In this document: positions 1 through 64,000 of the stretch, piece after piece
How positions within the stretch are numbered: the stretch's first letter is position 1
How the letters are laid out: each line of letters begins with the position of its first letter
DNA from: an uncultured Eudoraea sp.
Lineage (GTDB): Bacteria; Bacteroidota; Bacteroidia; Flavobacteriales; Flavobacteriaceae
Reading direction: 5' to 3'
Assembly (NCBI GenBank): GCA_947258405.1
Contig: CAMYIE010000002.1
Location: 124,001 to 188,000 of the forward strand
DNA length: 64,000 nucleotides
Program-made: the position numbers and the translations under genes
Notes under the pieces: generated by a model
What the model was told of the DNA's origin: nothing
What the model saw: only the letters and a program-made list of their open reading frames with translations
The model's database searches: none

Positions 1-573
1 GCAGTCTTAGGATTAAGCCTCGGTGAATACAACTGTGGAGATCAGTTCAATATCCGTTTGGAACTGGAACTCACCGATGGTAGGGTGTGGACCAATACCG
101 ACCTGGCCGGAACAGTTTCCGGTGGATCGTTCTTTGCTTCCCCTTTAAATTACAGAATTGATTTGATCGTATTGCTGCCTTCTGATACCCTGTACACAGG
201 CGACTATCAGCTGACTCAGACAGCTCCTGGTACTTTCGGTGTAAATGACTATGCAGATGGTATATACACTATAGATGCTTCAGACAACGTTACAAGGTTA
301 ATTCGCAGCGTTACAACCTTCCCAGCCTTTGGTGGGTTCGGACCTGTAGATGTAGAATTCAAATTTGTTTGTGATGAAATCATCTTAACAAGTGGACAAA
401 GTGTAGGTGCTGGATGTAGTGCGGCCATTCAAAGTGGCCCCGCAGAAGTTAATGCTAACTTCGATCCGGTCAGTCCAGACGATTCTGCATTTGATATCAA
501 CTTTACATCTGATGAGACAAATGATTGTGGTAATGGTACTTTTCAGGCTGTAATTAATCTGGTCAAACAATAA
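1..573 (+). CDS. C-terminal part of a secreted or surface protein, function unknown
   Basis: The reading frame is open from base 1 and ends at the TAA at 571-573, so only about the last 190 residues are seen and the start lies before the window. The visible part is rich in Ser, Thr, Gly, Asp and Asn, has little Lys, and contains four spaced cysteines, a composition typical of extracytoplasmic beta-rich proteins of Bacteroidota. I recognise no domain. The gene is followed by a strong rho-independent terminator, so it is the last gene of its operon. Proteins of this kind are often accessory lipoproteins of SusCD loci, but nothing here shows that. Confidence 0.7.
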   Translation, partial: AVLGLSLGEYNCGDQFNIRLELELTDGRVWTNTDLAGTVSGGSFFASPLNYRIDLIVLLPSDTLYTGDYQLTQTAPGTFGVNDYADGIYTIDASDNVTRLIRSVTTFPAFGGFGPVDVEFKFVCDEIILTSGQSVGAGCSAAIQSGPAEVNANFDPVSPDDSAFDINFTSDETNDCGNGTFQAVINLVKQ

Positions 574-618
574 GATTTCAATAGCCTATTTAGAGTATAG
601 ACTCAAAATTTTATAAAA

Positions 619-650
619 ACCGGCGCCAAGAATTTGGTGCCGGTTTTTTT
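619..650 (+). terminator. Rho-independent terminator
   Basis: A 9-bp GC-rich stem (619-627 with 636-644, one G-U pair) and an 8-base loop are followed by a run of T. It lies 46 bases after the stop of the first gene and closes that transcript. Confidence 0.85.
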
Positions 651-756
651 ATGGGGTTATTTAGTATACAAGATATCTAAGAATAGGTACTACCATCTCG
701 GTCCTCAGAATACTTCTTTTTAAGTTCATAGAGTCGCTCATAAGGCGACAATTTGA

Positions 757-764
757 TACTTTTG
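757..764 (+). promoter_or_regulatory. Candidate -7 promoter element
   Basis: TACTTTTG matches the Bacteroidota -7 consensus TAnnTTTG and sits 20 bases before the ATG of the FG-GAP lipoprotein gene. I do not see a clear -33 element. Confidence 0.45.
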
Positions 765-784
765 CATATTATTAATGACAGATT

Positions 785-3700
785 ATGTTGAAGAGAACGC
801 ATCTGCTGGTATTTTGTGCCTTATTTCTCGCCTGTAAACCAGGCGACGATCCTAAAACTTTACCCGAGACAGCCATAGAACGAGAGGAGCCGCTGTTCGA
901 GCGAGTGAAACATAGTTATAGTGGGCTGGAATTTTCGAATAGCCTGACACACAATGTAACTACCCGGGAAAATTTATTCGACTACGATTATTTCTACAAC
1001 GGAGCCGGTGTTGGTCTCGAGGACCTGAACAACGACGGTTTACTCGATGTATTCTTTTGTGGTAACCAGGTTCCCAACCGGCTTTATTTCAACCAGGGGA
1101 ACCTTAAGTTTACCGATGTAAGCGAAAAGGCCGGAATCGATGCGGGTAAAGGCTGGTCTACTGGTGTCAGCTTTGCAGACATAAATAACGATGGGTGGAT
1201 GGATATCTACGTCTCTCAGGGAGGTCCATTTCCACCAGAACAGCGAAAGAACTTACTTTTTATAAATCAGCAGGATGGTACATTTGTGGAATCTGCCGAG
1301 ACCTACGGATTGGCCGATTCAGGTATCGGGACCCAATCGACCTTTTTTGATTATGATCGCGATGGTGACCTGGACTGTATCGTAATGAATGAAAATGAAT
1401 TATACGGTGTAGACCCCATCAATCTCTTCCGAATACTCGATGAGAACCCAGATCTTCTCTACCACAACAGCTCGCATATTTATCGGAACGACAACGGGAA
1501 GTTTAAGGATATCACAAAGGAGGCGGGTATAGAACGACCTATTTTCGGTCTCGGCCTTTCGGTTAGCGACATCGATAACGACGGTTGGCTCGATATCTAT
1601 ATCGCGAGTGACTATTATATTCCCGATGCGCTTTTTATCAACGACCAAAAAGGAGGGTTTACCGACAGGATAAAGGATTTCACCGGTCAGATCTCCTATT
1701 ATGGCATGGGCCTGGATATAGCCGATATCAATAACGATAATCTCCAGGATATCTTCGTACTCGATATGGCTTCGAGCGATCATGTACGCTCGAAGACGCT
1801 TATGGCCTCGATGAGTACGGGAAGGTTCGACTATCTGGTTAATAAGGCCAATTTTCACTACCAGTATATGTACAATTCGCTTCAGTTGAACCTGGGGAAT
1901 AATATGTATAACAATATTGCACAATTGTCGGAGACCTCTAATACCGATTGGAGCTGGGCAGTATTATTAACTGATTTCGATCTCGATCAAAATAAAGATA
2001 TTCTGATTACCAACGGCTATAGAAGATATGCCCTTGATAATGACTTACAACGCCAGGTATCTGAGGCCCAGCAGAAGTATCGGGGCCGGGTTCCAATGGA
2101 TGTTAAAGAGCAACTCTACAACCAAATGCCTTCTGAAAAACTGCCCAATATCCTCTACAGGAATAATGGCGGGCTTCAATTTAAAAATGTAGCTTCCTCC
2201 TGGGGCATAGACGATCTTTCCTTTAGCAATGGTGCGGCAATCGGAGACCTTGACGATGATGGAGACCTGGATATTGTTGTCAATAACATGGATGAAGAGG
2301 CCTTCCTTTATCGGAACCTGGCAACAGAACAAGAACGCGGTAATTTTATAAAAATAAAAACAGAGGGCAGCCTGTCCGAATCCTTTGCCAAAGTAAAGAT
2401 CTATTATGAGGATCAGCAACAAATGGTGGAAAGCAAAAGAGTACGGGGTTATATGTCTTCGGTGGATACGGATATTTATTTCGGATTGGGAAATACCGAA
2501 AAAATTGATAGTATTCGCATTCTTTGGCCTAATGGAACCAGCGAACTAAGGAGAGGGATATCGGCAAATCAACGCCTTACCTTTAAAGAAAGTGAAGCAG
2601 AACCCTATTTACCACCGAAAGCAGCCATAAAAACCATCTTCAGAGATGTATCGGGTAACTATGGATTGGATTTCGTACATCAGGAAAACAGTTATGATGA
2701 TTTTGAAAAAGAGATCCTTCTTCCCTATAAACAATCGGCGCAAGGTCCGTTCCTCACTAAAGGAGATCTCAATGGCGATGGGTTGAATGACCTCTTTGTA
2801 GGCGGGGCATCAGGACAGTCGGGGGCCATATATTTGAATACCGGAAAAGGATTTGAGAAGAAAAATTCACCGGCCCTGGAATACGATAACGCTTATGAAG
2901 ATATGGAAGCTGTACTTTTCGACCTGGAGGGCGATGGTGATCTGGACCTTTATGTGGTAAGCGGAGGCAATGAACACGCAAATAGCTCCTCTTTATACGC
3001 CGACAGGATCTATGAAAATGACGGACAGGGCAATTTAAAGCGGCTAGAAATGGATGCCCTTTTGAAACATCCGAAAAGTGGCCGCACTGTAACGGTGATT
3101 GATTTTGATCGGGATAACGACCATGATCTGCTGGTAGGAAACCGTATCATTCCTCAAAACTATCCCAGGTTCAGCCCATCTGTAGTATATGAAAATCGCG
3201 AAGGTATATTAGTGGATGTAACCGATAAAAAGGCGCCGGAGTTAAAGGATTTTGGAATTATCAATAAAATCATCAGCACCGATTTCAATAATGATGGACT
3301 GACAGATTTTATTGCTGTTGGAGAATGGACATCGATTGGTTTTTTTAGAAATACCGGAGAGCGGTTTGAACGACTCCAGGATTCTGAAGGTGTGCTTCAG
3401 GACAGGGGTTGGTGGTTCGATGTAAAGGAAACCGATGTTAACAAAGACGGTTTAAAGGATTATGTTATTGGGAATATAGGGCGAAATATCAAGTTCAAAT
3501 CGAGTAAAGAGAAACCCTTTAAGGTATTCTCCACCGATTTTGATGAGAATGGGACCAATGACATAGTATTGACCAAGAAGTATCATGATACCTATGTTCC
3601 TGTACGCGGACGTGAGTGCTCCTCTCAGCAAATGCCCTTTATAAAAGATAAATTCCCTACTTATTCGGAGTTCGCCAATGCGAGCCTTAATGATATCTAC

Positions 3701-4120
3701 GGGGAAAAACTCTCTACCTCCTATTCTACCGAGGCTACGGAGTTCAATTCTATTTTACTGCTCAACAAAGGGAAAGGCAAATTTGAGAAAATCGAGCTAC
3801 CCATACAAGCGCAGGTATTTCCGGTTCTGGACATTCAGGCCCTGGATATAAATGGTGATGATTATGAAGACCTGATCCTTTCAGGAAATATCTATGAAAC
3901 CGAGGTTGAAACCCCAAGGTTAGATGCAGTGTCAGGGCTTGTCCTCCTTTCAAATCATAAAAATAACTACGATCCACTTCCCTATTGGCAAACCGGCCTT
4001 TATTTAACCGGTAATGTAAAAGCAGCTGAACTGATCGAAACAGGGCAAAACTCATTGCTGGTTCATACTGTGAACGATGGAGCAATGGGCGTACATGAGA
4101 TAAAGCCCTGGACATATTAG
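785..4120 (+). CDS. FG-GAP/VCBS-repeat lipoprotein with ASPIC/UnbV domain
   Basis: A 1111-residue exported protein. The N-terminus has a short hydrophobic segment ending in a lipobox (residues about 8-17, LFLAC), so it is probably an outer-membrane lipoprotein. The body carries at least a dozen calcium-loop repeats of the form DxNxDGxxD (for example DLNNDGLLD, DINNDGWMD, DLDDDGDLD, DFNNDGLTD), which form beta-propeller blades in FG-GAP/VCBS proteins. Between the two propeller blocks, at about residues 540-610, lies an ASPIC/UnbV-type domain ending in ILWPNG. In Flavobacteriia such CRTAC1-like proteins commonly accompany SusCD-type uptake loci; here no transporter is visible, although the locus to the left is cut off. 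Adhesion or glycan binding is possible; the substrate is unknown. Confidence 0.88.
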   Translation: MLKRTHLLVFCALFLACKPGDDPKTLPETAIEREEPLFERVKHSYSGLEFSNSLTHNVTTRENLFDYDYFYNGAGVGLEDLNNDGLLDVFFCGNQVPNRLYFNQGNLKFTDVSEKAGIDAGKGWSTGVSFADINNDGWMDIYVSQGGPFPPEQRKNLLFINQQDGTFVESAETYGLADSGIGTQSTFFDYDRDGDLDCIVMNENELYGVDPINLFRILDENPDLLYHNSSHIYRNDNGKFKDITKEAGIERPIFGLGLSVSDIDNDGWLDIYIASDYYIPDALFINDQKGGFTDRIKDFTGQISYYGMGLDIADINNDNLQDIFVLDMASSDHVRSKTLMASMSTGRFDYLVNKANFHYQYMYNSLQLNLGNNMYNNIAQLSETSNTDWSWAVLLTDFDLDQNKDILITNGYRRYALDNDLQRQVSEAQQKYRGRVPMDVKEQLYNQMPSEKLPNILYRNNGGLQFKNVASSWGIDDLSFSNGAAIGDLDDDGDLDIVVNNMDEEAFLYRNLATEQERGNFIKIKTEGSLSESFAKVKIYYEDQQQMVESKRVRGYMSSVDTDIYFGLGNTEKIDSIRILWPNGTSELRRGISANQRLTFKESEAEPYLPPKAAIKTIFRDVSGNYGLDFVHQENSYDDFEKEILLPYKQSAQGPFLTKGDLNGDGLNDLFVGGASGQSGAIYLNTGKGFEKKNSPALEYDNAYEDMEAVLFDLEGDGDLDLYVVSGGNEHANSSSLYADRIYENDGQGNLKRLEMDALLKHPKSGRTVTVIDFDRDNDHDLLVGNRIIPQNYPRFSPSVVYENREGILVDVTDKKAPELKDFGIINKIISTDFNNDGLTDFIAVGEWTSIGFFRNTGERFERLQDSEGVLQDRGWWFDVKETDVNKDGLKDYVIGNIGRNIKFKSSKEKPFKVFSTDFDENGTNDIVLTKKYHDTYVPVRGRECSSQQMPFIKDKFPTYSEFANASLNDIYGEKLSTSYSTEATEFNSILLLNKGKGKFEKIELPIQAQVFPVLDIQALDINGDDYEDLILSGNIYETEVETPRLDAVSGLVLLSNHKNNYDPLPYWQTGLYLTGNVKAAELIETGQNSLLVHTVNDGAMGVHEIKPWTY

Positions 4121-4153
4121 AAAAGATCAATATCGATACCTGTTGTAAATACG

Positions 4154-4894
4154 ATGGAAAAAACGGCGGAAATATATGGGATAAGAGCGGTGATTGAGGC
4201 TATCAAAGCCGAAAAACCGATCAATAAACTCTACATCCAAAAAGGGTTGCAGGGCTCTTTGATGCGAGAACTGGATGTCCTGGTGCAGGACAAAGGGATT
4301 AGTACATCACATGTCCCGGTACAAAAACTCAATAGGTTATGTTCGAGAAACCACCAGGGTGTGGTGGCACATATTTCACCAGTAAATTTCCACTCGCTGG
4401 AAGAGATGGTCGAGGGGGCTTTAGAAAAAACGGAGCCCGCACTTTTTCTTTTACTGGAAGGGGTATCCGACGTTCGGAATTTCGGCGCGATCATCCGCAC
4501 AGCTGCCTGTACAGGGGTAAACGGCATCGTAGTTCCGCATAAAGGTGCGGCCCCTGTAAATGCCGATACGGTAAAAACCTCTGCAGGAGCTGTCTTTAAC
4601 ATTCCCATTGCCAAGGTGGCTCATATCAAAGACGCGGTATATTATCTGCAAGCCAGTGGTGTAAAGGTAATAGCGGTTACTGAAAAGACCGAGAAGAGCC
4701 TGTATGATCTCGATTTTAAACAGCCCATTGCCCTTATAATGGGCTCTGAAGATATAGGAATTTCCCCTTCAACTATCAAGGTTAGCGATGATAGGGCAAA
4801 ACTGCCAATGCAGGGATCAATCGAGTCTTTAAATGTTTCAGTGGCTTGTGGAATAGCATTGTACGAAGTATTGAGGCAGCGTTTGCAATCTTAA
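4154..4894 (+). CDS. rlmB: 23S rRNA (guanosine-2'-O-)-methyltransferase, RlmB/TrmH family
   Basis: A 246-residue SpoU/TrmH-family enzyme, the usual length for RlmB, which 2'-O-methylates a guanosine of 23S rRNA using SAM. The N-terminal about 75 residues are the L30e-like substrate-binding domain. The C-terminal knotted domain shows the three SPOUT motifs: VRNFGAIIRTA (motif 1), IMGSEDIGIS (motif 2) and SIESLNVSVACGIALYE (motif 3). It starts 33 bases after the previous gene, and its end overlaps the convergent rhomboid gene by 4 bases. Family assignment is firm; the exact modified base is inferred from homology. Confidence 0.9.
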   Translation: MEKTAEIYGIRAVIEAIKAEKPINKLYIQKGLQGSLMRELDVLVQDKGISTSHVPVQKLNRLCSRNHQGVVAHISPVNFHSLEEMVEGALEKTEPALFLLLEGVSDVRNFGAIIRTAACTGVNGIVVPHKGAAPVNADTVKTSAGAVFNIPIAKVAHIKDAVYYLQASGVKVIAVTEKTEKSLYDLDFKQPIALIMGSEDIGISPSTIKVSDDRAKLPMQGSIESLNVSVACGIALYEVLRQRLQS

Positions 4895-5631
4895 TCCGAC
4901 TCCTCCCCTTTTGATTTTTTATAGTGATAACGAATTTGTAGGTTGGGAGTATCCTCTTCCGATAGTTCCTTGTTTTCAATAAAATTTCCCTCTTCATCGA
5001 ACTGCTTCATAAACTCATCTTCTTCTTCGGAAAAATCTTCATTTTCCCAGGCGTACTTTGGTACGGGCGGCAAAAAGGTTTTGGTGGTGAGTGCAAGGCC
5101 CAATCCGGTTAAAAAACCGGCCAGATGTCCCTCCCATGAAATCCCTTCTTCGATAGGTAGGATATACCACAATAATCCTCCGTAGATGAACACCACCAAT
5201 AAAGAGAGCGCCACAAGCCTGTAGTGCTTTGTAAAGATCCCCTTAAAGAAAATAAAGCTCGCCAAAACGTAGATAAGCCCACTGGCACCGATATGGTATG
5301 AAGACCTGCCAATACACCATGTCAGGAAGCCAGAGAAAAGGATGCCAAGCAGCAACACTTTAAGGGTTGCATTTCTGTAAAAATAAGCGAGTGCCCCGCT
5401 TAGGATAACCAGGGGCAGGCTATTGTTATAAAGGTGATCCAGGGAACCATGCAGGAAAGGGCTGAACAGAACCCCTCTCAATCCTTTGAATGTCCTGGGG
5501 TATATCCCATATTCATTCAGATTAACATTAAACTTAACTTCAAACCAGAATACAATCCATATAGAAAGGATGGCTAACATCGGTATCAATACCACCTGTG
5601 TGGTAAACTCCAAATTTCGCTCTTCTGTCAT
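4891..5631 (-). CDS. Rhomboid family intramembrane serine protease
   Basis: A 246-residue multi-pass membrane protein. The nucleophile motif GASG lies at residues 115-118 (Ser117) and the partner histidine at about residue 169 in EGHLAG, giving the Ser-His dyad of rhomboid proteases. The segment HGSLDHLYNN (about 61-70) matches the conserved rhomboid region before TM2. A very acidic cytoplasmic tail of about 60 residues follows the last membrane segment. Substrates cannot be deduced. The gene stands alone, convergent with rlmB and divergent from rarA. Confidence 0.9.
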   Translation of the reverse strand: MTEERNLEFTTQVVLIPMLAILSIWIVFWFEVKFNVNLNEYGIYPRTFKGLRGVLFSPFLHGSLDHLYNNSLPLVILSGALAYFYRNATLKVLLLGILFSGFLTWCIGRSSYHIGASGLIYVLASFIFFKGIFTKHYRLVALSLLVVFIYGGLLWYILPIEEGISWEGHLAGFLTGLGLALTTKTFLPPVPKYAWENEDFSEEEDEFMKQFDEEGNFIENKELSEEDTPNLQIRYHYKKSKGEESD

Positions 5632-5767
5632 CGGTATTAAATTACAACAACTTCATAACGCAACATCCCGGCCACAATTATATTTCGTGATAAATTGTCA
5701 TGAACCACCATGCTGCTTCAGGGCAGCGAAATAGATCGATTACCGCTTCATTTCTTACTTTTACACC

Positions 5768-7045
5768 ATGAATGAACCTCTTGCGGAACGTGTTAGACCG
5801 AAACAACTGGAAGATTTTGTGAGCCAGGATCATTTGGTAGGACCACAGGGAGCCCTAACCAGTCAGATCAAGAAGGGAATGATCCCCTCTCTGATCTTAT
5901 GGGGACCCCCGGGCACTGGTAAAACAAGTCTGGCTCAAATTATAGCTCTGGAAAGCAAAAGACCGTTCTTTGCCCTTAGTGCTATTCACAGTGGCGTAAA
6001 GGATGTGAGGGAAGTAATAGACAAGGCACGGAAGTCCGATGGTTTGTTCACCACTCAGAATCCAATCCTCTTTATAGATGAAATTCACAGGTTTAGTAAA
6101 TCTCAGCAAGATTCACTCCTGGCTGCAGTAGAGAAAGGATGGGTAACCCTTATTGGCGCTACAACAGAAAATCCCAGCTTTGAGGTAATTCCAGCGCTTT
6201 TGTCGCGCTGTCAGGTATACGTTCTCAAACCTTTCGAGAGAAAGGATCTGGAACACCTCCTGGAGCGAGCTATTGCCCAGGATGTGATTTTAAAATCAAA
6301 AAAGATCCAACTCGGAGAAACAGAAGCATTGCTCCGGCTATCAGGAGGTGATGCCAGAAAACTGTTGAATATGCTTGAACTGATTGTACTATCGGAAGAC
6401 GGCAAGGAGGTTTTGATTAACAATGAAAAGGTACTAGAAAAGGTTCAGAAGAATACCGTCCTCTATGATAAAACCGGAGAACAGCACTACGATATTATAT
6501 CGGCTTTTATCAAATCTATCCGGGGAAGTGATCCTAATGCAGCGGTTTACTGGCTGGCCAGGATGATTGAAGGTGGTGAAGATATTAAATTCATCGCTCG
6601 TCGGATGGTAATAGCGGCCTCAGAGGATGTTGGGCTGGCTAATCCAACTGCACTGGTTATTGCCAATGCCACCTTCGAAGCTGTAACCAAGGTTGGAAAT
6701 CCTGAAAGTCGGATAATTCTAAGTCAGTGTGCAGTTTACCTGGCTACCTCGCCCAAGAGCAATGCGAGCTATATGGCCATAAAGAGTGCCCAGGAAGTGG
6801 TTAAGAAGACAGGGGATTTATCTGTTCCCTTGCATTTGAGGAATGCTCCCACCAAGTTAATGAAGGATCTGGGTTATGGAGAATCGTATCAGTACGCTCA
6901 TGATTACGATCAAAATTTTGTCGATTTGGAATACCTGCCAGAGGAATTATCAGGAAAGGTGTTTTACCAACCCGGAGAAAACAAACGGGAAGAGGTGATC
7001 AGAAAATTTCTTGGTATGCGCTGGAAAGGTAAATATCCTTATTGA
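5768..7045 (+). CDS. rarA: Replication-associated recombination ATPase RarA (MgsA)
   Basis: A 425-residue AAA+ ATPase of the clamp-loader-like RarA/MgsA/WRNIP1 family, acting at stalled replication forks. Walker A is GPPGTGKTS at residues 46-54 and Walker B is LFIDEIHRF at about 101-109. The sensor segment [12 protein letters not shown] and the C-terminal tetramerisation domain ([10 protein letters not shown] and following) are typical. Length equals that of family members. The ATG is immediately preceded by an AT-rich region containing TACTTTTA. The end overlaps the convergent secreted-protein gene by 7 bases. Confidence 0.93.
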
Positions 7046-7902
7046 AAGCGGATGTTCAATTCCTGTACTTTCAATTCAGATTTCTCATAATACTCAAAAA
7101 ACCATTTGGAATCCCTTTTATAGACCATTCCGTTTTCCTTTTCATTTTTAGCCAGATATACGTCGGGTGAAGAAGTGGAATAAAGGTTTAACCATGATTT
7201 AGATTGACTATCGACCAATTCATAGCCGTTTTCAATAGGTCTGGCCATATAGCTTGGGATTTTTTCTGGCTCTTCGGTAAGGGCTTCCTTATCGGTTTGG
7301 TTTTCGATAGAATAGTCGGATGGAACCGGACGTTTATCTTCATATATCCGTTCTTCTTTGGTGGCCACCTGTAATACAGCTGCCGAACTCGACATCTCGT
7401 TCTGAGCTGACGAACCTACCTTTTTAATATCGTTGGCAAAAGAAGCAGTAACAACTTCCCCCTCTGCTTTATCACCCGCCTCATATTTATAATCCAATTC
7501 CGCAATAGACATAAAGGACTCACGGATCGCCTCATGGTAGGCTTTCTTATAATCTTTTTCCCTGGAAGTCCCCTCCATAGCCTTGAAAACTGTTACACCT
7601 GAGCAGTCATTGATTAAAATTGACAGCCCGCTACTGAGGAACTTAGAATTCTTTTCCAAATCTACGTAAGCTCCCAGGCATTGTTGATTGGCCAGTTCAT
7701 CGGGTAGATTATCCTCATAGACGACAGTGAATCCTTCCTCAGAAAACAAATATTTTATCAACGTACTGGTCTGGAATTGGTTTTCAACACCCTTGAATAC
7801 CTCAAACTTCTTTGGTACCACTATATATTTATAGGAGTTTAACTGTGCCTTTACAGACCCGGTAATACTAAAGAAAATCAATATTATAATCAGCTTTTTC
7901 AT
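7039..7902 (-). CDS. Secreted or periplasmic protein of unknown function
   Basis: A 287-residue protein with a clear signal peptide (residues 1-19, cleavage near VKAQ). The first half (about 20-145) has mixed alpha/beta character; a Ser/Ala/Glu-rich linker (about 145-215) leads to a small C-terminal segment that repeatedly pairs Lys, Trp and Tyr (KSWLNLYS, KWFFEYYEKSEL). I recognise no characterised family. The gene follows the DUF5723 gene by 15 bases on the same strand, so it is probably the third gene of an envelope-protein operon starting at 9914. Confidence 0.75.
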   Translation of the reverse strand: MKKLIIILIFFSITGSVKAQLNSYKYIVVPKKFEVFKGVENQFQTSTLIKYLFSEEGFTVVYEDNLPDELANQQCLGAYVDLEKNSKFLSSGLSILINDCSGVTVFKAMEGTSREKDYKKAYHEAIRESFMSIAELDYKYEAGDKAEGEVVTASFANDIKKVGSSAQNEMSSSAAVLQVATKEERIYEDKRPVPSDYSIENQTDKEALTEEPEKIPSYMARPIENGYELVDSQSKSWLNLYSTSSPDVYLAKNEKENGMVYKRDSKWFFEYYEKSELKVQELNIRFQ

Positions 7903-7917
7903 TACGTTAATAGGAGA

Positions 7918-9369
7918 TCAATTAACGTGCCAAGATATGATATTTATTCCGAATTGGAAAGAAGCGTAATGACTGGCGGCCAGGTTCTGATAGCCCAATA
8001 AATTATCTGCCATCAGGTAAAAATTAACAGGTCCTGCCTGAAAACTTGCCGCGAGCCCGATATTGGTATAGGTGAATTTGTCTACGGTATAGCTACCCCG
8101 AAGTGCTAGTGCATTTCCAAATCTTCGTTGATAAAACGCAGTCACTGCAACCTGTGGCCCCCGTGGCCTGTTGATAGCGTATATCTGCCCCCCTACGCTA
8201 TTCTTGTAAGTCAGGTTAGAATCTTTGCTATTGGTGAGATAGTTGCAGTCGCACCACTCTCCGCTGGGACCATCCTCCCCAAAGTTGTGGCGGATTGCGC
8301 CATAGAATTTTGTAGGCCTGAAGGTAACATAGTTATTAGTGTTCTCCTCGAAAGGGATAAAGGCTTCTATCTGATCCACGAGATCCTGCCAGAAATCGGC
8401 ATTAGGATCCTCCAGTGCATCTGGCAGGATCAGTTCCACACCTTCAATTGTGGCACCGCCCTCCAGGGTGAAATTTCGAATATCCCCGCTGTGGTACATC
8501 AAACCGAGGTCCAGTAAGCTTCCCATTACATATGTACTCGAACTGATTTGGTAGGTAAATCCAAGGTCCAGTCCCATTCCAAGATCTCCTCCAAAAAAAC
8601 CTCTTTTGGTAAAGATGCTGCTAATCCCTGAAGTATTGTCTATTGAATCGTCATCAAGAACGTCTTTGATGCTTTGCAAACCCGATGTCCTGAGTTGCAT
8701 ATTGGAAACAAGAGTACTGGCCAGAATATTATTTACGCCGGGTGTGGTAACAAAATAACCATCGTTTGTGGAGGAATGAAAATTCAAAATCCCAGAATAG
8801 ATCTTGGCCCGCGCGCCAACTGTGAGATCCCTGCTCCAATTCCTGTTCCAGCCAAAATGAAATACATTGAGCAACTCGCCTCTGGTTTTTAGATGACTGA
8901 GGTCGAACCGCCGATTGAGCTGGCCGGCATTTCCATCAAATGCCAGTACGGCAAGATCGCTCGGCCAATAATTGATCCCCACGCCCTCGTTGTAAATCCC
9001 AAAGGAAAAATAGTTTTCAGGATTATTTCTACCCCTAAAACCTCCGTAAAGCACCTCGATCTGGTATACCCCGGAAATTTCATCGCGGATGCTCAAACCG
9101 TTTATGGCACGCTGCCTGACCTTATCGTTAATATCCAACCCGTCGTTGGCGAAAATATCATTTACGGAAATCCCGCTGGTACCTGCCTGAAAAGAAAACC
9201 CGGATAGAAAAGGTATGCCGGCATGCCAATCATAGGGCGTTTGCATACCCGGATTAAGCATCAGTGACTGTGGGATTTCCTGAAAATCGTAGAGCAGTTG
9301 TTTGTTCTGTGCTTGCAACAGAAACAGGCCCCCCAGGGCACTAAGAATAAGTAAAGAGGAGTTTCTCAT
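7918..9369 (-). CDS. DUF5723 family outer-membrane beta-barrel protein
   Basis: A 483-residue protein with a signal peptide ending at LQAQ (about residue 21). The sequence LYDFQEIPQSLMLNPG after the signal and the aromatic beta-strand pattern through to the C-terminus (ending in HVN) fit the DUF5723/PorV-like family of outer-membrane proteins found in Bacteroidota. The function is unknown. Its start overlaps the stop of the preceding lipoprotein gene (ATGA, 9366-9369), which suggests translational coupling. Confidence 0.8.
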   Translation of the reverse strand: MRNSSLLILSALGGLFLLQAQNKQLLYDFQEIPQSLMLNPGMQTPYDWHAGIPFLSGFSFQAGTSGISVNDIFANDGLDINDKVRQRAINGLSIRDEISGVYQIEVLYGGFRGRNNPENYFSFGIYNEGVGINYWPSDLAVLAFDGNAGQLNRRFDLSHLKTRGELLNVFHFGWNRNWSRDLTVGARAKIYSGILNFHSSTNDGYFVTTPGVNNILASTLVSNMQLRTSGLQSIKDVLDDDSIDNTSGISSIFTKRGFFGGDLGMGLDLGFTYQISSSTYVMGSLLDLGLMYHSGDIRNFTLEGGATIEGVELILPDALEDPNADFWQDLVDQIEAFIPFEENTNNYVTFRPTKFYGAIRHNFGEDGPSGEWCDCNYLTNSKDSNLTYKNSVGGQIYAINRPRGPQVAVTAFYQRRFGNALALRGSYTVDKFTYTNIGLAASFQAGPVNFYLMADNLLGYQNLAASHYASFQFGINIISWHVN

Positions 9370-9914
9370 TTAAGCCTTATCCTGAACATTGCACTGGACC
9401 GCAACAAAACAACCGGTTCGGGAATCCCGGAAACACTGGTATTATCGCCAAGGTTTACACCAGTTAGCCTAATGGCCGAAGTGCTTGTAATAATATTGAT
9501 ATCCCGCCCCGTTGGGGTGCCATAGGTTATTTCCCGCAGAAGAACAGCTGTAGGCGCCTCATCTATGGTAAAACGCTCTGTATCCAGAACATTGCCACCG
9601 GCATCGAGAAATTCTATAGTTACATCCAGTGGTTTGCTTGTTGTATTCTCCACTTCATAGGAAATGACCCCATCCAAAACGTTTTCAGCAAAGAACTGTT
9701 CTTCAAAAGCGCCAAAATTAAATGTCTGGGTATAGAAATCCGGGACGCCACTCTCATTGATAAATTCTTCAGGGATCTCCACAAACAGAAGACTGGCTTC
9801 TGCGGTGGGAATGATATTCAGATCATCTATCTGGTTGAAATCCTGTTCATCTGAACAGGCCATCAAATTCAGGGCTAATAATACTGATAAGAATATTTTT
9901 GAAAAGATTTTCAT
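9366..9914 (-). CDS. Hypothetical lipoprotein
   Basis: A 182-residue protein with a lipoprotein signal peptide and lipobox LMAC at residues 17-20, followed by SDEQD. The rest is predicted beta-rich with no motif that I recognise. It is the first gene of an operon with the DUF5723 outer-membrane protein (overlap of 4 bases) and the secreted protein at 7039-7902, so it may be a periplasmic partner of that beta-barrel. Gene pairs of this sort are common in Flavobacteriaceae but remain uncharacterised. Confidence 0.75.
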   Translation of the reverse strand: MKIFSKIFLSVLLALNLMACSDEQDFNQIDDLNIIPTAEASLLFVEIPEEFINESGVPDFYTQTFNFGAFEEQFFAENVLDGVISYEVENTTSKPLDVTIEFLDAGGNVLDTERFTIDEAPTAVLLREITYGTPTGRDINIITSTSAIRLTGVNLGDNTSVSGIPEPVVLLRSSAMFRIRLK

Positions 9915-10001
9915 AGCTATACCTCGGATTATAGGATTTGTTCTTCGGAACCACCCAATACAAGTACTGTATCCTATAGTATTGTTCTCCCCTATATAAC
10001 T

Positions 10002-10691
10002 CTACAAATACGATTTTATTTCACCCAGATCGTGAATGACATTGGAATAATCGTGGACGGGTTCATTATGTGCGTTAAAGTGCAGTGTTTTAAGGCCAGC
10101 GGCGCGGGCTCCAAGTATGTCAGCTTCAATATTATCGCCGATCATTAGAGATCTGCCAGCTTCGGTATTTGCCATTTTTAGAGCCAGTTTAAAAATACCC
10201 GGGTTGGGTTTCTTCACCCCGGCCATTTCTGAGTTGACTACCTGGTCAAAATAATCGTAAATCTTTGACCCTTTAAGCTTCTTTTCCTGAATCTCTTTAA
10301 AGCCATTGGTAATAATATGCAAACGATAGGTTGGTTTCAAATAATCCAGTACTTCGCGGGTATTGGGAATCAGGTGATTGAAAGACGATAAAGATTCGAT
10401 ATACTGCTCTGAAAGCAATTGGATGGTCTGATCATCGACCTCGTATGATATTGCATCGAAAGCTTTTCGCAGCCGTTCATATCTCAATGCTTTTTTTGTG
10501 ATCCGTTCTTCTCTGTACAACTTCCAATACTGCAGATTCAGAGGCACATAAACCGTCAAAAAATCATCAATGTCCTGATCGATCCCGTTGGTTTCAAAGA
10601 TCTTTATAAAGGTAAGCCTGGAATTCTTTTCAAAGTCCCATAGCGTATGGTCGAGGTCGAAAAAAACATCTGTAACAGAACTTTTAAACAT
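10002..10691 (-). CDS. HAD-superfamily phosphatase, YjjG-type nucleotidase
   Basis: A 229-residue HAD hydrolase. Motif I FDLDHT (residues 11-16) supplies the nucleophile and acid/base aspartates; motif II is ITNG, motif III is the Lys in GVKKPNPGIF, and motif IV is MIGDNIEADILGA. The helical cap between motifs I and II and the overall length match YjjG-type noncanonical pyrimidine nucleotidases, which remove damaged or unusual nucleoside monophosphates. The start overlaps the end of the deacetylase-like gene by 8 bases, so it is the last gene of the radC operon. The substrate is inferred from subfamily only. Confidence 0.85.
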   Translation of the reverse strand: MFKSSVTDVFFDLDHTLWDFEKNSRLTFIKIFETNGIDQDIDDFLTVYVPLNLQYWKLYREERITKKALRYERLRKAFDAISYEVDDQTIQLLSEQYIESLSSFNHLIPNTREVLDYLKPTYRLHIITNGFKEIQEKKLKGSKIYDYFDQVVNSEMAGVKKPNPGIFKLALKMANTEAGRSLMIGDNIEADILGARAAGLKTLHFNAHNEPVHDYSNVIHDLGEIKSYL

Positions 10692-11979
10692 GAAATTTTA
10701 CTAGTAGATTTTTATATAATTTAAGCCAGTCGAGTTTCTGAGATCCCCCCAGGAGTTCGTTAGAAAATACGGTGGTAAACTCTCCCTGAACCTTTTTAAC
10801 ATTGACATATAAGGTTTTTAGCTCTTCCAAAATAGCTGCCTCACTCTCAAATGGCAATAAGGCGTAATCATGCACCGCAAATGGGTGTACCCTTATCGGT
10901 TGCTGGATCTCCATATAAATGTCATAAAAATTGAAGGAAGTACAGGTGCCGGCCCGGAATCCGATAACATGGGTGTACCCCATACTAAAATCTTCTTTGA
11001 ATTCTGCCTCCACCAGGTTGCGATAAGTCTGTGGAATGTCGAGTCGATTATAGCGCATGCGGGTCTGACTTACAGGGCGATGGATGACCTCAGAAAGGCG
11101 TTTTTTTTCTTGCTTTAACATTTCCAGATCGTCGAAGGAACTATATGATGCCGCGAGTGATACCCTGCTGTAATCGGCCACGGATTTGATCAGATAACGA
11201 AACTTATTGTTTTCGGGCGAAACATTTTTATCATAGGTTGAATAATCCGCGAATTGAAAGAAGAAAATGCTCCTGCATGGGTATTGCTTATGATACTCCA
11301 TGAGAGTGGTAAAGTTATCATAAGGATCTTTCTTTATTTTCAACAAAACAGCAATTCGTTGAAATACCCTTTTAAATTTAAAAGTGCCCATATCGAGCAA
11401 AAGACCCCCTAAACTGCGAAAAATTCCCCTAAAGGCATAGCAGTGAGAAGCCGTAACGTCGATCAGGGAAGAATATCTAAAGCTTCTCTGCTTTGCCTTG
11501 GCATCAGGAAACCTTTCCTGTAGTTGCTCCAAAAATTTTAATGCCCAGAGATCAACCACGGGAAGGTGGAGAAAGTCGTGCTTATATGCGATACTTGCCG
11601 TTGGTGGAAATCTGCCGTGAATATCCTTTACAAAGGGCAAATACTCTTCATATCGGCTTAGCATAAAAAAACTAGCTGCAAAAATATCATAGGGAATACT
11701 GCTCTTGGGCCCTGCTGTAAAAAAACAGGGAATACCATCCCATTCCTCTATTTTAATATCGAATTGATTTATACCCTGTTCGAACAGAAGGTCGTTACTT
11801 CTGATAAAAAACTCGTTTTGGAGTGGCTGTTTGGTATAGGTGATTTTTGGACCCGTATGCTTTATAAAGTCCTCCACAAGAGTGGTGAATTTTATCTCCA
11901 GACCCAATACCTTGCCGAAGATGTGCCGCATTGTATAACTAAAACGTGGACTTATTTTATGAGTATATATCAGGAGCAT
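10684..11979 (-). CDS. Polysaccharide deacetylase-like protein (DUF7033-type), motif degenerate
   Basis: A 431-residue protein resembling the Bacteroidota polysaccharide-deacetylase-like proteins that carry an N-terminal DUF7033-type region followed by a NodB-like barrel. The N-terminal region includes YDIFAASFFMLSRYEEYL (about 97-114). At the expected catalytic start one sees SSLIDVTASHCYAFRG, where related proteins usually have paired aspartates for metal binding; only one Asp is present here, so deacetylase activity is doubtful. It overlaps radC by 10 bases and the HAD gene by 8. The assignment is from overall resemblance, so confidence is moderate. Confidence 0.65.
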   Translation of the reverse strand: MLLIYTHKISPRFSYTMRHIFGKVLGLEIKFTTLVEDFIKHTGPKITYTKQPLQNEFFIRSNDLLFEQGINQFDIKIEEWDGIPCFFTAGPKSSIPYDIFAASFFMLSRYEEYLPFVKDIHGRFPPTASIAYKHDFLHLPVVDLWALKFLEQLQERFPDAKAKQRSFRYSSLIDVTASHCYAFRGIFRSLGGLLLDMGTFKFKRVFQRIAVLLKIKKDPYDNFTTLMEYHKQYPCRSIFFFQFADYSTYDKNVSPENNKFRYLIKSVADYSRVSLAASYSSFDDLEMLKQEKKRLSEVIHRPVSQTRMRYNRLDIPQTYRNLVEAEFKEDFSMGYTHVIGFRAGTCTSFNFYDIYMEIQQPIRVHPFAVHDYALLPFESEAAILEELKTLYVNVKKVQGEFTTVFSNELLGGSQKLDWLKLYKNLLVKFHV

Positions 11980-12680
11980 GACGGCAATAGCTTATTATCA
12001 GCAAAGCTAAAATAAGAAGCCTGAGTGATAATCAAATGATCCAGGACTTTAATTTTTAGAGTTTTGGCTGCATCGACCATCTGTTGGGTGATTTCCTTAT
12101 CTGCCTGACTTGGCTTAAGTGTTCCCGAAGGATGATTATGAACCATGATCAGGGAAACAGCGCCCAGGTCAAGGGCTTTTTTCATTACCAGGCGAACATC
12201 AACCAGGGTACCAGTAATACCCCCCTTGCTTATTTGGAAACGTTGGAGCACCTTATTCGCATTATTCAGATAAAGGATCCAGAATTCTTCATGTGGAAGA
12301 TCGGCAAGTTCGGCATGCATAAGTTCAAAGGCCATCGAACTATTTTTGATAAGCTTTCTTTTGGGTAGGGCTGCCAGGCCTTTACGCCTGCCAATTTCCA
12401 GCGCCGCCACAATGGCGATAGCCTTCGCTTCACCAATCCCTTTAAATTTCATCAGCTCTTCCACCGAAAGCCTCGATAAAACAGCCAGATTATTACCTGT
12501 GGTATACAGAATGCGCCTGGCTAGTTCCACAGCAGTCTCCTCCCTGTTCCCAGATCCGATCAGTATGGCGATCAATTCAGCGTTTGTTAAGACATTTCTC
12601 CCCTGGTATCTGAGTTTTTCCCGGGGTTTATCGGCATCAGACCATTTGTTTATTGAGAAGGTGACCGACTTTTGTTGCAT
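11970..12680 (-). CDS. radC: RadC-family JAB/MPN domain protein
   Basis: A 236-residue member of the RadC/UPF0758 family. The N-terminal half holds a helix-hairpin-helix (LMKFKGIGEAKAIAIVAALEIGRR); the C-terminal half is a JAB1/MPN metalloprotease-like domain with the zinc motif HNHPSG and a downstream Asp (PSQADKEIT). The historical link to DNA repair has been withdrawn for the E. coli protein and the true role is unknown. It is the first gene of a three-gene overlapping operon and is divergent from the DUF1569 gene across a 66-base intergenic region. Confidence 0.92.
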   Translation of the reverse strand: MQQKSVTFSINKWSDADKPREKLRYQGRNVLTNAELIAILIGSGNREETAVELARRILYTTGNNLAVLSRLSVEELMKFKGIGEAKAIAIVAALEIGRRKGLAALPKRKLIKNSSMAFELMHAELADLPHEEFWILYLNNANKVLQRFQISKGGITGTLVDVRLVMKKALDLGAVSLIMVHNHPSGTLKPSQADKEITQQMVDAAKTLKIKVLDHLIITQASYFSFADNKLLPSCS

Positions 12681-12746
12681 AGTCTAAAGATAATCAACTA
12701 ATATTGTTATGGTAAATATCTGTTTCTATTTCAAATATCTATTGCA

Positions 12747-13196
12747 GTGAAGTCAATTTTTGATCCAAAAGCATATGCTGAAGTAATATACCGTATCGAC
12801 CTTCTTACAGAAACAACCACTGCTCAGTGGGGGAAAATGGGTGTTGCTCAAATGCTAAGTCACTGTCAGAGTCCTTTGGCTGTGGCTTTGGGCAGGAAAT
12901 CCCTCAGGAAATCCAACTTCCTGATGAAGTGGTTGATGAAGAGTTTTAAACCGGCGATGTATAATGACAGGCCCTGGAGAAAAGGTCTTGCCACCGCAAA
13001 AGAATATGTTGTAGATTCGGAGCGCGATTTTAACCAGGAAAAAAATAAGTTAAAGGCTATCATCGAAGATTTTCATCAGCTGAAAACCAAAACCGAGTGG
13101 CAACCTCATCCATCATTCGGACATTTTACGCCCGATCAATGGGGTATGATGCAATACAAGCATTTGGATCACCATTTGAGGCAGTTTGGCGTGTAG
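12747..13196 (+). CDS. DUF1569 (DinB-like) protein
   Basis: A 149-residue protein matching DUF1569, a DinB-like four-helix family. Conserved features are WGKMGVAQMLSHCQ near residue 30-43 and the C-terminal segment HPSFGHFTPDQWGMMQYKHLDHHLRQFG, whose histidines could bind a metal. The start appears to be GTG at 12747: the next in-frame ATG would remove the first helix. The function is unknown; related DinB-like enzymes are thiol-dependent transferases. The gene ends 2 bases before the convergent mpl stop. Confidence 0.82.
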   Translation: MKSIFDPKAYAEVIYRIDLLTETTTAQWGKMGVAQMLSHCQSPLAVALGRKSLRKSNFLMKWLMKSFKPAMYNDRPWRKGLATAKEYVVDSERDFNQEKNKLKAIIEDFHQLKTKTEWQPHPSFGHFTPDQWGMMQYKHLDHHLRQFGV

Positions 13197-13198
13197 AC

Positions 13199-14554
13199 CT
13201 ATTGAACCAGGTTTTTTAGACTATCGAGTGATAACCCCCCGTAATTGCCTGAACTCATCAGCAATAAAACTGTATTCCCAAAATTCATTTCTTCCAAGTA
13301 GGATTGCAGTTCATCGGTACGCGTAAAGATTTTAAGATCTTTTCTTTTAAATGAGGCTTCGATCTGATCCTTACTAAGCGCTTCCAGCCTCTTTATTTCA
13401 AGAGCTTTTGGGGTGTAGAATACAATGGCTTCGTCTGCCCCATCGAGCGTATGCGCATACTCCTCCAGAAATTCTGCATTGAGGCTACTGTAGGTGTGTA
13501 ATTCCAGGCAGGCTACTAATTTCTTATCCGGGTATTGCTCTCTCACCGCCAGGGTTGTAGCACCTACTTTACTGGGAGAATGGGCAAAATCCTTATAAAT
13601 AATTGAATCTTCGTTTTCTGCGATTTTCTCAAGCCTTTTTGATGCTCCCTGAAACGAAGCGACGGCTTCATAGAAGTCGTCTTCATCCACACCCATATGC
13701 TGGCAAATCCATTTAGCGCCCGATAGGTTATTGATATTGTGCTGGCCAAAAATTTGAACGGGCAGCGGTCCCTCTGAGGTTTTCAGGTAGGTCTGACCCT
13801 GATCTACAGTGTATTCGTGCGTGTTATAAGCTATCCTTCTAATGGTGTTCGAAGAATCGTTGACAATTTTGACCACCTCTTTGTCCTCCTCATTGTACGT
13901 GATGCTTCCGCCCTCCACTATCGAATCTATAAATATCCTGAACTGATCAACATAGTTTTCATAGGTAGGAAAAACGTTGATATGATCCCACGCAATACCG
14001 CTCAAAAGTGCAATATGTGGTTGATATAAATGAAATTTGGGTCTTCTGTCGATTGGTGAAGAGAGGTACTCATCCCCTTCCAGTACTATAAAATCGTTGT
14101 CCTCGGTCAGGTGGACCATTCGATCGAATCCATCTAGCTGGGCACCCACCATATAATCTACCTCAATACCATGATAGTTCAATACATGCAAGATCATAGA
14201 AGTGATGGTAGTTTTACCATGACTACCGCCGATAACTACCCTGGTCTTATTCCGGGACTGGTCGTATAGAAATTCAGGATAGGAATAGATTTTTAACCCC
14301 AGTTCCTGTGCTTTTAAAAGTTCTTCGTTGTCTTCCTTGGCATGCATCCCCAGAATCACTGCATCTATTGCGGTATCGATCTTCTCTGGAAACCAGCCCA
14401 TTTTTTCGGGTAATAGTCCGGCAGAGGTCAGTCTGCCTTTGGAGGGTTCGAAAATAATGTCGTCACTACCGCTTACCTCATATCCCTTGTGGTGTAAAGC
14501 CAGGGCTAAATTATGCATGGCGCTGCCGCCGATTGCGATGAAATGAATGCGCAT
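13199..14554 (-). CDS. mpl: UDP-N-acetylmuramate:L-alanyl-gamma-D-glutamyl-meso-diaminopimelate ligase
   Basis: A 451-residue Mur-ligase. It begins with MRIHFIAIGGSAMHNLA, the nucleotide/UDP-binding start typical of Mpl and MurC, has the ATP-binding loop GGSHGKTT at 109-116, and the central-domain sequence VLEGDEYLSSPIDRRPKF, which is characteristic of Mpl rather than MurC. Mpl attaches the recycled murein tripeptide to UDP-MurNAc in the cytoplasm. Length is normal. It stands alone, with the cupin-SDR operon divergent upstream. Confidence 0.92.
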   Translation of the reverse strand: MRIHFIAIGGSAMHNLALALHHKGYEVSGSDDIIFEPSKGRLTSAGLLPEKMGWFPEKIDTAIDAVILGMHAKEDNEELLKAQELGLKIYSYPEFLYDQSRNKTRVVIGGSHGKTTITSMILHVLNYHGIEVDYMVGAQLDGFDRMVHLTEDNDFIVLEGDEYLSSPIDRRPKFHLYQPHIALLSGIAWDHINVFPTYENYVDQFRIFIDSIVEGGSITYNEEDKEVVKIVNDSSNTIRRIAYNTHEYTVDQGQTYLKTSEGPLPVQIFGQHNINNLSGAKWICQHMGVDEDDFYEAVASFQGASKRLEKIAENEDSIIYKDFAHSPSKVGATTLAVREQYPDKKLVACLELHTYSSLNAEFLEEYAHTLDGADEAIVFYTPKALEIKRLEALSKDQIEASFKRKDLKIFTRTDELQSYLEEMNFGNTVLLLMSSGNYGGLSLDSLKNLVQ

Positions 14555-14675
14555 AAACGATTATTTTTCAGCCGCAAATATAGACAAGAAAAGTCTTTCT
14601 TAGTTGAGATTAATCGGGTCGATTCTTGCTATCTTAGCTCAAAAGGAATCTTCGACAACAATCAGCAGACCTATT

Positions 14676-14993
14676 ATGGACTATAAAATTAACGAATTGG
14701 CGGCCAGGGAATATTTTCCGGGATTTCTCGGTAGAATGATCCATATGGAGAATATGACCATCGCCTTCTGGGAAGTTGAAAGCGGTGCAGAAGTACCCGA
14801 GCATTCGCACCATCATGAACAACTAATGCAGGTCCTGGAAGGTCGTTTTGATTTTACACTTAACGGACAAACCTCCACCTATGAGCGTGGTGACCTCGTT
14901 GTTATTCCGCCTCATGCCATGCATAGCGGTAAAGCCAAAACCAATTGTAAACTCATGGATGTTTTTAGTCCTGTTAGAGACGATTATAAGTAA
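14676..14993 (+). CDS. Small cupin-domain protein
   Basis: A 105-residue single-domain cupin. Metal-binding motif 1 is PEHSHHHEQLMQVLEG and motif 2 is GDLVVIPPHAMHSG, so the usual three His and one Glu ligands are present. I chose ATG 14676 because the upstream in-frame extension starts with TTG and lies in the promoter region. The stop overlaps the SDR start (TAATG), so the two are translationally coupled and probably work in one pathway. The substrate is unknown. Confidence 0.85.
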   Translation: MDYKINELAAREYFPGFLGRMIHMENMTIAFWEVESGAEVPEHSHHHEQLMQVLEGRFDFTLNGQTSTYERGDLVVIPPHAMHSGKAKTNCKLMDVFSPVRDDYK

Positions 14994-15778
14994 TGAATAT
15001 CTCATTTGAAGGTAAAAAAGCACTCGTTGGTGGTGCGAGCGGAGGTATAGGGCTGGCCATAGCAAGGCAATTGGCCAAATCGGGTGCTGAGATCACTTTG
15101 GTGGCCAGAAATCGGGAAAAGCTCAAAAGATATACACATGAATTGGCTTGCGACCACAATCAGCAACACCGCTATCTGGAAGTAGATTACACTAATTTTG
15201 AGTCTTATAAGCAAATAATCCGCAATTACTTTAAAGATCATTCTGTAGATATCCTGGTAAATAATACCCAGGGGCCAGCCGCCGGCGGAGCCATGGAAAA
15301 AAATATAGATGATTATCAGCAGGCCTTCGATCTATTGTTCAAGACTACAGTATGCACTACCGAACTGGCAGTGGAGCATATGATTGAAAAGAAATGGGGC
15401 CGTATAATTAATGTGGCCTCTGTATCAGTAAAGGAACCCTTATCCTACCTGGTACTATCAAATTCTATCAGGGCTGCTGTGGTGACCTGGGCCAAGAGCC
15501 TGGCGATAGATGTTGGTCAATACGGCATTACTGTAAACAGCATCCTGACCGGATTTTTCGATACAGAACGACTGGGGCAACTAAATCGTAAAAAAGCCGA
15601 AAAGATGGGTGTACCTGAACATGAGGTGACCCGTGCGATGGAAGAACTCACGGCCTTAAAGCGCATTGGTAATCCTATTGAATATGGTTATCTGGCGGCT
15701 TTTCTCGCTTCAGATCAGGCTGCCTTCATTACAGGAACTTCTATTCCTATAGACGGCGGTTATCTCAAATCTTTATAA
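14993..15778 (+). CDS. SDR-family oxidoreductase
   Basis: A 261-residue classical short-chain dehydrogenase. The nucleotide-binding motif is GGASGGIG (residues about 12-19). The NNTQGP segment replaces the usual NNAG. After VASVSV the canonical YxxxK would be expected; the sequence here reads SYLVLSNSIRAAV, in which the Tyr-x3-Lys pair is not evident (Ser and Arg stand in its place), as in some divergent SDRs. The C-terminus FITGTSIPIDGGYLKSL is typical of the family. It is coupled to the cupin gene. Activity is likely but the substrate, and whether catalysis is classical, are open. Confidence 0.83.
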   Translation: MNISFEGKKALVGGASGGIGLAIARQLAKSGAEITLVARNREKLKRYTHELACDHNQQHRYLEVDYTNFESYKQIIRNYFKDHSVDILVNNTQGPAAGGAMEKNIDDYQQAFDLLFKTTVCTTELAVEHMIEKKWGRIINVASVSVKEPLSYLVLSNSIRAAVVTWAKSLAIDVGQYGITVNSILTGFFDTERLGQLNRKKAEKMGVPEHEVTRAMEELTALKRIGNPIEYGYLAAFLASDQAAFITGTSIPIDGGYLKSL

Positions 15779-15958
15779 CCGTTCAATCACCAATTTTTCG
15801 TCTAATACCGGCTCGAGATCAGGACTGAGTTCTACAGGCCTTTGTATCTACATCAGGGTTTTGGTTATAAAACTTAATCTATTTAAATCCTTTTAAATAC
15901 CTGATCATAAAAGTTCGACAGGAAGAAAAATCTTAATTAAGTTTGGGCAGTGAAGAAA

Positions 15959-16489
15959 CTAGGGCTTTTTAGGGGCAGGTGGATATTTAGCAAAGACTTT
16001 AGACACGATCTCGTTTATCTTCCTTTCGCGGATGTGCGGACTTGCTTTTTCATTCAGATTACTAAGGGTTACCGCCTGCCAGAATAATTGGTTTTTCTGG
16101 TTGTCCACGAAATCGAACACCAACTCCCTCTCGAGTGAATTTCCACCCAAAGGAACACCTATAGAAACACCTCCTCCAACATTGCTTCCGGTGCCGCCCA
16201 CCCCTACTCCTAATGAACTGTTCTGGGGTTTTAAATAAGACTGACTTTGGATATTAATAAGGAATTCTGGTTCTTCAGATAGCTTTATACCCTTAATTTG
16301 CATGACCGAATCCACGGCATCAAGCAGCCTTTGATTATCCAGGTTGCTAAGACCAGTATCGAGATCAGAGAAGTAATTATAAGTTCTGTAATCTGAAAAG
16401 TCTGTAGCAGGATCATAATCGTAGTTTACCTGTACAGATGCACAGGAGATTACAAACATCAGAAGACCGGCCAACAAAAACTTTCTCAT
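15959..16489 (-). CDS. DUF4136 lipoprotein
   Basis: A 176-residue lipoprotein. The start at 16489 gives a signal peptide MRKFLLAGLLMFVISC with a good lipobox; the longer frame beginning at 16549 adds 20 polar residues before it and overlaps obgE. The mature part contains YDPATDFSDYRTYNYF and a Gly-rich stretch (LGVGVGGTGSNVGGGVSIGV), features of DUF4136, a family of periplasmic proteins found widely in Bacteroidota and of unknown function. It follows obgE by 40 bases. Confidence 0.85.
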   Translation of the reverse strand: MRKFLLAGLLMFVISCASVQVNYDYDPATDFSDYRTYNYFSDLDTGLSNLDNQRLLDAVDSVMQIKGIKLSEEPEFLINIQSQSYLKPQNSSLGVGVGGTGSNVGGGVSIGVPLGGNSLERELVFDFVDNQKNQLFWQAVTLSNLNEKASPHIRERKINEIVSKVFAKYPPAPKKP

Positions 16490-16529
16490 CGTACCCGAAT
16501 TATATAAAAGTAACGTAAAATCAGAATTG

Positions 16530-17549
16530 TTATGATGAAATTTCTGCATTGTTATTTAGGGTTTTCCAAAGAAGGTCTTTTAATTCCTGCAAACCCAGCT
16601 GTGCCACAGATGATATGAATACGAAAGGAATCTCGGCAAAGTCTTTCTCGAGCTCTGCTCTCATTTCACCGATGAGTTCATCATCGAGCATATCGGATTT
16701 GGATATCGCAATTATCCGGTCCTTGTCGAGCAGTTCAGGGTTATAGCGCTTTAATTCATCAAGTAAAATATCATATTCCTTACTGACGTCCTTACTATCG
16801 GCCGGAATCAAAAACAGGAGCAATGCATTGCGCTCAATATGTCTGAGAAAAAAATGCCCCAACCCTTTACCTTCTGCTGCTCCTTCAATAATTCCAGGAA
16901 TATCGGCCATAACAAAACTCTGGAATTCTCTATAAGGAACAATTCCCAAATTGGGTTTCAGGGTGGTAAACTCGTAATCGGCAATTTTGGGTTTGGCTGA
17001 ACTAAGAACCGAAAGAAGGGTAGATTTACCAGCATTTGGAAATCCCACAAGGCCTACGTCGGCAAGAACTTTAAGCTCAAGGACAAGTTGTCCTTGAGAT
17101 CCTTCGAGACCGGGTTGAGCATATCGCGGAGTTTGATTGGTCGGCGATTTAAAATGCCAGTTTCCACGTCCTCCCAAACCGCCTTCAAGTATTATCTTCT
17201 CTTCCCCGTCCTCTGTTATTTCGAAAAGCACTTTGTTAGAATCCGTATCGCGAACCACAGTTCCCATCGGCACCTCTATGTATTCGTCTTTACCACTGGC
17301 ACCACTGCTCCTGCTCTTCCCACCATCAGCACCATGACCTGCCTTAAAGTGTTGTTTAAACTTGAAGTGATAGAGGGTCCAAAGGTTTTTATTCCCTCTA
17401 ATGATGATGTGACCTCCTCTGCCGCCATCGCCGCCATCGGGGCCACCTTTGGCGACAAATTTTTCGCGTCTCAGATGAGCCGATCCTTTCCCACCGCGAC
17501 CCGATGTCACATGAATCTTAACATAATCCACAAAATTACCTTCTGTCAT
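16530..17549 (-). CDS. obgE: GTPase ObgE/CgtA
   Basis: A 339-residue Obg GTPase involved in late 50S ribosomal subunit assembly and the stringent response. The glycine-rich OBG domain fills residues 1-158 ([20 protein letters not shown] and repeats GGDGGRGG). The G domain follows with G1 [11 protein letters not shown]3 [17 protein letters not shown]4 SKSD, and G5 [11 protein letters not shown]. No C-terminal extension is present. The gene lies 64 bases downstream of hpt-adk and probably belongs to the same transcript. Confidence 0.96.
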
Positions 17550-17613
17550 AGTGGTGAAAAAATAAGATTCAGTTTAAAATGCAGTTCGGCAGTTCCCGGT
17601 TGGGTTTTTTTGC

Positions 17614-18729
17614 TTAAGCGGTCTCCAGCTCATCAATAACCCTGGTAAGCCGGTTAGTGATCTCATCTATAGCTCCAATACCATCCACACTGTGAAATTT
17701 ATCCTGTGCTTCATAGTACCTCCTCAGCGGGGCGGTTTTTTGATTGTATTCATCAAAACGGTTCCTGATCTTACTTTCATCCTGATCGTCGGATCTTCCG
17801 CTTTCTTTTCCCCTTTCGAGCAAACGTACTAACAATGCTTCATCGTCGGCTTCAAGGGCTATTGTTGCATCGATCTGCATATTTTTCGATTCCATTAAAT
17901 TATCCAATGCCTGGGCCTGGGCTTCTGTTCTTGGAAAACCGTCAAAGATAAATCCATTGGCCTCCGGAAACTTCTCAACTTCATCCTTTAACATCTGTAT
18001 GGTTACCTCATCGGGTACGAGGTCGCCTTTGTCGATATAGGACTTAGCCAGCATTCCAAGTTTTGTTCCCCCTTTGATATTGTAACGGAAAACGTCTCCG
18101 GTTGAAATATGTCGCAGGTTATATTTTTCCTTTAAATAAGATGCCTGGGTACCTTTACCCGCCCCTGGCTTCCCGAATAGGACTAGATTTATCATTTTGT
18201 GTTTTGTTAGTTGATAAACAGATCTGAAATTCCTCCCTTGCTCCTTATAATCCAGCCCATAACCAATGATGAACTTATCCGGGATCTCCATGCCGAAATA
18301 ATCGATGGGGTATTCTCCGTTATAAGCTTCTGCCTTATAGAACAAGCTGGCAATCCTGAAATCTTTGACATTGGTATTGGAAAAAAGATGGACCAATTGC
18401 TGAAGTGTTCTTCCGGTATCGATGATATCTTCCAGTATGATCACACTTCTTCCCTCGATACCATCAGGCAGGTCTAAAAGGGTTTCCACTATACCGGTGG
18501 AGGTCAATCCACGGTATGAACTCAATTTAACAAAGCTGACCTCACAGGGATGGGGATAATGCTTTAGAAAATCGGACACGAACATAAAAGCACCATTGAG
18601 GACACCTACGAAAACGGGCACCTGTTCCCTGTAGTCTTCAGCGATCTCTTTTGCGACCTTCTCTACCGCCTGGAGAATGTCTTCCTCCTTAAGAAACAGC
18701 TTAAAACTTTTGTCGTGTAGCCTGATCAA
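17614..18729 (-). CDS. adk: Fused hypoxanthine phosphoribosyltransferase - adenylate kinase
   Basis: A 371-residue two-domain enzyme. Residues 1 to about 178 are a hypoxanthine/guanine phosphoribosyltransferase: the PRPP-binding loop is VIILEDIIDTGRTL and the N-terminal VLNGAFMF segment fits. From about 182 the adenylate kinase starts with INLVLFGKPGAGKGTQASYL and has ISTGDVFRYN, GFPRTEAQAQAL and a short non-zinc LID (RGKESGRSDD). The fusion links purine salvage to AMP phosphorylation and is known in flavobacteria. The start codon is TTG at 18729: upstream in-frame codons up to a stop contain no ATG, and the protein aligns from this point with the family N-terminus. A -7 element lies 23 bases upstream. 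Confidence 0.93.
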   Translation of the reverse strand: MIRLHDKSFKLFLKEEDILQAVEKVAKEIAEDYREQVPVFVGVLNGAFMFVSDFLKHYPHPCEVSFVKLSSYRGLTSTGIVETLLDLPDGIEGRSVIILEDIIDTGRTLQQLVHLFSNTNVKDFRIASLFYKAEAYNGEYPIDYFGMEIPDKFIIGYGLDYKEQGRNFRSVYQLTKHKMINLVLFGKPGAGKGTQASYLKEKYNLRHISTGDVFRYNIKGGTKLGMLAKSYIDKGDLVPDEVTIQMLKDEVEKFPEANGFIFDGFPRTEAQAQALDNLMESKNMQIDATIALEADDEALLVRLLERGKESGRSDDQDESKIRNRFDEYNQKTAPLRRYYEAQDKFHSVDGIGAIDEITNRLTRVIDELETA

Positions 18730-18751
18730 TGGTTTGCGTTTAGTAAGTTCG

Positions 18752-18759
18752 CAAAGATA
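18752..18759 (-). promoter_or_regulatory. Candidate -7 promoter element for hpt-adk
   Basis: On the minus strand the sequence reads TATCTTTG, a full match to TAnnTTTG. Transcription would begin about 15 bases before the TTG start, leaving a very short leader. Confidence 0.5.
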
Positions 18760-18813
18760 ACATTTTGATTTCTCTTTTTAGTCCGGATAGTCCGGGTTTA
18801 TGAGAATTAGATG

Positions 18814-18821
18814 TATTTTTG
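18814..18821 (+). promoter_or_regulatory. Candidate -7 promoter element for purK-purE
   Basis: TATTTTTG, a full match to TAnnTTTG, lies 37 bases before the purK ATG. Together with the element at 18752-18759 it makes this a divergent purine-metabolism promoter region. Confidence 0.5.
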
Positions 18822-18858
18822 CACATCTTAAAAGTTGCCTGATCAAAGGCTGTAGACA

Positions 18859-20019
18859 ATGGCTGCTAATTATTTTTCATCCAAATTTACACTTGGGATC
18901 CTCGGAGGGGGTCAATTGGGTAAGATGCTATTATACGATAGCCGGAAATTCGATATCCGGACAAGGGTTCTGGATGCCTCTCCGGAAGCTCCCGCCCGAC
19001 TGGGTTGCAACGAATTCCATGAAGGCGATCTAATGGATTACGATACCGTTTATAAATTTGGCAAAGGTCTCGACCTTCTTACTATAGAAATAGAAAACGT
19101 AAATATAGAAGCACTAGAGAAGCTCGAGAGTGAAGGACTAACAGTGTATCCGCCAACCAGGGTAATTCGCACAATCCAAAACAAGGCCAGGCAAAAACTC
19201 TTCTACGTCGATAAACAGATCCCAACAGCTCCTTTTTCGCGTTATGCCTATACCAATGAGATCAAAGACAGTATTTCTAATAGTGCTTTGGAATTTCCAT
19301 TCGTTTGGAAGAGTGCCCAATTTGGATACGACGGCCAGGGGGTCAAGATAGTTCGTTCAGCCGAGGAGTTAGACGAACTACCTAATGTGGAATGTATAGT
19401 TGAAGAATTGGTGGATTTTAAAACAGAACTTGCCGTTATAGCCGTTCGGAGCGCAACCGGTGAGATTAAAACCTACCCCGTAGTCGAGATGGAGTTCCAT
19501 CCGGAAGCTAATCAGGTCGAATATGTTATCTGTCCAGCACGGATTGATGACCAGATTGCCGAAAAAGCCCGCAAGCTAGCGGTCAGGCTGGTAGATGAAA
19601 TGGAACATGTAGGTTTGTTGGCTGTGGAGTTGTTCCTTACCCAAAACGATGATATTCTGGTTAATGAAGTAGCACCAAGGCCCCATAACAGTGGTCACTA
19701 CAGTATAGAAGCGAGTTACACCAACCAATTCGAACAACATTTACGTGCTATTTTGAGCCTGCCATTGGGAAAGACAGAAAGCAAATTGGGCGGAATAATG
19801 GTTAATTTGGTTGGAGAAGAAGGCTACCAGGGAGATGTTGTCTACGAAAATATTGAAAAGATTCTGGAACTGGAAGGTGTAACACCTCATATTTATGGTA
19901 AGCATCAAACACGGCCATTTAGAAAAATGGGGCATGTTACCATTATTCATCGAGATATCGCAGAGGCCAGAGCCATTGCAGAAATGGTAAAAAAGACGAT
20001 CAGAGTAATCAGTAAATAA
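18859..20019 (+). CDS. purK: 5-(carboxyamino)imidazole ribonucleotide synthase
   Basis: A 386-residue ATP-grasp enzyme that carboxylates AIR to N5-CAIR in de novo purine synthesis. It opens with the nucleotide-binding GILGGGQLGKMLLYDSR, has the ATP-grasp elements WKSAQFGYDGQGVKIV and the metal-binding NEVAPRPHNSGHYSIEA, and ends with the PurK-type domain around GHVTIIHRD. Length is normal. It is 7 bases upstream of purE, its partner enzyme, and divergent from hpt-adk. Confidence 0.96.
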   Translation: MAANYFSSKFTLGILGGGQLGKMLLYDSRKFDIRTRVLDASPEAPARLGCNEFHEGDLMDYDTVYKFGKGLDLLTIEIENVNIEALEKLESEGLTVYPPTRVIRTIQNKARQKLFYVDKQIPTAPFSRYAYTNEIKDSISNSALEFPFVWKSAQFGYDGQGVKIVRSAEELDELPNVECIVEELVDFKTELAVIAVRSATGEIKTYPVVEMEFHPEANQVEYVICPARIDDQIAEKARKLAVRLVDEMEHVGLLAVELFLTQNDDILVNEVAPRPHNSGHYSIEASYTNQFEQHLRAILSLPLGKTESKLGGIMVNLVGEEGYQGDVVYENIEKILELEGVTPHIYGKHQTRPFRKMGHVTIIHRDIAEARAIAEMVKKTIRVISK

Positions 20020-20026
20020 ATAAGAG

Positions 20027-20515
20027 ATGAGTAAAGTAGCAATAATAATGGGCAGTACAAGTGATCTGGGGGTCATGCAAGAGGCCGTAGATGTTTTAAA
20101 GGAACTGGGCATTGATACCGAGGTGGACATTGTATCGGCACACCGTACACCTGACAAAATGTACCAGTTCTCAAAATCGGCTCACGAAAAGGGCTATTCA
20201 GTTATTATAGCCGGGGCTGGCGGCGCAGCCCATTTACCGGGAATGGTTGCATCTCTTTCACCATTGCCAGTTATCGGTGTACCGGTAAAAAGCAGGAATT
20301 CTATAGACGGATGGGATTCAGTACTTTCTATTTTACAAATGCCTGCAGGGGTTCCAGTAGGTACCGTGGCTTTAAATGGAGCAAGGAATGCTGGTATTCT
20401 TGCCGCTCAGATCATCGGAAGCAGTAATTCCGAAGTTCTGGCAAGAATTATCTCGTTTAAGGAAGGGCTTAAGGAAAAAGTAATTAAGAGCGCTTCAGAT
20501 CTCAAAAAGCAATAA
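20027..20515 (+). CDS. purE: N5-carboxyaminoimidazole ribonucleotide mutase
   Basis: A 162-residue class I PurE that converts N5-CAIR to CAIR. The start contains IIMGSTSDLGVM and SAHRTPDKM, the phosphate and substrate-binding motifs, and the conserved GAGGAAHLPGM segment with the catalytic histidine follows. It sits directly behind purK with a 7-base gap, the usual pairing. Confidence 0.96.
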   Translation: MSKVAIIMGSTSDLGVMQEAVDVLKELGIDTEVDIVSAHRTPDKMYQFSKSAHEKGYSVIIAGAGGAAHLPGMVASLSPLPVIGVPVKSRNSIDGWDSVLSILQMPAGVPVGTVALNGARNAGILAAQIIGSSNSEVLARIISFKEGLKEKVIKSASDLKKQ

Positions 20516-20560
20516 TTATATTCACTACACCGAAAGACCACCGTTGAACATTTTATCATT

Positions 20561-22588
20561 ATGAATCCGCTGCTAACGCCATTCGATACACCTCCATTTT
20601 CAAAAATTAAGAACGAACATTTTAAACCGGCATTTATTCAGGCTATTGAAGATGCCAGGTCTGAGATAGATGCGATCACCTCCAATTCAGAGGCTCCTGA
20701 TTTTAAGAATTCCATAGAATCCCTCGATTATGCAGGTCTGCAGTTAGACCGCATATCCAGTGTTTTCTTTAACCTCAACTCGGCAGAGACCAACGAGGAG
20801 ATACAGAGGATTGCCCAGGAGGTTTCCCCGCTCTTATCGGAATTTTCTAATGATGTTACCTTAAACAGGGCTTTGTTTGAAAGGGTGAATGAAGTCTACC
20901 AGCAACGTCATGAGCTAAAACTCTCGGCTGAACAGGCAACACTGCTTGAAAAAAAGTACAAGAATTTTAGCAGGAACGGTGCCCATCTTGGTGAAAAGGA
21001 AAAAGAAAAACTCAGAGATATCGACATAGAACTGGCCAAGCTGAAATTAAAATTCGGTGAAAATGTACTGGCCGAAACCAATCGATACGAAATGCATTTG
21101 ACCGTTCTGGAAGATATGGACGGTTTGCCGCAAGCCCAGATTGAAGCTGCTACCCGACTGGCTAAAGAGCGCAGCAAAGAAGGGTGGATTATTACACTTG
21201 ATTTTCCCAGTTATATCCCATTTATGAAATACGCCAGAAACAGGGAGCTTAGAAAAAAGCTGGCACTTGCCTATGGCAGGAAGGGATTTCAGGGCGATGA
21301 TTACGATAATCAGCAAAACGTAATAAAAATTGCAAGACTCCGCCATGAAAGGGCTCAATTGCTGGGATACCCTTCCCACGCCCATTATGTGCTTGAAGAA
21401 CGAATGGCCGATTCTCCGGAAAAAGTTATCGAGTTTTTGCAGGAACTCCTGGAAAAGGCAATGCCTGTGGCAAAGGAAGAGTTTAAAAAATTGGAAGAAT
21501 TTGCACAGGAGACAGATGGAATCGACATCCTTCAAAAATGGGACAGTGCTTACTATTCTGAAAAATTGAAACAGAAGCTTTTTGATTTAGACGATGAGAT
21601 CCTTAAACCCTACTTTCCGCTACCGCAGGTATTAGACGGAGTGTTTATGGTAGCTAATAAATTATTCGGATTGCGTTTCGAAAAAGTTGAAGATGTTGAG
21701 ACCTATCATAAGGAAGTGATCACCTACAGGGTATATGATAGTAATGATACCTTCATTTCTCTTTTTTATGCTGATTTCTATCCCAGAGCGGGAAAAAGAG
21801 GCGGTGCCTGGATGACCTCGTTCCGCTCCCAATACGTATTGAACGGACAAAATATACGACCACAGGTTTCCAATGTATGTAATTTTACCAGGCCGACCGA
21901 AAAAGAGCCTTCGTTGCTTACTTTCAACGAAGTAAAAACCTTATTCCATGAGTTTGGCCATGCCCTGCACGGTATACTGGCAAATACAAATTACCCAAGT
22001 CTTTCGGGTACATCGGTATATTGGGACTTTGTGGAGTTACCCAGTCAGATCATGGAGAATTGGTGTTATGAAAAAGAGGCCCTGGAACTGTTTGCAAAAC
22101 ATTATAAAACCACAGAGCCAATTCCTATGGAGATTATAGATCGACTTAAAGAATCTTCAACATTTCATGAGGGAATGGCCACGCTGAGACAGCTGAGTTT
22201 TGGTTTGTTAGATATGGCCTGGCATAGTAAAGATCCTTCCTCGGTATCAAGTGTAAAAGAACTTGAAGAAAAGGCATTTGAGAACACGCGGCTTTTTCCT
22301 GCAACCCCTGAGACCTGTATGAGCACAGCATTTTCTCATATATTCCAGGGCGGCTATTCCTCTGGCTACTACAGCTACAAATGGGCAGAGGTACTTGATG
22401 CGGATGCCTTTGCTTATTTTAAGGAAAAAGGCATTTTTAACAGAGAAGTCGCAAAGAGTTTTAGTGAACACATACTTTCAAAAGGTGGCACGGAGAAACC
22501 GATGGTACTCTACAAGAGATTCCGCGGCAGTGAGCCGGGTATTGAGGCTCTATTGGAGCGATCCGGACTCGTAAAAAAAGCAAGTTAA
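20561..22588 (+). CDS. M3 family metallopeptidase (oligopeptidase/peptidyl-dipeptidase)
   Basis: A 675-residue cytoplasmic thimet-oligopeptidase-type zinc peptidase. The zinc motif HEFGH lies at residues 463-467 and the third ligand is the Glu in the downstream SQIMENWCYE segment. There is no signal peptide. The length and the C-terminal motif FSHIFQGGYSSGYYSYKWAEVLDADAFAYF (positions about 588-617, key residues GGYSSGYYSY) are those of peptidyl-dipeptidase Dcp/oligopeptidase A. It probably degrades short peptides. It follows purE by 45 bases and may be cotranscribed. Confidence 0.92.
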   Translation: MNPLLTPFDTPPFSKIKNEHFKPAFIQAIEDARSEIDAITSNSEAPDFKNSIESLDYAGLQLDRISSVFFNLNSAETNEEIQRIAQEVSPLLSEFSNDVTLNRALFERVNEVYQQRHELKLSAEQATLLEKKYKNFSRNGAHLGEKEKEKLRDIDIELAKLKLKFGENVLAETNRYEMHLTVLEDMDGLPQAQIEAATRLAKERSKEGWIITLDFPSYIPFMKYARNRELRKKLALAYGRKGFQGDDYDNQQNVIKIARLRHERAQLLGYPSHAHYVLEERMADSPEKVIEFLQELLEKAMPVAKEEFKKLEEFAQETDGIDILQKWDSAYYSEKLKQKLFDLDDEILKPYFPLPQVLDGVFMVANKLFGLRFEKVEDVETYHKEVITYRVYDSNDTFISLFYADFYPRAGKRGGAWMTSFRSQYVLNGQNIRPQVSNVCNFTRPTEKEPSLLTFNEVKTLFHEFGHALHGILANTNYPSLSGTSVYWDFVELPSQIMENWCYEKEALELFAKHYKTTEPIPMEIIDRLKESSTFHEGMATLRQLSFGLLDMAWHSKDPSSVSSVKELEEKAFENTRLFPATPETCMSTAFSHIFQGGYSSGYYSYKWAEVLDADAFAYFKEKGIFNREVAKSFSEHILSKGGTEKPMVLYKRFRGSEPGIEALLERSGLVKKAS

Positions 22589-22589
22589 A

Positions 22590-22940
22590 TCAATCTGCGG
22601 GGATATATTCGTCATATCCCCCAAGAAGATCTGTCGCGCTGTAACCCAACGAATCGAGCATAGCAGCGGCTTTGGCACTGCGACCTCCTTTTTTACAATA
22701 GACATAAATCCCTTTTTTCTGACCTAAAGCTTCTACCTGTTGGGTAAAGTCCGGATCGAACCAATTGATATTGATGGCGCCATCGAGATGTCCTTCCTGA
22801 TATTCCTCAGGAGTACGCACGTCGATCAAAACCTCTTTGTTCAGGTTTTCATTTGAAAAATCGTTGATATGCATCGACTTTTTCTGAGTACAATGCACAG
22901 TCAACAAAAGTATCATTAACAGGAGTAAACTATTTCTCAT
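22590..22940 (-). CDS. Exported rhodanese-like protein
   Basis: A 116-residue single rhodanese domain with an N-terminal lipoprotein-like signal (MRNSLLLLMILLLTVHC, lipobox VHC). The domain has IDVRTPEEYQEGHLDGAININ and the active-site loop CKKGGRS with the catalytic cysteine. It probably handles sulfane sulfur in the periplasm. It ends 1 base after the convergent M3 peptidase gene and is divergent from the sigma factor gene. Confidence 0.9.
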   Translation of the reverse strand: MRNSLLLLMILLLTVHCTQKKSMHINDFSNENLNKEVLIDVRTPEEYQEGHLDGAININWFDPDFTQQVEALGQKKGIYVYCKKGGRSAKAAAMLDSLGYSATDLLGGYDEYIPAD

Positions 22941-22988
22941 TTCTGCATTTATTAGATAAACCGATCAATTCCTAAAAAAAATTTCTAT

Positions 22989-22996
22989 TACATTTG
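22989..22996 (+). promoter_or_regulatory. Candidate -7 promoter element for the sigma-factor operon
   Basis: TACATTTG fully matches TAnnTTTG and lies 25 bases before the ATG at 23021. The upstream TTG that would extend the reading frame overlaps this element, which supports the downstream start. Confidence 0.5.
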
Positions 22997-23020
22997 AATC
23001 TGGCCAAGCGCGCTTTTAGT

Positions 23021-23572
23021 ATGAATCAACTTAATCCCCATATCTGGGTGGATCAATATGCTGACTACCTGTTCAACTACGCCATCGCACGTATAAACGA
23101 TGAGGAGGTTGCCAAAGACCTGGTACAGGAAACCTTTTTAGCCGGACTTAAATCGGCGAAGAACTATAAAGGTGCCGCAGCAGAGCGGACCTGGTTGATC
23201 GCCATACTTAAGCGTAAGGTAATAGATTATTATCGAAAAATAAATTCGAAAAAGGGTAAAGCGGAAATACGGATCAATTATAATTCAGGGAATGAGTCTG
23301 ACGGTGATTGGCTGGAGGAGCAGGTGGCAGATCCCGGTAGTATCCTTGAGAACGATTTTATTGAAAATGAGGAACTCGGACTTGCGATACAGGAATGTAT
23401 TTCAAAATTGCCAAAAAAACAGGCAGCCGTCTTCACAATGAAGACCGTACGGGGATTAAATACTGAAGATATCTGTAATGAATTGGGCATAAATCCGTCT
23501 AATCTTTGGGTTATGGTGCATAGAGCACGTACAGCTTTAATGGGGTGTTTAAATGAAATATGGTTTAAATAG
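23021..23572 (+). CDS. RNA polymerase ECF sigma factor
   Basis: A 183-residue sigma-70 family protein with sigma region 2 (DQYADYLFNYAIARINDEEVAKDLVQETFL, key residues DLVQETF) and region 4 HTH near the C-terminus (LNTEDICNELGINPSNLWVMVHRAR, key residues SNLWVMVHRAR). The ATG at 23021 is preferred because the longer frame begins inside the promoter. The next gene starts immediately after the stop and encodes a small zinc-type anti-sigma candidate, the usual arrangement for ECF sigma factors. The signal is unknown. Confidence 0.92.
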   Translation: MNQLNPHIWVDQYADYLFNYAIARINDEEVAKDLVQETFLAGLKSAKNYKGAAAERTWLIAILKRKVIDYYRKINSKKGKAEIRINYNSGNESDGDWLEEQVADPGSILENDFIENEELGLAIQECISKLPKKQAAVFTMKTVRGLNTEDICNELGINPSNLWVMVHRARTALMGCLNEIWFK

Positions 23573-23800
23573 ATGATTTCTTGCGACGAAGCCAAAATAA
23601 TATGTCATAAGACCCAATATAACGATGCATCGTTTTGGGAAACACTCAAACTGAGGTTGCACCTGTTGGTATGTAATACATGTGCTTCCTTCTCGAAAAT
23701 GAACAGCAGGCTCACCAAACTTTGCGAAGAAGCTTCTATTCGAAACCTGTCAGACAGAGACAAATTAAGAATGAAGAAAAAACTGGACGAAAATATCTAG
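23573..23800 (+). CDS. Small soluble anti-sigma factor candidate (zinc-finger type)
   Basis: A 75-residue protein whose ATG directly follows the sigma-factor stop codon. It has the ZAS-like motif HLLVCNTC (His-x3-Cys-x2-Cys) at about residues 30-37, with two more cysteines near the N-terminus (residues 4 and 11). The rest is charged and helical, with no transmembrane segment, so it would act in the cytoplasm. Short proteins of this type commonly pair with ECF sigma factors in Flavobacteriaceae. Its last 4 bases overlap the convergent UbiA-like gene. Confidence 0.8.
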   Translation: MISCDEAKIICHKTQYNDASFWETLKLRLHLLVCNTCASFSKMNSRLTKLCEEASIRNLSDRDKLRMKKKLDENI

Positions 23801-24621
23801 ATAAGGTTCTTCAACCCCCAAATTATTCCAAGCCAAAAAATCGGTATCGCCTCTATCCAGAAAGAGGCATAATATTTTGATTTTTTTACTGGCGTCTTCC
23901 AGATAAATATGCACACCGCGATTAACAGTATTGCCCTAGCAACAATTTCCAGATTGCTGATATCATCCCGAAAAAAAAGTAACATTGTTGAAAATATCAT
24001 CAGCAAGATCCCCAGCTGTTTGGTCCCATGAACACCTATTTTTCTCGGTATTGTACGGATATCCGGTGGATCGAATCGCATATCCCTGATCTCGAAAGGG
24101 ATAATTAGCGCTATTACAAGAAGGAAATACTGCAATGCAAAAATATTCAGATCCCAGCCCCAGACCATACCATCCAGTACCGCCGGCAAATATACAGCTA
24201 CTGTGGTCCAGCTTATGGCTACAATTATCACTTTAAGGATACCCAGACTTCTAAGGTTCTTATAGCGATTTGTTATCGGAAAAGTATATAGAAGAATCAG
24301 TATCAGCAAAAACAACAAAACCGTCCATGAACGCTGAGGAAGCATCATTCCAAAAATAATTGAAATAACCCCGGCCATGATCCCCAAAATAATATGGTGG
24401 GAAGGATAACCAGCATCTAAAAACTTAAAACGAGCTATGGCCAATCCATTTTTAACAAAAATATAAGACGCAATGGATCCAAAAAAAATGAATAAAACCA
24501 ACTCCTTTGGCATCGGAATGTTTAACAGGATACCGGTGATAAGTGAAATCGATACAACGGCCAGCGCCACATGAACGCTTAATTCTATGTAATAGTCAAA
24601 AATCTTCTGCAGATGCCCCAT
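23797..24621 (-). CDS. UbiA-like multi-pass membrane protein
   Basis: A 274-residue protein with about eight hydrophobic segments and loops PITNRYKNLRSLG and IPFEIRDMRFDPPDIRTIPR that resemble UbiA prenyltransferases. The second loop keeps the Asp-rich motif region (RDMRFDPPD), but the first NDxxDxxxD motif is not visible at the expected place (around YIFVKNGLAIARFK). It may be a divergent or inactive family member. It stands alone between the sigma operon and gcvP. Confidence 0.7.
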   Translation of the reverse strand: MGHLQKIFDYYIELSVHVALAVVSISLITGILLNIPMPKELVLFIFFGSIASYIFVKNGLAIARFKFLDAGYPSHHIILGIMAGVISIIFGMMLPQRSWTVLLFLLILILLYTFPITNRYKNLRSLGILKVIIVAISWTTVAVYLPAVLDGMVWGWDLNIFALQYFLLVIALIIPFEIRDMRFDPPDIRTIPRKIGVHGTKQLGILLMIFSTMLLFFRDDISNLEIVARAILLIAVCIFIWKTPVKKSKYYASFWIEAIPIFWLGIIWGLKNLI

Positions 24622-24719
24622 TAAACAAAATTATACAAACCTGCAGGAAGGTTTATAATTCGTTAAAAACTTTAAACCTCATACCTTATCAAAACAGCAT
24701 AAATACGGGAAGAAATCGC

Positions 24720-24727
24720 TAATTTTG
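24720..24727 (+). promoter_or_regulatory. Candidate -7 promoter element for gcvP
   Basis: TAATTTTG is a full match to TAnnTTTG and lies 33 bases before the gcvP ATG. I do not recognise a glycine riboswitch in the leader. Confidence 0.5.
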
Positions 24728-24760
24728 GGAACTTTTTGGTCTACCAGATAAAGAGAAATT

Positions 24761-27613
24761 ATGAAAACAGATGTTTTTGCGTCGAGACATATTGGAATCA
24801 GACAGGAAGATCTTCCAAAAATGCTCCACTCCCTAGGTTCAGAAAGCCTGGAACAGCTAATAGACGAAACTATCCCGGACGATATCAGGCTACATACCAA
24901 ACTCAACCTGGAGCCCGCTATCAGCGAGCATGTCTTTTTACAGCATGCCGACCGGCTCTCCAGAAAAAATAAGGTTTTCAAATCGTATATCGGGCTGGGT
25001 TATCATGAGAGCCTGACCCCCTCTGTGATAAAGCGAAATATTCTTGAAAATCCGGGTTGGTATACCGCCTATACACCCTATCAGGCAGAAATCGCACAGG
25101 GCCGACTTGAGGCCTTATTGAATTACCAGACCATGGTATGCGATCTTACCGGAATGGAAATAGCCAATGCCTCACTTTTGGATGAAAGCACTGCGGCGGC
25201 CGAGGCCATGACCATGTTATATGATGTCCGTAGCAGGACTCAAAAAAAGAATGGGGTGAGCAAGTTTTTTGTTTCTGAGGAGATTTTGCCACAGACCTAT
25301 TCGGTTCTGCAAACAAGGTCTAAACCCTTGGGCATTGAACTGGTAAAAGGAAATCATGAAGAAATTACTTTTTCTGAGGAATATTTCGGTGCACTTCTGC
25401 AATACCCGGGAAAATATGGCAGGATTTATGATTATGAAGATTTTGTATTGAAAGCCAGGGAATTTGATATAAAAGTAGCTGTTGCGGCAGATATCATGAG
25501 CCTGGTATTATTGAAACCTCCGGGAGAATTTGGTGCAGACGTGGTGGTAGGCACCACCCAAAGATTTGGTATTCCATTGGGCTATGGTGGTCCACATGCG
25601 GCCTATTTTGCCACACGCGAAGCGTATAAGAGAAATATTCCTGGCAGGATAATCGGGGTGACCAAAGACCGGGATGGGAAGTCGGCCTTGCGAATGGCAT
25701 TACAAACCCGGGAACAACATATCAAAAGAGATAAGGCAACCTCTAATATTTGCACTGCGCAGGTATTGCTCGCCGTCATGGCAGGCGCTTATGCTGTATA
25801 TCACGGCCCAAAAGGGCTGACATATATCGCCAAAAAAATACATGGCCTAACGGTTACCCTGGCAGAAACTCTAAAGGGATTAGGGGTCACCATTCTTAAC
25901 GACCAATACTTCGATACACTGCTGATATCGGCCGATGGTAAAGGCATCAAACCGATAGCAGAAGCAGCGGAGATGAACTTTCATTATATAGATGAGAATA
26001 CCATTTCTATAGCGCTCAATGAAGCGATGGAAATTGAGGATCTCAATACGATCATTTCGATTTTTTCAAAATCCGAAGGACGTGAAGCAACTGATATTCA
26101 GAGTATTATGGAAAATACTGCCTTACCAGATGATTTGAGGCGTCGGAGCAGTTTTCTCGAACATCCGGTTTTTAATTCGTATCACAGTGAAACAGAGCTG
26201 ATGCGTTATCTAAAGATGCTTGAGCGTAAAGACCTGGCTTTAAACCATTCTATGATCTCACTGGGGTCATGTACCATGAAACTGAATGCAGCCACAGAAA
26301 TGTTATCCTTAAGTTCTGCAGCATGGTCTAATATCCATCCATTTGCCCCCATAGAACAAGCCGGGGGGTATCACATTATGCTGCGGGAATTAGAAGATGA
26401 TTTAACCACAATTACCGGTTTTGCAGGCACTTCACTGCAGCCCAATTCGGGTGCCCAGGGTGAATACGCCGGCTTGATGACTATCAGGGCCTATCATGAG
26501 GCGAGAGGGGAAGGGCATCGGAATGTTTGCATTATTCCAGCCAGTGCTCACGGAACAAATCCTGCTTCAGCCGTTATGGCAGGAATGAAGGTAGTGGTCA
26601 CTAAAACCGATGATCTGGGTAATATCGATTTAAGCGATCTGGAAGAGAAAGTAAATCTCCATTCAGCCAGCCTGGCGGCATTGATGATAACCTATCCCTC
26701 CACCCATGGGGTTTTCGAATCCTCCATCAGGAAAATAACAAAACTAATCCACGACCATGGCGGCCAGGTATATATGGATGGTGCCAATATGAATGCCCAG
26801 GTAGGGTTAACCAATCCTGCACTGATCGGAGCCGACGTTTGTCACCTCAATCTCCATAAAACCTTTGCTATTCCACATGGTGGTGGTGGTCCCGGTGTAG
26901 GCCCTATATGTGTAGCCGAACAGCTCGTACCATTCCTTCCTGGCAATCCGGTTATTGAAACGGGAGGGAATAGTTCTATTACGGCAATTTCTGCAGCCCC
27001 CTGGGGTAGTGCTTTAGCCTGCATTATATCGTATGCATATATCAAGATGTTGGGAGCTGAAGGGTTGGAATACACTACGAAAATTGCAATACTTAATGCT
27101 AATTACATAAAAAATCGCCTTGAAGGAAAATATGAAATCCTCTACACCGGAGAACACGGGCGGTCGGCCCATGAAATGATAATCGATTGCCGGCCGTTCC
27201 GGGAAAAAGGGATTGAGGTAACCGACATCGCCAAGAGGTTAATGGATTATGGATTTCACGCGCCTACCGTATCATTTCCTGTAGCAGGCACCATGATGAT
27301 TGAACCCACGGAAAGTGAAAATCTTCAGGAATTGGATCGCTTTTGCGATGCTATGCTCTCTATCCGCGATGAAATTGAAGTGTTGAACGGTACAGAGGCC
27401 AACAACCTGCTGAGAAATGCACCGCACACCATGTCGATGATATGTAGCGATAATTGGGACTTTCCCTATAGCAGGCAGCAGGCAGCATTCCCTCTTTCTT
27501 ATGTGGCGGAGAACAAATTCTGGCCTTCCATCCGCAGGGTCGACGACGCCTATGGCGATCGTAATTTGATCTGTACTTGTCCTTCGATCGAGCACTACGC
27601 AGAGGTTGAATAA
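24761..27613 (+). CDS. gcvP: Glycine dehydrogenase (decarboxylating), P protein
   Basis: A 950-residue full-length P protein with both halves fused in one chain. It decarboxylates glycine and passes the aminomethyl group to the H protein. The N-terminus ([17 protein letters not shown]) is typical; the PLP lysine is K700 in HLNLHKTF, followed by [14 protein letters not shown]. Other conserved segments are [13 protein letters not shown] and [15 protein letters not shown]. The rest of the cleavage system (gcvT, gcvH) is not in this window, which is usual in Bacteroidota. Confidence 0.97.
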
Positions 27614-27781
27614 CCCGCCTGATACCGGGGTTACAAAAGATTTTGATGACCTGTATCTTTTTATACAGTGTAAACAGGATACCTTTTTAATCGGCTGAAT
27701 ATCGTATTCTTAAATAGTTTATCCTCATTTTTTAGGCGATCGAAAAGTACCTTTACAACTACACTTCAAAGAATACTAAAA

Positions 27782-28840
27782 ATGACCATTGGCATAACCG
27801 GAACCGGGAGTTATATCCCTTCCGTCACTACAAGGAATGAAGACTTTGAATCCAGCGAATTTCTTCAAAGCGACGGTCTTCCCTTCGAAAATACCAATCA
27901 GGTAATTATTCAAAAGTTTAAGGCGATTACGGGTATAGACGAGAGGCGATATGCACAAAAGGATCAGAACACCTCTGATTTGGCTTTTCGTGCCGCTCAG
28001 AAAGCCATAACCGATGCCGGAATAAATTCCGAAGACCTGGATTATATCATTTTTGCCCATAATTTCGGGGATGTAACCTATGGGAAAGTCCAGGGCGATA
28101 CCGTGCCGAGTTTGGCCACCAGGGTAAAGCACCACTTGCAAATAAAAAATCCAAATTGTGTGGCATATGACATGCTTTTTGGGTGTCCGGGATGGGTTGA
28201 AGGAGTGATTCAGGCCTATGCCTTTATCAAAAGTGGTATTGCTGAAAAATGTTTGGTTATCGGTGCAGAAACCCTCTCCAGGGTCATTGATCCACACGAC
28301 CGGGATTCTATGATCTATTCCGACGGTGCAGGAGCGTGTATCGTTGAAGCCAATCCGGAAAGTGGAGCAATTCTGTCGCATGCTTCGGCAACCTACACCA
28401 ACGAAGAGGCTTACTATTTGTACAGCGGTGAATCACATGATAAAATGGCAAAAGACAACCGGCAATACATAAAAATGTATGGCCGTAAAATTTACGAGTT
28501 TGCTATATCTCATGTTCCGAAGGCGATGAAGGCTTGTTTAGACAAAAGCGGCAGTGATATAAAAGACGTAAAAAAAATATTCATTCATCAGGCGAATGAA
28601 AAAATGGATGAGGCAATAGTCAAAAGGTTCTATCGCCATTATGGTTGTGAAATGCCCAAGGATATTATGCCTATGAATATTCACGAAATGGGCAATAGTT
28701 CTGTGGCAACCATTCCTACTCTTTTTGATACGGTACGCCGAGGAAAAATGGAGAATCAAAGTGTAAAAAAGGGAGATGTTGTTATCTTTGCCAGCGTCGG
28801 TGCAGGCATGAATATCAATTCCATTGTCTACAGATGCTGA
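27782..28840 (+). CDS. 3-oxoacyl-ACP synthase III family protein (KAS III-like)
   Basis: A 352-residue thiolase-fold condensing enzyme. The catalytic triad is visible: Cys135 in FGCPGWVEG, His269 in IHQANEKMDE and Asn305 in MGNSSVATIPT. The overall form matches FabH-like proteins, which start fatty acid or related chain synthesis from acyl-CoA and malonyl-ACP. It is not certain that this is the housekeeping FabH: the neighbours are a methyltransferase and a glycosyltransferase rather than fatty-acid genes, so a specialised lipid or pigment role is possible. Confidence 0.85.
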   Translation: MTIGITGTGSYIPSVTTRNEDFESSEFLQSDGLPFENTNQVIIQKFKAITGIDERRYAQKDQNTSDLAFRAAQKAITDAGINSEDLDYIIFAHNFGDVTYGKVQGDTVPSLATRVKHHLQIKNPNCVAYDMLFGCPGWVEGVIQAYAFIKSGIAEKCLVIGAETLSRVIDPHDRDSMIYSDGAGACIVEANPESGAILSHASATYTNEEAYYLYSGESHDKMAKDNRQYIKMYGRKIYEFAISHVPKAMKACLDKSGSDIKDVKKIFIHQANEKMDEAIVKRFYRHYGCEMPKDIMPMNIHEMGNSSVATIPTLFDTVRRGKMENQSVKKGDVVIFASVGAGMNINSIVYRC

Positions 28841-28864
28841 TTTCCTTTATCATAATCATTAAAG

Positions 28865-29407
28865 ATGTATGCAAATAATTTTCCTGAGAAACGTTACCGA
28901 CATACCATGGCGTTTCTTAAGAAGCATATCTCTACTGAGCAAAAAATCCTCGATTTAGGAGTACCCAATCCTTTCTCTGAAAGAATGAAAGAGCAGGGCT
29001 ACTCAGTTGAAAATACTGAGGGAGAGGATCTGGATCTGGATCTATCCCAGGTTATAAAAACCAATGCAGAGGTAGTTACAGCCTTTGAAATCTTTGAGCA
29101 CTTAGTGGCCCCCTTCAACGTATTGCGAGATATTCAATCTGATTTTCTGGTGGCAAGTATTCCCCTCGGCCTATGGTTTGCAAGTGCTTACCGAAATAAG
29201 CGAGATCCATGGGACCGGCATTTTCACGAATTCGAGGATTGGCAGTTCGATTGGTTATTGGAAAAGGCCGGCTGGAAAATAATAGATCGTGCCAAATGGA
29301 CCAACCCGGTTAAGAAAATTGGTTTTAGGCCACTTCTGAGATCTTTTACACCACGGTATTATATTGTTTATGCCCAGCGGGTTAAAGAAACCAATACCGA
29401 TCTTTAA
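28865..29407 (+). CDS. SAM-dependent methyltransferase-like protein
   Basis: A 180-residue class I methyltransferase-like protein. The SAM-binding glycine motif is reduced (ILDLGVPNPFSERMKEQG), followed by a run of alternating Asp-Leu (EDLDLDLSQ) encoded by a short hexanucleotide repeat, and the post-II segment VVTAFEIFEHLVAPFNVLRDI is well kept. It lies 24 bases after the KAS III-like gene and 44 bases before the glycosyltransferase. The substrate is unknown. Confidence 0.78.
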   Translation: MYANNFPEKRYRHTMAFLKKHISTEQKILDLGVPNPFSERMKEQGYSVENTEGEDLDLDLSQVIKTNAEVVTAFEIFEHLVAPFNVLRDIQSDFLVASIPLGLWFASAYRNKRDPWDRHFHEFEDWQFDWLLEKAGWKIIDRAKWTNPVKKIGFRPLLRSFTPRYYIVYAQRVKETNTDL

Positions 29408-29451
29408 TTGGTATCTATTGAAAATATGGTAAGGAGTACTCTTTAACAACT

Positions 29452-30303
29452 ATGTTGAAAACAGCCATAATTATACCGGCACACAATGAAGAGAGGCTTA
29501 TTGCGGCATGCCTCGAAAATTACCTTTCTCAGACCGTCAGACCCGATTTGATCCTTGTCGTAGACGATAATTCCTCTGATAATACTTATGGAATTGTGTC
29601 TTCTTTCAGCAAACTACACCCATGGATCAGAGGCCTTCGATTCCATTCTGAAGCTGTGCATCGCCCTGGAGAAAAGGTGGTAAATGCCTTTAATTTTGGT
29701 TTATCCTCACTCGATGTTGATTTTGATCTGATCGGAAAATTCGATGCTGATATTATATTACCCGAAGATTATTTTGAAAATGTTGTTAAAGCCTTTGAAC
29801 AAGACCCGGAATTAGGGCTCTGTTCGGGCTTACTGTATATTAAAAAAGGTGAAAAATGGATTTATGAATCCATCTCCAACCGAGAACATGTCAGGGGTCC
29901 GGTAAAGCTCTATCGCCATAGTTGTATTAGAGCTATGGGCGGCTTAAGACCAGGGCTGGGTTGGGACACTGCAGACACCTTCCTTCTCAGGTATTATGGT
30001 TTCAGGATGCAAACCTTAGCTGAATTGAAGATAAAACACCTTCGCCCCACCGGGGCATCTTATCAAAATTCAACGGCGATCAATCAGGGGATGGCTTACC
30101 GGAATATGCGCTATGGCCTGGTGATTTCATTGTTAGCGGCGTTTAAAATGGCCTGGATTAAAGGTTCATTGGGTATTATTTGGAACAGCATCCGTGGATA
30201 TTACCAGGCGAAAAGAGATCAACTCCCCTATCTGGTAACCGCAGAAGAAGGTGGTTTCATCAGAAAGTATAGATGGATGCTGATTGGTAAAAAGCTATTT
30301 TAG
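29452..30303 (+). CDS. Family 2 glycosyltransferase
   Basis: A 283-residue GT-A fold glycosyltransferase. It starts with AIIIPAHNEERLI, has the nucleotide-sugar site VVDDNSSDNTYGIV and the metal-binding FDADIILPEDY, and the acceptor-side GWDTADTFLLRYYGFR. A weakly hydrophobic stretch near residues 222-240 may associate with the membrane. It forms a cluster with the two preceding genes, and its end overlaps the convergent pafA by 9 bases. Confidence 0.88.
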   Translation: MLKTAIIIPAHNEERLIAACLENYLSQTVRPDLILVVDDNSSDNTYGIVSSFSKLHPWIRGLRFHSEAVHRPGEKVVNAFNFGLSSLDVDFDLIGKFDADIILPEDYFENVVKAFEQDPELGLCSGLLYIKKGEKWIYESISNREHVRGPVKLYRHSCIRAMGGLRPGLGWDTADTFLLRYYGFRMQTLAELKIKHLRPTGASYQNSTAINQGMAYRNMRYGLVISLLAAFKMAWIKGSLGIIWNSIRGYYQAKRDQLPYLVTAEEGGFIRKYRWMLIGKKLF

Positions 30304-31968
30304 TACCGCCTTAATAGGCTCACCCTGACTTCCATCGGGGAATGCAATTCCGAGTAAAGTAGCAATGGTTGGGGCGATATCTGTAATATTGGTTCTATTA
30401 ACTGTACTCCCATTATTAATACCCGCGCCATAGAAAATAAGGGGAACATGAGTATCGTACTTATATGGCGAACCATGGTCTGAGCCGGTTGCTCCATAGG
30501 CCGTATTAGCTGCCTTATATATCAGTAATAAATCGCCGGAACGCTTTGGGTTGTAAGTATTCTGAACAAGATTCGAGATGCCATCCACATAACTCGAGTT
30601 CAGTAACTGATCGGCGGTGTAAACCCTATCGATCGGATCATAGGTTAATATTTCTCTTCGGATGTCTTCCTCAACCTTTTGTCGTTCAAGCCCCAGGTTA
30701 GCGATCACATCGTAGTTGAAAAACAAATATTTATTAGACCGGTGCTGAATTATATCAGTGGTTCCGTATTTATATCGCAGAAATTCCTCAAAGCGATCAT
30801 TATATTTATCAATCCCCAAAAGTCCGGCCGGGATCTTAAGATCCTCTAAATAGCTGGAAACGTTCATGGCCCCATGATCAGCCGTCAGAAAAAGGGTATA
30901 CTCACCTTCCCCCACTTCATTGTCGAGTGTTTCCATCAACCGTTCTAATTCCAAATCCAGGCGCAGGTACATATCCTGAATCTCTTTTGAATTTACCCCA
31001 AATTGATGACCAACAATATCGGTGCTGGAATAACTGATAGCCAGAAAATCGGTGTATTGGTCTTTACCTAAATTTTCATTGTCGATGGCGGCAATAGCAA
31101 AATCTGTGGTCAGACTATTTCCGTAGGGTGAAGATTTAATAAGTTCAAATCGGTTGTTGGCGTCCCAGATCTCATCCAGCCTATGAGGAAAAACAGGCCC
31201 GTTCTCCCCTGCAAAAGCCTCTTCATATTTATTGCTATCCGGGCCGCTTTCCAAATATTGATTTATCTCCTTGAGCGTATTCCAGGTCTTTTTGTACGAC
31301 GCTGCTATTCCCGATGCATTAAAATCAGAGACCCATTGTGGCAGCTCATCCATATAAAAGGAGCTGCTTATCCATTTCCCTTCCGAATAGCCACGAAACC
31401 AATAGGCTGCATTGGCAGTAAAGCCTGCAGGGAGTAAGGCTCCCCTATCTTTTATAGAGATCGATATAACCTTAGATCGCAGTTGAAAATGCGTTCTCAG
31501 CTTATCAGTAATAGTAGGAGCATTGAGACGATGCGGCGACATTTGTCCGGCATCAGAAGTCGTCCCTAAGGATGAATACTCCGGATCGGCAACACAGTAA
31601 ACCATCTGCTTACTCACTTTGTCATACCAGTTATTACCTACAATACCATGTACAGAAGGGGTACTACCGGTATATACCGAGGCATGACCTGGTGCTGTAC
31701 TGGTCTCGGAATAATTAAAATGATTATTCCTGCAATTGAAACCTTTGCGAATGAGTCTTTGAAAACCTCCTTCACCATAATGATTTGCGAATCGTGTGAG
31801 GTAATCGAATCTCATCTGGTCTACAATCACCCCTACAATAAGCTTTGGAACAACTGTTTGTTCAACCTGAAGTTGTTGTGCCTTTTCCTTCGATTTCCGC
31901 TGGGCAGTTACAAAAAATGATCCCCATCCAGAAATCAGAATAAAACCGAGTAATAAAATCTTGTTCAT
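30295..31968 (-). CDS. pafA: PafA-type phosphate-irrepressible alkaline phosphatase
   Basis: A 557-residue exported phosphomonoesterase. The signal peptide ends at VTAQ (about residue 23). The catalytic threonine is T91 in TAPGHASVYTG, with Asn112 (GNNWY) and the Lys173-Asp-Arg175 motif (IKDRGA) that distinguish PafA from E. coli PhoA. Zinc ligands are in VDQMRFDYL, SSTDIVGHQFG, TADHGA and DTHVP. PafA of flavobacteria is active regardless of phosphate supply and releases phosphate from organic phosphates. Single-gene unit with its own -7 candidate (31993-32000). Confidence 0.92.
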   Translation of the reverse strand: MNKILLLGFILISGWGSFFVTAQRKSKEKAQQLQVEQTVVPKLIVGVIVDQMRFDYLTRFANHYGEGGFQRLIRKGFNCRNNHFNYSETSTAPGHASVYTGSTPSVHGIVGNNWYDKVSKQMVYCVADPEYSSLGTTSDAGQMSPHRLNAPTITDKLRTHFQLRSKVISISIKDRGALLPAGFTANAAYWFRGYSEGKWISSSFYMDELPQWVSDFNASGIAASYKKTWNTLKEINQYLESGPDSNKYEEAFAGENGPVFPHRLDEIWDANNRFELIKSSPYGNSLTTDFAIAAIDNENLGKDQYTDFLAISYSSTDIVGHQFGVNSKEIQDMYLRLDLELERLMETLDNEVGEGEYTLFLTADHGAMNVSSYLEDLKIPAGLLGIDKYNDRFEEFLRYKYGTTDIIQHRSNKYLFFNYDVIANLGLERQKVEEDIRREILTYDPIDRVYTADQLLNSSYVDGISNLVQNTYNPKRSGDLLLIYKAANTAYGATGSDHGSPYKYDTHVPLIFYGAGINNGSTVNRTNITDIAPTIATLLGIAFPDGSQGEPIKAVLK

Positions 31969-31992
31969 GCTACCTTAAATATGGTGAAATAT

Positions 31993-32000
31993 CAAAAGTA
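31993..32000 (-). promoter_or_regulatory. Candidate -7 promoter element for pafA
   Basis: On the minus strand TACTTTTG fully matches TAnnTTTG, 25 bases before the pafA ATG. Confidence 0.5.
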
Positions 32001-32085
32001 ATTAATTCAATCACTAAAATTTTAATACAAGATCAATTCAAGGTTAATATTCTTATTTTTACCGGCAGAAGTATAGTAGCTACTT

Positions 32086-32823
32086 ATGAATTACGTTTCC
32101 TATATCGGGAGTTATGCCATCATGATCAGGGAGGTTTTCAAGAAACCTACCAAATGGCCTGTGATGCGCATCCTGATCCTAAAGGAGATAGACGAACTTA
32201 TCTTTGGATCTCTTGGTATTATTATTTTTATTTCACTCTTTATAGGTGGGGTGGTGTCTATTCAAACAGCTTTGAATCTAGATAACCCCTTAATCCCTTT
32301 AAGTCTTATAGGATTTGCCACAAGGCAATCGGTAATCCTCGAATTCGCCCCGACATTCACCTCCATAATTATGGCTGGTAAAGTGGGGTCTTATATAACC
32401 TCCAGCATAGGCACAATGCGGGTAACCGAACAGATTGATGCCCTTGAGGTCATGGGGGTGAATTCATTAAATTATCTGGTATTCCCAAAGATCGTGGCTA
32501 TGATGATCTACCCTTTTGCCGTAGCGGTCGCCATGTATGTTGGGATCCTTGGAGGTTGGATCGCAGCTGTATTTGGTGGGTTCACTTCAAGTGCCGAATT
32601 TGTGGAAGGCCTGCAACTGGATTTTAAGCCATTCCATGTCACCTATTCTTTTATAAAAACATATGTATTTGCTTTTGTACTGGCAACTATTCCCTCCTAT
32701 CATGGTTATTATATGAAAGGTGGTGCACTTGATGTTGGTAAAGCGGCTACCACCTCATTTGTCTGGACGAGCGTGGTGATTATCGTTATGAATTTCATCC
32801 TCACTCAATTATTGCTAGGATAA
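32086..32823 (+). CDS. mlaE: MlaE-family lipid ABC transporter permease
   Basis: A 245-residue membrane protein of the MlaE/YrbE permease family, part of the system that moves phospholipids between inner and outer membranes. About five hydrophobic segments are present, with the family-typical RQSVILEFAPTFTSIIMAGKVGSYI and IGTMRVTEQIDALEVMGVN (the EQIDALEVMG core is diagnostic). Its stop overlaps the ATPase start (TAATGA), so the two are coupled. The substrate-binding MCE protein, usually next in other phyla, is not in this window. Confidence 0.92.
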   Translation: MNYVSYIGSYAIMIREVFKKPTKWPVMRILILKEIDELIFGSLGIIIFISLFIGGVVSIQTALNLDNPLIPLSLIGFATRQSVILEFAPTFTSIIMAGKVGSYITSSIGTMRVTEQIDALEVMGVNSLNYLVFPKIVAMMIYPFAVAVAMYVGILGGWIAAVFGGFTSSAEFVEGLQLDFKPFHVTYSFIKTYVFAFVLATIPSYHGYYMKGGALDVGKAATTSFVWTSVVIIVMNFILTQLLLG

Positions 32824-33590
32824 TGATAGAAGTAGAAAATCTTCATAAATATTTTGGTGACACCCACGTTCTGGATAGCATATCCACTTCGTTTGAAAAA
32901 GGTAAGACCAACATGATTATCGGGCAGAGTGGTTCTGGAAAAACCGTCTTTATGAAATGTCTCCTGGGCCTATTGACCCCTGATGAGGGCACTATTAGTT
33001 ATGATGGCCGTCGATTCGCAGAACTTACGACAGACGATCGGAGAAATCTCAGACAAGAGATGGGAATGGTATTCCAGGGCAGCGCACTTTTTGATTCGAT
33101 GACGGTTGAAGGCAATGTGATGTTCCCGCTCGAAATGTTCACCAATCAATCGAGGTCTGAAATGGAAGACCGGGTAAACTTTGTCCTAGAACGTGTTAAC
33201 CTGGTGGATGCCCATAAGAAATTCCCCTCGGAGATATCCGGTGGGATGCAGAAACGCGTGGCTATCGCAAGGGCTATTGTTATGAAACCAAAATATCTGT
33301 TTTGTGATGAACCCAATTCCGGACTCGATCCGAATACGGCCATCATCATCGACAACCTTATTCAGGAAATTACTAAAGAATACGATATAATTACCGTGAT
33401 CAATAGCCATGACATGAATTCTGTAATGGAAATCGGAGAAAAGATTATTTTCCTTCGTAACGGGATCAAAGAATGGGAAGGCACCAACAAGGAAATCTTC
33501 AAAACCGATAATGAAGCGATCACCAATTTTGTCTATTCTTCAGAGTTGTACAAAAAAGTAAGGCAGGTCTATATCGCTGAAAGCGATTAA
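32823..33590 (+). CDS. mlaF: MlaF-family ABC transporter ATP-binding protein
   Basis: A 255-residue ABC ATPase. Walker A is GQSGSGKTVF (about residues 36-45), the signature is EISGGMQKRVAIARA and Walker B is YLFCDEPNSGLDP; the SGGMQKR form is typical of MlaF/Ttg2A. It pairs with the upstream permease by start-stop overlap. Its 3' end overlaps the convergent DUF389 gene by 4 bases. Confidence 0.93.
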   Translation: MIEVENLHKYFGDTHVLDSISTSFEKGKTNMIIGQSGSGKTVFMKCLLGLLTPDEGTISYDGRRFAELTTDDRRNLRQEMGMVFQGSALFDSMTVEGNVMFPLEMFTNQSRSEMEDRVNFVLERVNLVDAHKKFPSEISGGMQKRVAIARAIVMKPKYLFCDEPNSGLDPNTAIIIDNLIQEITKEYDIITVINSHDMNSVMEIGEKIIFLRNGIKEWEGTNKEIFKTDNEAITNFVYSSELYKKVRQVYIAESD

Positions 33591-35044
33591 TAGCTTCTTA
33601 CCCTCACTGTGGAGTCTTTTAAACGCAACTGAAGCCATTTACGAATGTTTGCAGATTTTTCATCCATCTGTTTTTTCCTTATTCCCTTATCCCACTGCAA
33701 TTCAAAAACCGGAATTGTATCGAGTTTTTTAAAATCGGTACGGATAGAATAAGAGAATACGAGACCGTTTAATTCTTGATAATTTGCCTTGGCCTCTGCA
33801 CTGATCTCATCGAAAGGAATAGCCAGTTTGGAATTTTTACTAAGCGCTGCGATCTCCTCTTCCAATAACCTTATCCGCTGGTCCTTGTTTTGTATTTCTG
33901 CTTTTTTGGCTTCATAAAGTTCGTTTACGTAATTAAATTTTTGCTCCGAGTCATCGAGTCCGCCCTGAACTATTTTAAGTTCTGTATTGGTAAGTCTTGA
34001 ATACTGCCCCATTTGGGTTTCCCAGGTAGCGATTACATTCCCGGGTATCTCTTCATTTCCAACACACACCAATTCAATCGTGGATAACCCTTTGGGATTA
34101 TAATCTATATCTGTTAAATCATCCAGAAATATTCCACTTTTTTTGAACTGATACACCTCTATGGTATTGCTTATAAATTCATTAGCCTGACCCTTATATC
34201 TCGATTCCTGAAATACATTGTAAAAGGTAATACCTGCCGGAATCATGATCAGAATGGCTACGAGTGAAGCCACCTGACCTAAGAGTCGCCGCCGGGACGA
34301 CTTGATGTATCGAACCATCGGAAATCGCAATATTTTGAGCACCAGAAAAGTAGCAAGGGCTATAAATATTGCGTTTATGGTAAAGAGGTAAAGCGCCCCT
34401 GTGGCGTAGTCCCAATTCCGGATTGCGATACCAAAACCAACTGTACAGAGCGGTGGCATTAATGCCGTGGCTATGGCCACTCCAAAGATTACGGTAGCCA
34501 CAGTTCCTCTCTTAGCCCTGGCAATAACCAGTGCCAGGCCGCCAAAAAATGCGATCAGAACATCCCTGATATCGGGCGAAGTACGGGCCAGCAATTCGGA
34601 TGAATTATTGATAATCGGAAAAAACTCAAAAAAGAGAAATGCGGTTAAAACACTATAAACCACCATTATAGCCCCGTTTAATAAGGAGCGTTTCAAGGTA
34701 TCGATGTCGTTGGTAGCAAAAGAAAGGCCAATCCCCAGGATCGGCCCCATAAGAGGGGAAATTAACATAGCACCGATCACAACGGCGGTGGAGTTGGCGT
34801 TCAATCCTACCGATGCGATAAAGATGGAGCAAACCAGGATCCATATGGTATGGCCCTTAAAAGAAATATCTTTGATAATCGCTTCCTTGGTCGCCTCAAT
34901 ATCGGTCTCCTTCCTTATATTGACCATCTCGGTCAGGAAAGAACGCACCCTGGACATCAATCCCTTAAATTCCTTTTTTATTTCTTCGGGATCCTGATTC
35001 TGTTCGTCTGCAGAATCGGGCTTGCCTTGCGATAAATTATCCAT
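33587..35044 (-). CDS. DUF389 membrane protein
   Basis: A 485-residue protein. The N-terminal about 60 residues are charged and cytoplasmic. Residues about 65-250 hold roughly six transmembrane segments with the DUF389 signature (STAVVIGAMLISPLMGPILG and ALMPPLCTVGFGIAI). After a last hydrophobic helix (about 270-285) comes a C-terminal extracytoplasmic domain of about 200 residues with a coiled-coil segment (YEAKKAEIQNKDQRIRLLEE). The transport role of DUF389 is unproven. It begins 2 bases after the manC stop and so forms a transcript with manC and sprT. Confidence 0.88.
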   Translation of the reverse strand: MDNLSQGKPDSADEQNQDPEEIKKEFKGLMSRVRSFLTEMVNIRKETDIEATKEAIIKDISFKGHTIWILVCSIFIASVGLNANSTAVVIGAMLISPLMGPILGIGLSFATNDIDTLKRSLLNGAIMVVYSVLTAFLFFEFFPIINNSSELLARTSPDIRDVLIAFFGGLALVIARAKRGTVATVIFGVAIATALMPPLCTVGFGIAIRNWDYATGALYLFTINAIFIALATFLVLKILRFPMVRYIKSSRRRLLGQVASLVAILIMIPAGITFYNVFQESRYKGQANEFISNTIEVYQFKKSGIFLDDLTDIDYNPKGLSTIELVCVGNEEIPGNVIATWETQMGQYSRLTNTELKIVQGGLDDSEQKFNYVNELYEAKKAEIQNKDQRIRLLEEEIAALSKNSKLAIPFDEISAEAKANYQELNGLVFSYSIRTDFKKLDTIPVFELQWDKGIRKKQMDEKSANIRKWLQLRLKDSTVRVRSY

Positions 35045-35046
35045 TA

Positions 35047-36144
35047 TTATATATATTGATCTCCATAAATTTCCTTGACCTGAGCCAATACATTTTTGAT
35101 TTCCTGTTCTTTGGATTTGGGCATGATAAGAAGTACTTCATCCTTATCAACAATAACATAATCACTTAAATCTTCTACCACCACAAGTTTCCCTGTTTTG
35201 GTTCGAACCATATTGCTACTGGCATTTCTACCCAGGAATTTCGCATTCACCAGGGCATTATTATGGGGGTCCTTCTCCAACCTGTCATACAACGAACCCC
35301 ATGTTCCGAGATCGTTCCAGTCGAAAGAGGCCGGCCGTACATAGATCTTTTCAGCTCTTTCAAGGATAGCGTAATCTATCGAAATATTTTCAGCTTTCGC
35401 ATAATGTTCCTCTATAAATTCCGCTTCCCTCTCTGTATTATAGAATTCCTCTCCGGCTTTAAACAGTTCGTATTGTGTTGGCCGGAATTGTTTAAAAGCA
35501 TTCAGAATAGTGCTGACACTCCACATAAAGATGCCGGCATTCCATAAAAAATTTCCCTGTTCAAGATATTTCTTAGCCGTTTGGTAAACCGGTTTTTCCT
35601 TGAACTGATTCACTAGTTTTAAGCCTTGATCCTGCTCTGCTTCACCAGACTTTTCATATTCAATATAGCCGTAACCGGTATTGGGAAAGGTTGGAATAAT
35701 TCCCATGGTACAAATAACCTCATCCTCTTCGCAACTTTCAAAGCAATGACCAACATCTTTAGCGAACAATTCCTCTGCTTCAATCCAATGATCGCTCGGC
35801 GCCACTATCATCACAGCCTCCGGGTCCATTTTATTAATTTTCATTGCAGCATAGAGTATACATGGCGCAGTATTTCTCATAGCCGGTTCTGTGACTATCT
35901 GTGGAGTATTGATCGTTGGTATTTGTTCTTTGACCAGGTCACTATACCTCTCATTGGTTAAAATCAATATATTTTCCTTGGGAATAAATGTACTTAATCG
36001 CTCAAACGTTTTTTGTAGCAATGTTTTCCCGGTTCCCAGCATATCGTGAAACTGCTTGGGAAACTCGGTGGTGCTAACAGGCCAAAATCTGGATCCTACT
36101 CCCCCGGCCATGATTACAGCGTAGTGATTTTTTTTCATATTCAT
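35047..36144 (-). CDS. manC: Mannose-1-phosphate guanylyltransferase
   Basis: A 365-residue nucleotidyltransferase making GDP-mannose from mannose-1-phosphate and GTP. The pyrophosphorylase signature is AGGVGSRFWPVSTTEFPKQF near residues 14-33, with ILTNERY, VAPSDHWI and PNTGYGYIEY following. It lacks the C-terminal isomerase domain of bifunctional ManC/AlgA. Two in-frame ATG codons lie 6 bases apart (36144 and 36138), and either could be used. GDP-mannose feeds surface glycans. The gene starts 5 bases after the sprT stop. Confidence 0.93.
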   Translation of the reverse strand: MNMKKNHYAVIMAGGVGSRFWPVSTTEFPKQFHDMLGTGKTLLQKTFERLSTFIPKENILILTNERYSDLVKEQIPTINTPQIVTEPAMRNTAPCILYAAMKINKMDPEAVMIVAPSDHWIEAEELFAKDVGHCFESCEEDEVICTMGIIPTFPNTGYGYIEYEKSGEAEQDQGLKLVNQFKEKPVYQTAKKYLEQGNFLWNAGIFMWSVSTILNAFKQFRPTQYELFKAGEEFYNTEREAEFIEEHYAKAENISIDYAILERAEKIYVRPASFDWNDLGTWGSLYDRLEKDPHNNALVNAKFLGRNASSNMVRTKTGKLVVVEDLSDYVIVDKDEVLLIMPKSKEQEIKNVLAQVKEIYGDQYI

Positions 36145-36149
36145 ATATT

Positions 36150-36743
36150 TTATATTCGTTCTACTTCAGCATTAGGCTGAAATAGGTAGAGTCTTCCGGT
36201 AGAAATTTCCACGCACTCGATCCGTTTTACCCTTTTATCCCCTCTTTTAAATTTTCTTCCATTATACATTCTGAACATAGCCCCTGGTGGAATTTCCATC
36301 ACAGGAACCGCATCCGATGGCGGGTCGTACGATCTCAATGCCAGTGCCAGACTGGAATCTGTAGTACTGCTCGCCTTAGGATTTCTGAGATGATTTGCCA
36401 ATAAGGGTAATAGCTCGGAAGGAAAAATGCCAGGTTGGAGAAACGGCAGCATAAGATGCTGAAATGTGGTTTTCCACTCTTTCCCATGGGGTCTGATTCG
36501 ACGTCCGTACTTTTCAAAAGCTAACAAATGGGCTATTTCATGGACCATAGTCATCAAAAATCTATAGGGATTCTTTGTCGCATTAAGCGTTATAAGATGT
36601 TTGCCATTGACCAGTTGCCTGTAATCGCCATGTCTGGTAACCCTAATAGTTACAACTTTCACCTCTACATCCAATGATCCGAGAAGTTCTTCACACATAG
36701 GAATTGCGGCTTTTGGCAAATACGATTCCAAGCGTTGATCCAT
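36150..36743 (-). CDS. SprT-like zinc metalloprotease-domain protein
   Basis: A 197-residue protein with the SprT-like motif MVHEIAHLLAFEKYG (HExxH at about residues 68-72). The C-terminal zinc-ribbon cysteines found in many SprT proteins are missing; instead there is a tail with basic residues (GRKFKRGDKRVKR). In Flavobacteriia this short SprT-like gene usually precedes manC, as it does here. The function is unknown; the eukaryotic relative Spartan acts on DNA-protein crosslinks. Confidence 0.88.
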   Translation of the reverse strand: MDQRLESYLPKAAIPMCEELLGSLDVEVKVVTIRVTRHGDYRQLVNGKHLITLNATKNPYRFLMTMVHEIAHLLAFEKYGRRIRPHGKEWKTTFQHLMLPFLQPGIFPSELLPLLANHLRNPKASSTTDSSLALALRSYDPPSDAVPVMEIPPGAMFRMYNGRKFKRGDKRVKRIECVEISTGRLYLFQPNAEVERI

Positions 36744-36829
36744 GCCGACAAAAATAAGGTATAATACTATTTAGAGAACATGTTTTGCTAAATTCACTAA
36801 AGAAAAACAATCGTCATATTGATTGCAAA

Positions 36830-37222
36830 ATGTCGATAAAAACAGATGATATCATATACCCGCGGTTAAAGGGCTTTTGGCTAATATTGATTATCTGTGT
36901 AGTATCCTGCCGCTCAGATAATAATGCGACAGTTGCCAATGGTATTACCGGCGAATGGAGGTTGATAGAAGTATTGGCAGATCCGGGAGATGGCAGCGGC
37001 CAATTTACCCCTGTTGATAGCCAGAAACAAATTAGTATCCTTGAACATGGTACTTTCTTTTCCAATGGCGAGCCATGCAATTTTTCTATAGAAGCTATTA
37101 GCCCCACTGAGGGTACTATCCTCGAGGACGGCCAGGGTTATTATCTTGAATGTGAGGCCCCTTGGACAGGTATAATTAGACTGAGCGTTAAGAATGAGGA
37201 GCTGATCATTACCTTTTTTTGA
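36830..37222 (+). CDS. Small lipoprotein of unknown function
   Basis: A 130-residue protein. Starting at ATG 36830 gives a signal anchor FWLILIICVVSC with a lipobox (Cys at about residue 27); the longer frame from TTG 36785 only adds polar residues. The mature part starts ITGEWRLIEVLADPGDG, resembling lipocalin-like small proteins of Bacteroidota (GxW near the N-terminus), but this is a weak match. It has two more cysteines (EPCNF, LECEAP) that may form a disulphide. It is a single gene. Confidence 0.7.
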   Translation: MSIKTDDIIYPRLKGFWLILIICVVSCRSDNNATVANGITGEWRLIEVLADPGDGSGQFTPVDSQKQISILEHGTFFSNGEPCNFSIEAISPTEGTILEDGQGYYLECEAPWTGIIRLSVKNEELIITFF

Positions 37223-37261
37223 ATAGAGCCCTGCCTTCACAAATACGAACGCACCGACTGA

Positions 37262-37942
37262 TCAGGGCGTAGAATTGGAAACCTGAAGTACTTTACCATT
37301 GAAATATAGATTCCCTTCCTGGGCAAACCTTTTTATATATTCGGCCATTTCCAGTGCCGTTACCGGTGCTTTAAAACCCGGAAAGGCTTCTTCGAGCATT
37401 TCTGTCTGTACCGCACCCAAAGCCAGGGCATTAAACACAGGGCCCGTTTCTTTGAATTCTTCCGCCAGCAGTTCTGAAAGAGTAATCAGTGCTCCTTTAC
37501 TGGAGCTATAGGCCGAAAGTCCGGGAAATTTAGCACTGCCCTGAATACCTCCCATAGAACTGATATTAACCACATGACCGCTTTTACCCATATACGGAAC
37601 GATAGTCTGAATCAAACCTGCAACGCCGAAGACATTCACCTGAAAAACACCAACGAACTCTTCGATGGATGTTTCCATAAAAGGTTTGTTCACCAGACTA
37701 CCCGCATTATTGATCAGAATATCCACGGATCCCCATTGTTCACTGAGGAATGATTTTAGTTCTGAAATGCTATCCGTATTTTGGAGGTCGAATGGCAAGG
37801 CGGTAATACGTTCATTACCCAGGGCCCGCATTGGTTCAGGGTTTCGTGATAAGGCCAAGACAGCATTTCCTTCTTCAGCAAAAAGTTTTGCCAATTCAAA
37901 TCCAATTCCCCGGCTGCAACCGGTTATCACCACATTTGCCAT
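37262..37942 (-). CDS. SDR-family NAD(P)-dependent oxidoreductase
   Basis: A 226-residue classical SDR. The cofactor motif is TGCSRGIG (residues 7-14), NNAG is present, and the catalytic Ser-Tyr-Lys are in ISSMGGIQ and YSSSKGAL. The C-terminus is short. It starts at the stop codon of the M28 peptidase gene (TAATG overlap), so the two are coupled, although no shared pathway is obvious. The substrate is unknown. Confidence 0.9.
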   Translation of the reverse strand: MANVVITGCSRGIGFELAKLFAEEGNAVLALSRNPEPMRALGNERITALPFDLQNTDSISELKSFLSEQWGSVDILINNAGSLVNKPFMETSIEEFVGVFQVNVFGVAGLIQTIVPYMGKSGHVVNISSMGGIQGSAKFPGLSAYSSSKGALITLSELLAEEFKETGPVFNALALGAVQTEMLEEAFPGFKAPVTALEMAEYIKRFAQEGNLYFNGKVLQVSNSTP

Positions 37943-38985
37943 TAGTAATATTTTATTTCTTGTTCTACGGTATTGGAAAGCCCTTCTATAACAGGGATCA
38001 TCTTATTCACCACTTTGGCCATATGGTTATAATCGAGTCGAAATGCTTCATCCCCCACTTTATGATAATAGTCGAAATTGGTAAAATCGAAAGTGCAAAA
38101 TGTCTGAGAAGGGACTTTAAAGGCCTGATGGAACGGGTAGTTATCCGATCTTTGAAACAACTGATATTCTTTTGCCTGGGGCAGGAAACCCACCAGGTTT
38201 TCACCGCTATACTCATTGCAGAGTTCCGCCAGATTGGAGCGTTGATATCCCGTAAGATACAAGAGATATTCGGTCTCTACCATCGGTACACCGGTCATTT
38301 CAAAATTGAGCATAGCAACAATATTTATTCCCTGTTCTTTCAAACGTTCTGACAAATGGGCCGAGCCAAGCAACCCTTTCTCTTCAGCGCTGAAGAGCAC
38401 AAATAGTAGACTTCGCTTGTTGTTCTGCTGAACACCAAAATATCGTGCGAGTTCAAGTACCGTTGCCGTTCCTGAAGCATTGTCGTTTGCCCCGTTGGCG
38501 ATTCTGTCTCCAGGTCCCTTCCCGATAATGCCCACATGGTCGTAATGCGCACCGATCACTAAATATTCATCGGCAAGACCCTCATCTTTACCAGGAACTA
38601 GTCCGACTATATTATAGGACGGTAACTTATAATTAAGCAGTGTATCGCGATATGAATCAAAATATCGCTCCAACCCGTGTTCTTCGAAGTTATTTTCAAT
38701 GTATATGGCGGCAGCTTCTATTCCCTCAGATCCTGAGTCGCGTCCTTTCAATTTATCTGATGCCAAAAATTCAAGTATTTCTTTCAGCTTAAGTGAATCT
38801 GTGAATGATGCGGCTAATTCACTTTTGCTTTGTTCTGTTTTCAAATCCTGATCTTTCGTATCCATCGATGCCTTCAGGCCATCGGGTCTTTCTTCAGATA
38901 TCGGATTGTCGGATGCCACCTTCGAAGTAGTGGAACCACAGGAAATGAACAGTAATACGCTTGTAAGTAATAAAAGTATTTTCAT
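37942..38985 (-). CDS. M28 family zinc aminopeptidase, lipoprotein
   Basis: A 347-residue exported peptidase. With the ATG at 38985 the N-terminus is a clean lipoprotein signal (MKILLLLTSVLLFISC); the longer frame from 39060 would run through the upstream terminator. Zinc ligands are in GAHYDHVG, GANDNASGTA, FSAEEKGLLGS and, near the C-terminus, the histidine in DFDYYHKVGD-type context (FTNFDYYHKVGDE). It probably trims N-terminal residues from peptides outside the inner membrane. Confidence 0.9.
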   Translation of the reverse strand: MKILLLLTSVLLFISCGSTTSKVASDNPISEERPDGLKASMDTKDQDLKTEQSKSELAASFTDSLKLKEILEFLASDKLKGRDSGSEGIEAAAIYIENNFEEHGLERYFDSYRDTLLNYKLPSYNIVGLVPGKDEGLADEYLVIGAHYDHVGIIGKGPGDRIANGANDNASGTATVLELARYFGVQQNNKRSLLFVLFSAEEKGLLGSAHLSERLKEQGINIVAMLNFEMTGVPMVETEYLLYLTGYQRSNLAELCNEYSGENLVGFLPQAKEYQLFQRSDNYPFHQAFKVPSQTFCTFDFTNFDYYHKVGDEAFRLDYNHMAKVVNKMIPVIEGLSNTVEQEIKYY

Positions 38986-39000
38986 GAAGGTATACAAAAG

Positions 39001-39029
39001 ACAAAAAGGCATCCAAAATTTTGGATGCC
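39001..39029 (-). terminator. Rho-independent terminator of the pdhA-pdhC operon
   Basis: A perfect palindrome of 22 bases (39008-39029) forms a 9-bp or longer stem; on the minus strand it is followed by TTTTTGT. It lies 45 bases after the pdhC stop and just before the M28 peptidase start. Confidence 0.85.
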
Positions 39030-39073
39030 CGGTTTTAGATGAATTTTTATCTTCGACCACATTCGGATAACGC

Positions 39074-40720
39074 CTAAGCCAGCATGGTCACCGGATTTTC
39101 AAGATAGGCCCTTAATGTCTGCAGGAACTGTGCCCCTGTTGCACCATCTACTGTGCGGTGATCGCAGGCCAAACTCAACTTCATGGTATTCCCAACTACG
39201 ATCTGACCATTTTTTACAACGGGTTTTTCAACAATCGTCCCTACCGAAAGAATAGCCGAATTAGGCTGATTAATTATGGAGGTAAATTCCAAAATTCCGA
39301 ACATGCCAAGGTTAGAAACCGTGAAAGTACTGCCCTCCATCTCTGCAGGAGTTAATTTTTTGTTCCGCGCCTTACCGGCGAGATCTTTCACACTGGCCCC
39401 GATCTGGGAGAGACTCAGCTGGTCTGTAAATTTCAATACCGGAACTACCAGTCCGTCTTCCACAGCTACCGCCACACCGACATGAATGTGATGGTTATAG
39501 ATTGTAGTATCCCCATTCCAACTCGTATTGATCTGTGGATGTTTTCTAATTGCCATCGCACATGCCTTTACCACCATATCGTTAAAAGAGACTTTAGTAT
39601 CTGGCAGATCGTTGATCCTTGACCTTGAAGCCATGGCTTCAGACATGTCCACTTCGATCATCAGATAGTAATGCGGTGCCGTGAATTTTGATTCCCCTAA
39701 TCGCTTGGCAATAACCTTGCGCATTTGAGAATTCTTTTGCTCCTCACTACTTTCCTCACCTACCGGTATATAAATGGCAGGCATGGCCACCTTCTCTTCG
39801 GCTGTTCCTGCAGCAGGACTCGCCTCAACCCTGGCAGCAGCCGCGGGTTTGTAATTTTCAATATCGCGCTTAACAATCCTGCCATGATCCCCTGATCCTC
39901 CTACTGTGCCCAGGTCGATACCTTTTTCTTCTGCCATTTTTCTGGCAAGAGGAGAAACAAAGACCCTTTGGCCATCGGCCACTGGTTTAGGAGAGGATTT
40001 AACTTCCGCAGTCTCCTGGGTACTGACTTTCTTTTCTGGTTCATCCGCTTTTGTTCCGGAAATTCCGGGACCGGATTTTTGCGCATTTAATACAGCCGCC
40101 ACGTCGGTGCCTGCCGGGCCTATCACCGCCAATATATCATCAACAGGTGCCGATTCGCCCTCCTTTATTCCGATATGCAGTAAAGTTCCTGAATGGAATG
40201 ACTCGAATTCCATCGTAGCTTTGTCCGTTTCTATCTCAGCCAGTATTTCACCTTCCTCTACCTCATCCCCTACTTTCTTAAGCCAGGTGGCAACGGTACC
40301 TTCTTCCATGGTGTCGCTGAGCCTGGGCATAGTAACAATGGTAACGTCTTCCGGTACTGTATAATCGGAAGCGGTATCCCCTTCAGTGGTTGAGGCTGCC
40401 TCTTCTACCTTCTCATCCAAAACTTCTTCCCTTTCAGTCTTTTCAGGAACCGAGCCGTTTAAAAGATCGCTTATATCCTCCCCATCTTGCCCGATAATGG
40501 CCAGTAAAGTATCAACCGGTGCACCATCACCTTCTTCAATCCCGATATGCAATAAGGTCCCTTCGTGAAAAGATTCAAATTCCATGGTTGCTTTATCGGT
40601 TTCTATCTCCGCAAGTATGTCGCCTTCCTCCACTTTATCGCCTACCTTTTTGAGCCATTTAGCCACTGTACCTTCTTCCATGGTATCACTCAACCTAGGC
40701 ATTGTAATAACTTCGGCCAT
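39074..40720 (-). CDS. pdhC: Pyruvate dehydrogenase complex E2, dihydrolipoamide acetyltransferase
   Basis: A 548-residue E2 chain. Two lipoyl domains are present (about residues 1-80 and 125-205), each with the lipoylation site EIETDKATMEFES. Linkers rich in Ala, Pro and Glu lead to the E1/E3-binding domain (FVSPLARKMAEEKGIDL) and the catalytic domain with DHRTVDGATGAQFL near the C-terminus. I chose ATG 40720 because it has a good AGGAGA site and gives the normal MAEVITMPRLSDTMEEG start. It is 4 bases downstream of pdhA. E1-beta and E3 are not in this window. Confidence 0.95.
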   Translation of the reverse strand: MAEVITMPRLSDTMEEGTVAKWLKKVGDKVEEGDILAEIETDKATMEFESFHEGTLLHIGIEEGDGAPVDTLLAIIGQDGEDISDLLNGSVPEKTEREEVLDEKVEEAASTTEGDTASDYTVPEDVTIVTMPRLSDTMEEGTVATWLKKVGDEVEEGEILAEIETDKATMEFESFHSGTLLHIGIKEGESAPVDDILAVIGPAGTDVAAVLNAQKSGPGISGTKADEPEKKVSTQETAEVKSSPKPVADGQRVFVSPLARKMAEEKGIDLGTVGGSGDHGRIVKRDIENYKPAAAARVEASPAAGTAEEKVAMPAIYIPVGEESSEEQKNSQMRKVIAKRLGESKFTAPHYYLMIEVDMSEAMASRSRINDLPDTKVSFNDMVVKACAMAIRKHPQINTSWNGDTTIYNHHIHVGVAVAVEDGLVVPVLKFTDQLSLSQIGASVKDLAGKARNKKLTPAEMEGSTFTVSNLGMFGILEFTSIINQPNSAILSVGTIVEKPVVKNGQIVVGNTMKLSLACDHRTVDGATGAQFLQTLRAYLENPVTMLA

Positions 40721-40724
40721 TCTC

Positions 40725-41723
40725 CTATAATTTGTGTTGTAAAAATGGATAATCTTCTTGTTGGTAAACCACATCGTACAATTGATTTACCGGCGGATAT
40801 TCGGACTCTTCGGCGAATTTCTCGCATTCCTTAACCCTTTGCTTCACACGATTGTCGATTTCCTTGATCTCATCATCTTTGGCATATTTCTTTTCCTTAA
40901 TAACATCCAGCACTTGAGCAATTGGGTCGATCTTCTTGTATTCTTCAACCTCTGCTTTAGTCCTGTAATGCTGAGCATCGGACATGGAATGTCCTCTGTA
41001 TCTATATGTTTTCATCTCAAGGAATGTAGGACCCCCACCACTTCGTGCTCTTTCAATAGCCTTGTGTACCTCCTGTGCTACTGCAACCGGATCCATCCCG
41101 TCTACCGGGCCACTTGGCATTTCATAACCCAGACCTAATTTCCATATGTCGGTCGTATGGGCCGTACGCGCAACGGAGGTACCCATCGCATAACCGTTGT
41201 TCTCACAGATAAATACAACGGGGAGTTGCCAAAGCATGGCAAGGTTAAAGGTCTCATGTAATGAACCTTGTCTTACAGCTCCATCTCCCATATAACACAA
41301 TGTGACTGAATCTCTTTTGAAGTATTTATCGGCAAACGCCAGTCCGGCTCCAAGAGGAATTTGTCCGCCTACGATACCATGTCCTCCGTAGAATCTAAAT
41401 TCCTTAGAGAAGATATGCATAGAGCCGCCCATACCTTTGGATGTGCCAGTAACCTTGCCAAAGAGTTCTGCCATTACTTTTTTGGGGTCCTCGCCCATTC
41501 CAATTGGCTGGACATGATTTCTATAAGCTGTTATCATGCGATCCTTGTTGAGGTCCATTGCATGTAATGCCCCTGCCAAAACCGCTTCCTGACCATTGTA
41601 TAAATGAAGAAAGCCGCGCACTTTTTGCTGGATATACAGTGCTGCTAGCTTGTCTTCGAACTTACGCCAGAACAACATTTCCTCATACCATTGCAGGTAG
41701 ACTTCCTTGGTGATTTTTTTCAT
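40725..41723 (-). CDS. pdhA: Pyruvate dehydrogenase E1 component, alpha subunit
   Basis: A 332-residue E1-alpha. The thiamine diphosphate motif is GDGAVRQGSLHETFNLA followed by ENNGYAM, and the phosphorylation-loop region YRYRGHSMSD is present. The start at 41723 (MKKITKEVYLQWYEEM) is preferred; the longer frame runs over the promoter. Pyruvate decarboxylation to acetyl-CoA needs the E1-beta subunit, which must be elsewhere in the genome. The gene is upstream of pdhC and downstream of cdd. Confidence 0.95.
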   Translation of the reverse strand: MKKITKEVYLQWYEEMLFWRKFEDKLAALYIQQKVRGFLHLYNGQEAVLAGALHAMDLNKDRMITAYRNHVQPIGMGEDPKKVMAELFGKVTGTSKGMGGSMHIFSKEFRFYGGHGIVGGQIPLGAGLAFADKYFKRDSVTLCYMGDGAVRQGSLHETFNLAMLWQLPVVFICENNGYAMGTSVARTAHTTDIWKLGLGYEMPSGPVDGMDPVAVAQEVHKAIERARSGGGPTFLEMKTYRYRGHSMSDAQHYRTKAEVEEYKKIDPIAQVLDVIKEKKYAKDDEIKEIDNRVKQRVKECEKFAEESEYPPVNQLYDVVYQQEDYPFLQHKL

Positions 41724-41800
41724 TAAAAAAAGCTGTGTTATATCATTTTCTCTAACCTGTCCGGACTCCAAAGTTCTAACACCACAATCAGGCAGAATGA

Positions 41801-41808
41801 CAAAAATA
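41801..41808 (-). promoter_or_regulatory. Candidate -7 promoter element for pdhA-pdhC
   Basis: On the minus strand TATTTTTG fully matches TAnnTTTG. It lies 77 bases before the pdhA ATG in the 190-base gap behind cdd. Confidence 0.5.
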
Positions 41809-41913
41809 CACATTAAATCTATAGCTAAAAAAAATTGGGGAATTTCCTTAAAGGGCCGCAATTTTTAGCGTGAATTATGTTTTATCAAGCCGGTTTGGTA
41901 ATCAAATTCCGGA

Positions 41914-42399
41914 CTATATAAGATAGGAATTTCCGAAAGTCAAAGGCAGCAGATCGGTAAGAGAATTTACAGCATAAACCTGTCCGGTTTCACCCATCAT
42001 AAAAATCTTTATAGGTTTTGGCTGCTTTTGTTCGTATTCGGCAATAGCTTGCCGACAATTACCACATGGTGCTGCAGGCCTGGCTAGTTTAACATTACCC
42101 GATGCGGCAGAAACAGCTATAGCCTTTACCGGAACACCCGGGAACAGAGCACCTGCCTGAAAAATGGCAACGCGTTCGGCACAAAGGCCGGAGGGAAAAG
42201 AGGCATTTTCCTGATTATTGCCAATAACGATTTCATCATTATCCAAAAGAACAGCTGCACCTACCTGAAAATTAGAATAAGGTGCATAAGCATTAAGTCT
42301 GCTTTTGTGAGCTACGGACATGAGGTTTTTATATTCCTCCGGAAGTTCTTCCTGGGAATCATAAATGGCCAGATCAAAGGAAATTTTTTGCTTCTGCAT
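41914..42399 (-). CDS. cdd: Cytidine deaminase
   Basis: A 161-residue cytidine deaminase for pyrimidine salvage. The zinc site is GLCAERVAIF (Cys-Ala-Glu with the catalytic Glu) plus PCGNCRQ. The ATG at 42399 is preferred because the longer frame from 42447 would include the porV terminator. Its position between porV and pdhA is conserved in Flavobacteriaceae. Confidence 0.93.
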   Translation of the reverse strand: MQKQKISFDLAIYDSQEELPEEYKNLMSVAHKSRLNAYAPYSNFQVGAAVLLDNDEIVIGNNQENASFPSGLCAERVAIFQAGALFPGVPVKAIAVSAASGNVKLARPAAPCGNCRQAIAEYEQKQPKPIKIFMMGETGQVYAVNSLTDLLPLTFGNSYLI

Positions 42400-42431
42400 A
42401 GTCAGATTATATAGACCCTTGTACCAAATAT

Positions 42432-42459
42432 AAAAAAACCACGACAAGGCGTGGTTTTT
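42432..42459 (-). terminator. Rho-independent terminator after porV
   Basis: Stem CCACG/CGTGG flanked by A-tract and T-tract (extends to 10 bp), loop of 6 bases. It lies 24 bases after the porV stop on the minus strand, separating porV from cdd. Confidence 0.75.
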
Positions 42460-42482
42460 AATACTGTAATATCGCTTACGTT

Positions 42483-43637
42483 CTAGTCGTTAATAAACTC
42501 CTGTCCGAGATTAAACGTAAGTGAAAAACGCAGCGTATTTTCCAGTGGATTGGTAACTTGTGAAGTTGCGAACAAATAAGATAGATCTATTTGAGCCGAC
42601 TTAAACTTAAATCCAGCTCCAAGGGTAAAGAATTGTCTTGATCCTTTTTCCGGACTTTCATGGAAATATCCTGTCCTGATCATAAAGGCATTCTGATAGG
42701 CGTACTCGGCACTCACTGCCCATGTAATTTCCTTTAGTTCCTCACTAAAACCATCCGGAGCATCTCCGAAAGATTTAAACATTCCCTCGAACCAACCAAT
42801 ATTCTGGTATTCTTCGTTATCTGCAGAATCGATTACGCCATCGCCGTTAAAATCCTGAGGTGTCGGTACCAAAAGCTTATTGAACTCGACATTTAGTCCC
42901 AGAACATTATCAGCATCGAAGATAAAATCAAAACCACCGCCCAATTTCATGTTGGTGGGCAGGAAATTTTGCTGACCTCCCTCGTCGTATTGCATTTTAC
43001 CCCCCATATTGGAAATATTGAATCCACCCTTCCAGCGCCCGTCAAAGCTGCTATAAGCTTGTTCACGAGATCTGAAATATCCGGCCACATCAACCGCGAA
43101 GGAACTTGCAGCTCTTGAATCTACATTGCCTGTCTCGGGAAGTCTGAGGTTAGAGTTGATAAACCTACCGACAACTGCCATGGAAAAAGTAGGACTCAGT
43201 TTTAGTGAATATGAGCCATCGATCGCCAGTTCATTTGGCTTGACAATGGTCCCCGGATCGTTTGCAAACTGCCGTAGCTCTATTTCCCCCAACGTAAAGT
43301 AACGTATCCCAAATGCAAAAGCACTTTGGTCGTTTATTTTATTGAAGTAAGAGCCGCTGAGTAAAGCGACATCTGTAATGATGCTTTCCAAATAAGGTGT
43401 ATAACTCAACCCGATACCCATTTTTCGTTCTGCGAATGCAAATTTCGCCGGATTCCATTGCTGCGAAAACGCATCAATACCGGTCGAAGCCCCCATATCT
43501 CCCAGACCTGAGGATCTGGCGTCGGCTGCGATGGTTAAAAACGGGACGGCTGTGGTAATTACCCGATCATTCTGGGCAAATGCATTAAAACAAAGGAATG
43601 CAAAGGGGATAAAGAATAATTTTTTCAGGTTTTTCAT
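42483..43637 (-). CDS. porV: Type IX secretion outer-membrane protein PorV (LptO)
   Basis: A 384-residue outer-membrane beta-barrel of the FadL-like PorV family. The signal peptide ends at AFAQ (about residue 21), followed by VPFLTIAADARSSGLGDMGASTG, a hallmark of PorV. PorV shuttles type IX substrates with a C-terminal domain from the SprA translocon to the PorU sortase. Its -7 element lies only 22 bases upstream. In characterised flavobacteria porU directly precedes porV; here the next gene is gldJ on the opposite strand. Confidence 0.93.
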   Translation of the reverse strand: MKNLKKLFFIPFAFLCFNAFAQNDRVITTAVPFLTIAADARSSGLGDMGASTGIDAFSQQWNPAKFAFAERKMGIGLSYTPYLESIITDVALLSGSYFNKINDQSAFAFGIRYFTLGEIELRQFANDPGTIVKPNELAIDGSYSLKLSPTFSMAVVGRFINSNLRLPETGNVDSRAASSFAVDVAGYFRSREQAYSSFDGRWKGGFNISNMGGKMQYDEGGQQNFLPTNMKLGGGFDFIFDADNVLGLNVEFNKLLVPTPQDFNGDGVIDSADNEEYQNIGWFEGMFKSFGDAPDGFSEELKEITWAVSAEYAYQNAFMIRTGYFHESPEKGSRQFFTLGAGFKFKSAQIDLSYLFATSQVTNPLENTLRFSLTFNLGQEFIND

Positions 43638-44089
43638 CTAGAATTATTGTTGAAGACGCAAATGTAAATACAATTATTTGCTCCGTTTAATTGGATATAC
43701 CACATATAAACGACCTTTTTCCGGATATCTTATGTAAGAAGGTATATTTTTTAGGATATAATATGAACGCATGCGCGTAAGGGGCATTCTGGTTGGGTAT
43801 AATCGGCGTAAACAGCTTGCCGAATCTCTTTCTTCGAAAACCCTTAAAAGCAATATATTCAAAGAATACAATACGGTTGAAATATCTTCGTTATATCAGC
43901 GTTATCAGAAATGAGCGTAATCCCTGAAATTATTGGTTAAACACATTCAACCAAAATATTTTCGCGCTCATAAAATATTATACGTAATTCGGCGTTTTAT
44001 TAGCCAAAAGCGATAGAGAATATCTAACGTAAAACCAACGGATGAACAAGAAGGTGCAGTTTATCCATGAAATTAAGTCCTAAATACAG
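43638..44089. other. Intergenic region porV-gldJ; porU expected here is absent
   Basis: A 452-base gap between two divergent genes. It contains the porV -7 element TACATTTG (43659-43666, minus strand), a possible but distant gldJ element TATTTTCG (43957-43964), and two short reading frames: 47 residues on the plus strand (43771-43914, preceded by AGGA) and 65 residues on the minus strand (43674-43871). Neither shows a domain or any resemblance to PorU, and I do not call them genes. The sequence is AT-rich and has no repeat that would mark a mobile element. Confidence 0.6.
43659..43666 (-). promoter_or_regulatory. Candidate -7 promoter element for porV
   Basis: TACATTTG on the minus strand fully matches TAnnTTTG, 22 bases before the porV ATG, so porV does not need readthrough from an upstream gene. 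Confidence 0.5.
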
Positions 44090-45766
44090 ATGAAAAAACA
44101 TTTTATCAAAGTGGTACTCTCGTGTGCGGTAATTGCATCGGGATTCACTGTGAGCAGTTGTAACAAGATGAAAGGATCCTCTTCCAAAACTGCTTCACGG
44201 GCAACCGGCTGGAAGATCAATGCGAAAGAAGGCGGGTTCCAGCATAATTCAGATTTTAAGGAGCAGGAGACAGGCCCGGGACTGGTATTCGTCGAAGGGG
44301 GTACCTTTACAAAGGGTAAGGTACAGGATGACATTATGCATGATTGGAATAATTCTCCTAGCCAGCAACATGTTCAATCGTTCTACATGGATGAAACCGA
44401 GGTTACAAATCTGATGTACCTCGAATATCTCGATTATCTTAAAGCAGTTTATCCTCCGGAGAATCCGAGGTATACCAATATTTATAAAGGTGCACTGCCC
44501 GATACTCTTGTATGGAGAAACCGTCTTGGCTATAACGAGACTATGACCAACAACTATCTGAGACATCCGGCATATGCCGAGTATCCGGTGGTTGGGGTTA
44601 ACTGGATCCAGGCTGTTCAGTTTTCTGAGTGGCGAACCGACAGGGTGAACGAAGCCATGCTCGAAAGAGAGGGGTATCTTGCTAAAGATGCCAAATACCA
44701 GGCCGTTACAGGAGAGGTGGAAGGTACGTTTAGTACCGAAGCCTATCTGAACAATCCCGAATCGGTTTATAACGGCATGATCGATTCATTACAAGGCAAC
44801 AAAAAGAAAGATTCTATTTCTTCATTCGCCAAGAGAAGTACTGGTATAATTATGCCGGAATACAGATTACCTACTGAAACAGAGTGGGAATATGCTGCAC
44901 AGGCGCTTGTTGGAACTAGAGAATATAACAACTACAGGGGTCGTAAAAAGTATCCCTGGGATGGGGAATATACCCGTAACGGACAGCGTGTAGGTCGTGG
45001 TGACCAACTGGCTAATTTTAAACAATATAAAGGTGATTACGGCGGAATTGCAGGATGGTCTGACGATGGAGCGGATATCACTGCCGAAGTGAAGTCTTAC
45101 AAACCTAATGATTTTGGTCTGTATGATATGGCGGGTAATGTTGCCGAATGGGTAGCTGATGTTTACCGCCCTATTGTAGATGATGAGATCAGTGACTTTA
45201 ACTACTACAGAGGAAATGTCTTTATGAAGACGGCCATCGGTGAAGATGGAAAAGTGAAGATAATACAGGATGAAATTGTATACGACACTCTTCCTAACGG
45301 TAAAGTGATAGCCATAAATCTACCTGGTGAAGTTGAAATGGTAGCTGTGGATGAAAACGAAACCTATCTAAGGACAAATTTTTCCGATAGTGACAACAGG
45401 GGATATCGCGATGGTGATGCTGGTTCCTCTAGGTTCTTTGAGCAATTCAGCGACGAAGAAGACGAAAATGACAGGCGTAAAATGTATAATTCGCCTACCC
45501 ATACGGTAGAAAGAGATTCTATAGGAAACCTGGTTCGTGAATACGATGAAAGGAACGATAGAACCACATTGATCAATGATGAGGTAAGGGTTTTTAAAGG
45601 TGGTTCCTGGAGAGACAGGGCTTACTGGCTTGATCCTGCTCAACGGCGCTATCTGCCTCAGTATATGGCCACAGATTATATCGGTTTCCGATGTGCTATG
45701 TCGCGTGTAGGTTCTAAGTCTAAGAATAAGAATAAGACCGTAAGAAGCAAAAAAGTAAAAAAATAA
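44090..45766 (+). CDS. gldJ: Gliding motility / type IX secretion lipoprotein GldJ
   Basis: A 558-residue lipoprotein with signal peptide and lipobox (TVSSC, Cys about residue 24). The body is a formylglycine-generating-enzyme-like (sulfatase-modifying factor) domain: FVEGGTFTKGK, SFYMDETEVTN, RLPTETEWEYAAQ, GLYDMAGNVAEWVADVY and the end GGSWRDRAYWLDPAQRRYLP (about 505-524) with GFRCAMS. The catalytic cysteines of true formylglycine enzymes are not needed in GldJ. It is essential for gliding and T9SS in F. johnsoniae. A lysine-rich tail (KSKNKNKTVRSKKVKK) ends the protein. Confidence 0.94.
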   Translation: MKKHFIKVVLSCAVIASGFTVSSCNKMKGSSSKTASRATGWKINAKEGGFQHNSDFKEQETGPGLVFVEGGTFTKGKVQDDIMHDWNNSPSQQHVQSFYMDETEVTNLMYLEYLDYLKAVYPPENPRYTNIYKGALPDTLVWRNRLGYNETMTNNYLRHPAYAEYPVVGVNWIQAVQFSEWRTDRVNEAMLEREGYLAKDAKYQAVTGEVEGTFSTEAYLNNPESVYNGMIDSLQGNKKKDSISSFAKRSTGIIMPEYRLPTETEWEYAAQALVGTREYNNYRGRKKYPWDGEYTRNGQRVGRGDQLANFKQYKGDYGGIAGWSDDGADITAEVKSYKPNDFGLYDMAGNVAEWVADVYRPIVDDEISDFNYYRGNVFMKTAIGEDGKVKIIQDEIVYDTLPNGKVIAINLPGEVEMVAVDENETYLRTNFSDSDNRGYRDGDAGSSRFFEQFSDEEDENDRRKMYNSPTHTVERDSIGNLVREYDERNDRTTLINDEVRVFKGGSWRDRAYWLDPAQRRYLPQYMATDYIGFRCAMSRVGSKSKNKNKTVRSKKVKK

Positions 45767-45790
45767 GATAGGTGAAAACCTCATTCTATA

Positions 45791-45821
45791 AGCCCCGATG
45801 TTTCCATCGGGGCTTTTTTTT
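45791..45821 (+). terminator. Rho-independent terminator of gldJ
   Basis: A perfect 10-bp stem AGCCCCGATG / CATCGGGGCT with a TTTC-type loop is followed by eight T, 24 bases after the gldJ stop. Confidence 0.9.
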
Positions 45822-45833
45822 ATATTTGTGCCC

Positions 45834-47108
45834 ATGACGATCGGGAGGTTGCATCAACTTTTCTTAAAGTATCCCGTTGCCTGTACGGATACACGGCAAA
45901 TCCGGGAGGCTTGTATATTTTTTGCGCTAACAGGCGATAATTTCGACGGTAACAAATTCGCATCTCATGCTTTGAAAAATGGAGCTATGTATGCCGTTGT
46001 GGATAATCCTGATTTTGCCATTGACAATCGGACCATCCTGGTCGACGATACCTTGAGAACACTTCAGGAGCTGGCGACTTATCACAGGAATTATTGTTCT
46101 GCAACAGTTCTTGCCCTAACCGGGAGCAATGGAAAAACCACCACCAAAGATCTTCTTTTTGCGGTGCTCACTAAAAAATACAACACCATTGCCACCAGCG
46201 GTAATTTTAATAATCATATCGGGGTACCATTAACGCTGTTGCGCATTAAAAAAGAGACCGAAATTGCCATTATTGAGATGGGGGCCAATCATCAGAAAGA
46301 GATTGGATTCCTATGTGATCTGGCGCTGCCCGATCATGGTTATATCACTAATTTTGGGAAGGCCCATCTGGAAGGTTTTGGAGGAATTGAGGGAGTTATT
46401 AAAGGAAAATCTGAGTTATATGATCATCTGATAAAGCATAAAAAGCACATATTTTATAATGCTGATGATACAATTCAGAGGTCCAAACTCGCCACTTATA
46501 ACAATAAGACGGGCTTCAGCACCAAAGCGGTTGAATTTTTATCCGTGGAATTTTTGGGCGCTCACCCTTATGTAGCTTTAAAGACCGGAGAATGTCGGAT
46601 CAATACACAACTGATCGGCAGTTATAATTTTTCGAACTGTTGTGCCGCCCTTCTTGCGGGCACTTATTTCGAGGTGCCAATAAATGATATCAAGCAAGCC
46701 TTAGAGTATTATATTCCCGAAAACAACAGGTCGCAGGTCATCGAGCGAGACGGTCACAGTATTGTACTGGATGCCTATAATGCAAACCCCACCAGTATGC
46801 GAGCAGCCCTGGAAAATTTCAAGCAAATGAACGGGGATTTCAAAACGGTTTTTCTGGGAGACATGTTCGAACTAGGCAAAGAATCTACCGAGGAGCATCA
46901 GTCCATAGCCCAATTAGTAGAGGATATCAATTTTGATAATGCGTTCTTAATCGGCGAAAGCTTTTATAATACCGAGACCTCTCTTAATAAATACCGCAGC
47001 TTTGAAGATCTTTCCGAATATCTAAAAGAACATCAGCTTGCTCCTTCACAAATACTGATCAAGGGTTCCAGGGGAATGGCTTTGGAACGCATCCTGGAAA
47101 TACTGTAA
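45834..47108 (+). CDS. murF: UDP-N-acetylmuramoyl-tripeptide--D-alanyl-D-alanine ligase
   Basis: A 424-residue Mur ligase that adds D-Ala-D-Ala to complete the UDP-MurNAc pentapeptide. The ATP loop is TGSNGKTTTK at residues 96-105, with IEMGANHQKEIGFL and LDAYNANPTSMRAAL (the MurF signature) following. ATG 45834 is the correct start: the in-frame extension from 45798 would lie inside the gldJ terminator. The gldJ-murF neighbourhood is conserved in flavobacteria. Confidence 0.94.
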   Translation: MTIGRLHQLFLKYPVACTDTRQIREACIFFALTGDNFDGNKFASHALKNGAMYAVVDNPDFAIDNRTILVDDTLRTLQELATYHRNYCSATVLALTGSNGKTTTKDLLFAVLTKKYNTIATSGNFNNHIGVPLTLLRIKKETEIAIIEMGANHQKEIGFLCDLALPDHGYITNFGKAHLEGFGGIEGVIKGKSELYDHLIKHKKHIFYNADDTIQRSKLATYNNKTGFSTKAVEFLSVEFLGAHPYVALKTGECRINTQLIGSYNFSNCCAALLAGTYFEVPINDIKQALEYYIPENNRSQVIERDGHSIVLDAYNANPTSMRAALENFKQMNGDFKTVFLGDMFELGKESTEEHQSIAQLVEDINFDNAFLIGESFYNTETSLNKYRSFEDLSEYLKEHQLAPSQILIKGSRGMALERILEIL

Positions 47109-47150
47109 GCCGACAACCGTCTGCTGCAAAATTGACTGTTATTTTTCTGC

Positions 47151-47179
47151 AACAAAAAAACCACCGCTAAAACGGTGGT
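47151..47179 (-). terminator. Rho-independent terminator of tRNA-Val
   Basis: Stem ACCACCG / CGGTGGT with a 6-base loop; on the minus strand it is followed by seven T. It lies 5 bases beyond the tRNA 3' end. Confidence 0.85.
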
Positions 47180-47183
47180 CTTG

Positions 47184-47258
47184 TGGGATATACTGGAGTC
47201 GAACCAGTGACCTCTGCCCTGTCAAGGCAGCGCTCTAAACCAACTGAGCTAATACCCC
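47184..47258 (-). tRNA. tRNA-Val (GAC)
   Basis: A full cloverleaf is visible on the minus strand: acceptor GGGGTAT pairs with ATATCCC (one G-U), T8-A9, D-arm GCTC/GAGC, anticodon stem CTGCC/GGCAG with loop TTGACAG (anticodon GAC), T-arm ACTGG/CCAGT with TTCGACT, discriminator A. CCA is not encoded. It reads GUC and GUU valine codons. Confidence 0.9.
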
Positions 47259-47354
47259 CAAACGATCATCCTGATGATCGGGAGAGCAAATATAGCGCCT
47301 ATTTTCATACTTTTGAAATACATACATCACAACTATAAAAATCAACTTCCTGCT

Positions 47355-48119
47355 ATGAAAATCGTATCGTGGAATGTTAATGGGATCAGAGCGATAGTAA
47401 AGAAAGACTTTTTTAAATCCATCGGGGCAATCCCGTGGGATATCTTATGTTTACAGGAAACCAAGGCCCAGGACCACGAAACCGCTGAAGCTTTACAAAC
47501 TGGTGGAGACTTCCATACCTACCACAACGCCGCTGCGAAAAAAGGATATAGCAGTACGGCGGTTTTGAGTCTGTCCGAACCCAAAGGAATTACAATGGAT
47601 ATGGGCGTTGCCGAGCACGACAGCGAAGGCAGGATCATCTGTCTGGATTATGATAGTTTCTATCTGGTAAATGTTTATGTTCCCAATTCAGGTCAGAAAC
47701 TCGTCCGCCTCGATTATCGCAAGCAATGGGATGCCGATTTCCTAAAATATCTCAAAGAGAAAGAAAAAACCAAACCGGTGATTGTCTGCGGCGACTTCAA
47801 TGTGGCACATCGCCCTATCGACTTGAAAAATGACAAATCGAATTACAATAAGACCGCCGGATATACTCAGGTGGAAATCGATGGCATGGACAATTTTATA
47901 AACGCCGGATTTGTAGACACCTATAGATTTTTTCATCCTGAGGAAATCGCATATTCATATTGGAGCTACCGTTTTAAAGCACGAGAGCGCAATGTAGGCT
48001 GGCGTATCGATTATTTCCTGGTTAGCGAGTCGCTGACACCTAAAATAAAAGCTGCCGAAATATTACCCCAGTACCACGGTTCGGATCACTGTCCGATCTT
48101 ACTTGATATAGACATATAA
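47355..48119 (+). CDS. xth: Exodeoxyribonuclease III
   Basis: A 254-residue endonuclease/exonuclease/phosphatase-fold enzyme for base-excision repair at AP sites. Motifs seen are MKIVSWNVNGIRA, CLQETKAQ (metal Glu), YVPNSGQ, CGDFNVAH and GSDHCPI (catalytic His). I chose ATG 47355 since the longer frame from 47274 starts beside the tRNA gene. It stands alone on the plus strand. Confidence 0.93.
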   Translation: MKIVSWNVNGIRAIVKKDFFKSIGAIPWDILCLQETKAQDHETAEALQTGGDFHTYHNAAAKKGYSSTAVLSLSEPKGITMDMGVAEHDSEGRIICLDYDSFYLVNVYVPNSGQKLVRLDYRKQWDADFLKYLKEKEKTKPVIVCGDFNVAHRPIDLKNDKSNYNKTAGYTQVEIDGMDNFINAGFVDTYRFFHPEEIAYSYWSYRFKARERNVGWRIDYFLVSESLTPKIKAAEILPQYHGSDHCPILLDIDI

Positions 48120-48210
48120 TTTCTCGAGAGCTGAATGAAAATACTCATTTCCCTGAAGTGGTTCCGTGTCTAGTCTTTGATTTATCCAATTATTTTTTAT
48201 TACGTCTAAC

Positions 48211-48222
48211 TGATCCTGATCA
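48211..48222 (+). promoter_or_regulatory. Predicted CRP/FNR-type operator upstream of hsp20
   Basis: TGATCCTGATCA: half-sites TGAT and ATCA separated by 4 bases, the pattern of FNR-family sites (TTGAT-N4-ATCAA). Its centre (48216.5) is 29.5 bases before the first base of the -7 element at 48246, which would put it near -41.5. Confidence 0.65.
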
Positions 48223-48245
48223 TTTCATCGGCTGATGACGATTAT

Positions 48246-48253
48246 TAGTTTTG
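48246..48253 (+). promoter_or_regulatory. Candidate -7 promoter element for hsp20
   Basis: TAGTTTTG fully matches TAnnTTTG, 36 bases before the hsp20 ATG. Confidence 0.6.
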
Positions 48254-48289
48254 CTATCCACTGAATGTTTAACCTAAAAGTAATAGAAA

Positions 48290-48760
48290 ATGTCACTAGT
48301 AAAATTTAAAAAGAAGAACCGGCCGTTCGCCAATCTGGTGACCTCGGATTTCTTTGACATGGAAGATTTCTTTGATAACCGTTTCTGGAACCGCGGAATG
48401 TTTGATGATGATTTCTGGAATGGACGAAAAGGCGAACCCGCTTTGAATATCAAGGAAACAGAAGACCACTTCGAAATCGAATTAGCAGCACCTGGTTTTG
48501 AGAAAAAAGATTTCGAAGTTACCATCGAAAATGGATATTTAAATATTTCTGCAGAAAAATCGATGAAAGAAGAGGAAAAAGAAGAGGAATACACCAGAAG
48601 AGAATTTAGCTACAAGTCCTTTGAACGCTCGTTGCTTCTTCCTGAAAATGTAATTCAGGAGGATATTAAGGCTCGCTATAAAGAAGGTATTCTGAGTTTT
48701 AACCTTATCAAAAAAGAGGTAGCGAAAAAACAATTGCCAAAAAAAGTTGAGATCAGTTAA
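48290..48760 (+). CDS. Hsp20/alpha-crystallin small heat-shock protein
   Basis: A 156-residue ATP-independent chaperone. The N-terminal about 45 residues are rich in Phe, Asp and Arg (DMEDFFDNRFWNRGMFDDDF), followed by the alpha-crystallin domain (PALNIKETEDHFEIELAAPGF through YKEGILSFNLIKKE). The C-terminal tail ends KKVEIS. Its promoter carries a predicted FNR-type site at the position expected for class II activation, so it may respond to oxygen or energy stress in addition to heat. Followed by a terminator. Confidence 0.93.
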   Translation: MSLVKFKKKNRPFANLVTSDFFDMEDFFDNRFWNRGMFDDDFWNGRKGEPALNIKETEDHFEIELAAPGFEKKDFEVTIENGYLNISAEKSMKEEEKEEEYTRREFSYKSFERSLLLPENVIQEDIKARYKEGILSFNLIKKEVAKKQLPKKVEIS

Positions 48761-48847
48761 GATCTCGGCATAGGCTTTTGATACCTTTCTGTCTTCTCCA
48801 ATTAGTCGTCCATGTAGTAAAATTGTCGGCAGAGGGTATTCGATGGA

Positions 48848-48876
48848 ACGGCACCTTAAGGTGCCGTTTTGTTTTT
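48848..48876 (+). terminator. Rho-independent terminator of hsp20
   Basis: Perfect 8-bp stem ACGGCACC / GGTGCCGT, loop TTAA, then TTTGTTTTT. It lies 87 bases after the hsp20 stop. Confidence 0.85.
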
Positions 48877-48896
48877 ATACATGTTAAACCTCTATA

Positions 48897-49664
48897 CTAT
48901 TTTGAAATACGTTCCAGGAATTGCCCCATTTTCTGTTTGGCGCTTTGGTAGCCCAGTTCGAAGACCACTTCTGTATCTTTTAAGGAAAAAGTGCCAAATT
49001 TGCGTAAACCTTCTGGGGTAATCAGCAGATCACAATCTTCAAATTTATCGGTCGATGTACTTGCCGCCCTGATCTGGTAAGCACGTTCCAGTACCTGGTA
49101 TGAATGCTTCATATCCTCAATCTGGATCTTGAGAAAGGGGTTGACATAAACCCCGATGATATTTTCACATTCAGCCCTTAACAGATCAACCGGGAAGTTA
49201 TTGAGTGTGCCACCGTCTATGTAGTAATTACTGTCAATTTTCACCGGTGTAAAAACTCCCGGAAAAGCCGCTGAAGCCAAAATTGGCCTGATGATCGGGC
49301 CTGAAGAAAAAACTTTTAAAGCCCCTTTAAGAACATCTGTAGCCGTTATGAACATTGGGAGCTTTAGCGTTCCGAAATTGTCTTCAGGAAATAACCGTTT
49401 AAAGTCTTTATAGAACTTTTCAGTGTCTACAAAACCCGGTTTGTTCACCGCATATTTGTAAATACTGAAAAGATTAACTCCTTTTACAAATTCCAGGATT
49501 TCCTGATGGGTATACCCGGCAGCATAGAGTGCTCCGATAATAGCTCCGGAACTGGTGCCTGCAACATGGGTGGCCTGAATTCCCGCCTCTTCCATGGCTT
49601 TGATCACTCCGATATGAGCGATTCCCCTAAAACCCCCTCCGGAAAGTACCAGCCCTGTAGTCAT
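48897..49664 (-). CDS. Patatin-like phospholipase
   Basis: A 255-residue patatin-family acyl hydrolase. The oxyanion glycine motif is SGGGFRGIAHIG at about residues 8-19, the nucleophile is Ser38 in GTSSG, and the dyad Asp is in YYIDGGTLNNFPVD. No signal peptide is present, so it acts in the cytoplasm on lipids or acyl esters. I see no FNR-type site in its upstream region. Confidence 0.9.
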   Translation of the reverse strand: MTTGLVLSGGGFRGIAHIGVIKAMEEAGIQATHVAGTSSGAIIGALYAAGYTHQEILEFVKGVNLFSIYKYAVNKPGFVDTEKFYKDFKRLFPEDNFGTLKLPMFITATDVLKGALKVFSSGPIIRPILASAAFPGVFTPVKIDSNYYIDGGTLNNFPVDLLRAECENIIGVYVNPFLKIQIEDMKHSYQVLERAYQIRAASTSTDKFEDCDLLITPEGLRKFGTFSLKDTEVVFELGYQSAKQKMGQFLERISK

Positions 49665-49759
49665 TGGCCCGATTTGATCAGATTAGGTATGAAAATAAAC
49701 AAATTCTCAATGAACCGAGACGTTTAATGGCATTCATACCTCTACCATGGTGAATCTCC

Positions 49760-49969
49760 TTACTTTCGCTTAAAGAGTTTCCCTAGCAGCAATGAAATCA
49801 CCACTCCCTGGAAGGTGCTTTCAAGACTTCGCACGAGGTTCCTTGGTATCATGAGGTGTTTGATAGTGCTGCATTCAAGTTTCACATATTCTTTATCGAT
49901 CTGCCGGCGTAACTCCAGAATTTTGAGCTGTGCATCTATTTCCTCAAAGGAATTGTATTGCTTCTTCAT
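49760..49969 (-). CDS. DUF6327-like small protein
   Basis: A 69-residue protein starting MKKQYNSFEEIDAQLKILELRRQI (first helix, key residues SFEEID and LKILELRR), a form I associate with DUF6327 of flavobacteria. The C-terminus has a hydrophobic patch (VVISLLLGKLFKRK). ATG 49969 is preferred over the longer frame, which overlaps the holin-like gene. It lies 5 bases after that gene, third in a triad with it and the YtxH gene. Confidence 0.75.
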   Translation of the reverse strand: MKKQYNSFEEIDAQLKILELRRQIDKEYVKLECSTIKHLMIPRNLVRSLESTFQGVVISLLLGKLFKRK

Positions 49970-49974
49970 GGTTT

Positions 49975-50316
49975 TCAAAAGAATTTCTTGGAAAAAAAGC
50001 GCAAGATCACCTTGTTGATACTGCGCCGCATGGCAAAGACTATAAGTCCTACGACCAGATAAAATGCTCCCACGAGCAGGAATCCCCATTTATATCCTCC
50101 TAAATAGTCGCCGACGGTCATGGCGACCCCTATACTCACAAGGAATAAAAAAAGGAGTCCTATACTCGACAGGAGAAAAAACAAAATAAGGGATGTGACC
50201 AGGACCATGGAAATCTTAAAGCCCCTTAACTCAACGTATTCAAGGCTATCATCGACATAGTCGGTCACTCTTTTATCCAATTCGGATAAATGATGCTTCA
50301 TTTCTTCAAAGGCCAT
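49975..50316 (-). CDS. Holin-superfamily III-like (Phage_holin_3_6) membrane protein
   Basis: A 113-residue protein with an amphipathic N-terminal segment and two strong transmembrane helices (about residues 35-65 and 75-97), ending in a basic tail (RRSINKVILRFFSKKFF). It fits the Phage_holin_3_6 (Actinobacterial holin-like) family, which in non-phage settings is not a lysis protein. No phage genes are nearby. It sits 6 bases after the YtxH gene. Confidence 0.82.
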   Translation of the reverse strand: MAFEEMKHHLSELDKRVTDYVDDSLEYVELRGFKISMVLVTSLILFFLLSSIGLLFLFLVSIGVAMTVGDYLGGYKWGFLLVGAFYLVVGLIVFAMRRSINKVILRFFSKKFF

Positions 50317-50322
50317 CAGCGA

Positions 50323-50652
50323 TTATTTCTGAAGTTCGGCATTCTTCTTTTTAAGCTCTTCAAGCTTTCTTTCCAAAGTGGCGATAATATCATCTGCCTT
50401 ATAGCTCATATTGGAAATAGTGTCTTCGAGCTTTTGCTCAAAAGCTACCTTTTTCTCTTCGGCCGACTTGGTCAGTTCTTCTTTTGCATGCGAGATGCGA
50501 TCACTTAAGTCGTGCGATACATCAGAAGCTTTTTCTTTGATCTTCCTTCGTGTCTTTTTACCTTCATCAGGTGCATAGAGAATACCTATCCCGGCTCCAA
50601 TAGCCGCTCCTGTTAACAACGCCAATAATACACTTCCTGAATTGTCTGACAT
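50323..50652 (-). CDS. YtxH domain protein
   Basis: A 109-residue protein. The N-terminus holds a glycine/alanine-rich membrane segment (LLALLTGAAIGAGIGILYAP) followed by the YtxH signature DEGKKTRRKIKEKASD and a long charged coiled coil to the end. YtxH proteins are general-stress induced in Bacillus; their function is unknown. It is the first gene of the YtxH-holin-DUF6327 operon, and its promoter region carries a predicted FNR-type site. Confidence 0.88.
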   Translation of the reverse strand: MSDNSGSVLLALLTGAAIGAGIGILYAPDEGKKTRRKIKEKASDVSHDLSDRISHAKEELTKSAEEKKVAFEQKLEDTISNMSYKADDIIATLERKLEELKKKNAELQK

Positions 50653-50685
50653 GATACTAGATTTTAGTTATTATTAATATTTTAA

Positions 50686-50693
50686 GCAAGGTA
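50686..50693 (-). promoter_or_regulatory. Candidate -7 promoter element for the ytxH operon
   Basis: TACCTTGC on the minus strand, a partial match to TAnnTTTG (four of six fixed bases), found at the same distance from the operator as in the other promoters of this region. Confidence 0.35.
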
Positions 50694-50716
50694 AGAATTA
50701 ATACCAAGCGTCAAAA

Positions 50717-50728
50717 TGATTATGGTCA
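50717..50728 (-). promoter_or_regulatory. Predicted CRP/FNR-type operator upstream of the ytxH operon
   Basis: Plus strand TGATTATGGTCA (TGAT-N4-GTCA). The centre (50722.5) is 29.5 bases upstream of the first base of the -7 candidate (50693) in the direction of ytxH transcription. Confidence 0.55.
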
Positions 50729-50812
50729 ACTCCAGTTAAGAATTCGAAGTATTTTATTTCCATGTGAAGGAATATACCGAAAGAAGCTCGCCTGGCTTAA
50801 GCCTTTTTCATA

Positions 50813-52003
50813 TCAGCTATTCCGAATGGTAAGGTAGGCCTGTCGTGCAATTTCAATTTCCTCATCGGTGGGTACTACAAGGATTTTAACCGGCATATCT
50901 CCTGTATCTATAGACCGGATTTCACTGGAATCCGCATTATTCTTTTCAGAACTAAGCTCTATCCCCAAAAACTCCAGATCCTTACATATCAAGGATCTCA
51001 ATGCCCTTGAATTCTCTCCAATCCCTGCGGTAAATATCAGGATATCAAGCCCGTTCATTGCTGCCGCATAGGCTCCAATATATTTCTTTATTCGATAGGC
51101 ATTCATTTCAAGGGCCATCTGACACTTCAGATCGCCTTGCTGAGCTGCTGCCTCAATCTCGCGTAAATCTGAAAACCCGGTTAAGCCCAGCATACCACTT
51201 TCCTTGTCGAGAAGAGCCTGAATATCATTCAATTCGTAACCGAGTTCCCTGTGCAGATAAAAAATAATGGCATGGTCTATGTCTCCACTCCGAGTTCCCA
51301 TGATCAGACCGTTTGAAGGTGCAAAACCTAAACTGTGATCGATACTTTTCCCATTTTTTACAGCGGTAATACTGCAACCATTCCCAAGATGCATACTGAT
51401 TATTTTATCGGCTGGCGACCCTGCGAATTCCATCGCTTTTTTTGAAACATAGCTATGACTCGTACCGTGGAAACCATAGGCCCGGATCCCACGATCCTCA
51501 TAAAGTGTTTCGGGTATGGCATATTTATGGGATGTTTTGGGCATGGTTTGATGGAACGCCGTATCGAAAACAGCCATCTGCCGACTATCAGGGATGAGTT
51601 TTTCGGCCAGTTCAATACCCAGCAGGTTGTGAGGATTATGCAGCGGTGCCATCGGGATATACTTCCGGATTTGCTTTTTTACTGACTCATCGACTATAAC
51701 CGTACCTGAAAATTCACTTCCTCCATGGACCACCCTGTGGCCTACCACCTCTATGTCCCCAATATCATGTCCCGACTTAGTCTCTGAGTCGAGCAGTGTC
51801 CTTACTATACGCTCTAAACCCGCTTCGTGAGAGGGAATCGGCAGCTGTTCGTAAAATTTGTTCTGGCCATAAGAATAGGTTAAGGTAGCATCTTCAGTCC
51901 CGATCCTGTCTGCCACACCACGGCAAATCACTTCTTCCTCAGGCATTTTTACCAGCTGAAACTTGATGGAGGAACTGCCGGAATTGATGACTAGTATATT
52001 CAT
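50813..52003 (-). CDS. ackA: Acetate kinase
   Basis: A 396-residue acetate kinase making ATP from acetyl phosphate. It starts MNILVINSGSSSIKFQL, has VVHGGSEFSGT, FDTAFHQTMP, YGFHGTSHSYV and HLGNGCSITAVKNGKS, all conserved in AckA. It lies 47 bases downstream of pta. Together they form the substrate-level phosphorylation route from acetyl-CoA, important when respiration is limited. Confidence 0.96.
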   Translation of the reverse strand: MNILVINSGSSSIKFQLVKMPEEEVICRGVADRIGTEDATLTYSYGQNKFYEQLPIPSHEAGLERIVRTLLDSETKSGHDIGDIEVVGHRVVHGGSEFSGTVIVDESVKKQIRKYIPMAPLHNPHNLLGIELAEKLIPDSRQMAVFDTAFHQTMPKTSHKYAIPETLYEDRGIRAYGFHGTSHSYVSKKAMEFAGSPADKIISMHLGNGCSITAVKNGKSIDHSLGFAPSNGLIMGTRSGDIDHAIIFYLHRELGYELNDIQALLDKESGMLGLTGFSDLREIEAAAQQGDLKCQMALEMNAYRIKKYIGAYAAAMNGLDILIFTAGIGENSRALRSLICKDLEFLGIELSSEKNNADSSEIRSIDTGDMPVKILVVPTDEEIEIARQAYLTIRNS

Positions 52004-52050
52004 ATGAATGCATAAATTTCAGGATATAGGTCTGCTTAGACCCCGGGGGT

Positions 52051-54147
52051 TCAATGCATACCCTGTGCCTGTATGGCTGTAATTACTACTGTATTGAAAA
52101 TATCGTCTACGGTACTTCCACGACTCAGGTCGTTTACGGGTTTGTTAAGTCCCTGGATTATCGGTCCGATGGCCAGCGCACCGGTTTCCCGCTGGACAGC
52201 CTTATAGGTATTATTGCCTGTATTCAGATCGGGGAAAATAAATACACTCGCCTGGCCCGCCACTGTAGATTCGGGCATTTTTTTCTTTGCAACTTCCATA
52301 TCTACCGCGGCGTCATATTGAATAGGTCCCTCTACCTTAAGCGACGGATTTTTATGCTTGACAATCGCAGTAGCCTCCCTTACTTTCTCCACATCCTGAC
52401 CTTTCCCAGAAGTTCCCGAAGAATAAGACAACATGGCAATCTTTGGCTCTATACCAAACGATTCGCTGGTATTGGCCGAGGTAATCGCAATTTCCGCAAG
52501 CTCTTCAGCATTCGGATTAGGATTAATGGCACAATCGCCATAGACCGTTACCCGATCTTCAAGACACATAAAGAATACAGAAGATACGATCGATACATCT
52601 GGTTTAGTTTTTATAAACTGAAGTGCAGGCCGTATGGTATGCTGAGTGGTATGAACCGCGCCGGAGACCATGCCATCTGCATGGCCTTTATAGACCATCA
52701 TGGTACCGAAATACGAAATATCGATCATCTGGTCACGGGCCATTGTAGGGTTTACGTTTTTGTGCTTTCGAAGCTCGTAGAGCGTCTCAGCATAATCATC
52801 GAAATATTCAGAATGCTGCGGATCTATTATATCGATCTTATCCAGATCCAGATCCAGATCTAACTGATCGATCATCGCTGCTATCACCAAAGGATCTCCC
52901 AGGAGAATTATCTCGACAACATCACTATCGATAAGCTCCTTAACTGCTCGGAGTATCCTGGCATCGGTTCCTTCAGGTAGTACAATCTTCTTTTTTTCGC
53001 TCCTGGCCCGCTGCATCAAATTAAACTGAAACATCCGGGGCGTAATCCCGTTGCCCTCAAAAGTGATCAGTTTTTCGGCTAATGCATTGACCGGAATAAA
53101 GGTTTCAAAATCCTGAATCGAAGTGTTGATTTTTCGCGTATTCCCGGCGTAGATCTGAGGTTTGATGGCATCGACCTTGTTGGCCGTCACATAGGTGCCA
53201 TCCTTTACTGAAACAATAGGTACAATTTCCGAAAGACCTTCAATGAGTTTTAAGATAGAATCTTCAGGGCGCAAACCGCCGGTAAGCACTATACCTGAAG
53301 CCGTTGGGTAATTGGCCGATAGATTGGCTTGAAGTGCTCCGAGAATAATATCGGCCCTATCGCCGGGGGTAATCACGAGGCTGCTTTCCCTAAAATGGGT
53401 GAGATAGTTGCGCAATTGCATTGCACCAACACTGATATTGCTCAATTGATTGTTTAGGTATGCCGAGCCAAAAAGCACTTCAGCATCCAGGCCATCTGCA
53501 ATTTCTTTCATTGTCGGGTTACCAAGGATCGGATTTCGTGGAATGGCTCCTACCAAGACTTTTTTTGGCAAGACACTCATTAACCTTTCAATGACAAATG
53601 ATAAGTTCTTCGGGCGTACTTTATTAGCAATGACCATAAGAACCTCCACACCCTTGTCTTTAAATGAATCGTAGGCCAGCAACTGATCATTCACAAATTC
53701 CTCCATCGTCTTCCCTTTGCCACTGGTCAATATGATTGTAGGAATACCCAGGTTCTTTGCCATCAGTACATTGATATCCCACTCAATGATCCCACCTTCT
53801 CCGGTAAAATCTGTTCCTTCTACCAGTACGAAATCAAAGCGGTCTTCTATTGCCTTATATCCGGCAATGATCTTGTCTAGTACTTCATCCTCCTTATCCT
53901 GGTTCAATTTATGGATCACCTCATTTCTGGTACAGGCGAAAGCCTCCTGATATGCGATATTCAGCCCAAAAAAACTGATCATAGTTTGAATATGGTTATC
54001 CATTTCACCAGACTTATAATCATCGATTATCGGTCTGAAATAACCCACTTTTGCAGCCTTACCGAGAAGAAGATGCATAAGGCCAAGTGAAACAATAGAT
54101 TTGCCGCTATTAGGCGCTGTGGTAGCGATATAAACCGCCTTGCTCAT
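52051..54147 (-). CDS. pta: Phosphate acetyltransferase, long form
   Basis: A 698-residue Pta of the long type. The N-terminal P-loop domain (YIATTAPNSGKSIVSLGLM) resembles dethiobiotin synthetase/CobB, a DRTGG domain lies in the middle (about 215-330), and the catalytic PTA_PTB domain fills the C-terminal half (MFQFNLMQRARSEKKKIVLPEG onward, MLSYSSGTSGKG, ending with VNDLSRG). A short Asp-Leu tract (LDLDLDLDK) is encoded by a hexanucleotide repeat. ATG 54147 is preferred. It is probably cotranscribed with the universal stress genes upstream (123-base gap) and ackA. Confidence 0.95.
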   Translation of the reverse strand: MSKAVYIATTAPNSGKSIVSLGLMHLLLGKAAKVGYFRPIIDDYKSGEMDNHIQTMISFFGLNIAYQEAFACTRNEVIHKLNQDKEDEVLDKIIAGYKAIEDRFDFVLVEGTDFTGEGGIIEWDINVLMAKNLGIPTIILTSGKGKTMEEFVNDQLLAYDSFKDKGVEVLMVIANKVRPKNLSFVIERLMSVLPKKVLVGAIPRNPILGNPTMKEIADGLDAEVLFGSAYLNNQLSNISVGAMQLRNYLTHFRESSLVITPGDRADIILGALQANLSANYPTASGIVLTGGLRPEDSILKLIEGLSEIVPIVSVKDGTYVTANKVDAIKPQIYAGNTRKINTSIQDFETFIPVNALAEKLITFEGNGITPRMFQFNLMQRARSEKKKIVLPEGTDARILRAVKELIDSDVVEIILLGDPLVIAAMIDQLDLDLDLDKIDIIDPQHSEYFDDYAETLYELRKHKNVNPTMARDQMIDISYFGTMMVYKGHADGMVSGAVHTTQHTIRPALQFIKTKPDVSIVSSVFFMCLEDRVTVYGDCAINPNPNAEELAEIAITSANTSESFGIEPKIAMLSYSSGTSGKGQDVEKVREATAIVKHKNPSLKVEGPIQYDAAVDMEVAKKKMPESTVAGQASVFIFPDLNTGNNTYKAVQRETGALAIGPIIQGLNKPVNDLSRGSTVDDIFNTVVITAIQAQGMH

Positions 54148-54270
54148 AAGAGGTTGTATTTTGAAGTGCAAATTTATGACATCTGAATCCGAAATACTCC
54201 TTTCAGGGCTAATAATGTTCCTTTCGAGAAATAAAAATTAGAATAAAATACTCCCAGATTGTTAAAATCT

Positions 54271-55122
54271 TCAACTGTTGTTCGCCTCGGGGAGAACCAG
54301 AAATGGAATATGAGTTTTAAAGGCAACTTTTTTTATTACCGGCTCGCGCAGTAGTCGTCTGAAAAATCCATGTTGACTATTGATCATGACCAGCAAGTCA
54401 GATTTGTTTTCATCGGCCCATTCATTGATTCTATATGCTATCATCGGATGATATTCGATAATTTCGAAGCTATGGGATACCCCTTTCAAGAGCCTGGCCA
54501 GAAGTTTTTTTATCTCTTCATTTTCCTTTGTTAAAGCAGCTTCTCCAGGCATATGGATTACCCTGATGGTGGAGTTCCATATATTTGCCAGACTGATCAT
54601 CGGTTCCAGTTCGACCTTCTGGTAAAGGTGTTTGTAATCTGTTGCAAATACGATCTGCGAAGGTTTGGTGAAATCAAAAGAGCCTGGGATAGCGAGTAGG
54701 GGACAAAAATTGATACTCTTCAGCACACTTACTGTATTGCTTCCCATAAAAATCTCTTTCATCCCACTGGCACCCTGGGTACCCATACAGATAAAATCAA
54801 TATCCTTATCAATAATATTCCGCCCAATAGTATTGAGCAGGGAATCGGATTCCAAAATAGCTTCAAAAGAATGATCGGTTACTTTATTGATGCTTTTCAA
54901 ATGCCCCACTATCTTTTGAAGCTTAACCTCCACCTCATCCTGGGTGATTTGGTGAAATCGTGTGTCCCTTTCCTTATTGATAGTGCTTACCAGGCCAGAT
55001 GGAGCCGGTTGATGCGCATGGAGTATATAAAAGGAACAGGGTATATTCTCAAAAAGATAGATCGCATACTGAATGGCATGCCATGCATTCTCGGAAAAAT
55101 CTGTGGGCAGTAAAACACGCAT
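54271..55122 (-). CDS. Tandem-domain universal stress protein (copy 1)
   Basis: A 283-residue UspA-type protein with two domains. The N-terminal one begins MRVLLPTDFSENAWHAIQYAI and has the nucleotide-binding motif G-x2-G-x9-G-S (GTQGASGMKEIFMGSN). The second domain (from about residue 150) lacks this motif and ends with RLLREPVIKKVAFKTHIPFLVLP. It is the third of three consecutive Usp genes and lies 24 bases behind copy 2. Universal stress proteins support survival in energy-limited cells. Confidence 0.92.
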   Translation of the reverse strand: MRVLLPTDFSENAWHAIQYAIYLFENIPCSFYILHAHQPAPSGLVSTINKERDTRFHQITQDEVEVKLQKIVGHLKSINKVTDHSFEAILESDSLLNTIGRNIIDKDIDFICMGTQGASGMKEIFMGSNTVSVLKSINFCPLLAIPGSFDFTKPSQIVFATDYKHLYQKVELEPMISLANIWNSTIRVIHMPGEAALTKENEEIKKLLARLLKGVSHSFEIIEYHPMIAYRINEWADENKSDLLVMINSQHGFFRRLLREPVIKKVAFKTHIPFLVLPEANNS

Positions 55123-55146
55123 CGTATACTCTTTTTTGATTAAAAT

Positions 55147-55998
55147 TCAACAGTCTTTTTGCGGCAAGACCAGTAAAGGAACATCGGTGTGATGTGCCAT
55201 TTTCTTAACTACCGGTTCGCGGACAAGGCGTTCCAGAAATGTATGGGCATAGTGGATCAATACGATCAGATCTGCTTTTTCTTCTTTCACGGCAGCACCG
55301 ATGGATGCGTTTACGCTTTGTTTCATTTCCACAGTCTTGAAATGTATATCTACCTCTTCGAAAGCTTCTTTGAGCCTTTGCTTGTTCTTTTCCTGATCGA
55401 CTCCCGGAACGGCTTCCTGGGTCACCTGCACCATGGTTAGCCTGCTTTTCCATGCCAGCGCCAACTCATGTAATATACTAACCTGACATTCTCGGATTCT
55501 TTGGGTAAGATCTGTAGGAAACACTATTCGGTCGAGGTCTTTAAGATCCTGTGCTTCCGGTACGGCCAGAATCGGGCAATTCCTGATCTTTTTAATCACC
55601 TTTATGGTATTGCTTCCAATAAACACATCACTCGCGCCTGTAGCCCCTTTTTGACCCATGACAATAAGATCGATGTCGTCTTCTATGAGCATTTGGGATA
55701 AGGTATCCACCAGATTGCCCTTTAAGGATCTAGTCTCGAACTTGTGTCCTTTCACCCGATGATGTTTCTTCAGATATGAATCCATTTCCCCAAGTTGCCT
55801 GGTGGAGTCGGCAGAGAGAGATTCGTAGATTATCGCAAGCCTTTCCTTGCTTCTGTTGCCCAAAATACCGCCAAAAGCCGGTTCGTAACAATGGACGATA
55901 TAAAACAAGACGTCGAAATTTTCATAAAGCTTAAGCGCAGTGAACAGCGCATTCCATGCACTTTTTGAAAAATCTGTGAGGATTGCTACTTTTTTCAT
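55147..55998 (-). CDS. Tandem-domain universal stress protein (copy 2)
   Basis: A 283-residue protein of the same build as its neighbours. The N-terminal domain starts MKKVAILTDFSKSAWNALFTAL and carries the ATP-type motif GQKGATGASDVFIGSN; the C-terminal domain lacks it and ends ERLVREPVVKKMAHHTDVPLLVLPQ. Equal length and order show that the three genes arose by tandem duplication, but the sequences have diverged. It lies 43 bases behind copy 3. Confidence 0.92.
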   Translation of the reverse strand: MKKVAILTDFSKSAWNALFTALKLYENFDVLFYIVHCYEPAFGGILGNRSKERLAIIYESLSADSTRQLGEMDSYLKKHHRVKGHKFETRSLKGNLVDTLSQMLIEDDIDLIVMGQKGATGASDVFIGSNTIKVIKKIRNCPILAVPEAQDLKDLDRIVFPTDLTQRIRECQVSILHELALAWKSRLTMVQVTQEAVPGVDQEKNKQRLKEAFEEVDIHFKTVEMKQSVNASIGAAVKEEKADLIVLIHYAHTFLERLVREPVVKKMAHHTDVPLLVLPQKDC

Positions 55999-56041
55999 AA
56001 TAAACCCTTATTTATTAAAATGCTATACTACCCAAGAAGAT

Positions 56042-56896
56042 CTATTTATCGATCGGTGAGGTATCACGGATTACCAGGAAGGGTACCTGAACATGGAATC
56101 CGATCTGGTCTACATTCTGGCGCCACATTATTCGTTCTAAAAAATTGTGCTGCCGATTCATCATCACCAAAAGGTCTAATTGATGATCATCGATATAGTC
56201 CATAACCGCCTGTGGCATCAGGGCACCCCTGAGCTCTTGAAAACGATGAGGAAACTCTTTCAACATTGCCTTGAGATGGTTTTTATTTTCCAGTTGCTTA
56301 TCTGTCAGCTCATATTCCTCTTTTACATGTAAAATGGTAATTTCAGCATTATTTGTAGTGGCCATATCCAATAGCGTACTAATCTCACTTGCCTTATATT
56401 TCGACCAGTAATCGGATGGAAAAAGTATTCTGTTTACCTGCTTATATTTAAACGAAGCCGGTACGGCCAGGACTGGGATATTCGCCTTTCGGATCACATA
56501 TACAGTGTTGGTTCCCAGAAATATCTCCTTGGCACCCGAAGCCCCCTGAGTACCCATCACTACCATGTCTATTTCTTTTTCGGTAGCAATCTTGTTGATT
56601 TCGTCTGTTAAAAGATTAAAGGCCGATACTAACTTAAATTGATGTCTTGGATTTGTATGGCCTTGCAAAATATTGGCTTTTGTCTTTTCCAGGCCTTCCA
56701 TGGAAATATCGACCCCTATATCGGGGATAGCGCTGAATGATGGGCCTCCAATAAGGTAATCCATCCTATAAAAAGCCGGGGTATAGGTATGGAGGATATA
56801 AAAGAGACAGTCGCGCTTCGCGAAGAATTTAATGGCATAACCTATTGCATTGTTAGCATTGGTCGAAAAATCCGTAGGCAGCAATATTTTCAACAT
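56042..56896 (-). CDS. Tandem-domain universal stress protein (copy 3)
   Basis: A 284-residue protein; ATG 56896 gives the family start MLKILLPTDFSTNANNAIGYAI, while the longer frame from 57010 would run across the promoter. The ATP-type motif is GTQGASGAKEIFLGTN in the first domain; the second domain is degenerate in this respect and ends ERIMWRQNVDQIGFHVQVPFLVI. It is the first gene of the probable usp-usp-usp-pta-ackA operon, with an FNR-type site and a perfect -7 element upstream. Confidence 0.92.
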   Translation of the reverse strand: MLKILLPTDFSTNANNAIGYAIKFFAKRDCLFYILHTYTPAFYRMDYLIGGPSFSAIPDIGVDISMEGLEKTKANILQGHTNPRHQFKLVSAFNLLTDEINKIATEKEIDMVVMGTQGASGAKEIFLGTNTVYVIRKANIPVLAVPASFKYKQVNRILFPSDYWSKYKASEISTLLDMATTNNAEITILHVKEEYELTDKQLENKNHLKAMLKEFPHRFQELRGALMPQAVMDYIDDHQLDLLVMMNRQHNFLERIMWRQNVDQIGFHVQVPFLVIRDTSPIDK

Positions 56897-56917
56897 GATC
56901 CTCTGTTTTACATTCAT

Positions 56918-56925
56918 CAAAATTA
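56918..56925 (-). promoter_or_regulatory. Candidate -7 promoter element for the usp-pta-ackA operon
   Basis: TAATTTTG on the minus strand, a full match to TAnnTTTG, 21 bases before the ATG of Usp copy 3. Confidence 0.6.
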
Positions 56926-56948
56926 AACGACAAACCGGGTGCAAACCA

Positions 56949-56960
56949 TGACCTGGATCA
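56949..56960 (-). promoter_or_regulatory. Predicted CRP/FNR-type operator of the usp-pta-ackA operon
   Basis: Plus strand TGACCTGGATCA (TGAC-N4-ATCA), close to the FixK/FNR 'anaerobox' form TTGAYCTGGATCAA. The centre (56954.5) is 29.5 bases upstream of the first base of the -7 element at 56925. Confidence 0.65.
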
Positions 56961-57019
56961 GTTGGCCTGCCCCCTGCTTTCAAACTACCACGAATATCAT
57001 CGAAAAGCAAAGGCTGATA

Positions 57020-57031
57020 TGATCGCCGTCA
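57020..57031 (+). promoter_or_regulatory. Predicted CRP/FNR-type operator upstream of the DUF2267 gene
   Basis: TGATCGCCGTCA (TGAT-N4-GTCA), followed 29.5 bases from its centre by CATCTTTA (57055-57062), a weak -7 candidate, and then the DUF2267 ATG at 57084. It is separate from the operator at 56949, so each arm of this divergent region has its own site. Confidence 0.5.
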
Positions 57032-57083
57032 TTTGGTAAACGGTCATTTAATTTCATCTTTAGTAATCATAAAAAAACAGATT

Positions 57084-57536
57084 ATGGCACTGAATTTTAA
57101 TCAATACGCAACGGAAGGCAATACGTTTTTGAAACATTATGCCAAGGAAATGAACCTGGCCGATAACCGCGACAAGGCCGGAAGGATATTTAGTTCTATT
57201 CTCCACGCACTTCGCGACATTATCAGTCCGGAAGAATCACTACAATTTATCGCACAGCTGCCTATGTTCCTGAAAGCAGTTTATGTAAATGGCTGGAGCC
57301 TGAAAAGGGATAAGCCCAGGATCAAAAAAATGGCAGAATTTATAGATCTGGTACGCAAGCATGATGGGCCGGCTGCAATAAACGATTTTGAATACAGCGA
57401 TGAGGTGGCCGAACAGTATATCGACACCACTTTTATCTATCTGCGCAAATACATCTCGCTGGGAGAAATGGAAGACATAAGGGATGGTCTGCCCAAAGAT
57501 TTGAAGAGCATGATCTACTCTAATCTTATGTTCTAA
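57084..57536 (+). CDS. DUF2267 family protein
   Basis: A 150-residue soluble, mostly helical protein. The start MALNFNQYATEGNTFLKHYAKEMNL (key residues ATEGNTFL) and the middle RIFSSILHALRDIISPEESLQFIAQLPMFLKAVYVNGW (about 34-71; key residues VLHALRD-like and AQLP) fit DUF2267. ATG 57084 is preferred over an upstream start that would lie in the promoter. Genes of this family often neighbour Usp, Hsp20 and other low-oxygen stress genes. Its biochemical role is unknown. Confidence 0.88.
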   Translation: MALNFNQYATEGNTFLKHYAKEMNLADNRDKAGRIFSSILHALRDIISPEESLQFIAQLPMFLKAVYVNGWSLKRDKPRIKKMAEFIDLVRKHDGPAAINDFEYSDEVAEQYIDTTFIYLRKYISLGEMEDIRDGLPKDLKSMIYSNLMF

Positions 57537-57568
57537 AGAGGTCCGGGATCTTATTCAATCGGCAAGCG

Positions 57569-57592
57569 ATAATATGATGGTTATCATATTAT
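57569..57592 (+). promoter_or_regulatory. Extended inverted repeat containing an FNR-type operator, upstream of the WG-repeat gene
   Basis: A perfect 10-bp inverted repeat with 4-base spacer GGTT. Its core (57575-57586) reads TGATGGTTATCA, an exact TGAT-N4-ATCA site. The centre (57580.5) is 29.5 bases before TACTTTAG (57610-57617), which matches TAnnTTTG at five of six fixed bases. It also lies 33 bases after the DUF2267 stop, but no T-tract follows, so a terminator is less likely. Confidence 0.6.
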
Positions 57593-57647
57593 AATTTGCT
57601 ATTTAAGAATACTTTAGCTCATTAGTAATCCCAAAAAACATAGTACC

Positions 57648-58280
57648 ATGAGAAGTTATTTCTTCATTATTGCCTTTTTGTTTTCATCGATAGTTGGTTT
57701 GGGTCAGGAGATCGATTCGGTAGACGAGATCGCCCCGTTCCATGAAGGGCTGGCCGCCGTTAGAATTGGAGATCAATGGGGCTTTATCAATGCCGATGGA
57801 GATTTGGTCATAGACTTTCGCAGTGACCTGGTTTGGAATGAAGAGGTAAGTACCGGTGTCGAAGATATAACGGGTATTGCTTATCCAAGATTTAAAGACG
57901 ATCGATGTATGATCAAAGAAACCCTGGAAGAGGAGGGTATCGATGTATATGGATTCATCAATAGCAAAGGCGAAACTGTAATTAAACCCGAGTATCTTAA
58001 CGTTACGGAGTTTAACGAGGGATTTGCGCTGGGAATTTTACTAACCAAAACCTTTAGGGGTCAGAATCGATTTCAGCTTAATATCTATGATTTTAAATTC
58101 AGCGAAGTGATATTGGATCCTGCCGGGGATATTATGCTACTTATTACCCAGCGTCAAAGTATCTTAATGGACAAAAGACGGTATGAACTTCCCAGTCTCA
58201 ATGCGAAATACCTGTCTAAAACCCTGATGGCGGTTAAAACAGACAAGAATACCTGGGAGTTGCGCAAAATTAACCTCTAA
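57648..58280 (+). CDS. Secreted WG-repeat protein
   Basis: A 210-residue exported protein (signal peptide about 1-20, ending VGLGQ). It contains WG (KWG) repeats: FHEGLAAVRIGDQWGFINADGDLVI and a second one, VYGFINSKGETVIKPEY (about residues 98-114), typical of WG_beta_rep proteins, which form small beta-structures of unclear function, often at the cell surface. It is first in an operon with an FMN-binding lipoprotein (12-base gap) and a GNAT protein. Confidence 0.87.
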   Translation: MRSYFFIIAFLFSSIVGLGQEIDSVDEIAPFHEGLAAVRIGDQWGFINADGDLVIDFRSDLVWNEEVSTGVEDITGIAYPRFKDDRCMIKETLEEEGIDVYGFINSKGETVIKPEYLNVTEFNEGFALGILLTKTFRGQNRFQLNIYDFKFSEVILDPAGDIMLLITQRQSILMDKRRYELPSLNAKYLSKTLMAVKTDKNTWELRKINL

Positions 58281-58292
58281 CAGCTCATTACC

Positions 58293-58982
58293 ATGACACA
58301 TCTGAGAAAAGGGGAGAAAATAGCCTTCCTCGTATTGATTTGTACACTATTCTGGTATTGCCGGGAAAAGCCGGCTGCGGAAAAAGAAATTTTAAAGGAA
58401 ACCATAGTTGAGATTACCAATCCAAAAGTGATTGTTGATCTATGCGCCAGTGCCGGCGTCTCTATTACCGATACTACCGATATAGACCCATTTCTGCGTT
58501 TTAAGATGATCGACAACTCGGGTGTTATTCAGGATATAAATATCGATGAGGCAGCGCGATTATTCAAACGTTCAAAATCGGGAAAGAAGGTTTCGGAAAT
58601 ACCACTGATGGAGTTCAAAGAAGCAGACAAAACCCTTATGATGTTCAACAGCAGGGGTTATGGAGGGCCTATCTGGGTCACCCTTATTTTGAACAATAAT
58701 AATTCACAATTTGAGAATGTACAGTTCGAACACCTCGCCGAATCGGAGGGATATGCAGCGGGTTTTACCATGAGTTCCTTTGAAGATCAGTTTACAGGTG
58801 TTGAAATTAAAGCTGGAGATACCAATTTTGGTATTGAGCAGGGCGATAAACTTGTCTTAAAAGGTTCATACACAGTAGATGGGATAAGCGGTGCCACCCA
58901 GACCAGCATGGCGGGGATTGAGATGATGAACATGGGAATCAGCAGGGTCAAGAACTATGCATTCCCTAAAAAGGTTAAATAA
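58293..58982 (+). CDS. FMN-binding-domain lipoprotein (NqrC/RnfG-like)
   Basis: A 229-residue protein with an N-terminal hydrophobic segment ending in Cys (about residues 9-23, FWYC), so an exported lipoprotein or signal-anchored protein. The domain is FMN_bind: RGYGGPIWVTLILN and the covalent flavinylation site VDGISGATQTS with the acceptor Thr202. In NqrC/RnfG this Thr carries FMN attached by ApbE and takes part in electron transfer. No nqr, rnf or apbE gene is in this window, so it is an orphan copy. Confidence 0.85.
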   Translation: MTHLRKGEKIAFLVLICTLFWYCREKPAAEKEILKETIVEITNPKVIVDLCASAGVSITDTTDIDPFLRFKMIDNSGVIQDINIDEAARLFKRSKSGKKVSEIPLMEFKEADKTLMMFNSRGYGGPIWVTLILNNNNSQFENVQFEHLAESEGYAAGFTMSSFEDQFTGVEIKAGDTNFGIEQGDKLVLKGSYTVDGISGATQTSMAGIEMMNMGISRVKNYAFPKKVK

Positions 58983-58989
58983 GAATAAC

Positions 58990-59757
58990 ATGTATAATAC
59001 TAAAATTCAGGAAGTTACTCCCAAAAATGTCCTTTCTGAAACTTTGTTTTGTATTAAGGATATATTAAAACCAGGTTTTAAGTGCAAACAAAACTGGTTC
59101 GAGAAACGGTATTCCGAAGGTCTTCGTATAAGGATCTTAAAAGATAATGAGGATAAGATGCTTGGTTTTATAGAATACGTACCAGCTTCCAAAGCATGGA
59201 GACCAGTTAATGCCCCAAATTTTATGTTTATACATTGTATGTACCTGGCGGCCAAAAAAACCCGGAATATGGGATTTGGTTCCGAATTGATAAAAGCATG
59301 TGAAAATGAGGCAAGATCAAAAAAAATGGATGGGGTATGTGTGATGACCAGCAAAGGAGCCTGGATAGCAGATAAGCGTATTTTTGAAAAGAACCGATAC
59401 TGCGAAGTTGGAAAAAAGGGAAGGTTCGAATTGATGGTAAAAAAATGGAATAAGACAGCCCCGGACCCGCAGCTAATAGACTGGACTATAAATCAGCAAA
59501 AGTATCAGGGCTGGCATATTATTTATGCAGACCAGTGCCCGTGGCATGAAAAATCTGTAGAGGCCTTACTGCATACCGCCTGCGATTTTGAGATCGACCT
59601 TAAGGTCACTAAATTAAATACGGCCCTGGAAGCACGTTATGCCCCATCGGGTTTTGGTGTGTTCAGTCTGGTACACAATGGAAAACTTCTGGAAGATCAC
59701 TATATCAGTGCCACCCGATTTAGGAATATCCTGAAAAAAGAACTTAAATCGGCCTAA
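58990..59757 (+). CDS. GNAT acetyltransferase with YoaP-like C-terminal domain
   Basis: A 255-residue protein in two parts. Residues about 1-155 are a GNAT acetyltransferase (CMYLAAKKTRNMGFGSELIKACENEA, key residues NMGFGSELI for acetyl-CoA). Residues about 170-250 match the YoaP domain, with the cysteine motif ADQCPWHEKSVEAL suggesting a thioredoxin-like element. ATG 58990 is preferred; the upstream frame overlaps the FMN-binding gene. The substrate is unknown. Confidence 0.85.
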   Translation: MYNTKIQEVTPKNVLSETLFCIKDILKPGFKCKQNWFEKRYSEGLRIRILKDNEDKMLGFIEYVPASKAWRPVNAPNFMFIHCMYLAAKKTRNMGFGSELIKACENEARSKKMDGVCVMTSKGAWIADKRIFEKNRYCEVGKKGRFELMVKKWNKTAPDPQLIDWTINQQKYQGWHIIYADQCPWHEKSVEALLHTACDFEIDLKVTKLNTALEARYAPSGFGVFSLVHNGKLLEDHYISATRFRNILKKELKSA

Positions 59758-59777
59758 AATCCTGGAACGAAGAAACT

Positions 59778-60536
59778 TTATTTCTTCTTAGATTTTTTCT
59801 CCCCTTTTGCCCTTCTCGGTAAAACCTCTTCGGGGAATGGGAATAGAATAGTAGAATTCTTTTCCGCGGCAATATTGGAAAGGGTTTGGTAAAGCCTGAG
59901 CTTGATCGCGGATGGTGACTTATCTATTTGTCTCCCTGCCTCCAGTAATTTCCCTGCTGCCTGCTCCTCGGCCTGGGCCAGTATAATCCGGGCCCTTCTG
60001 GAACGTTCTGCTTCTGCCTGGTTAGCCATCATCCTCTTCATGTTTTCCGGCAATTGGATATCCTTGATCTTTACATCGATAATCTCAATTCCCCATTGAT
60101 GCGTTTCGTTTTCAACAATGGACTTGATGTTTTTACCCATCTCCTCTCTATTAGACAGGATCGTATCTAATTCTACCTTACCACAAACATCTCTCAAGGC
60201 AGCCTGAGAGAGCTGAGTAATGGCAAATGTGAATTCTTCGACCTCGAGTACGGCCTTTTCAGGATCATAGATCTTAAAAAATACAACCCCGTCAATACTA
60301 CAGGGAACATTGTCCTCGGTCATTACCTCCTGAGAGATAATATTGATAGTAATGACCCTGATATCCACAACCTGAATGGTCTCTACTATTGGAATAACCC
60401 ATCGAAAACCCGGGTTGAGTGTTTTGACATACTTACCGAACCTGAATTTTAGCGCTCTTTTATATTCAAAAACGATACGGATCCCCGCCAAAAGGATTAA
60501 ACTGAAAATTATTATTAATAGATAAGTTGGATTCAT
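59778..60536 (-). CDS. SPFH/Band 7 (stomatin-like) membrane protein
   Basis: A 252-residue stomatin-family protein. A single N-terminal transmembrane helix (about residues 4-22) is followed by the SPFH domain (FGKYVKTLNPGFRWVIPIVETIQVVDIR, about residues 35-62, key residues NPGFRWVIP; SIDGVVFFKIYDPEKAVLEVE) and a C-terminal coiled coil rich in Glu, Ala and Arg (NQAEAERSRRARIILAQAEEQA). It probably oligomerises in membrane microdomains. ATG 60536 is preferred over a longer frame with no signal. The tail ends in a lysine-rich stretch. Confidence 0.9.
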   Translation of the reverse strand: MNPTYLLIIIFSLILLAGIRIVFEYKRALKFRFGKYVKTLNPGFRWVIPIVETIQVVDIRVITINIISQEVMTEDNVPCSIDGVVFFKIYDPEKAVLEVEEFTFAITQLSQAALRDVCGKVELDTILSNREEMGKNIKSIVENETHQWGIEIIDVKIKDIQLPENMKRMMANQAEAERSRRARIILAQAEEQAAGKLLEAGRQIDKSPSAIKLRLYQTLSNIAAEKNSTILFPFPEEVLPRRAKGEKKSKKK

Positions 60537-60700
60537 GATATTTGATTTTAAGTTGATTGAGCTGCTGCTCATTTTAATGTTCGCAAGCAAATAATTCTAA
60601 CTCAGTTACCAAAAACCCGGCAGATTTGCTTCCTATTAAATTTACGAAATTTTAAAGGGGTCTCAAAACATTTTGATGCTTTCGATCATGAGTTAGTCCT
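60537..60700. other. Intergenic region, no gene seen
   Basis: AT-rich stretch between the SPFH gene and the DUF998 gene. It contains TGAGCTGCTGCTCA (60558-60571), a short dyad, but with no -7 element at the spacing seen in the hsp20/usp promoters. Confidence 0.5.
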
Positions 60701-61351
60701 TTATTTTATCGATGCTTCACCAGCTTTGGAAATCATAGCCAGATTGAGCACTACAAACCAGCTGATAAAGGCTGCAAAAGTAATTTTCTGAATAATCGGA
60801 AGGGCTTTGATATAGGTTCCTGTTTCGTAGATATAATAGTTGATCAGAAAAATAATAAGACAAAGGATCCCGGTAATAAAAAGCCTGATGAGGCCTATGC
60901 GATATAATTCAACAAACAAGCTTAAAAATGCAAGAGTTCCCAATCCTCCGGCAATTCGAACTGTGATATCGTGCGTCCCTGTACTCAGAAAAAAAGTGGT
61001 CAGCAATGCCAACAAACCTGAGATCCACATCAATTTTTGGTTAGAATTCTTTTTTGGAAGAAATCCGGGCAGATAATACCAAAGTAATATCAGGGCACTC
61101 ACCAGGAAACCAAGGGCAATACGTGCAGGGAATCGTCCGTGGTTAAGTTCCCCATTAACTGCATAGTAGTCGAGCAGATCGCAGAGATAATTATTCCAGA
61201 AACTAAAGCTTTCTGCTTCTGGATACATCCATGAACCCCCTGGATACATAAAGGCTGCTACGAGGTACAACAAAATAAACATCCCCATCCCGGCCAGCGG
61301 CAATACTAAAATAAACCGACCTGGCTTGGAGGGTTTGTACCCAAATATCAT
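60701..61351 (-). CDS. DUF998-type multi-pass membrane protein
   Basis: A 216-residue protein with about six hydrophobic segments, an N-terminal YxPSKPGRF cytoplasmic start and a conserved extracytoplasmic PGGSWMYPEAESFSFWNNYLCD loop (about 42-63; key residues FSFWNNYLCDL), which is a DUF998-like feature. The function is unknown. It follows the SRPBCC-like gene by 27 bases and is likely cotranscribed. Confidence 0.78.
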   Translation of the reverse strand: MIFGYKPSKPGRFILVLPLAGMGMFILLYLVAAFMYPGGSWMYPEAESFSFWNNYLCDLLDYYAVNGELNHGRFPARIALGFLVSALILLWYYLPGFLPKKNSNQKLMWISGLLALLTTFFLSTGTHDITVRIAGGLGTLAFLSLFVELYRIGLIRLFITGILCLIIFLINYYIYETGTYIKALPIIQKITFAAFISWFVVLNLAMISKAGEASIK

Positions 61352-61378
61352 AGAATGTTATTTTATACGGCTTCGGTC

Positions 61379-62122
61379 TTAATCCACCAGTAGACCAAAT
61401 CTACCTTTGGAAAGTCTGTAGTTGTGCTCTGCTCTTCTTTTTATACCCAGGCACATTTTTCGATCCATGGCAAAAACCACTGGTTCCCCAAGAGCGCCGA
61501 ACATTAATCGATTTTTAAAGGTAGGTCTAAAATTAAGGCGGTTCCTCGAAATAAATCGGGATTTATCCCGGTCTATAGGTTCGATGTACCAAAGCCAGCT
61601 AAGATGAAGAAAATTGCCGGGATAACCCTCAGCCGGATTATACGTGGTTTTCTTATCCAGATCATCACAATTCTCTATTACCATTGCTTCCCCTTCCTCA
61701 CATATCGCCAATGGATAGCCATTGTTGGGTCCGAAGGGAATTATATCTCCCTTTTTCGGATGTTGATATTGCTCCATTATTGTATCGGCATTATAAATAC
61801 CCAATCCCATTAAATTTTCAAGGGCTTCATAACTGTAAAATCCACCCCTGTCCTTACCCATCTGTGCTACCCATGGCCATACGTATGCCGCGGGAGCATT
61901 GATCGCAACAGCGTGAGTGAATGCAGATTGAGGCTTTTTTATAATATGATCGCCCGGTAATTTGCGCTGTGCTTCCTCCCTGGTTAATCCCCAACGATCT
62001 CGTAAAGGTTTTAGAAACCAGCTGAGATAGCACGCTAAAATGACCAGTATGCCTTCTATACCCTCAAGTATCTGAAGAGGAGTAAAACGCCACTTTGTTT
62101 TTTTTCCTTGATTGTTTTCCAT
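61379..62122 (-). CDS. SRPBCC-like (START-fold) protein with N-terminal membrane segment
   Basis: A 247-residue protein. A hydrophobic segment (about residues 18-38, GIEGILVILACYLSWFL) precedes a soluble domain that starts TREEAQRKLPGDHI and has HAVAINAPAAYVWPWVAQMGKDRGGFYSYEALENL (about 70-104; key residues APAAYVWPWVAQMG), the polyketide cyclase/dehydrase-like SRPBCC pattern. Such domains bind hydrophobic ligands. The ligand is unknown. Confidence 0.8.
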   Translation of the reverse strand: MENNQGKKTKWRFTPLQILEGIEGILVILACYLSWFLKPLRDRWGLTREEAQRKLPGDHIIKKPQSAFTHAVAINAPAAYVWPWVAQMGKDRGGFYSYEALENLMGLGIYNADTIMEQYQHPKKGDIIPFGPNNGYPLAICEEGEAMVIENCDDLDKKTTYNPAEGYPGNFLHLSWLWYIEPIDRDKSRFISRNRLNFRPTFKNRLMFGALGEPVVFAMDRKMCLGIKRRAEHNYRLSKGRFGLLVD

Positions 62123-62178
62123 AGTAGATACTTTGTTGTTATTCTGAAAAGTTTTGCTCTTACCCTGATGTCTATCGA

Positions 62179-63222
62179 CTAATTCATAGTAACCTTCTTA
62201 TCGCTTAGCGGTAAGGATGTTTTGGCCGATATTATTTCCTTGAGTTCGCTGGAAGTGTTTGAATCGATCACATTCAATGCTTTTACCTTGCATAATCGCT
62301 CTACCATTTGAATTCCGGCAAGTGTATTGGACGTAATTCCCGTAACGATATCGGGACTCAAATTATAAGCCTTCATAAGGCCGTAAACAGCATATGGGTC
62401 GGAGGCACAAAGTATGATGCATTTAATCTGATCCTGTATGGCTTCGATGGCCAGATCCCCGTTATAGGGCTCCAGGGGGGAGGCTCCAATTTCAACAACG
62501 GCGACATCGGCCCTTACGCCAGCTATTTTGTTCATCAAGTGCCTCAGTTTAGATCGGTATCGTTCTCTCGGACAAATTGAGGAAGGTAAACCAACATCCA
62601 CAAAATCAAATACGGCATCTGCTCCCACATCTTTTATGGCCAATATATCCTTATATCTTCCTGCACCCGATAATTTTGCGCCCACTACCTTATAACCTGC
62701 CATTTTGAACAGGTTAGTAACAATTCGCGCGGCAGTAGTTTTCCCCGCAGACATTGAGGTTCCCACCAGCAGTACTACCGGTGTGGTAAAAGGAAGTTCC
62801 GGGCTTTCTTCAACAAAATGATCCATATTGAGTTTTTGCCCGGCACGAAACAAATGACCTTTATATACCACCTCCATCATATTTGGGATGAAAACCGATT
62901 TCGAAGTCAGTTTTCCCATCAATCCGGCGGCAGTAAGAACATTCATTTTAAGGTCTTCCCCTACTCTTTTCCAGGTTCCGGTGGCTTCGAGGGTAGCGAA
63001 GCGTTCTCCGAGGGCACCGATGATCCACTCACCACCGATTACCCCTCGCATTCTTCCGCTGGGCAGTTCAAGACTTAGAATGTTACTTCCAGGATCGATA
63101 ATCTTACTTACTATATAGTCGCCCAAACCCCATTGGGATCGATCGATCTGTTTAATGGTAAAGCTTCCGTCTTTCAGATCAGAGATCCGCGTAAGCGATG
63201 TATATATATACTTGTTTTTCAT
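62179..63222 (-). CDS. P-loop NTPase resembling DUF1611
   Basis: A 347-residue protein. The N-terminal part (about 1-145) contains no motif that I recognise. The C-terminal part is a SIMIBI-type P-loop domain: Walker A GTSMSAGKTTAAR (about residues 155-167), then GAGRYKDILAIKDVGADAV and VAVVEIGASPLEPYNGDLAIE. This resembles DUF1611 (DgcN-type) proteins, which are linked to D-glutamate and N-acyl amino-acid metabolism in other bacteria. Its start overlaps the stop of the M20 peptidase gene (ATGA), so the two are coupled. Confidence 0.72.
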   Translation of the reverse strand: MKNKYIYTSLTRISDLKDGSFTIKQIDRSQWGLGDYIVSKIIDPGSNILSLELPSGRMRGVIGGEWIIGALGERFATLEATGTWKRVGEDLKMNVLTAAGLMGKLTSKSVFIPNMMEVVYKGHLFRAGQKLNMDHFVEESPELPFTTPVVLLVGTSMSAGKTTAARIVTNLFKMAGYKVVGAKLSGAGRYKDILAIKDVGADAVFDFVDVGLPSSICPRERYRSKLRHLMNKIAGVRADVAVVEIGASPLEPYNGDLAIEAIQDQIKCIILCASDPYAVYGLMKAYNLSPDIVTGITSNTLAGIQMVERLCKVKALNVIDSNTSSELKEIISAKTSLPLSDKKVTMN

Positions 63223-64000
63223 TTTACAACTTCCTTTTCACTAATCAATTCATCGGCCATAAGCAAAACACTAAGCAAGGCTGTTCTTTCCAGTAATTGA
63301 TCGGTGAGGATATGTTCGTGTAGCGCGTGTGCACCATCTCCCGTGGTGCCCAGTCCATCTAGTGTTGCGGTATATAAACTGGTTGTGTTTCCATCGGAAC
63401 CACCACCGGCAGATGCCTCATCGAGCTCCATACCTAAAAGTCCGGCTTGTTCTTGTGCGGCTTTCCATAGTGCCCTGTTCCTGGCTGTTCGTTCCATCGG
63501 TGGCCTCCCTATTCCACCTTCGATCAGAACCTGTACTTCAGGAGCACTGGGTTTCAGTCCCAGAATCTGTTTTGTAATCCGCTTACCGTCTGCTTCAGAA
63601 GCTACGCGCACATCTATCACCGCGCTGCTCTGTGGTGCTACAACATTGGGTGATACACCACCTTGTATCATCCCTACATTGACCGTAATTCCCCTTACGG
63701 GATCATTCATGGCATAGAGTTGTTGTACAATCCTGGAGAGTTCTACAATGGCATTTATTCCACTATCAGGGTCGAGTCCGGCATGTGCGGCCTTACCCAC
63801 AACGGTTATTGTGAATCTGCCTATCCCCTTACGCGCTGTTTTTAGTTTGCCTTTCGGCCCCAAAGGAGGTTCCAGAACATAAGCCCTGTTTGATATTCGA
63901 GCTAATCTTTCGATCATATGATGAGATTCAGCGCTCCCTATTTCCTCATCGGAGTTGATCAGCAATATTGGGGTGAGGGGTAGATTAAATTGTAATTGGT
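63219..64000 (-). CDS. M20 family metallopeptidase (CPG2-like), partial
   Basis: About 260 C-terminal residues are seen; the frame is open to the window edge, so the start lies beyond base 64000. The catalytic Glu is in NSDEEIGS; dimerisation-domain motifs are GKAAHAGLDPDSGINAIVEL (about 20 residues) and VRGITVNVGMIQGG; a late metal ligand is in AGGGSDGN and HALHEHI. This resembles glutamate carboxypeptidase CPG2 and related N-acyl-amino-acid hydrolases. It is cotranscribed with the DUF1611-like gene. Confidence 0.88.
   Translation of the reverse strand, partial: QLQFNLPLTPILLINSDEEIGSAESHHMIERLARISNRAYVLEPPLGPKGKLKTARKGIGRFTITVVGKAAHAGLDPDSGINAIVELSRIVQQLYAMNDPVRGITVNVGMIQGGVSPNVVAPQSSAVIDVRVASEADGKRITKQILGLKPSAPEVQVLIEGGIGRPPMERTARNRALWKAAQEQAGLLGMELDEASAGGGSDGNTTSLYTATLDGLGTTGDGAHALHEHILTDQLLERTALLSVLLMADELISEKEVVK

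Follow-up and report, generated by a model that had tools for sequence, protein, structure and literature searches.

Universal stress protein genes and pta-ackA in a Eudoraea genome: a possible nested unit in a stress neighbourhood

In Pseudomonas aeruginosa several genes for universal stress proteins (Usp) depend on Anr; the accessible part of PMC8509486 names UspK (PA3309), UspN (PA4352), UspL, UspM and UspO. In the lxa locus, according to the accessible text of PMC6127331 and PMC9104464, six Usp genes stand together with a gene for a heat-shock protein and metabolic genes, and are up under low oxygen. The sigmaA promoters of Flavobacterium psychrophilum are described in the available part of PMC9723704 as having a -7 box TAnnTTTG and short leaders, with a median of 24 bases. 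A search of open papers found, among its top matches, neither a flavobacterial CRP/FNR regulon nor a usp-pta operon.

Here we compare these systems with a run of five genes in an uncultured Eudoraea sp. (Flavobacteriaceae). The window, i.e. the whole stretch of 64,000 nucleotides that was analysed, carries usp3, usp2, usp1, pta and ackA on its minus strand with successive gaps of 43, 24, 123 and 47 bases. The three usp genes, an hsp20 gene and pta-ackA are packed within 9 kb:

56042..56896, minus strand: usp3, first in the run, two Usp domains (Pfam PF00582, two stretches)
55147..55998, minus strand: usp2, two Usp domains (Pfam PF00582, two stretches)
54271..55122, minus strand: usp1, two Usp domains (Pfam PF00582, two stretches)
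52051..54147, minus strand: pta, long form (Pfam AAA_26, DRTGG, PTA_PTB)
50813..52003, minus strand: ackA, acetate kinase (Pfam PF00871; best solved match 2iir, an acetate kinase, E 4e-125)
50323..50652, minus strand: ytxH-like gene, YtxH domain (Pfam PF12732)
48290..48760, plus strand: hsp20 gene (Pfam PF00011)
57084..57536, plus strand: DUF2267 gene, divergent from usp3 (Pfam PF10025)

Pfam and the coordinates confirm the gene content, strand and gaps given for this run in a preliminary description, which had been made from the letters of the DNA. The predicted long-form Pta and AckA have their family domains above the curated cut-offs. By domain and motif, the products of usp1, usp2 and usp3 are predicted to be Usp proteins of the ATP-binding type; the ATP-site motif G-x2-G-x9-G[ST] occurs once per protein, in the N-terminal domain only. 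The match of the usp1 product to two solved Usp structures was weak in sequence.

The likeness to P. aeruginosa would lie in usp genes under a CRP/FNR-type regulator, tied there to survival by pyruvate fermentation or to anaerobic energy stress (PMC8509486, accessible part). However, the Anr dependence and the phenotypes were measured in that organism, whereas the flavobacterial usp genes are known here from sequence alone. With the lxa locus the run shares several usp genes next to heat-shock and metabolic genes, a resemblance of content read off the DNA and not one of descent. The lxa locus belongs to another phylum, and the accessible text of PMC6127331 mentions neither acetate kinase nor phosphate acetyltransferase.

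The reading that we prefer, and to which we would give an even chance, is a nested unit among stress genes governed by a CRP/FNR-type regulator: the usp operon may read through into pta-ackA, itself provided with a basal promoter. Between 48000 and 58000, 18 terminator-like sites were found, none of them in any of the four intergenic gaps. A stem with a U run, sought across the whole usp1-pta gap, was absent from all seven loci with this gene order (the window and six relatives), and the stretch 54171-54280, which is most of the gap in the window, folded no better than its own shuffles (z 1.07). Thus the statement of the preliminary description that no terminator separates the genes is upheld. 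Its statement that the sole clear promoter lies before usp3 is contradicted by an exact -7 box of the sigmaA type before pta in 7/7 loci:

54169..54176, minus strand: predicted inner pta promoter, -7 box TAAATTTG, about 29-30 bases 5' of the pta ATG

This box is unchanged in the seven loci, and most of the gap has diverged. It is as exact as the -7 box before usp3; the -33 element of the predicted promoter is weak in the window. Shuffling of 110-base upstream stretches yields a -7 box of this kind in about 7% of cases. The TAnnTTTG box is not universal for pta, as 53 of 98 rows have it within 130 bases, in a count that takes the window twice and includes some mis-set start codons (L035, L038, L048, L067, L069). 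A sigma-70 promoter scan was of no use here (20 sites versus 23.8 in shuffles); flavobacteria use another promoter.

These findings bear on the possibility of a single polycistronic operon, transcribed from the usp3 promoter alone and with no promoter belonging to pta-ackA. It would agree with the common strand, the short gaps and the missing terminator, and also with the gene order, which is more than a chance arrangement: the sister species (L105) has it too, as do five Eudoraea-like loci, L025-L029, of which two stop at a contig edge. Yet the exact -7 box predicts a promoter before pta in all seven loci, and relatives that have pta-ackA with no usp upstream must start pta elsewhere. We regard a single operon as very improbable. 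The preliminary description had set a terminator and an independent promoter in the 123-base gap against its own proposal; of these, the promoter is predicted by the -7 box in 7/7 loci, and the terminator was not found in the gap.

Palindromes followed by -7 or -7-like boxes lie before usp3 and before other genes of the neighbourhood:

56918..56960, minus strand: usp3 promoter, palindrome TGATCCAGGTCA at 56960..56949, 23 bases, -7 box TAATTTTG at 56925..56918
50686..50728, minus strand: ytxH promoter, palindrome TGACCATAATCA, degenerate -7 box TACCTTGC
57020..57062, plus strand: palindrome TGATCGCCGTCA facing the DUF2267 gene, -7-like box CATCTTTA
48211..48253, plus strand: hsp20 promoter, palindrome TGATCCTGATCA, 23 bases, TAGTTTTG; exact match
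57575..57617, plus strand: promoter of a WG-repeat gene (57648..), palindrome TGATGGTTATCA, 23 bases, TACTTTAG; one mismatch

The usp3 promoter matches TGAN6TCA-N23-TAnnTTTG (the element) exactly, and its palindrome, spacing and -7 box are kept in all five loci covering the region. CRP and FNR sites share the core TGA-N6-TCA. In the usp3 promoter it is centred about 41.5 bases 5' of the inferred transcription start and, relative to that start, would be where a class II activator binds. The nested unit is favoured because the usp3 element (5/5 loci) and the inner -7 box (7/7) are both conserved and none of the seven gaps has a terminator. The hsp20 element is also present upstream of hsp20 in L105, L026, L029 and L030, with 0-1 mismatches. 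The ytxH palindrome was found in 7/7 loci; its spacing to the best -7-like box is 23 in six of them and 22 in L105, and each of the seven boxes shows 1-2 mismatches. Read as the F. psychrophilum motif SM5 (TAnnTTGY), the box fits the window and not the six relatives at that place, and therefore nothing was built on this reading. The palindrome facing the DUF2267 gene occurs in 5/5 loci, with two mismatches in the -7-like box.

Genome-wide, the element was found at 78 sites with at most one mismatch, versus 15 for the pattern read backwards, and its strict form at 185 sites in 30 of 40 genomes, versus none for the reversed control. This excess also argues for the nested unit. Of the 78 sites 48 are well formed, and dropping five that had no suitable downstream frame left 43 targets, with a median of 29 bases from the inferred start. 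The TAnnTTTG box and the short leaders are thus alike in this genome and in F. psychrophilum (PMC9723704, available part), but the starts in the Eudoraea genome are predicted, not mapped. Among the targets are HemN-like, PFOR-like, KorA-like, cbb3-maturation and FixS genes, as well as a copper ATPase, a nos-linked cytochrome c, hsp20 and four usp genes, i.e. usp3 and three others. The sharing of the element by usp3 and the PFOR-like, KorA-like, HemN-like and cbb3-maturation genes ties these Usp to oxygen-limited metabolism. Several targets are unrelated to oxygen or belong to no known family, which is counted against the nested unit; the Pfam scan, which covered 41 of the 43 targets (leaving out the usp target L124:1501-2340 and L172:812-1318), assigned no family at 0.001 to nine. 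At the loci of other genomes the element precedes 18 of 28 usp genes versus 38 of 833 other long frames. This enrichment and the largely oxygen-limited kind of the targets further support the nested unit.

The gene order, for which the preliminary description had proposed a comparison with other Flavobacteriaceae, was found in L105 and L025-L029, but it is not the rule. Among the matches listed, co-directional usp-pta was seen in 7 of 97 Pta rows, all from one clade, which is counted against the nested unit. In 8 rows usp is divergent from pta, and 75 showed no usp in their fetched DNA, which for some loci is short; the search used a profile built from the three Usp of the window, which can therefore miss distant Usp. 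On these counts a general link of usp with pta is rejected for the Flavobacteriaceae. The named loci are the best 80 of 585 confirmed. Eighteen other genomes had an acetate-kinase match and 16 regions were fetched, leaving out G004 and G039; in G010 (L109) the contig stops 281 bases before pta.

Rows in which usp is divergent or was not detected are to be expected if the genes are mere neighbours, with pta-ackA independent under its own promoter and the upstream usp run without effect on it. The inner -7 box in 7/7 loci fits this as well, and so does the finding that no palindrome paired with a -7 box precedes pta in any of the seven co-directional loci (an unpaired palindrome lies at -151 in L027 and L029); the missing pair also counts against the nested unit. 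However, the seven gaps have no terminator, and the clade keeps the gene order though the gap sequence has diverged. In addition, the element in the common intergenic DNA of the divergent loci faces usp in 8/8 cases. Among the matches listed, 7 of 97 rows carry an exact element that lies no more than 400 bases from pta and is directed at it; for control genes the figure is 17 of 830. Because the rows are related, this comparison serves as a guide only, and its start codons were placed by rules that differ slightly between pta and the control genes. For ackA the count was 0/95, and an element there is rejected. Taken together, we think it unlikely that pta-ackA is unaffected by the usp run.

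As to the regulator of the nested unit, the genome has an FNR-like gene between a usp and cbb3 genes. Alignment to solved FNR gives its product the CRP/FNR fold; the best solved relatives are 9qlt and 5cvr/5e44, which we take to be from Aliivibrio fischeri (E 5e-26, nearly the whole chain aligned). C7, C10 and C109 align with cysteines of solved FNR, but Asn stands at the third N-terminal cysteine and C56 is kept instead. Each of the cysteines 7, 10, 56 and 109 is conserved in 26 of 27 rows, the protein's own included, and the E and R of the recognition helix, presumably the FNR-type recognition residues, in 27/27. The element is present in all 27 genomes with a close FNR-like homologue versus 3 of the 13 others, where close means E 1.6e-40 or better, a cut chosen after the table had been seen. 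This distribution and the position of the gene beside usp and cbb3 genes argue for the nested unit. Counted against the nested unit are the missing third N-terminal cysteine, by which the protein departs from the FNR arrangement C-x2-C-x5-C ... C, its score of 115 bits for NCBIfam Fnr NF008365, below the 228-bit cut-off, and a second CRP-type candidate. The latter is a receiver-CRP fusion whose gene lies directly before another usp cluster and after a PAS kinase.

It may be, then, that the element is real and that its signal or regulator is another than an oxygen-sensing FNR, such as the fusion under control of a kinase, or a carbon- or redox-sensing CRP. The core shared by CRP and FNR sites and the position of the receiver-CRP gene would suit this. 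Also, G008 and G023, which have no close FNR-like homologue and whose CRP-like matches lie in frames 350-352 aa long, hold nine and four strict sites, respectively. Carbon sensing is predicted for one Flavobacteriales CRP/FNR homologue in the accessible part of PMC8510549, which likewise counts against the nested unit. Yet most of the targets with a name belong to respiration or to oxygen-limited metabolism, and the four cysteines of the FNR-like protein are each kept in 26/27 rows; we consider a different signal somewhat unlikely.

In the nested unit, a CRP/FNR-type regulator would activate the usp3 promoter when oxygen is short, and the three Usp proteins would be made. The inner promoter would give a basal level of Pta and AckA, which transcripts reading on from usp1 across the gap would raise. 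Acetyl-CoA could come from PFOR-like enzymes, whose genes have this element at other places in the genome, and from it Pta-AckA would yield ATP by substrate-level phosphorylation. The coupling of the Usp genes with pta-ackA is plausible on these grounds. The preliminary observation on the gene run is partly confirmed and its interpretation as a survival module partly supported: the usp3 element shared with oxygen-limited genes speaks for a coupling of stress protection with the ATP pathway, but one operon was an overstatement in view of the inner -7 box.

For the Flavobacteriia we put forward, as a tentative possibility, a family-wide low-oxygen regulon under an FNR variant with a rearranged set of cysteines (C7, C10, C56, C109), which would act on TAnnTTTG promoters at a constant spacing of 23 bases. 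How the pta-ackA genes are tied in might depend on the lineage: by read-through from a usp operon that the element drives, by sharing a region with a divergent usp under the element, or by an element of their own. Should this hold, the genes that many flavobacteria use at low oxygen could be predicted from a single palindrome at a single spacing. Usp and the acetate-forming ATP pathway would then meet under similar control in a second phylum, with wiring that varies by lineage, and the Pseudomonas counterpart of this link would be the Anr-controlled survival by pyruvate fermentation.

The three usp genes, pta and ackA of the preliminary description agree with our Pfam families, coordinates and gaps. 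Each of the three Usp proteins consists of two Usp stretches (Pfam) and carries a single copy of the ATP-site motif G-x2-G-x9-G[ST], located in the N-terminal domain. Pta shows the domains AAA_26/DRTGG/PTA_PTB and AckA the domain Acetate_kinase. The genome holds one further PTA_PTB match; the 779-aa frame that contains it is presumably a malic-enzyme fusion. The genome also encodes an AMP-forming acetyl-CoA synthetase, which leaves pta-ackA free for the acetate-forming direction but is not proof of it.

According to PMC9723704, the flavobacterial -7 box is TAnnTTTG at -12 to -5, and the median 5' UTR in F. psychrophilum is 24 bases. An upstream alignment took in the window, the sister species (L105) and five Eudoraea-like loci (L025-L029). 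TAnnTTTG precedes usp3 in all five loci holding that region, and no such box was seen before usp2, usp1 or ackA. The usp3 promoter had been taken as the only clear one. This overlooks a predicted inner promoter: the pta -7 box TAAATTTGCA, 29 or 30 bases 5' of the ATG, is identical in 7/7 loci, while the usp1-pta gap around it has mostly diverged. By chance, such a box appears in about 7% of shuffled 110-base upstream stretches; the -33 element of pta is weak in the window. The lack of a visible terminator between the genes is borne out: none of the 18 terminator-like sites between 48000 and 58000 lies in a gap. For most of the usp1-pta gap, folding is no stronger than in shuffled versions, and a stem and U-run search across the whole gap gave nothing in 7/7 loci. 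Judged from the sequence, read-through from usp1 into pta is possible. Elsewhere in the window, between 48760 and 48897, a strong inverted repeat, AACGGCACC...GGTGCCGTT, separates the convergent patatin-like and hsp20 genes and is possibly their common terminator.

Upstream of the usp3 -7 box, at a distance of 23 bases, stands the CRP/FNR-type palindrome TGA-N6-TCA (5/5 loci in the alignment). Given a -7 box at -12 to -5 of the predicted start, the palindrome is centred at about -41.5. A position near -41.5 is the class II position of CRP/FNR activators. The window holds the following copies.

Elements with 23-base spacing in the window
48211, plus strand, hsp20: exact
50728, minus strand, ytxH: two mismatches in the -7 box
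56960, minus strand, usp3: exact
57020, plus strand, DUF2267: two mismatches
57575, plus strand, WG repeat: one mismatch

The remaining eight lines of the scan are weak or elsewhere: six are away from the promoters listed, among them a single-mismatch site (21357) within a long frame; the other two repeat the ytxH and DUF2267 palindromes, scanned on the opposite strand. The ytxH palindrome is present in 7/7 loci, with the best -7-like box at spacing 23 in six and 22 in L105, and the second copy in the usp3-DUF2267 intergenic DNA is conserved in 5/5 loci. The WG-repeat gene with its element (57648-58982) is followed by an FMN_bind protein; a similar WG-repeat gene adjoins pta in Eudoraea chungangensis (L030).

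Gene order was compared in 97 Pta rows, i. e. the window, 80 named loci (the best 80 of at least 585) and 16 other genomes. The order proposed as one operon is not the general one: usp lies immediately 5' of pta and co-directional in 7/97 rows, is divergent in 8, past ackA in the opposite direction in one and farther away in four; no usp was detected in the fetched DNA of 75, and two were not classifiable. The seven co-directional rows fall inside one supported set of eight together with E. chungangensis, in which two other genes intervene between usp and pta. Among the 16 regions fetched from other acetate-kinase genomes, usp occurs in that of the sister species only; one region ends just before pta. 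All eight divergent loci have a usp-facing element with at most one mismatch, and Saonia (L041) has exact elements in both directions, pta additionally with a closer -7 box. In a quick tree, Pta from contigs that are of Saprospiraceae type or labelled Marinicella (L055, L064, L076) is nested within the flavobacterial Pta; either genes were transferred or the bins are mislabelled.

Forty genomes, our own among them, were searched with the strict form TGAYN4RTCAT-N22-TAnnTTTG. It occurs in 30/40 (23/25 within the family), with 185 sites in sum, and its reversed control has zero sites in all 40. Gene classes were counted in the loci at hand, excluding the window and the sister species.

Element within 250 bases upstream, at most one mismatch
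usp: 18/28
ytxH: 10/16
hsp20: 6/9
patatin-like gene: 3/12
pta: 10/95
ackA: 0/95
other long frames: 38/833

Over the wider range of 400 bases, 7/97 rows have an exact element that faces pta, versus 17/830 control genes; with one mismatch allowed, the counts are 14/97 versus 44/830. Since the rows are akin to one another, p-values are guides. The reversed control gave 0/97, and the seven loci that share the window's gene order are all absent from the rows with a pta-facing element.

In the genome itself, 78 sites match TGAN6TCA-N23-TAnnTTTG with one mismatch or none, versus 15 for the reversed pattern, so part of the 78 are due to chance. The form TGAY-N4-RTCA makes up 48 of them. It lies inside long frames in 4/48 cases versus 14/30 of the rest, and in 43/48 a T, which the search pattern did not demand, directly follows TCA. 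Of 43 usable downstream genes, 41 were scanned with Pfam, nine without a family. Among the targets are a radical-SAM enzyme (HemN-like), two POR/KOR genes (PFOR-like and KorA-like), a copper-ATPase (CcoI-like), FixS and a cytochrome c; the names HemN, KorA, PFOR, CcoI and, below, SdhA are our reading of Pfam matches. Others are ribonucleotide reductase, a PPDK domain, an SdhA-like flavoprotein, AlaDH/PNT, thioredoxin, Rrf2, MlaE, Hsp20 and four usp (4/43, p ~7e-5, with 16 usp counted in a rough 2,900 genes). Some of the 43 have no evident oxygen link. The cytochrome c gene, with the element before it, heads a run that goes on with a fasciclin protein, a nitrous-oxide-reductase propeller protein and NosL; it faces an Rrf2 gene that has an element as well (L149:889-8101, contig C3). 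In another locus, L108, Rrf2-like and cytochrome-like genes with a similar follow-on, judged from frames, adjoin ackA.

Five cNMP-domain matches were found in the genome. The best candidate regulator (L148:7234-7929, contig C3, minus strand) is flanked by usp and cbb3 genes (copper ATPase, FixS, fused COX1/FixO). Among solved structures it is closest to chains that bear the name FNR type regulator (E 5e-26), but it scores below the NCBIfam Fnr cut-off (115 vs 228 bits). Cysteines 7, 10, 56 and 109 are each conserved in 26/27 rows, our own included, and the third N-terminal FNR cysteine is replaced by Asn; the four may form a re-arranged Fe-S site. The strict element occurs in 27/27 genomes with a close homologue versus 3/13 others, at a cut chosen after inspection of the table and confounded by kinship, since 8/10 element-less genomes belong to other families. 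A receiver-CRP fusion beside a PAS kinase, within a different usp cluster, is the second candidate. In that cluster (L147:8939-16835, contig C7) the PAS histidine kinase comes first, then the fusion, then five successive usp genes, two with the element.

Among the literature matches listed, neither a flavobacterial regulon of this sort nor an FNR cysteine variant of this type was found; for one Flavobacteriales CRP/FNR homologue, carbon sensing is predicted in PMC8510549. The kind of system is already known. In Pseudomonas, Anr-controlled usp genes are required to survive on pyruvate fermentation or under anaerobic energy stress (review PMC8509486); the preliminary description had named the need for Usp in pyruvate fermentation. 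The Burkholderia lxa locus, with six Usp, a heat-shock protein and metabolic genes, responds to low oxygen (PMC6127331, PMC9104464 and PMC3759415). The observed anatomy, conservation, elements and lack of a detected terminator are consistent with a usp promoter that would be activated at low oxygen, with read-through into pta-ackA, by which the cell may gain ATP.
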